Below, piece by piece: positions 1 through 22,497 of a DNA stretch of 22,497 nt. The notes under the pieces were generated by a model. It was given only the letters and a program-made list of their open reading frames with translations. It was not told the DNA's origin and made no database searches. Source of the DNA: a virus; IMG/VR virus record IMGVR_UViG_3300020450_000103, positions 1 to 22,497 of that record; one strand, written 5' to 3'. Position numbers and translations under genes: made by a program. How positions within the stretch are numbered: position 1 is the stretch's first letter; every line of letters begins with the position of its first letter.

Positions 1-20
1 AGAATAATATTCATTATTCT
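1..20. repeat. 8-bp AT-rich inverted repeat at the window edge
   Basis: Bases 1-8 (AGAATAAT) are the exact reverse complement of bases 13-20 (ATTATTCT), with a 4-base loop. It lies just before the ribosome binding site of the first gene. It could be the end of a weak terminator of an upstream gene or a mRNA hairpin. There is no clear T-run after it, so no role can be assigned. Confidence 0.4.
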
Positions 21-40
21 AAAACTATTTGGAGATTATC

Positions 41-268
41 ATGAAGTCAGACCATGCTAAATTAGTAGAAAAATTAAATGAAATGAAAACCAATGGTACA
101 TTGGTGGAATTTTTTGCTAAACTAAAACAGGCCATAATGAAAGTTAAAGATGACGAATTAGACAAAGTACTAAAAGGTAGAAATAAGGCTGTTATAGATT
201 TAGTAAAGGCATTTAAGAAAAATCCAGAAGCCTTTGGTAGTAGTTACCGTAAATCAGTAGGTCGTTAA
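41..268 (+). CDS. Small lysine-rich phage protein of unknown function
   Basis: A 75-residue protein that I do not recognise. I chose the ATG at 41 over an in-frame TTG at 29 because GGAG at 31-34 sits six bases before the ATG. The product is highly charged and looks all-helical, with repeated Lys/Glu heptad-like stretches (residues 5-25 and 30-60) and a basic C-terminus. It has no membrane segment and no cysteine. It ends two bases before the tape-measure-like gene, so the two are probably co-translated. Small proteins just upstream of tape measure genes are sometimes tail assembly chaperones, but nothing in the sequence shows that here. Confidence 0.7.
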   Translation: MKSDHAKLVEKLNEMKTNGTLVEFFAKLKQAIMKVKDDELDKVLKGRNKAVIDLVKAFKKNPEAFGSSYRKSVGR

Positions 269-270
269 TA

Positions 271-2781
271 ATGCCTGATCCATCAGTAAACGACTTCCTT
301 TCTGAAGAAAGAGCCAGCCAAGAAGCTAGAACTACAGAGTTGATGATTGAACAACAAGCAGTTCAAGAAAAAATAAACAAACTCAAAAAAGAATATAAGA
401 CGGCCTCTAAAGACGCTCAAGAAGCTATACGCAAACAAATAGAAGAACAAGCCAAATTAAATCGAGCACTAAAAGATGAAATGAAAATATTAGGTTTAAT
501 TGGTAATCAATTAGATGATAATATTGGTGTAATGGATAGGGAGTCATTATTGGCATTTGATATAGTTGGTGCTAAAAAGAAACAAGCTGCGATTGATAAA
601 CAGATAGCTCTTTTAAATCAAAAGAAAGGTGATTTGACTGGAAAAGACTTAGATAAAGTAAATGAGTTGATTAAAAAGTTGGAAGAGCAGGCTGGGTTGG
701 GAAAGAAAATTAATGAAGAAACAATGCAAGCAGCTTCTGAAGCACAGACTTTAAATAAATCTTTTGATATGTTGTTGGGTAATTTTGGTTTATCGGTAGA
801 TAAATTAGAGAAAATGAAAGACTCTACAGGAATATTAGGTCAAGGAATGATGAGTATTAAAACTGCTGTTGTTGCTGGATTAGTGGTTGGTTTGGGATTA
901 GCTGTCAAGTATATGATAGAGTTAGTAAAAGGTTCGATAGCATTACAAAAAGAATTAGGTGTTGGTTATGATACTGCTAAAGGTTTTAAAAAGGCGTTTG
1001 ATGATGCTCAATTTAGTGTGGGATTTTTTGGCCAAAGAGTTAAAGACTTATTTACTTTGGATATGGATGAATTTACTGGTGGATTTAGAAAGGCCGCTGA
1101 AAATTATTTTTTAGATATAGATTTAAAAGATGCAGTTAACCAACTCAAGACACAATTTAAAGGTATTCAAGATGGAGCAGGTGGTTTATTGAATGAAGAG
1201 GAGTTTACCAAAAAAGCAAACATGATGGCAAAAGCAGCACAAATGTTAGGTACAGATGTTGCAACTATGGCTAAGGCGTCAAAAAATCTTATGAATTTAA
1301 CTGGAATGTCTTTTGAAGGTGCACAAGTTCAATTATTAGATATGGCAAAAGAATTGAAAAAGAGTGGTATAGCTGAAGGTGATTTCATGGCAGATATGGC
1401 TAATAATGCTGAAGATGTTGCAAGATATATGAAAGAGAGTGGAACTAATATATTTAAGGCAGCCGCAGCCGCTAGAAAAATGGGAGTTGAATTAGGAACT
1501 TTGACTAAAATATCTAGTAGTTTATTAGATTTTGAAAGTAGTATAGAGGCCGAAATGCAAGCCTCTTTAATGGTAGGAAAACAATTAAATTATGATAAGG
1601 CTAGACAACTTGCATTAGAGGGTGATATAGCTGGTGCCGCAAGAAATGTTGTTGACCAAATAGGTGGTGCCGCAGAATTTGCAAAAATGAATGTTTTACA
1701 AAGAGATGCTTTGGCAGCTTCTATTGGGGTTGATGTTAATGAATTATCTGCAATGATTACTGGAAGGAAAACACAAAGTCCAGAACAAAAAGAGGCACAG
1801 GAAACCAGAGAAGCTCAGATACAAGCAATGAAAGCTTCAGAGGCAAACACAAATGCTATAGACAGATTAACTGAAACTATTAATAGTAGTACATTGATGA
1901 AGGATGTAGATAAAGCAGTAGATACATCTGCAGATATATCTAAAGGTTTGTTGATGGGATTACCTGCTGCTATACCTGGTAATTTTTTATCCGCGGCAAT
2001 AAGTAAAAAACTTCCAAATAAAGTAGATAAAGTGACTCAACCAGAAATTAAAACAACAAAATCTGGAAGATTTAAAGTAGATAATACAAAAGGTCCTGGT
2101 TTTTTAAAAGAAGAGGATGCAGTTAAAAAGGCACAATCTATTGCACAGGAGACCGCAGAAGAATTAGTAAAACAATCAGACGAGACAGCAGGATTTTTCT
2201 CAAAACTTTTCGGTAAAGCTGCAAAATCAAAAACTTTGAAAGTAGCAGGTAAAGGCACTGCGGCCTTGGGAGTTGCAATGGATGTTTATAATGTAGCTGA
2301 ATCCGCGATGGATGAAACACAAACTAAACAAGATACTGCTAAAGTGGCAACTGAAGCAGTAACTGGTGGTCTTGCTGCGGCCGCTGCGGCAGCTGCTACT
2401 GCGGCATTAGCGACATCTTGGTCAGGACCAGGAGCACTAGTTGCAGGTCTTGTGGCAGGTGGTGTGGCGTATTTAGGTGGAAGTAAATTGGGTGGTATGG
2501 CTGCTGATGAACTTGATTTTGGTGGAACTTCTGAATTGACGGCAGAAAATGCACAGGCTCAAATAGCACAAGAATTTAGGGATTTAAGTGGTACACAACA
2601 AGCTGATTTGAAAAAGGCGGTAGAAGATGGTGCCACCTCTACTAAAGAATTATTAGCAATATTAAGGGAAAGAGAAGATAAGAATGAATCTGATATGGCA
2701 GAATTAATAACAATTATGCAAGCGGTTGTTGATGCACAATTGGGAACAAATACATCTGTAAAAGGATTGGTAAATAACTAA
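271..2781 (+). CDS. Probable tail tape measure protein
   Basis: An 836-residue protein with the build of a phage tail length ruler: an N-terminal charged coiled-coil region (about residues 10-75 and 100-150), a first hydrophobic glycine/valine segment (about 197-220), long helical alanine-rich stretches, and a second hydrophobic alanine/glycine-rich block (about 700-740). Such proteins set tail length inside the tube and their hydrophobic parts are thought to help DNA cross the inner membrane. The region around residues 395-500 is a compact helical domain rich in Ala and Met. The gene opens the tail cluster, directly before a baseplate/tail protein, a LysM wedge protein and a hub-like protein, which fits. 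The identification comes from composition, size and context, not from a catalytic motif. A different large structural protein remains possible. Confidence 0.7.
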   Translation: MPDPSVNDFLSEERASQEARTTELMIEQQAVQEKINKLKKEYKTASKDAQEAIRKQIEEQAKLNRALKDEMKILGLIGNQLDDNIGVMDRESLLAFDIVGAKKKQAAIDKQIALLNQKKGDLTGKDLDKVNELIKKLEEQAGLGKKINEETMQAASEAQTLNKSFDMLLGNFGLSVDKLEKMKDSTGILGQGMMSIKTAVVAGLVVGLGLAVKYMIELVKGSIALQKELGVGYDTAKGFKKAFDDAQFSVGFFGQRVKDLFTLDMDEFTGGFRKAAENYFLDIDLKDAVNQLKTQFKGIQDGAGGLLNEEEFTKKANMMAKAAQMLGTDVATMAKASKNLMNLTGMSFEGAQVQLLDMAKELKKSGIAEGDFMADMANNAEDVARYMKESGTNIFKAAAAARKMGVELGTLTKISSSLLDFESSIEAEMQASLMVGKQLNYDKARQLALEGDIAGAARNVVDQIGGAAEFAKMNVLQRDALAASIGVDVNELSAMITGRKTQSPEQKEAQETREAQIQAMKASEANTNAIDRLTETINSSTLMKDVDKAVDTSADISKGLLMGLPAAIPGNFLSAAISKKLPNKVDKVTQPEIKTTKSGRFKVDNTKGPGFLKEEDAVKKAQSIAQETAEELVKQSDETAGFFSKLFGKAAKSKTLKVAGKGTAALGVAMDVYNVAESAMDETQTKQDTAKVATEAVTGGLAAAAAAAATAALATSWSGPGALVAGLVAGGVAYLGGSKLGGMAADELDFGGTSELTAENAQAQIAQEFRDLSGTQQADLKKAVEDGATSTKELLAILREREDKNESDMAELITIMQAVVDAQLGTNTSVKGLVNN

Positions 2782-2790
2782 GGAATTATA

Positions 2791-5715
2791 ATGGCACTCA
2801 TTGATATGTTAACCGATATAAAAAGTTTTAACTACAAAAAAGTAGGTCAAAAACATGATGAGTATTTCGGAGAGGATGCTGCTACAGGATTTACACCCAA
2901 TCGTGAAACAGGTGATAAGACTGAATTTATAAATAAAGATTCTACATTTGGTCCTGGTGGTAATGTTAATTTCTTCAAAGATAAGAATGCTACAGGATTT
3001 ACTGAATTTAGAGATACTGGTAATCCAACCGAATATATACCTGGTAGTGGTAATGATTTCAATTTCAAAAATAAAACCAATACTGTAGATTACTTTTTAA
3101 ATAAAAATCAAACAGGATTTACACATGATAGATTTAATATAAGTGGTAATGATATCGGAAATACTGAATTCATCATAGGTAGTGGAAATGATTTTAATTT
3201 TACTGAAAAAAGAGGATTTTCAACATTTAATACTACTAAAGCATATACGATAGACAGAGATACTTTTGATGAAACAGAATTACCTGATGGTGGTGGTAGT
3301 CTTTATAGTCAATCACCAAAGTTATTTCATCTTGCTGGAGGTGGTACAGATTTTTTTGCTAATAAAATGATAGGTGAGGGATTTATAGTTAGAAAGGATG
3401 AACAACTAGGTGTATCAGATTTCTACGGTGCTAATACACCTGGTTATATAAATTTTAATAGTATGCAATTACCAAAAATTCATATTGGTATTAATTATAT
3501 TCCAAATATTAATGCTACAGGATTTACTACAAAAAGAACGGAAAAAGATTTAGGACCAGCTGGTGGTGGTTTTGCGGAAGTTGAACCTGGTGGTACAGCA
3601 GGTGAATATATAATAGGTTCTGGTTTATTAGATATAGATGGTTCACCTATATCAGGTCCTACTAATTTCTTTCCTAATAGTTTTGGAGTCGGTTTCATAC
3701 CAAATGCACAAGATTTGTATAATGCCAATGAACTAAATCCACCTGGTGGTGCTGGTAGAAGTATGTTCAATTTAGAAACTGTTGTTGAAAATCCTGGTGC
3801 CGCAGATGGTGCTCAAGAAAAATTTCAATTAGCTATTGGTAATGTAAGAACTGCAAGAACAAGTGTTGAATTACAAGCACAAGGTAGTAGGGAAGTTCCA
3901 TTAAGTAGCACACCCAATATACCATTTTCATATCAATTTTCAGACATTCATCCATACGGTGAGGCACCAAATAGATTAGCTTTAACAGATAGATTAGGTG
4001 AAGTTGATGAAGAATATAAAAAGTTTGGTGGTAATGCTGGTTTAAGAACTGGTAACTTAGGTTTTGATGAACCTTTTGTAATAAAAGAAATTGGTGATGG
4101 ATATGATACTATAGGTTGGGGTATGGTAGATGGACTTACCGACATACCATTTAAAGTAGTTAGGAGTGCAGAAGATTTAATACGATTGGGTAAGTGGACA
4201 CTTACAGCTAAAGGTATTGTTTGGAATTTAAAACAATTTTTATTACAAAGTCAGAATGCAATGCCTGGTACTAGACTATTTAACCCAGCTGGTCCTTTAG
4301 GTTCTACAGTTCCATTATTTCACTTACCAAGACATACTGGAGGAACTTTCATTGACTTCCAAGATCCTCCAGACTATAATACAAATTTTGATGGTTTGAA
4401 TGTAAAAACAAGTGATGGTACTACTGGTAATATGGGAGCTCCAGAGGATGAAGGTCCACCAGGAGATATATTTGGAGATGCACAATATTGGTCAAATAAA
4501 GCCAAGGAATTAAAACGAAAGGCAGAAAATGCTCATGATGCTTTGACAGCAATGTTAGCTGGAGCACCAATTTCAAATAGATTAGAGAGTCTATTAGTAT
4601 CGAGAGTAGAAGTTACCAAAGAAGATGAGGTAGATACAAGAAAAAAAGTAGAAAAGTTTACAGCTGGTTTGTTAGAAGAACTTGGGATGGGAAATAAACA
4701 TTTCATTAACCCACGACAAGTGGTTAAAAGTACTAAAGGTCCTTACGGTGCGGATTTAGAACAAGTTTTTGATAGAAAGGAAGGTGGAATACATACCAAA
4801 AATGGTAATACACTAATTACACAATACACAAATTTACAAGAGTTTAAAGGTAAAAAATTTGGCCAAAGTGATGTAGCGATGGTTACTAGTAATGAAGATT
4901 ATACAACAGTAAAAAGTACGGATTTTAATAAACATTCATTAGCCAAAAAGGCCAGTACATATAAATTAGGTAAAGGTAAGATAAAAAAGGGTACTCAAAT
5001 TTATGAGGTTGGTGTATCAAATATGCTACAAGTACCTTATCATGGTCAATTCAATAAATTAAATAGTAGTTTAGCTGATAAAACTAAAATACCAGATGAC
5101 TTTGTAAAATTCAGAATAAGAGAAGCCGTAAATGGTAAGTGGTTAATATTCCCAGCACATTTAGGAACAATAACTGATACAACTACACCAGAATGGACAA
5201 AGGAAAGATATATTGGTAGACCAGACCAAACACATATTTATACTGGAGCTAGTCGTAATGTTTCATTTGATTTTAAGGTGGCGGCATTCACTAAACAAGA
5301 AATACCAATCATACAAGAAAAAATGAATTATTTAGTAGGTTTGGCATGGCCAACATATAAATCAGATGATACACCAGTAGCACCTTATGTTTATTTAACC
5401 ATTGGTGATATGTTTAATAATACACCAGGATACTTTGAAAACATAACCGTAACAGTTGAAGAAAATGCTGTATGGGAAATAGATGATGGTTTTCAAATAC
5501 CACAATTTTTTAATGTATCATTAACATTTGCTTATGTTGGTAAATATCTACCAACCACTACAGGTAAACATTATGAAGTGCCTTGGTTAAAAGACCACGG
5601 TGCTGGGGCTTCATCACATGGAACATTTGATAAAGATCCAAGAGATGGTTCAACAAGTAGACCATTTATAAAGGGTACACAAAAATGGACAGACTCACTA
5701 CCAGTTAAGGTTTAA
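2791..5715 (+). CDS. Large baseplate/tail structural protein with N-terminal ATGFT repeats
   Basis: A 974-residue protein with two parts. The N-terminal third carries a repeated motif, roughly aromatic-x4-6-[NQ]xTGFTxxR followed by a TE[FY]I-x-GSGNDFNF-like segment. Clear ATGFT or QTGFT copies begin at nucleotides 2881, 2989, 3109 and 3514, and degenerate copies (GEGFI, GVGFIP) lie near 3374 and 3685. The C-terminal 220 residues (about 750-960) look like a compact beta-rich tail domain: KFRI...NGKWLIFPAHLGTITD, a YIGRPDQTHIYTG turn, aromatic strands and LTIGDMFNNTPGYF. This pattern is typical of tube-proximal or baseplate proteins of contractile phages as I know them. It is followed two bases later by the gp53-like gene, with AAGG (5707-5710) inside its own 3' end serving that gene. 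The exact T4 counterpart is not clear. Confidence 0.65.
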   Translation: MALIDMLTDIKSFNYKKVGQKHDEYFGEDAATGFTPNRETGDKTEFINKDSTFGPGGNVNFFKDKNATGFTEFRDTGNPTEYIPGSGNDFNFKNKTNTVDYFLNKNQTGFTHDRFNISGNDIGNTEFIIGSGNDFNFTEKRGFSTFNTTKAYTIDRDTFDETELPDGGGSLYSQSPKLFHLAGGGTDFFANKMIGEGFIVRKDEQLGVSDFYGANTPGYINFNSMQLPKIHIGINYIPNINATGFTTKRTEKDLGPAGGGFAEVEPGGTAGEYIIGSGLLDIDGSPISGPTNFFPNSFGVGFIPNAQDLYNANELNPPGGAGRSMFNLETVVENPGAADGAQEKFQLAIGNVRTARTSVELQAQGSREVPLSSTPNIPFSYQFSDIHPYGEAPNRLALTDRLGEVDEEYKKFGGNAGLRTGNLGFDEPFVIKEIGDGYDTIGWGMVDGLTDIPFKVVRSAEDLIRLGKWTLTAKGIVWNLKQFLLQSQNAMPGTRLFNPAGPLGSTVPLFHLPRHTGGTFIDFQDPPDYNTNFDGLNVKTSDGTTGNMGAPEDEGPPGDIFGDAQYWSNKAKELKRKAENAHDALTAMLAGAPISNRLESLLVSRVEVTKEDEVDTRKKVEKFTAGLLEELGMGNKHFINPRQVVKSTKGPYGADLEQVFDRKEGGIHTKNGNTLITQYTNLQEFKGKKFGQSDVAMVTSNEDYTTVKSTDFNKHSLAKKASTYKLGKGKIKKGTQIYEVGVSNMLQVPYHGQFNKLNSSLADKTKIPDDFVKFRIREAVNGKWLIFPAHLGTITDTTTPEWTKERYIGRPDQTHIYTGASRNVSFDFKVAAFTKQEIPIIQEKMNYLVGLAWPTYKSDDTPVAPYVYLTIGDMFNNTPGYFENITVTVEENAVWEIDDGFQIPQFFNVSLTFAYVGKYLPTTTGKHYEVPWLKDHGAGASSHGTFDKDPRDGSTSRPFIKGTQKWTDSLPVKV

Positions 5716-5717
5716 TT

Positions 5718-6062
5718 ATGAGACATAAATATACAAGTAAAACAATAGATAAATTTACTGAAAATAGAGTTTTGGTAACTACACAATATCCTGAAATAAT
5801 CAGACAAGATAGTGATGTATTATATACTACAAAATTTGATGATACTTTATATACATTATCTTATAGATTTTATGGTACGATTGAAAATTGGTGGATTATA
5901 GCAAGAGCCAATGCACCATTTAAAGCTCGTAGTAAATTTCCACCAGGAACAAGATTAATAATACCGATAGAAATTGAGGATTTTCTTAGTGAATTTGCGA
6001 TGTTAAATTTACAAGAAGATGCATCAGATGAGGGTGAAACTAATACATCAACGGGATACTAA
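5718..6062 (+). CDS. 53: Baseplate wedge protein, gp53-like with LysM-like fold
   Basis: A 114-residue protein that resembles the gp53 wedge subunit of T4-like phages. The region DDTLYTLSYRFYGTIENWW (about residues 41-59) followed by an Ala-rich helix and PPGTRLIIP (75-83) is the classic small LysM-type arrangement: a start helix, aromatic residues for packing, and a final strand with proline before isoleucines. In T4, gp53 helps fix wedges around the central hub during baseplate assembly. The C-terminal tail is acidic and probably flexible. The stop overlaps the start of the next gene (TAATG at 6060), so the hub-like protein is translationally coupled. The family assignment is good; equivalence to T4 gp53, rather than another LysM baseplate protein, is likely but not certain. 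Confidence 0.75.
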   Translation: MRHKYTSKTIDKFTENRVLVTTQYPEIIRQDSDVLYTTKFDDTLYTLSYRFYGTIENWWIIARANAPFKARSKFPPGTRLIIPIEIEDFLSEFAMLNLQEDASDEGETNTSTGY

Positions 6063-8305
6063 TGTTTGATAAAGCTATAAATGGTGCTATAACCGCCACC
6101 TTAACAAATAGAGAAAATGCTCTTAACAGAGAGGGTAGTTATAAACCTTTAGAACCACAAAATGTCTCTGTTCGAGACGCCTCCATGACCGATATATTAA
6201 CAAGAGCGGTATGGGCTAGGTGTACTTCATCTGTAATAGATTCTGCTACTGGTAAATTAGTAAGAATTTCAAGTGCTTTTAAAGATGGTAAACCAATTAA
6301 TAAACCATTGGCATCAAAGGTTTCATTATTTACATCCGATCCTAATGCAAAATTCAGACCACATAGTGGTATTACCTCAATTAGTACTAATTTTAAAAAC
6401 TCATACATGCAATATATTACTGTGAACTTTACACTATGGGATCCTGCAGATTTTAATAAATATGAATCAGCATTTTTAAAACATGGAAATACCGTAACTG
6501 TAGAATGGGGGTGGTCTAATTGTACCGCTGGTGGTATAAAACCCAACACAGGAAATGACTTTACAGCCTTACTAAAACAACAAAATTCTGAAATAAATTC
6601 TGTTGGTGGAGAGAAGTGTATAGCTAGTGGGTTAGTTAAAAGTTTTAGTTGGAATATAGGACCAAATGGTGAATATAAATGTACTACAGATTTAATTTCC
6701 ATGGCAAATAATATATTCGGTGCTCAAGTGGGTAAGGATGATACAAATATTGACTCAAAGAAGAAAGCAAAGGCAGAGGCAGATGCTATAAAAGAAGCTA
6801 ATCTAAGATTTAAAATATTTATGGATAAATTACCAGCAGTAATACAACAATCAAAAGGTGGTGGTTTTACCTATTACAATGAGTCAAAGAAAATGGGTTG
6901 GTGTAGTTATGAATGGTTTGAAAATAGATTAAATACCTTTTTCGCACAAGAAAGTGGTAAAAGTGGTTTAGTAGTATCAAAGATAAATACTGGCAATCAA
7001 ACTTGTTATAATCATGCTAATTTGTGTGCTACTAGTTGGCATTGTATGACTGGTAAAGTAGAAAGGGTAAGTGAGATTGAAGCTGTGATGAATGCAGATC
7101 CTGAAGGTGAAGCAGATGAATATAAGGGATATGACCAAGCAACAAAAGATGAATATGCTATTGTTCAAGAAATTTTGGGTACATTATCTGGTGGAGTACA
7201 ACCTGGTTTTTACAAGGGTTTTGTTTTTAGTGCTAAATTCCTACAAGAAAATTTTGGTAATGAAGTTGATTCCTTACAAAATGCTTTACAGAGTTTTTGG
7301 AATACTGTTAGTGCGGAGTATGGTGGTTACTTTTCAACAGAAGTTGTAGCTCACGATACAGAACCTACCATTGTGGTAAAGTCAAGAACTACTACACCAG
7401 TTCCTGTGGCATCATCTGGTTATACCTTTAAAGTATACAATAAAAAATCATTAATGAAAGATTTTAATGTAAATGTAAAAATGGATAGTAAATTAGTTAC
7501 ACAAGCAATGTATCATAGTAATAAGGGTACTTCTACAGTTGGTGACCAATCTACAAATAATCCTGAAAATATAGAAGCAACAGCACTTGGTTATTTGATG
7601 GCAAATGAGAATAATCCAGGAGATAGTGGAGTAACACAAGATGAAGTTTTTTATGATTTGATTTCACCGATGATGAAAGATTTATTTGTTACTGGTGGGG
7701 GTGCTTATTCAAATACTGGTTATTCAGTTACCAAAGATGAGTGGGCTGCTTTAAGTCCAACTGGTGCTGGTGGTGAAGAGGATGTAAAACAACATCAAGA
7801 TGATATTAGAAAACAACATATTACAGAGGCTTTGGTATCAGATATGTTGGATGAGGGATTTGAATATCCTGAAGTGGATCCAGAAAAACCATTATTAATA
7901 TGGACATTGGAAGGTGAGGTTGTTGAGGGTATTAGAATTGCTATGATGGCAGGGTTAGATAATAATAATACTGGTGGTGCTGGTGGGATGGTGCCAATTG
8001 TCCCTATCGGTGTTAGTTTTACACTTGCTGGTATTGGTGGTATAAGACCATTTGATGTATTTAATCTTTCATATTTACCAGACAGATATATGCAGAATGT
8101 AGACTTTCGTGTTACAAGTGTTAGTCACGATGTATCACCACAAGGTTGGAATACAAAGATTGATGCAAATATGAGAGTTAATTATAAAGCAGTGGAAGGT
8201 AAGAAAACTGCAAAGACTGGTGATGGTAAAAAATATACCGCGTACGATTATGCTAAAGCATATGCCGACCTCGAAAGACAGAAAAAAGAAACTGAAGGTG
8301 CTTAA
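6062..8305 (+). CDS. Baseplate hub-like structural protein
   Basis: A 747-residue protein. The N-terminal part (about 100-155) has RPHSGITSISTNFKN, TVNFTLWDPADF and FLKHGNTVTVEWGW, a beta-rich signature I associate with baseplate hub proteins of contractile phages. The C-terminal part (about 690-735) has IRPFDVFNLSYLPDRY, VDFRVTSVSHDVSPQ and TKIDANMRV, which fits the last strands of gpD/gp27-type hub domains. Such hubs join the tail tube to the spike and the baseplate ring. It is the last gene of the tail block. Several cysteines (about residues 154, 189, 209, 284 and 320-335) are unusual for an AT-rich phage structural protein. It could instead be another hub-associated structural protein. 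Confidence 0.65.
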   Translation: MFDKAINGAITATLTNRENALNREGSYKPLEPQNVSVRDASMTDILTRAVWARCTSSVIDSATGKLVRISSAFKDGKPINKPLASKVSLFTSDPNAKFRPHSGITSISTNFKNSYMQYITVNFTLWDPADFNKYESAFLKHGNTVTVEWGWSNCTAGGIKPNTGNDFTALLKQQNSEINSVGGEKCIASGLVKSFSWNIGPNGEYKCTTDLISMANNIFGAQVGKDDTNIDSKKKAKAEADAIKEANLRFKIFMDKLPAVIQQSKGGGFTYYNESKKMGWCSYEWFENRLNTFFAQESGKSGLVVSKINTGNQTCYNHANLCATSWHCMTGKVERVSEIEAVMNADPEGEADEYKGYDQATKDEYAIVQEILGTLSGGVQPGFYKGFVFSAKFLQENFGNEVDSLQNALQSFWNTVSAEYGGYFSTEVVAHDTEPTIVVKSRTTTPVPVASSGYTFKVYNKKSLMKDFNVNVKMDSKLVTQAMYHSNKGTSTVGDQSTNNPENIEATALGYLMANENNPGDSGVTQDEVFYDLISPMMKDLFVTGGGAYSNTGYSVTKDEWAALSPTGAGGEEDVKQHQDDIRKQHITEALVSDMLDEGFEYPEVDPEKPLLIWTLEGEVVEGIRIAMMAGLDNNNTGGAGGMVPIVPIGVSFTLAGIGGIRPFDVFNLSYLPDRYMQNVDFRVTSVSHDVSPQGWNTKIDANMRVNYKAVEGKKTAKTGDGKKYTAYDYAKAYADLERQKKETEGA

Positions 8306-8346
8306 TAAATTACATTTTGAGAAATTAGTTATATATTTATAATAAA
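8304..8346 (+). promoter_or_regulatory. Promoter-like AT-rich block before thyX, repeated at 14010
   Basis: The 15-mer AATAAATTACATTTT (8304-8318) is followed after ten bases by TTATATAT (8329-8336) and then the thyX ribosome binding site. The same 15-mer recurs at 14010-14024, followed after twelve bases by TTATATAT (14037-14044). Both lie in short intergenic gaps at the end of one gene block and the start of another. That placement suggests a phage promoter class with a TATATAT-like -10 region. The assignment is an inference from repetition and position. Confidence 0.5.
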
Positions 8347-8360
8347 TTAAGGTTATAGTT

Positions 8361-9065
8361 ATGTTAAAATCCCAAGTATTAGACAAAGGTTTTATCGAAG
8401 TAGTAGATTCTCTCGGTGATGACCTAACAGTAGTAAATTCCGCTCGTGTATCATTTGGTAAAAGAAAAACCAAGTTTGATAAATCAGATGAAAGATTAGT
8501 TAGGTATCTTGCCAAGTATAAACACTATTCACCATTCAGACATTTACAAGTTCAATTTCATGTAAAAGCACCAGAGTTCGTTATGAGACAATGGTATAAG
8601 CATGTAGTTGGTATTGAGACTACTTCAAATAGTTCTACCAAAGACCACGCTTGGAATGAGATTAGTGGTCGTTATGTACCAGTAGAGGAGTTTTACATAC
8701 CAGAGGTTTGGAGAAAACAGTCGGAAGATAATAAACAAGCTAGTGATGGTGTGTTAGATGATTTACAACAAAAACGAATGAACATGACTTATCAGGTATT
8801 TCTTAATCAAATGGAAATGGCTTATGAAACAATGATAAACGCTGGTGTAGCAAAAGAACAAGCTAGAGTACTATTACCTTTATCACAATACACCGAAGTA
8901 TATTGGACAGCATCCTTTCAAGCCATTATGAACTTCATTGAATTACGAGATGAGAAAACTTCACAAATCGAAATACAATTATATGCTAAGGCTATGAAAG
9001 AATTGATGTTTGATGTATTTCCAAAAACAACAGAGATATGGAGCAAACTTTATTGGGAAAAGTAA
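8361..9065 (+). CDS. thyX: Flavin-dependent thymidylate synthase ThyX
   Basis: A 234-residue enzyme that makes dTMP from dUMP, using methylenetetrahydrofolate, NADPH and FAD, as a homotetramer in the cytoplasm. Seen in the sequence: FRHLQVQFHVKAPEFVMRQW (59-78), the ThyX signature region RQWYKH...WNEISGRY (76-105), ARVLLPLSQYTEVYW (168-182), and ELRDEKTSQIEIQLYA (194-209) matching the conserved R...Q.EI..YA helix. Length fits the family. In common ThyX proteins the signature is RHR-x7-S; here it reads KHV with about a dozen extra residues before WNEISGRY. Start: ATG with AAGG eight bases upstream. Its end overlaps the next gene by 28 bases. Together with the class II ribonucleotide reductase it shows a phage that makes its own DNA precursors without the host's classical ThyA or class I enzymes. 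Confidence 0.92.
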   Translation: MLKSQVLDKGFIEVVDSLGDDLTVVNSARVSFGKRKTKFDKSDERLVRYLAKYKHYSPFRHLQVQFHVKAPEFVMRQWYKHVVGIETTSNSSTKDHAWNEISGRYVPVEEFYIPEVWRKQSEDNKQASDGVLDDLQQKRMNMTYQVFLNQMEMAYETMINAGVAKEQARVLLPLSQYTEVYWTASFQAIMNFIELRDEKTSQIEIQLYAKAMKELMFDVFPKTTEIWSKLYWEK

Positions 9066-10333
9066 TTGTAGTTGATACAATTGAAAAGTTTGAAAGACTT
9101 AAAGAAGGTGTCAAAAAAACTCCTTTCCTATACTTACAATTATATTCAGATATAAATAAACACCCGTTAGAAAATAGAGTATCGTGTTATTATATATTAT
9201 CGCCAAGTGGTAATGAATATATTGTACCAGTAAATCACATAGAGAATGTTATTGATTGTAGTGAAAAGTTAGAAACAAATGAGAAGATTGCAATATATGA
9301 TTTGAAAAATATTGAACACACCGCCATGATAGTGGCGCCAAATCAATATGATTTAAATTGGAATCGATATATCAAAATAAATCAACCAGTTGATACAACT
9401 GAATATTTGACTAATGCTCACAACTTTTATTACAGAACACATTACGATAAAGAAAATGTAAATGACATAATACCATTAGTAAAACATTTGGAATATTTCA
9501 AAGCTCTTGGTAAAGAGTTATTGGATTATTTAGAAACAGATGATGACCAAACCATATTAACTACATTAAAAGAAATTGAAAAAAATGGTTTACAAACAAC
9601 AGAAAAGTTTGTATATTCAGAGTATAATCCATTTACATCGACAGGTAGACCAAGTAATAGATTTGGTGGTATGAACTTCGCAGCTTTGAATAAAAATGAT
9701 GGAAGTAGGAGACAATTTATCAGTAGGTTCGATGATGGGTGGTTAGTTGAATTTGATTACGATGCCTATCATCCAAGATTGATTGGTGAAAAACTAAAGT
9801 ATGATTTTCCAAAGGGTTCAGTACACGAACATTTTGCAAAATTATATGGTGTTGATTATGATGAAAGTAAGGCCTTGACATTTAAATATATGTATGGAAC
9901 AGTTCCACCAGAGATGAGAAGTCATCCATTCTTTGGTAAAGTACATAAATATGTGATGAAATTATGGGATAAGTTTATTCGATTAAAATCAACGGATTTT
10001 CTATTATCTGATATTTATAATAGGAAGATATATAGGAAAAATTTACTCGATATGAACCCAAATAAATTGTTCAATTATATGATACAATTGATGGAAACTG
10101 AAAATAATATCAGAGTATTGAGTGATTTATTACCCAAAATAAAAGAGTATAATAGTAAAATAATACTTTATAATTATGATTCTTTTTTGTTTGATTTTGA
10201 TGTGAAAGTTGATAAATTAGACTACTTAAAAAAGGTAAAGGTTATTTTAGAACAAGATGGTAAATACCCAACCAAAGTTAAAATGGGAAAAAATTACCAC
10301 GAAATGGATGACATAACGGAGAGACTTGTATGA
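9038..10333 (+). CDS. Short, divergent family A DNA polymerase (PolA-like)
   Basis: A 431-residue protein with the core motifs of family A DNA polymerases in order. These are NPFTSTGRPSNRF...GSRRQF (template/primer region, about 197-227), motif A EFDYDAYHPRLIGE with the metal-binding Asp (about 235-248), motif B ESKALTFKYMYG (aligning with the Pol I O-helix K758, F762 and Y766-G), and motif C LYNYDSFLFD (normally VHDE). Oddities: the steric-gate Glu of motif A is His, the first Arg of motif B is missing, and motif C reads YDS with its Glu lost. The N-terminal 150 residues resemble a shrunken 3'-5' exonuclease fold (YLQLYSDINKHPLENRVSCYYILS) whose D-x-E motif is gone. So it may be a specialised or low-activity polymerase. 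The start overlaps thyX; a TTG at 9053 is an alternative. Confidence 0.75.
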   Translation: MEQTLLGKVIVVDTIEKFERLKEGVKKTPFLYLQLYSDINKHPLENRVSCYYILSPSGNEYIVPVNHIENVIDCSEKLETNEKIAIYDLKNIEHTAMIVAPNQYDLNWNRYIKINQPVDTTEYLTNAHNFYYRTHYDKENVNDIIPLVKHLEYFKALGKELLDYLETDDDQTILTTLKEIEKNGLQTTEKFVYSEYNPFTSTGRPSNRFGGMNFAALNKNDGSRRQFISRFDDGWLVEFDYDAYHPRLIGEKLKYDFPKGSVHEHFAKLYGVDYDESKALTFKYMYGTVPPEMRSHPFFGKVHKYVMKLWDKFIRLKSTDFLLSDIYNRKIYRKNLLDMNPNKLFNYMIQLMETENNIRVLSDLLPKIKEYNSKIILYNYDSFLFDFDVKVDKLDYLKKVKVILEQDGKYPTKVKMGKNYHEMDDITERLV

Positions 10334-12762
10334 CAATCATTGAAAAGATTTTATTAGAATTATGTGCAAAGGATGTGGTAGAAGATGGGATGCCAGATTT
10401 TACAAATGAAAAACACCTGTTAGCATTGAATGAAGTATTGGTTGAGTTGAATTGGCCAATGGATGCCAGAAGTGAGTTATTATATACATTGATGGAAAAA
10501 GAAAATATAGAAGATAAGTATCCAGCAGTAAGTATAGATAGTAAAGATGGTTCAAAAAAGACAGTATATTTTAAATCTAAAGAAAAAAGAGATGCTGCAA
10601 TAAAAAAGGGTACTCACGAAAAATCATCTGAAAAGGATCCAGACGATAAAGATGATAAAAAACAAACATCAACAAAAGTTACGGATTTTGAGAGACAACC
10701 AACTTCTGATGATGACAAAGAAGAAAAACCACAGGAAGATGAAAAAGATATTATAAAACGAATTGAATCAAAAAATGTAGCGAGTGGAAGAAAGCATGTA
10801 AATAGTAGATTTGATGAAGATAGAATAAATCAAATAAAAATAGACCATCCTGAGTATGAAGAGTATGAGGAAGATTTAAAACTATTAGAAGATTTATTAA
10901 GTGAACTTACACATCCTGATACTGCTCCAGAAAGGAAACAAGAAATAGCTGTACAATTAAGAAATGATTTTGGTTTAAAAATTAACTCACCTACAACAAA
11001 TGAGCAGGGACAAGAAAAACCAATAAAACTATATATTACAAGATTACCAAGTGGTAAACCAGCACCAAGATTTATAGAAAAGTTTTTAACAGGAGGAAAA
11101 AAGGATCCAGCTTCTGGTACTCCATCAACACCACAAGCTCGTTTAGTCGATGAAATAAATAATCATTTACCAGAAGATGACCAAATTAGTGCAAATAATA
11201 TTGGTGGTGATAATGAAAGTAGACAAAAACAAAATTTTGTTACTGATGCTAAGCCATCATTCAGTACACCCAAAAGAACCAAAACACGAAAAAATCCTAA
11301 AGCTAATTTTAGGAAAAAAGATAAAAATAATCCTGGTTATGATGTTGATGGTAATAAACTATACATTACAGATCCTGTAGTGGAATCCATTTTTGCAGAT
11401 CCACCATTATCAGATTTAGAAGATAAAGAAGCTGGTAGTGATGTAATGCATTCACTTGAGGGTCCTGGTGATGAGGATGGTAATTTAATAGCCGCCAATA
11501 CTCCAGAAAATCAAAGGAAACACATGGAGTGGATGGTAGATGAAAATGCCGCTAATCAAAAAATTAAAGATAGATGTGATGAATATATTAGAATGTTAGA
11601 GTCTCAGGATCCAAGAGATGAAACTGAAATAAAAAAATTCAAAGACTTGAAAAAGTCTATTGAAAATTATGAAAATAAAATGAAAAAAATATTAAAGGAA
11701 AAGAAAATACCATCTAAAGAAGCTGAAGATGCAGTCAAAAAAGCAAATGCTGAACTGATGGATGATATGCATAATGCTCATCCTAATATGGCGGAAGGTA
11801 TTGCTAAACAAGTAGCCGAAGTCGCATTGGTTCAACAAGAGTTGGCCGCTGGTGAAGAGTGTTATTTACCTACAGCTGGTAATTTTCCTGGTGGAGATAA
11901 GGTTAGAGTTACTCGTGATGGAACTACTGTTGAAAAGGTAGTTGGTGTAAGTGTTAAATATGGTAGAGGTAGTGGAAATACACAAATATATGGATTTCCC
12001 GCAGAGGCAGCTTCTGTTAGTAAATACGCTGAAGTTCCGCAAAAGGAAGGTGAAAGTGATGAGGCTCACAAGAAACGAAAAGATGAAGTTAGAACAAGAA
12101 GTGGTGGTAAAGTAGGACAACCAGGATATTCTATCGGTGTACGAGATGATATAATAGATGATAGAAATAAACATGATGAAGTTTTAGATAGCTCTGGATT
12201 AGGTGATGCTGTTAAAGATAAAGATGAATTACATAAAATAAATACAGAAATAAAAGATGAAATCGATAGATATAAGGAAGAGCAACGAAAAGCTGGTAAA
12301 TCAGAAGAACAAATAGAAATAGATTTACAAGACCACATGAAAGAATTTATGTCAAGTGGTAGTCCATCAATTAACGAAAGGTTTGAAAAATCAATAGATA
12401 GAGTAAAACTTCGTAAAATAATAACTGGTTCAGAAGATAAACAACACAGTAATACTAACATGGCTAGAAAATGTGACCCGATAGAATTTATAAATTTGGC
12501 AACTATAGGTTCAGTTATAAGAGAAGGACAAGGTATGCCATCTTTAGCATGGAATCATCAAGAGTATAAAAATGGTGACTACAAATCAGAAACAGTTGAA
12601 CCAGATGATGTAGATATGACTAATCTTGCTTGTTGGGGATTTTTATCGAGGATGTATCGTTCAAGTGGTAGAGCAAAAGGTGGTGGTATTTTAACTACTG
12701 GTACTGGTGAATGTGATGGTATCACAACATCACCTGGCGTAGATACGGATGTAAACGCATAA
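10330..12762 (+). CDS. Very large charged protein of unknown function
   Basis: An 810-residue hydrophilic protein that I do not recognise. It starts inside the stop of the polymerase-like gene (ATGA), so it is translationally coupled. The N-terminal 60 residues form a compact helical region (EKILLELCAKDVVEDGMPDF, then a Leu-rich helix). A small basic motif KKTVYFKSKEKRDAAIKKGT follows (about 76-95). Then comes a long Asp/Glu/Lys-rich, probably disordered linker (98-140), further charged helical segments with coiled-coil character (about 410-500), and a C-terminal part with EECYLPTAGNFPGGDKVRVT (about 515-535) that looks folded. The extreme C-terminus is Gly/Thr-rich with several Cys. There is no membrane segment, signal peptide or enzyme motif. 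It may be a virion, head-scaffold or DNA-associated protein; I cannot choose between these. Confidence 0.75.
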   Translation: MTIIEKILLELCAKDVVEDGMPDFTNEKHLLALNEVLVELNWPMDARSELLYTLMEKENIEDKYPAVSIDSKDGSKKTVYFKSKEKRDAAIKKGTHEKSSEKDPDDKDDKKQTSTKVTDFERQPTSDDDKEEKPQEDEKDIIKRIESKNVASGRKHVNSRFDEDRINQIKIDHPEYEEYEEDLKLLEDLLSELTHPDTAPERKQEIAVQLRNDFGLKINSPTTNEQGQEKPIKLYITRLPSGKPAPRFIEKFLTGGKKDPASGTPSTPQARLVDEINNHLPEDDQISANNIGGDNESRQKQNFVTDAKPSFSTPKRTKTRKNPKANFRKKDKNNPGYDVDGNKLYITDPVVESIFADPPLSDLEDKEAGSDVMHSLEGPGDEDGNLIAANTPENQRKHMEWMVDENAANQKIKDRCDEYIRMLESQDPRDETEIKKFKDLKKSIENYENKMKKILKEKKIPSKEAEDAVKKANAELMDDMHNAHPNMAEGIAKQVAEVALVQQELAAGEECYLPTAGNFPGGDKVRVTRDGTTVEKVVGVSVKYGRGSGNTQIYGFPAEAASVSKYAEVPQKEGESDEAHKKRKDEVRTRSGGKVGQPGYSIGVRDDIIDDRNKHDEVLDSSGLGDAVKDKDELHKINTEIKDEIDRYKEEQRKAGKSEEQIEIDLQDHMKEFMSSGSPSINERFEKSIDRVKLRKIITGSEDKQHSNTNMARKCDPIEFINLATIGSVIREGQGMPSLAWNHQEYKNGDYKSETVEPDDVDMTNLACWGFLSRMYRSSGRAKGGGILTTGTGECDGITTSPGVDTDVNA

Positions 12763-12763
12763 C

Positions 12764-13177
12764 ATGAAAACCCAACTACTCTGCACTTTCGTAAAGAAAG
12801 AAAACCTTGATAAGATAGTCAATATCATTATCACTTGCAATGAAATATTGTATGATAAGATATACATCTTTTCCAATAAGGAAGATTCAAATCAATTAAT
12901 CTGTACTTATAATGTGGAGTATATAGAAAATTTTCAAGAGGGTATTATAGATACCATTTCACTACATAGAAAAAAACAAACAAATACATTGTATACAATC
13001 AATGCCTTAAATGAAGTTATAAGGTCTAAAAATGGTGGTGTGTTGGACAAATCATTTCAAGTAGATTGGGGTGAATTTCAAAACTCATTATTACTCACAA
13101 ACGACTCTGGACTTAATATTATTAAGACAAAGATACATAAAATTATAAATATTAACGATTGGGAAATTGACTACTAA
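12764..13177 (+). CDS. Conserved-looking small phage protein of unknown function
   Basis: A 137-residue acidic, soluble protein. It has MKTQLLCTFVKKENLDKIVN at the N-terminus, a central ISLHRKKQTNTLYTINALNE (about 66-85), and a C-terminal VDWGEFQNSLLLTNDSGL (about 99-116). From memory, proteins with this wording (TLYTINALN, VDW..y.N.lLLtN.sGL) occur as hypothetical proteins in T4-like cyanophages and related marine phages, so it is probably a widespread T4-like family. No function is known to me. It starts one base after the preceding stop and is the last gene of this block, followed by a terminator. The single-domain size and fine-grained conservation suggest a regulatory or assembly role, but that is a guess. 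Confidence 0.75.
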   Translation: MKTQLLCTFVKKENLDKIVNIIITCNEILYDKIYIFSNKEDSNQLICTYNVEYIENFQEGIIDTISLHRKKQTNTLYTINALNEVIRSKNGGVLDKSFQVDWGEFQNSLLLTNDSGLNIIKTKIHKIININDWEIDY

Positions 13178-13195
13178 AAAAAATACAATCTAACG

Positions 13196-13224
13196 AAAAA
13201 CTAACTAAATATGTTAGTTTTTTT
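13196..13224 (+). terminator. Rho-independent terminator after the thyX-to-small-protein block
   Basis: AAAAACTAAC (13196-13205) pairs perfectly with GTTAGTTTTT (13213-13222) around a 7-base loop and runs into further T residues. The stem is AT-rich but 10 bp long. It separates the upstream block from the TonB/lipoprotein cassette. Confidence 0.75.
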
Positions 13225-13227
13225 ATT

Positions 13228-13311
13228 TTGATCTTATATTTATATAGCGAGACTGACTCGGATATGCCAACAGGTAATAAGGATAAAACACACGAGTGGT
13301 CAGTTAGTTAA
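13228..13311 (+). promoter_or_regulatory. Promoter-like element and structured 5' leader of the TonB-like cassette
   Basis: An AT-rich TTATATTTATATAG (13234-13247) lies just before a GC-richer stretch that can fold. ACTGA+CTCG (13252-13260) pairs with CGAG (13293-13296) and TCAGT (13300-13304), leaving a 3-base bulge. Inside it, TGCC (13265-13268) can pair with GGTA (13273-13276). The same stretch also holds a 15-codon open frame, 13264-13311, reading MPTGNKDKTHEWSVS with no clear ribosome binding site. It may be a regulatory leader or a leader peptide. I could not match it to a known riboswitch class. Confidence 0.4.
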
Positions 13312-13337
13312 TAAAACCCAAATCGGAGAACAAAAAA

Positions 13338-13676
13338 ATGAAGCGACTTTTTTGTTTAATACTGATGGGAGTGTTGGCCTCCCAAAACTCACTTTCGGGT
13401 GAGAGCCAATTACCTCAAGTAAAAAAACCATTTAATCTTAGTTATAATGATTTTGATTCTAAAGTACATCAACAAACTGAATTGATAGGTGATGTAATTG
13501 TTAGATTCATAATAGATGAGAATGGTAAAGTCATACAACCTGAAATAATTGATACCTTTAATCTAGTTTTGAATGATGTTATTATTGACAAGGTAAAGCA
13601 AATGAAGTTTTCACCACCACTTCAAAATGGCAGACCTGTCAAAGTTAGATACAAACTACCAATTGTATTCAAGTGA
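13338..13676 (+). CDS. Secreted or membrane-anchored TonB C-terminal domain protein
   Basis: A 112-residue protein. Residues 1-20 (MKRLFCLILMGVLASQNSLS) form a positively charged, hydrophobic export signal or short membrane anchor. Residues about 48-111 match the TonB C-terminal domain: GDVIVRFIIDENGKVIQPEI, a helix IIDKVKQMKFSPP, then NGRPVKVRYKLPIVF. In bacteria this domain lies in the periplasm and grips the TonB box of outer-membrane receptors to transmit energy from ExbB/ExbD. Here the usual Pro-rich spacer is missing (only about 25 residues link the two parts), so it probably cannot span the periplasm like a full TonB. It could supplement or block host TonB. ATG chosen with GGAG ten bases upstream. 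The stop overlaps the lipoprotein's GTG start (GTGA). No ExbB/ExbD is visible nearby. Confidence 0.85.
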   Translation: MKRLFCLILMGVLASQNSLSGESQLPQVKKPFNLSYNDFDSKVHQQTELIGDVIVRFIIDENGKVIQPEIIDTFNLVLNDVIIDKVKQMKFSPPLQNGRPVKVRYKLPIVFK

Positions 13677-14008
13677 AACATACATGGATAATGGTCAGTT
13701 TAATACTGGCCATTTCCTGTTCAAAAGAACCAATTGAGGAGATACACCCTGAACCAGTTATATTTACAGAAAGTACATCCGTATGCCATTGTTATAATAG
13801 TGCCGTGAGTATTTACAGAGCGTTATTGTGGGAAAATAAATTAGAATATAGACAGACATTTTGGAAGTTGAGAGAAGAATGTTTTGTCAATTATGGAGCT
13901 TTACTGTTTTATCCATCAGAGTGTAATAATCCATTTCATTTGGAGTTATTAGCTGACTCATTACGAAATGCGGGTATTGATATCAATGAAGGTATAAATC
14001 AACCATAA
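13673..14008 (+). CDS. Small cysteine-rich lipoprotein
   Basis: A 111-residue protein starting at GTG within the TGA of the TonB-like gene (GTGA overlap), so the two are translationally coupled. No separate ribosome binding site is seen. MKHTWIMVSLILAISCSKEP is a lipoprotein signal: basic start, hydrophobic core, then LAISC with Cys16 as the lipidated residue, followed by SKEP, a pattern common in Bacteroidota-type lipoproteins. The mature part has four more Cys (VCHC at 38-40, EECF near 70, SECN near 84), suited to disulfides in the periplasm, and otherwise looks helical. Function unknown. By analogy with phage T5 Llp, a small lipoprotein that blocks the TonB-dependent receptor FhuA, a superinfection-blocking role is possible. 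An outer-membrane spanin is less likely because no partner is seen. Confidence 0.75.
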   Translation: MKHTWIMVSLILAISCSKEPIEEIHPEPVIFTESTSVCHCYNSAVSIYRALLWENKLEYRQTFWKLREECFVNYGALLFYPSECNNPFHLELLADSLRNAGIDINEGINQP

Positions 14009-14009
14009 A

Positions 14010-14048
14010 AATAAATTACATTTTCAGGAATTTACTTTATATATATTA
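14010..14048 (+). promoter_or_regulatory. Promoter-like block, second copy
   Basis: AATAAATTACATTTT (14010-14024), identical to 8304-8318, is followed by TTATATATATTACT (14037-14050). It lies right after the lipoprotein stop and about 15-20 bases before the candidate small RNA, whose start it would set near 14050-14060. The identical 15-mer followed by a TATATAT element in both gaps makes chance less likely, though the sequence is AT-rich throughout. Confidence 0.5.
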
Positions 14049-14052
14049 CTAT

Positions 14053-14127
14053 ATGAAGATTTTCAGACGGCTCCAAATTTTAGTATCCACCTACTACCAT
14101 GCTTAAAAAGAGGAGCCGTCTTTTTTT
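14053..14127 (+). ncRNA. Candidate small RNA (or leader peptide) ending in a strong terminator
   Basis: AGACGGCTCC (14065-14074) pairs perfectly with GGAGCCGTCT (14112-14121), followed by TTTTTT. The 37-base loop is too long for a plain terminator and has an inner hairpin: TAGTA (14081-14085) with TACTA (14092-14096), exposing a TCCACC loop that could meet G-rich ribosome binding sites. The promoter-like block ends just upstream, so a transcript of roughly 70 bases is plausible. The same stretch also encodes a 17-codon open frame (14053-14106, MKIFRRLQILVSTYYHA). That frame lacks a ribosome binding site and would overlap the hairpin, so I favour RNA. Confidence 0.5.
14065..14127 (+). terminator. 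Strong GC-rich terminator before the gp32 gene
   Basis: A 10-bp perfect stem, AGACGGCTCC (14065-14074) with GGAGCCGTCT (14112-14121), is followed by a run of seven T from 14121. It is one of the most GC-rich hairpins in an otherwise AT-rich window. It isolates gp32 from the upstream TonB/lipoprotein cassette and forms the 3' end of the candidate small RNA. Confidence 0.8.
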
Positions 14128-14164
14128 GCCTTTTAGCAAATTAAAATCGTTTTTAATCAATCAA

Positions 14165-14205
14165 GGTTATATTTATTATTGTATCGTTAAATGATACCAA
14201 TTAAC
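14165..14205 (+). promoter_or_regulatory. Leader of gp32 with promoter-like element and possible pseudoknot
   Basis: GGTTATATTTATTATT (14165-14180) is promoter-like. After it, GTATC (14181-14185) pairs with GATAC (14193-14197), and the loop bases GTTAA (14186-14190) can pair with TTAAC (14201-14205), an H-type pseudoknot layout. About 25 bases of unstructured A/T-rich sequence follow up to GGAG (14231-14234) and the ATG at 14242. T4 gene 32 has the same order (pseudoknot, unstructured stretch, ribosome binding site) and uses it for repression of translation by its own product. The zero-length first loop makes full pairing tight. Confidence 0.5.
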
Positions 14206-14241
14206 AATGAATATTAAACATAAATCAATAGGAGTTAAACA

Positions 14242-14991
14242 ATGGACTTAAATGCAATCAAAAAGCGTCTTAGTCAATTACAGACTACGAACAATCGTAC
14301 TTCCAGTCTTTGGAAACCACAACCAGGAAAAACACAAATAAGAATAGTACCCTATTCATTCAATAAGGATAATCCGTTTATTGAATTATTTTTCCATTAT
14401 AATCTTAACAATCGTTCTTATCTTTCACCAATCTCATTTGGTAGACCAGACCCGATTGAAGAGTTCGCACAGAAACTAAAAGGTTCTGGTAACAAAGAAG
14501 ATTATCAGTTGGCAAGAAAGTTGGAAGCAAAAATGAGAACTTTTGCACCAGTAGTTGTTCGTGGAGAAGAAAGACAAGGCGTTAGGTTTTGGGGTTTTGG
14601 TAAAACCGTTTACCAAGAACTATTATCAATAATTGCTGATCCTGATTATGGTGATATCACCGATCCTGTAAATGGTCGTGATGTTGTTGTGGAGTTTATC
14701 ACTGCTGAAGAAAGTGGTGCTAGTTTTCCAAAAACCAATATCAGAGTCAAGCCTAATCAAACTGCCATCTCTGATGATCCAGATGTATTGGAGTTAGTCA
14801 AAACACAACAAGAGATTAGTGAAATCTATCAAGAGTTGAGTTATGATGACTTAACAGGTGTATTAAATGAGTGGTTAAATCCAAGTGAAGATACAACAGA
14901 GGAAACTCAAGTATCAACTGCTGATTTGGCCGCTAGTAATAAAACAGTATCCAATACAACTGAAGCATTTGACGAACTATTTAATTCGTAA
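14242..14991 (+). CDS. 32: gp32-like single-stranded DNA-binding protein
   Basis: A 249-residue protein of the T4 gp32 family. It coats single-stranded DNA during replication, recombination and repair. The N-terminus (MDLNAIKKRLSQLQ) is the basic helical segment used for cooperative binding. The core (about 22-160) has the OB-type pattern LWKPQPGKTQIRIVPY, PFIELFFHYNLNNRSYLSP and VRFWGFGKTVYQELLSIIAD. After a short linker the C-terminus is acidic and Ser/Thr-rich, ending EAFDELFNS, as in the gp32 tail that contacts partner proteins. There are no cysteines at all, so the T4 zinc site is missing. Start ATG with GGAG seven bases upstream. It has its own leader and is followed by its own terminator. 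Confidence 0.9.
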   Translation: MDLNAIKKRLSQLQTTNNRTSSLWKPQPGKTQIRIVPYSFNKDNPFIELFFHYNLNNRSYLSPISFGRPDPIEEFAQKLKGSGNKEDYQLARKLEAKMRTFAPVVVRGEERQGVRFWGFGKTVYQELLSIIADPDYGDITDPVNGRDVVVEFITAEESGASFPKTNIRVKPNQTAISDDPDVLELVKTQQEISEIYQELSYDDLTGVLNEWLNPSEDTTEETQVSTADLAASNKTVSNTTEAFDELFNS

Positions 14992-15005
14992 ATAATAATA
15001 AACAG

Positions 15006-15040
15006 ATAGAAGGCGTTTAAATACGCCTTCTATTTATTTT
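15006..15040 (+). terminator. Terminator after gp32
   Basis: ATAGAAGGCGT (15006-15016) and ACGCCTTCTAT (15023-15033) form a perfect 11-bp stem around a 6-base loop, followed by TTATTTT. It lies between the gp32 stop (14991) and the UvsX start (15051). It would let gp32 be made at levels different from the downstream recombination operon. Some read-through into uvsX is likely, as no clear new promoter fits in the ten bases left. Confidence 0.8.
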
Positions 15041-15050
15041 GGAGATAAGA

Positions 15051-16148
15051 ATGTCAGTACATGATGTTTTGGCCGATACTTTGGCCGATAGTTTAAATAA
15101 AAAATTCAAAGATACCAAAGTAGCATACTTTTTAGATGGTAGTGATTCTACTCCTACTGATATTAAAGAGTTTGTTTCAACTGGTAGTTCAATGTTAGAT
15201 TTGGCCATATCCAATAGGCCAAATGGTGGAATAGCTGTGGGTAGAATCACAGAAATTAATGGATTAGAATCGAGTGGTAAGTCTTTACTTGGTGCTCACA
15301 TCCTAGCAGAAACTCAAAAGAAGGGTGGTGTCGCAGTTTATATCGATACCGAGACATCCGTTTCTCAAGAGTTTTTAGAGGTTATAGGAGTAGATTTCAG
15401 TAAAATGTTATATCTACATTTAGAAACTGTTGAGGATATATTCGAGGCCATTGATGAAATCGTTACAAAGGTAAGGGAATCCGACAAAGATAGATTGGTT
15501 ACAATATTAGTTGATTCACTCGCAGCCGCATCCACTAAAGTAGAAATGGAAGCCGACTTTGAGAAAGATGGTTGGGCAACCGCTAAAGCAATTATCATAT
15601 CAAAAGCTATGAGAAAGATTACTCAAATGATTGGTAGACAGAAAATTGCTTTGGTATTTACAAACCAATTAAGACAAAAACTCGGTGTGATGTTTGGAGA
15701 CCCGTGGACAACAAGTGGTGGTAAAGCATTACCATTTCATGCATCTACTCGTATTAGATTGAAAAATATGGGACAGATAAAAGATACAAAGAAAAATGTA
15801 TTGGGTATGAAGTGTAGAGCTCAAATTGTAAAGAATAGATTAGGACCACCATTAAGGCATGCCGACTATGATATGTATTTTGATAGAGGTATCGATAATT
15901 ATGGTGCTTGGTTAACAGTATTGAAAGAACATAAACTCATCAAGAGTGGTGGTGCTTGGTATACTTTAACAGACCAACATGGTGAAGATCACAAGTTTAT
16001 GTCTAAAGATTGGGAAGAGTTGATTACGGGTAATGATGAACTACGAGAATACATTTACAAACTCATTTGTGATAAAGTCATTTTACAATACAAAGAAAAA
16101 CTTGGTATTGATGATGTCGAGTTTACAGATGAGGTAATTGGTGACTAA
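15051..16148 (+). CDS. uvsX: UvsX/RecA-like recombinase
   Basis: A 365-residue RecA-family strand-exchange protein that forms filaments on gp32-coated single-stranded DNA for recombination-dependent replication. Walker A is GLESSGKS (71-78); the catalytic Glu lies in YIDTETS (98-103); Walker B is TILVDS (151-156); and the DNA-binding L2 region is FTNQLRQKLGVMFGDPWTTSGGKALPFHAS (203-232, given here in part). I chose ATG 15051 because GGAG at 15041-15044 sits six bases upstream; a TTG at 15039 would overlap it. It overlaps the next gene by eight bases. Context with gp32, exonuclease and helicase fits UvsX rather than a host RecA. T4 needs UvsY as mediator; none is recognisable here. Confidence 0.92.
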   Translation: MSVHDVLADTLADSLNKKFKDTKVAYFLDGSDSTPTDIKEFVSTGSSMLDLAISNRPNGGIAVGRITEINGLESSGKSLLGAHILAETQKKGGVAVYIDTETSVSQEFLEVIGVDFSKMLYLHLETVEDIFEAIDEIVTKVRESDKDRLVTILVDSLAAASTKVEMEADFEKDGWATAKAIIISKAMRKITQMIGRQKIALVFTNQLRQKLGVMFGDPWTTSGGKALPFHASTRIRLKNMGQIKDTKKNVLGMKCRAQIVKNRLGPPLRHADYDMYFDRGIDNYGAWLTVLKEHKLIKSGGAWYTLTDQHGEDHKFMSKDWEELITGNDELREYIYKLICDKVILQYKEKLGIDDVEFTDEVIGD

Positions 16149-17208
16149 ACAAAGATATTTATCCATACTGAATGAGATAAAAAAATCAGGCGGTAAAATA
16201 GATAGTGGCGAACCAAATGACTCGGTTTTATTAATAGACGGATTAAATACTTTTATCAGAGTGTTTTCCGCAATACCAACTACTAACGAGGATGGTGTCC
16301 ATGTTGGTGGAATAGTTGGTTTTTTAAGGTCATTAGGTCATGTCATAAGAATGGTTGGTCCCACAAGAACCATTATAGTTTTTGATGGTAAAGGTGGGTC
16401 CAACCGCCGTAGAAAAATCTTTCCTGATTACAAAAAGGGTAGAAAGATGTCGGTTCGGTTAAATAGAACTATGGGTGTATCTTTGACTCGTGAGGATGAA
16501 CACAAGATGATGATTGCACAATTAAATAGGGTTGTGGAATACTTGGAGTGTTTACCAGTCACAGTAGTGAATATGTCCAATATAGAAGCCGATGATGTGA
16601 TTGGATATTCAGCTAAACACATATTCACTAAATCTAAAAATACCATATTATCTACTGATAAGGATTTTCTACAATTAGTAGATGAAAATATTAGAGTGTA
16701 TTCACCAACAAAAAAGAAAATGTATGATGAAGAAAAGGTCTTGGAAGATTATGGTATAACTTCAAGAAACTTTTTACTATACAGAATATTAGATGGGGAT
16801 AAATCTGATGGTATACCTGGTATAAAAGGTGCAGGTTTTAAAACATTGGTTAAGATGTTTCCGTTCTTTACATCACCACACCAACATTCAATAGATGATT
16901 TGTTAAAGAGTGCTACGGTACAAAAAGACAAATTCAAATTGTGTAGAGAAATAGTGGAGTCAAAAGAACAATTGGAAATGAATAAGTTACTGATGGACCT
17001 AGATGATTTGAATATTTCTGGTAATTCCAAATTGAAAATACAAGATATTATGTCAACACCAATTCAAAGATTAATCAAACACAAGTTCCAAAAGATGTTT
17101 TTGGAAGATAAATTATATACAGCCTTACCTAACTTGGATAGTTGGATACATACAACATTCAATAAGTTAAATAGGATGGCGGAGAAAACACATGGGAAGA
17201 AAGCGTAA
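16141..17208 (+). CDS. 5'-3' exonuclease / flap nuclease (T4 RNase H-like)
   Basis: A 355-residue nuclease of the FEN1/5'-exonuclease family. It removes RNA primers and 5' flaps in lagging-strand synthesis. Metal-binding acidic residues lie in LLIDGLN (30-36, Asp33), FDGKGG (81-86, Asp82), IEADDVIG (148-155), STDKDF (171-176) and GDKSDGIPG (219-227), which begins the helix-three-turn-helix (IPGIKGAGFKTL). This is the full active set. The start is probably GTG 16141, because GAGG (16131-16134) is six bases upstream; TTG 16138 is possible. It overlaps uvsX by eight bases and the next gene by 17. In T4, rnh and gp32 act together; here it follows uvsX in the same operon. Confidence 0.88.
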   Translation: MTKQRYLSILNEIKKSGGKIDSGEPNDSVLLIDGLNTFIRVFSAIPTTNEDGVHVGGIVGFLRSLGHVIRMVGPTRTIIVFDGKGGSNRRRKIFPDYKKGRKMSVRLNRTMGVSLTREDEHKMMIAQLNRVVEYLECLPVTVVNMSNIEADDVIGYSAKHIFTKSKNTILSTDKDFLQLVDENIRVYSPTKKKMYDEEKVLEDYGITSRNFLLYRILDGDKSDGIPGIKGAGFKTLVKMFPFFTSPHQHSIDDLLKSATVQKDKFKLCREIVESKEQLEMNKLLMDLDDLNISGNSKLKIQDIMSTPIQRLIKHKFQKMFLEDKLYTALPNLDSWIHTTFNKLNRMAEKTHGKKA

Positions 17209-17377
17209 ATATCATACAGAAGAAGAGAAGAAAGCTGCCCAACGGAAATGGCAGATGGAACACTATATGAGAAATAAAGAAGTGTTGAAAGCCAAAGCTA
17301 GAGAACGATATAGAAAGAAAAAACAACAAGAATTCTATGATAAGAAAATGCAAGATTTGTATGGAAACTTGGAATGA
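17192..17377 (+). CDS. Tiny highly basic protein
   Basis: A 61-residue protein with a very high content of Lys, Arg and Glu and no hydrophobic core (MGRKRKYHTEEEKKAAQRKW at the N-terminus, a YMRNKEVLKAKARERYRKKK segment, then QEFYDKKMQDLYGN). The spaced Arg/Tyr/Asn-Lys pattern resembles the charged helical segments found beside HNH endonuclease domains in phages, but no nuclease motif is present. It begins inside the exonuclease end (GGAG upstream at 17181) and its stop overlaps the start of the methyltransferase (ATGA), so it is certainly placed in the operon. It may bind nucleic acid. Function unknown. Confidence 0.65.
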   Translation: MGRKRKYHTEEEKKAAQRKWQMEHYMRNKEVLKAKARERYRKKKQQEFYDKKMQDLYGNLE

Positions 17378-18450
17378 ATGTAGATTATGATGTATTAACT
17401 AAATTTACAGATGTAAATGAGTTAGATGCAGCTTATCATGAAGTGGTTAATAATTTACAAGAAACTGATATTGAGTATGGTATTGATATCATTTTTCAAT
17501 ATTATCGCAAGCATGGGTTTCCTTATGTTAGTATAAGGGAAGAAGAAAAACATGAACACATGAGAAAGTTACAGAAGTTTGATATTGATAGTATTTTTAT
17601 GAACGATAAAATAATACAAACCATGCATGGGTTGAGATTGGCATGGACATACTTTCCCCATTGGGTTAATGTTCAATGTGGAACTTCCAAAATAACACCA
17701 ATGGAAGCATTTAAGAATGATGATAAGTTTAGGTCGGTGATTAGAAAATGTTGGAAATGGTGTAGTACAAATTACGGAACTGATACAAGTTTCAAAAATA
17801 CATTCCACGAAAATAGATTACGACAATCATTAAAGATTTATACTGGTGTTCAGGCTGTAAGTAATTTTAGACCGACAGCTGCCAAAACAATATATGAAAA
17901 CTTTGGTGGAGATGGAACAATATGGGATATGTCTTGTGGGTGGGGTGGTCGTTTGTTAGGTTTTTTATCCGCTAAAAATACCAAACATTATATAGGTACT
18001 GAACCATCCACAAAGACTTTTGAAGGTTTATTGAAAATAAAAAAAGATTTTTCGTATTTGGGAAAAAAAGTTGATATATATTGTAAAGGGAGTGAAGTAT
18101 ACAAACCAAAAAAAGAATCACTCGATTTATGTTTTACATCACCACCTTATTTTGATACTGAAAAGTATGCAAATGAAGATACACAAAGTTTTATCAAATA
18201 TCCAACACAATCAAAATGGGTAAATGGATTTTTGAGAAAGACTATTCAGAATTGTTATAATGGATTGAAAAATAATTGTTATATGTTAATCAATATCGCT
18301 AATACACCAAAATATAAATTTATAGAAGAAGAAACCGTAAAGATTTCAAATGATTTAGGGTTTAAACAAGAAGAAACTATTCAACTAACTTTATCAAGTG
18401 TCATGGGAGCAGGATATAAGTATGAACCAATATTTGTTTTTAAGAAATGA
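17374..18450 (+). CDS. DNA methyltransferase (N4-cytosine or N6-adenine type)
   Basis: A 358-residue protein. The catalytic motif IV is TSPPYFDTE (255-263), the [DNS]PP[YFW] signature of amino-group DNA methyltransferases. The S-adenosylmethionine motif I is WDMSCGWGGRLLG (184-196), with YIGTEPSTKTFEGL (206-219) as the next strand and acidic turn. The first 180 residues have no methyltransferase motif and probably carry target recognition (note FQYYRKHGFPYVSI, 41-54). It may protect phage DNA from host restriction or mark it for packaging or replication timing. No cognate restriction enzyme is nearby. It sits between the exonuclease-linked small protein and the replicative helicase, joined to both by ATGA overlaps, which ties it to replication. 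Confidence 0.85.
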   Translation: MNVDYDVLTKFTDVNELDAAYHEVVNNLQETDIEYGIDIIFQYYRKHGFPYVSIREEEKHEHMRKLQKFDIDSIFMNDKIIQTMHGLRLAWTYFPHWVNVQCGTSKITPMEAFKNDDKFRSVIRKCWKWCSTNYGTDTSFKNTFHENRLRQSLKIYTGVQAVSNFRPTAAKTIYENFGGDGTIWDMSCGWGGRLLGFLSAKNTKHYIGTEPSTKTFEGLLKIKKDFSYLGKKVDIYCKGSEVYKPKKESLDLCFTSPPYFDTEKYANEDTQSFIKYPTQSKWVNGFLRKTIQNCYNGLKNNCYMLINIANTPKYKFIEEETVKISNDLGFKQEETIQLTLSSVMGAGYKYEPIFVFKK

Positions 18451-19808
18451 GTGAGTCATTAGTTCAATATGGAACATCGTTCCAAAGTAAATTGATAGTA
18501 AGTTTGATGATGGATGTAAAATATACTACAACCATTATTGATATATTAGATATTAGTTATTTTGACTCTGATGCAAATAAGTTTTTAGTCAAATCAATAA
18601 AGGATTATTTTTTAAAGTATAAATCACCACCAACTATTGAAGCCTTGAAAGTAATGATTGATGAAGTACAAACTGATGTATTAAAAACTGCAATCGTGGA
18701 TTCGTTACGACAAGTGTGGACACATAGAGAATCACCAGATTTAGATTTTGTTAAAGAAAAATCATTAGAGTTTTGTAAAAATCAAGTGATGAAGAATGCA
18801 ATCATGCAATCAGTTGATTTATTAGAACAACAAAACTATGACGAGATTAAATCTATGATTGATGGTGCTATGAATGCTGGTGTGGAACGAGACATAGGAC
18901 ACGAATACATTACAGGATTGGAAGAGAGATTATCCAAACAGACCAGAGTAACACAACCTACCAAGTGGGATAGTGTGAATGAATTGATGGATGGTGGATT
19001 AGCTGGTGGTGAGTTGGGTGTCATCGTTGCACCTGCTGGTATTGGTAAGTCTTGGACACTACAGGCCTTGGGTACAGAGGCAATCAAACGAGGTAAAACA
19101 GTAATATACTATACTTTAGAATTGAATGCACAATATGTTGGGTTGAGATATGATACAATTATTAGTGGACAACCAACTGGCAACCTACAATATTACAAAG
19201 AAGAAGTAATGAAGGCTATTGGAAAACTAAAGGGTAATTTAATTATCAAATATTATCCAACACGAACTGCTAGTGTGAATACATTAATAGGTCATTTACA
19301 ACAATGTGAAATGCAAGGTGTTAAACCTGATATGGTATTGGTAGATTATGCTGACATTATGAAATCAACATCCAAGTTTACAGAAAAACGACATCAAATA
19401 GGTCATGTGTATGAAGAACTACGAGGTATGGCTGGTGAATTTGATATACCAATATGGACAGCTTCACAGGCCAATCGTTCCGCATTAGAAGAGGATGTAA
19501 TCGGTGCTGAGAAAGTAAGTGAGGATTATTCAAAAGTTATGACTGCAGATTTTGTAATGAGTATGAGTAGAAAAGTAGAAGATAAGATTGCAAATACAGG
19601 TAGATTTCATGTAATTAAAAATAGATTTGGTCCTGATGGTATTACATTTCCTGCTACTATTAATACCAATACAGGTACTATTGAAATTTATGATACAAAT
19701 ACACAAGGGGGACAAGAGGTACAAGGGAAGATGAATAATGCTGATGAATATATTAGAAAGACATTGGCACAAAAAAAGAAAGACTTTGATGGTGGTGGGT
19801 TTGAATAA
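18447..19808 (+). CDS. 41: Replicative DNA helicase, DnaB/gp41 type
   Basis: A 453-residue RecA-fold hexameric helicase. The N-terminal helical domain (about 1-150) carries the collar. Walker A is APAGIGKS (195-202), Walker B is MVLVDYADIM (296-305), and the following sensor segment IWTASQANRS (336-345) matches DnaB motif H3. YYTLELNAQYVGLRYD (221-236) fits the H1a region and the arginine finger part lies in KNRFGPDG (about 389-396). In T4, gp41 unwinds the fork and binds primase gp61; no primase gene is seen in this window. It is joined to the methyltransferase by an ATGA overlap. The last gene of the operon, it is followed by a weak terminator-like hairpin. Confidence 0.92.
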   Translation: MSESLVQYGTSFQSKLIVSLMMDVKYTTTIIDILDISYFDSDANKFLVKSIKDYFLKYKSPPTIEALKVMIDEVQTDVLKTAIVDSLRQVWTHRESPDLDFVKEKSLEFCKNQVMKNAIMQSVDLLEQQNYDEIKSMIDGAMNAGVERDIGHEYITGLEERLSKQTRVTQPTKWDSVNELMDGGLAGGELGVIVAPAGIGKSWTLQALGTEAIKRGKTVIYYTLELNAQYVGLRYDTIISGQPTGNLQYYKEEVMKAIGKLKGNLIIKYYPTRTASVNTLIGHLQQCEMQGVKPDMVLVDYADIMKSTSKFTEKRHQIGHVYEELRGMAGEFDIPIWTASQANRSALEEDVIGAEKVSEDYSKVMTADFVMSMSRKVEDKIANTGRFHVIKNRFGPDGITFPATINTNTGTIEIYDTNTQGGQEVQGKMNNADEYIRKTLAQKKKDFDGGGFE

Positions 19809-19830
19809 AACTTCAAAGAAAAAGTTTTTA
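19807..19830 (+). terminator. Weak AT-rich terminator-like hairpin after the helicase gene
   Basis: AAAACTT (19807-19813) pairs with AAGTTTT (19822-19828) around an 8-base loop and runs into T/A. The stem is short and AT-only apart from one C-G pair, so it may be leaky. Confidence 0.4.
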
Positions 19831-19844
19831 AAACTATGAAAAAA

Positions 19845-19914
19845 ATATATATATTGTGTTTTCAATTCAATATATATTATAGTTATTTATGTAATCAAAA
19901 ATTAAGGGAAGAGT
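19845..19914 (+). promoter_or_regulatory. Promoter-like region and ribosome binding site of the reductase gene
   Basis: TTGTGTTTTCAATTCAATAT begins at 19854 and leads into TATATATTATAG (19871-19882). A -35-like TTGTGT and a -10-like TATATT or TATTAT can be set here with near-normal spacing, though the AT richness makes false matches easy. AAGGGA (19904-19909) sits five bases before the reductase ATG at 19915. Confidence 0.4.
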
Positions 19915-21930
19915 ATGTTGCACACAAAATTTAAGTTGTCGGAAAATTTTATAAACAAATATAAAAGAAGGAAGGCACCATTTGGTTTTAATGGTTTAGG
20001 TGAATTAGTCTATATGAGAACCTACTCAAGAATTAAAGAAAATGGAAAGAACGAAAGATGGTGGGAAACTGTACAAAGGGTTGTAGAGGGAACTTATACC
20101 ATGCAAATGAATTGGATTGAATCACATCAGCTGGGTTGGAATCCTTGGCAAGCTCAAAAATCAGCACAAGATATGTATGAAAGAATTTTTACAATGAAGT
20201 TCTTACCACCAGGTCGTGGTTTATGGGCTATGGGAACACCAATTACAGAAGAAAAAGGGTTGTATGCTGCACTAAATAATTGTGCATTTGTATCTACTAA
20301 AACACTAAAGGATGATTATGCTAAACCATTTTGTTTTCTGATGGATGCTAGTATGTTGGGTGTTGGAGTAGGATTTGATACAAAAGGTGCTGGTGAAATA
20401 GTAATAAAGGGTATACAAAAAGATAGAGAACACCAAGTATATGAAATACCAGATACTCGTGAAGGTTGGGTAGAGTCATTGAAATTATTATTAGAAAGTT
20501 ATTTTCACGGTCAAGCACCAGTAGAATTTGATTATTCAAAAATACGACCAGCAGGAGAACCAATAAGTGGTTTCGGTGGTGTGGCAAGTGGTCACGAACC
20601 ATTATTAGAAGTTCATGAAGATATAAGAAAGGTATTAGAAAAGAATAGTGGAGAACCAATTACAATAACAACCATTGTTGATATAATGAATTTAATTGGT
20701 AAGTGTGTTGTTGCTGGTAATGTTAGAAGAACTGCAGAAATTGTATTCGGTGATCCTGACTCGGAAGAATACTTGGATTTAAAAAACTATAAAGTAAATA
20801 AACATAGAGAAACTTATGGATGGACAAGTAATAATAGTATATTCGCTGAGTTGGGTATGGATTATACTGCCGCTGCCGAACGAATTGTGGATAATGGTGA
20901 GCCTGGATTTGCGTGGTTAGAAAATATGAGAAAGTATTCTCGTATGAAAAATGGTGGTGATAATAAAGACCATAGGGTTGCTGGTGGTAATCCTTGTTTG
21001 GAACAATCATTAGAGAGTTACGAATTGTGTTGTTTGGTAGAGACATTTCCAAGTAACCACGATTCATTTGAGGATTATGCAAGAACACTAAAATATGCAT
21101 ATTTATATGCCAAAACAGTTACATTAGGTAGAACACATTGGGCTGATACCAATAGAGTTATGTTAAGAAATAGAAGGATTGGATGTAGTGTAAGTGGGGT
21201 TGCTCAGTTCATTACCAATCGTGGTTTAGGTACTTTGAAAGATTGGTTGAATGATGGTTATGATGTGATACAAAAATGGGACAATCAATATTCAGATTGG
21301 TTTGCAGTTCCTAAATCAATCAAAACAACAAGTGTAAAGCCATCAGGCACGGTTTCGTTACTTGCAGGAGCTACTCCTGGATTACATTATCCAGAGTCGA
21401 GGTTTTATATTAGAAGAATAAGGTTATCCAAACACTCTGAATTATTAGAGCCGTTACAGAAAGCAGGTTACAAAGTTGAACCAGCTTTTGGTTCGGAAGA
21501 TACAACTATGGTTGTTGAGGTTCCTGTCGATGTTGGAGAGGGTATTAGAACAGCGGCCGAACTATCTATTTGGGAACAATTCGGTTTGGCCGCTTTCTTA
21601 CAAAGACATTGGGCAGACAATCAAGTAAGTTGTACGGTTACATTTGATCCTGAAACAGAGGCAAACCAAATTGCTCCATGTTTAAATTATTATCAATATC
21701 ATTTAAAAGGTATAAGTTTATTACCACGACATGACTATGGTGCTTATCAACAAATGCCTTATGAAGCTATTGATGAAAAAACTTATGAAAAAGAAGTTAA
21801 GAAACTTGGTAAATTATCTTTCGGTGTTATTAAGAATGAAGAGGCCGAAATAGATAAATTTTGTAATAATGACTCTTGTGAAATTACACCAATGACAGGT
21901 GATAATGACGACCAAGATTACGCAAGTTAA
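19915..21930 (+). CDS. nrdJ: Adenosylcobalamin-dependent (class II) ribonucleoside triphosphate reductase
   Basis: A 671-residue monomeric-type class II reductase that turns ribonucleotides into deoxyribonucleotides with a cobalamin-made thiyl radical, needing no oxygen and no small subunit. Key residues: Cys123 in NNCAF, the radical Cys361 and Glu363 in NPCLEQ, the partner Cys372 in ELCCLVE (11 residues on, as in the Lactobacillus enzyme), and the C-terminal redox pair in FCNNDSC (650 and 655) for recharging by thioredoxin. PSGTVSLLAGATPGLHYPES (476-495) is the phosphate-binding loop region. The family otherwise reaches about 740 residues; here the shorter length falls in the expected range for phage versions. 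It needs adenosylcobalamin from the host or from uptake, which gives meaning to the receptor gene that follows. It is transcribed from its own gap. Confidence 0.93.
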   Translation: MLHTKFKLSENFINKYKRRKAPFGFNGLGELVYMRTYSRIKENGKNERWWETVQRVVEGTYTMQMNWIESHQLGWNPWQAQKSAQDMYERIFTMKFLPPGRGLWAMGTPITEEKGLYAALNNCAFVSTKTLKDDYAKPFCFLMDASMLGVGVGFDTKGAGEIVIKGIQKDREHQVYEIPDTREGWVESLKLLLESYFHGQAPVEFDYSKIRPAGEPISGFGGVASGHEPLLEVHEDIRKVLEKNSGEPITITTIVDIMNLIGKCVVAGNVRRTAEIVFGDPDSEEYLDLKNYKVNKHRETYGWTSNNSIFAELGMDYTAAAERIVDNGEPGFAWLENMRKYSRMKNGGDNKDHRVAGGNPCLEQSLESYELCCLVETFPSNHDSFEDYARTLKYAYLYAKTVTLGRTHWADTNRVMLRNRRIGCSVSGVAQFITNRGLGTLKDWLNDGYDVIQKWDNQYSDWFAVPKSIKTTSVKPSGTVSLLAGATPGLHYPESRFYIRRIRLSKHSELLEPLQKAGYKVEPAFGSEDTTMVVEVPVDVGEGIRTAAELSIWEQFGLAAFLQRHWADNQVSCTVTFDPETEANQIAPCLNYYQYHLKGISLLPRHDYGAYQQMPYEAIDEKTYEKEVKKLGKLSFGVIKNEEAEIDKFCNNDSCEITPMTGDNDDQDYAS

Positions 21931-21982
21931 AAATGATAAAAGGTTATAGCAAAATTAAAATTCACATACTTACAAAAAGCGG

Positions 21983-22020
21983 ACAGGCAGACGGCACACC
22001 TGTAGAAAAATGTGCCTTTT
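21983..22020 (+). promoter_or_regulatory. Pseudoknot or terminator element between nrdJ and the receptor gene
   Basis: GGCACA (21993-21998) pairs with TGTGCC (22011-22016) and is followed by TTTT, a possible terminator of the reductase gene. ACAGG (21983-21987) can also pair with CCTGT (21999-22003), which lies in the loop of the first hairpin. Taken together the two stems (5 and 6 bp) form an H-type pseudoknot layout with an A-rich third loop AGAAAAA, ending 18 bases before the receptor's ribosome binding site. It may be a regulator of the receptor or only a terminator. No known riboswitch consensus was recognised. Confidence 0.45.
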
Positions 22021-22046
22021 CATGAATGAAACACAAGGAGATTACT

Positions 22047-22497
22047 ATGAGATATCGTAATCTAATACTTTCATCGATGATGATGGTCGGAGTTGTCTTC
22101 GGACAAGTTGTGACTGGATTTGTTGGTGAAGGTGAGAAACCACTTGTAGGTGCGAATGTTGTAGTCGAAGGTACTACTAAGGGTGGCGTCACAGATAGTG
22201 AAGGTAAATTTACTATTGAGACAGGCTCAGGTACTTTTGATATAACTGCTTCCTACATTGGATACATAACCCAAACTAAATCTGTTAGTGTTGGGGATAT
22301 AGTGTCCAGCGTTAGTTTCAACTTAGAAACTGATGTTGTGGCACTTTCAGCTCTTGAAGTTTTGGCTTCTCGTGCTGATGAAAAAACACCTGTTGCTTAT
22401 ACAACTGTGTCTAAAGAAGAGATGGAAATTCGTCTTGGTTCACAAGATATTCCAATGTCTCTGAATATGACACCATCAGTATATGCGACTGGTCAAG
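22047..22497 (+). CDS. TonB-dependent outer-membrane receptor, N-terminal part (runs off the window)
   Basis: An open frame of 150 codons with no stop, so the gene continues past the edge. ATG with AAGGAG (22035-22040) six bases upstream. Residues 1-20 (MRYRNLILSSMMMVGVVFGQ) form a signal peptide with likely cleavage near the Gly-Gln. Residues about 21-95 are a carboxypeptidase-regulatory-like beta-sandwich: GEKPLVGANVVVEGTTKGG, TDSEGKFTIETGSG, ITASYIGYITQTKS. From about 103 the plug begins: VLASRADEKTPVAYTTVSKE, then LGSQDIPMSLNMTPSVYATG, typical of FCB-group receptors. Full proteins of this type form a 22-strand barrel that imports large nutrients with TonB energy. Blocks of 60 bases counted by hand here hold 21-29 G/C against about 20 in nrdJ, hinting at recent transfer from a host. 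The substrate is not visible. Confidence 0.85.
   Translation, partial: MRYRNLILSSMMMVGVVFGQVVTGFVGEGEKPLVGANVVVEGTTKGGVTDSEGKFTIETGSGTFDITASYIGYITQTKSVSVGDIVSSVSFNLETDVVALSALEVLASRADEKTPVAYTTVSKEEMEIRLGSQDIPMSLNMTPSVYATGQ

Follow-up and report, generated by a model that had tools for sequence, protein, structure and literature searches.

A TonB-dependent receptor gene and its pseudoknot RNA leader in a lineage of marine T4-like phages

The receptor gene and its surroundings

The window (the whole stretch of DNA analysed here) is an entire IMG/VR virus record of 22,497 bases, and its end cuts a gene encoding a TonB-dependent receptor (TBDR). The features of the locus are as follows.

13338–13676, + strand: small secreted protein with a TonB C-terminal domain (TonB_C), 112 amino acids (PF03544 above gathering score, 41.0 bits against 24.6)
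13673–14008, + strand: putative lipoprotein, cysteine-rich with a lipobox-like LILAISC, from translation; overlaps the end of the TonB-domain gene
14242–14991, + strand: T4 gp32-like single-strand DNA-binding protein, SSB (phrog_1192)
15039–16148, + strand: UvsX-like recombinase (phrog_97, E 3e-73)
16138–17208, + strand: 5'-3' exonuclease (phrog_107; PF02739)
18447–19808, + strand: DnaB-like replicative helicase (phrog_19, E 1e-73)
19915–21930, + strand: nrdJ, adenosylcobalamin-dependent ribonucleoside-triphosphate reductase (NCBIfam TIGR02505 above cut-off; phrog_367)
21983–22016, + strand: candidate H-type pseudoknot RNA, 34 nt, from covariation (ACAGG-CAGAC-GGCACA-CCUGU-AGAAAAA-UGUGCC)
21983–21987 / 21999–22003: pseudoknot stem S1, ACAGG/CCUGU, five pairs
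21988–21992: pseudoknot loop L1, CAGAC
21993–21998 / 22011–22016: pseudoknot stem S2, GGCACA/UGUGCC, six pairs
22004–22010: pseudoknot loop L3, A-rich, AGAAAAA
22035–22040, + strand: Shine-Dalgarno AAGGAG with a 6-nt spacer to the TBDR ATG, conserved in relatives
22047–22496, + strand: TBDR, first 150 residues, cut by the contig end; signal peptide, CarbopepD_reg_2 N-terminal extension, EVLASRA segment and start of the plug

T4-type replication genes were represented by UvsX, DnaB and the gp32-like SSB in the window and by DNA polymerase B and the clamp loader in relatives. Among the 12 long relatives a T4 Gp23 capsid protein was detected in just one (the 130-kb G008, E 6e-76); this major capsid protein was not seen in the window or in the other 11, and none of these records is rated complete. 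The NrdJ type was confirmed as the adenosylcobalamin-dependent RTPR. The TBDR gene starts with an ATG at 22047, 116 bases past the nrdJ stop at 21930, and its frame remains open through the contig end. The CarbopepD_reg_2 domain was matched on the window fragment at E 6e-17, and the EVLASRA segment is what we take to be the TonB box of the phage TBDR. The GC content of the TBDR part is 0.40 against 0.335 for the window, whilst its GC3 of 0.24 equals that of the neighbouring phage genes, indicating that the excess reflects amino-acid composition and not recent foreign DNA; raised GC was therefore discarded as a mark of recent transfer.

An initial annotation, made from sequence alone, had described a TBDR with a signal peptide, a carboxypeptidase-regulatory-like domain, a plug start and a strong ribosome binding site lying this distance past nrdJ on a T4-like phage genome, and all of this held. 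The GC value above that of the flanking phage genes also held, the argument for foreign origin failing on GC3, and the pseudoknot RNA and the TonB-domain gene had been overlooked.

Relatives, fold and origin of the receptor

A scan of IMG/VR identified at least 92 other stretches encoding TBDR relatives, the best 80 of which were fetched. At most loci the order SSB, UvsX, exonuclease, DnaB, nrdJ, TBDR was observed, and in relatives genes for DNA polymerase B, glutaredoxin and the clamp loader lay downstream of the receptor gene. In relatives at 90–96% identity the open frame continued as a long receptor gene, which was complete if the contig reached far enough and had phage genes after it. Complete copies were unbroken, encoding about 905–940 amino acids from the chosen start and ending in a GLxVNF-like C-terminus, with a G-rich hairpin terminator just after the gene in nearly all loci inspected. 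Each of the 12 long relatives (67–130 kb) carried a single TBDR copy with the exception of G251, which had none, and one copy per contig was found in 12/13 contigs. Since dozens of independent assemblies share the nrdJ-TBDR junction, with phage genes after it, the TBDR of the window is neither an assembly chimera nor host flank. Of the doubts raised with the initial annotation, those of a chimeric join and of bacterial chromosome downstream thus failed, and a frame broken just past the contig edge, which would have marked a remnant, was not seen in relatives with complete copies, which are intact. The full barrel and downstream phage genes looked for were met in relatives, the window record itself not being extendable.

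In a survey based on nrdJ, 53 loci had over 1.5 kb of sequence beyond that gene, and the TBDR was present at 47 of them; three others retained the RNA leader with the TBDR lost beyond about codon 12, and three had neither. TBDR-deleted loci comprised L161, L171, L182, L341, L342, L347 and L320, the leader and about 12 codons remaining in one lineage. L320 resembles a deletion scar, only the last receptor codons and the terminator appearing to be left after nrdJ. As some lineages have deleted it, the gene is not essential; these few losses are secondary. At further loci (L036–L040, L050–L052, L073, L075 and L076) the RNA-TBDR unit was found without an adjacent nrdJ hit, following a membrane-protein gene in those checked (L036, L050 and L073). 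A glutamine synthetase-like gene was observed directly after nrdJ at L004 (8921–9913), L309 and L349, with the Pfam match shown for L004, where this gene separates nrdJ from the RNA-TBDR unit. At L062 (6881–9916) nrdJ contains an intein bearing an HNH endonuclease.

The window copy breaks off inside the plug, and the plug test was run on the full-length relative L005, which is 90% identical to the window TBDR over its 150 residues; the Plug domain (PF07715) scored 51.6 bits against a cut-off of 23.9 (E 1.5e-13). An AF2 model of L005 built from an 88-sequence alignment (pLDDT 86.0, pTM 0.82) showed a full plug-and-barrel, a first model from phage sequences alone having been poor (pLDDT 55) until cellular homologues were added. 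With its C-terminal beta-barrel closed over the plug the model meets the structural criterion for a TBDR, and the signal peptide and TonB box required were met as judged by sequence only. Matches to PDB structures spanned residues 100–936 at Z 32–40 (BtuB, Fiu, FyuA and others), Fiu, BtuB and FyuA reaching Z 37–40. These matches fix the fold but not the substrate because they are unspecific, BtuB not being separated from siderophore receptors. The SusC/RagA family test (TIGR04056) was not met, at 46 bits against a curated cut-off of 368, and in a library of viral structures a single protein, SusC-like and from an uncultured marine phage, gave a convincing match over the full length. The full-length product is a TBDR with a complete barrel, the barrel being predicted by the model. 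Neighbours of the cellular orthologues were genes unrelated to transport and gave no hint of substrate.

The nearest cellular homologues were from Candidatus Neomarinimicrobiota, at 57–65% identity. In a FastTree phylogeny of 102 proteins all 30 phage copies and one cellular contig formed a single clade (support 1.0) inside the Marinimicrobia receptors; the ancestor of the phage TBDR was captured from Marinimicrobia. The phage TBDR resembles receptors of Marinimicrobia (SAR406) in its succession of CarbopepD_reg_2, Plug and barrel, in identity at this level over the full length, and in the plug signature NGVPxNDMENGWVYWSNWDG and the EVLASRA segment, the latter identical in phage and host copies. 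It differs in that the phage copy sits in a replication block behind a pseudoknot RNA that appears to be phage-specific. The cellular contig in the phage clade (L196, JAFMFP010000048.1) carries tandem TBDRs, the first of which nests among the phage copies; no genes of the window phage were detected on it, and gene exchange or mis-binning may explain its placement.

Marinimicrobia are apparently the hosts of this phage lineage, a likely inference that rests on the phylogeny of the TBDR itself and on a single contig, from a distant phage, that was binned with a Marinimicrobia genome. That contig (L441, G145:C100) is T4-like with a similar replication gene order; it gave no receptor match, and a QueC-like ORF was noted by eye at its end.

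The phage TBDR is under strong purifying selection, with a median dN/dS of 0.18 for the whole gene, 0.09 for the plug, 0.17 (0.169) for strands and 0.16 (0.164) for long loops. Loop identity was 0.71 between phage copies, 0.63 between phage and host and 0.61 between hosts, plug and strand identities having been matched for the phage-phage and host-host comparisons. Remodelling has thus not been concentrated in the long loops, a result that speaks against a decoy receptor and for a working importer.

The pseudoknot RNA and the TonB-domain protein

The exact pseudoknot element was present at 81/81 TBDR loci found by protein and not by pattern (window included), and a pattern scan recovered it on at least 119 contigs. 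Amongst 195 RNA instances, drawn from loci that overlap and are not all independent, the next gene was the TBDR in 187; five were cut by contig ends and three had a TBDR deletion. Two interleaved stems without a spacer between S1 and S2 are supported by covariation, the H-type structure being inferred from sequence: across 56 distinct RNA sequences 97.4% of cells were paired, compared with at most 58% in slid controls, and 38 double-change cells were counted against 8.6 ± 2.3 in shuffles, with double changes at five of the 11 pairs. Because the search pattern fixes many positions, loci found through nrdJ serve as an independent check, and at such loci outside the pattern S1 reads ACUGG/CCAGU, a further compensatory change. 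The distance from the end of the RNA to the TBDR start codon was 24–39 nt (mostly 28), with the Shine-Dalgarno between, and the RNA stays with the receptor despite an intervening glutamine synthetase gene (L004) or a different upstream gene (L036, L050 and L073). One RNA match per contig was found in the two long relatives tested.

No gathering match to the element was obtained in Rfam, only chance-level matches up to E 10, and no covariance-model match to preQ1-I or any other Rfam riboswitch; pseudoknot-free models may lack sensitivity. Plain minimum free energy (MFE) folding of the leader was not unusual (z -0.22), as expected since it cannot represent a pseudoknot. With up to one mismatch allowed, 245 Marinimicrobia genomes yielded no copy of the element, and a loose form of its pattern was not found in 80 cellular TBDR loci, where scanning for pseudoknots in general returned nothing beyond chance hits without information; these absences ruled out a host source for the RNA. 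An upstream TTYRCATAC motif, considered as a promoter, was dropped with three occurrences in the window against 1.6 expected.

Riboswitches of the preQ1-I and SAM-II type are small translational H-type pseudoknots, and the phage RNA resembles them in its 34-nt size, H-type topology, A-rich third loop and position before the ribosome binding site; it differs in having no Rfam match, a six-pair S2, no inter-stem spacer and a single gene association. The leader pseudoknot of T4 gene 32 mediates autoregulation of gp32 and lies upstream of the start codon in a phage mRNA. The present element is likewise a pseudoknot ahead of a start codon in a phage mRNA, and its T4-like phage also encodes a gp32-like SSB, but the gene that it precedes is that of the receptor and not that of the SSB. 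Its likeliest role is to control receptor translation in cis, with regulation inferred and the trigger unidentified, and it is a candidate for a compact, phage-specific new regulatory-RNA family.

The TonB_C protein was encoded in seven of the 12 long relatives, and 54 IMG/VR contigs encode relatives of it (the loci examined being window 13338–13676, L376–L384 and L385–L438). All eight of the eight aligned copies have a short hydrophobic, signal-like N-terminus with no evident long TonB anchor or linker, and the protein may, by inference, compete with TonB in the periplasm or serve there as an adaptor. The long contigs yielded no ExbB, so the phage TBDR depends on host ExbB. The TonB-domain gene does not adjoin the TBDR and is kept in G251, the contig that lost the TBDR. 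The putative lipoprotein, possibly an envelope or exclusion factor, was near the TonB-domain gene in only 4/54 relatives. A conserved secreted protein of ~200 amino acids was near it in 25/54, and an MscS beta-domain (mechanosensitive-channel) protein was observed beside it at L378 (545–880) and L384 (483–827), the Pfam match being shown for L378.

Proposed role of the receptor and alternative explanations

Sequence-level evidence establishes the phage residence, intactness, origin and selection of the TBDR, and the RNA element with its tight linkage to it. The reading that we favour, by a modest margin, is that a widespread marine T4-like lineage carries the TBDR as a gene of its own and retains it as a working outer-membrane importer, with import activity, host identity and translational regulation inferred. 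In this view the TBDR, whose ancestor came from Marinimicrobia, the likely hosts, would be made during infection, probably on a transcript shared with nrdJ or on one that starts immediately after that gene. It would be exported by Sec and inserted in the outer membrane, where host ExbB/ExbD/TonB would energise it and it would supply the cell with a scarce solute during phage replication. The level of TBDR translation would be set, separately from NrdJ, by the 34-nt pseudoknot before the ribosome binding site. Against this reading stand the lack of expression, localisation or transport data and a substrate that cannot be inferred, and a short lytic cycle may leave an outer-membrane protein little time to act. 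Of the roles suggested by the initial annotation, nutrient import is favoured over an altered receptor, as loops are not preferentially changed and purifying selection acts on the whole gene.

Superinfection control, in which the phage TBDR would replace or swamp the host receptor and block adsorption of competing phages or of the phage's own progeny, is considered unlikely. In its favour, TBDRs are common phage receptors, phage proteins binding or blocking one are known, T5 pb5-FhuA and Llp-FhuA structures were among the fold matches, and the window also encodes the TonB-domain protein and the small putative lipoprotein. Against it, the long loops, which are adsorption sites, evolve no faster than the strands (dN/dS 0.164 vs 0.169), the phage-host loop difference is no greater than that between hosts, and a decoy would not need an invariant plug and TonB-box segment.

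Take-over of the TonB axis also appears improbable. Here the secreted TonB_C protein would compete for TonB boxes, shutting down host TBDRs, TonB-dependent phages and bacteriocins, with the phage TBDR as partner or exception. In E. coli, C-terminal fragments of TonB present in the periplasm interfere with TonB function, and the recurrence of this protein in the window and its relatives without an evident long anchor is consistent with such a role. However, the phage TBDR has a TonB-box segment identical to that of the host and therefore should be blocked too, and the TonB-domain gene lies apart from the TBDR and persists in TBDR-less G251, with fragmentary contigs limiting a test of co-occurrence.

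Similarly doubtful is cobalamin supply, by which a BtuB-like TBDR would feed the B12-dependent NrdJ and the RNA would be a small cobalamin- or nucleotide-responsive switch. The reductase is adenosylcobalamin-dependent, nrdJ adjoins the TBDR in most relatives and BtuB structures were among the best fold matches; yet siderophore receptors match as well as BtuB, the RNA-TBDR unit occurs without a neighbouring nrdJ hit at the loci given above, and the RNA has no Rfam cobalamin riboswitch match. Functionless host cargo or an assembly join, suggested by the abundance of TBDRs amongst host genes and by the loss of the TBDR from some phages, is all but excluded by the same junction in dozens of independent assemblies, the phage genes downstream, strong purifying selection and a dedicated RNA leader and terminator.

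The importer reading can be extended to a regulated nutrient-import module run by a lytic phage lineage, in which translation of a captured receptor would be gated by a new, phage-specific pseudoknot switch whilst a phage TonB-domain protein would rewire the host TonB machinery during infection; this bolder proposal is possible but less likely than not.

A SusC-like TBDR gene proposed as an auxiliary metabolic gene has been described in the marine megaphage Mar_Mega_1 (PMC9723777). This and the SusC-like protein of an uncultured marine phage (BFVD A0A8D9FQQ5) are alike to the present case in placing a TBDR gene on a marine phage. Mar_Mega_1 differs in that it is not T4-like, identity in the fold alignment is about 11%, and no RNA leader is mentioned in the passages of that paper bearing on the TBDR. 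In an annotated phage collection only two records, both unannotated and from the human gut, matched most of the TBDR, with identity of about 30%; megaphages matched part of it. Full-text search of open-licence PMC papers found no TBDR of a T4-like phage, no phage-encoded TonB protein and no RNA-TBDR arrangement; the earlier remark that no established T4-like phage was known to carry a TBDR thus held in that literature, a megaphage TBDR having already been published.

The influence of phages on host metabolism is attributed chiefly to enzymes acting inside the cell. A conserved, selected TBDR with a dedicated RNA leader would imply phage control over import across the outer membrane of the infected cell, and, the apparent hosts (Marinimicrobia) being abundant uncultured ocean bacteria, this may bear on how carbon and micronutrients move through infected cells. 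The RNA itself is a new candidate regulatory RNA that comes with its own gene partner, on which it can be tested.
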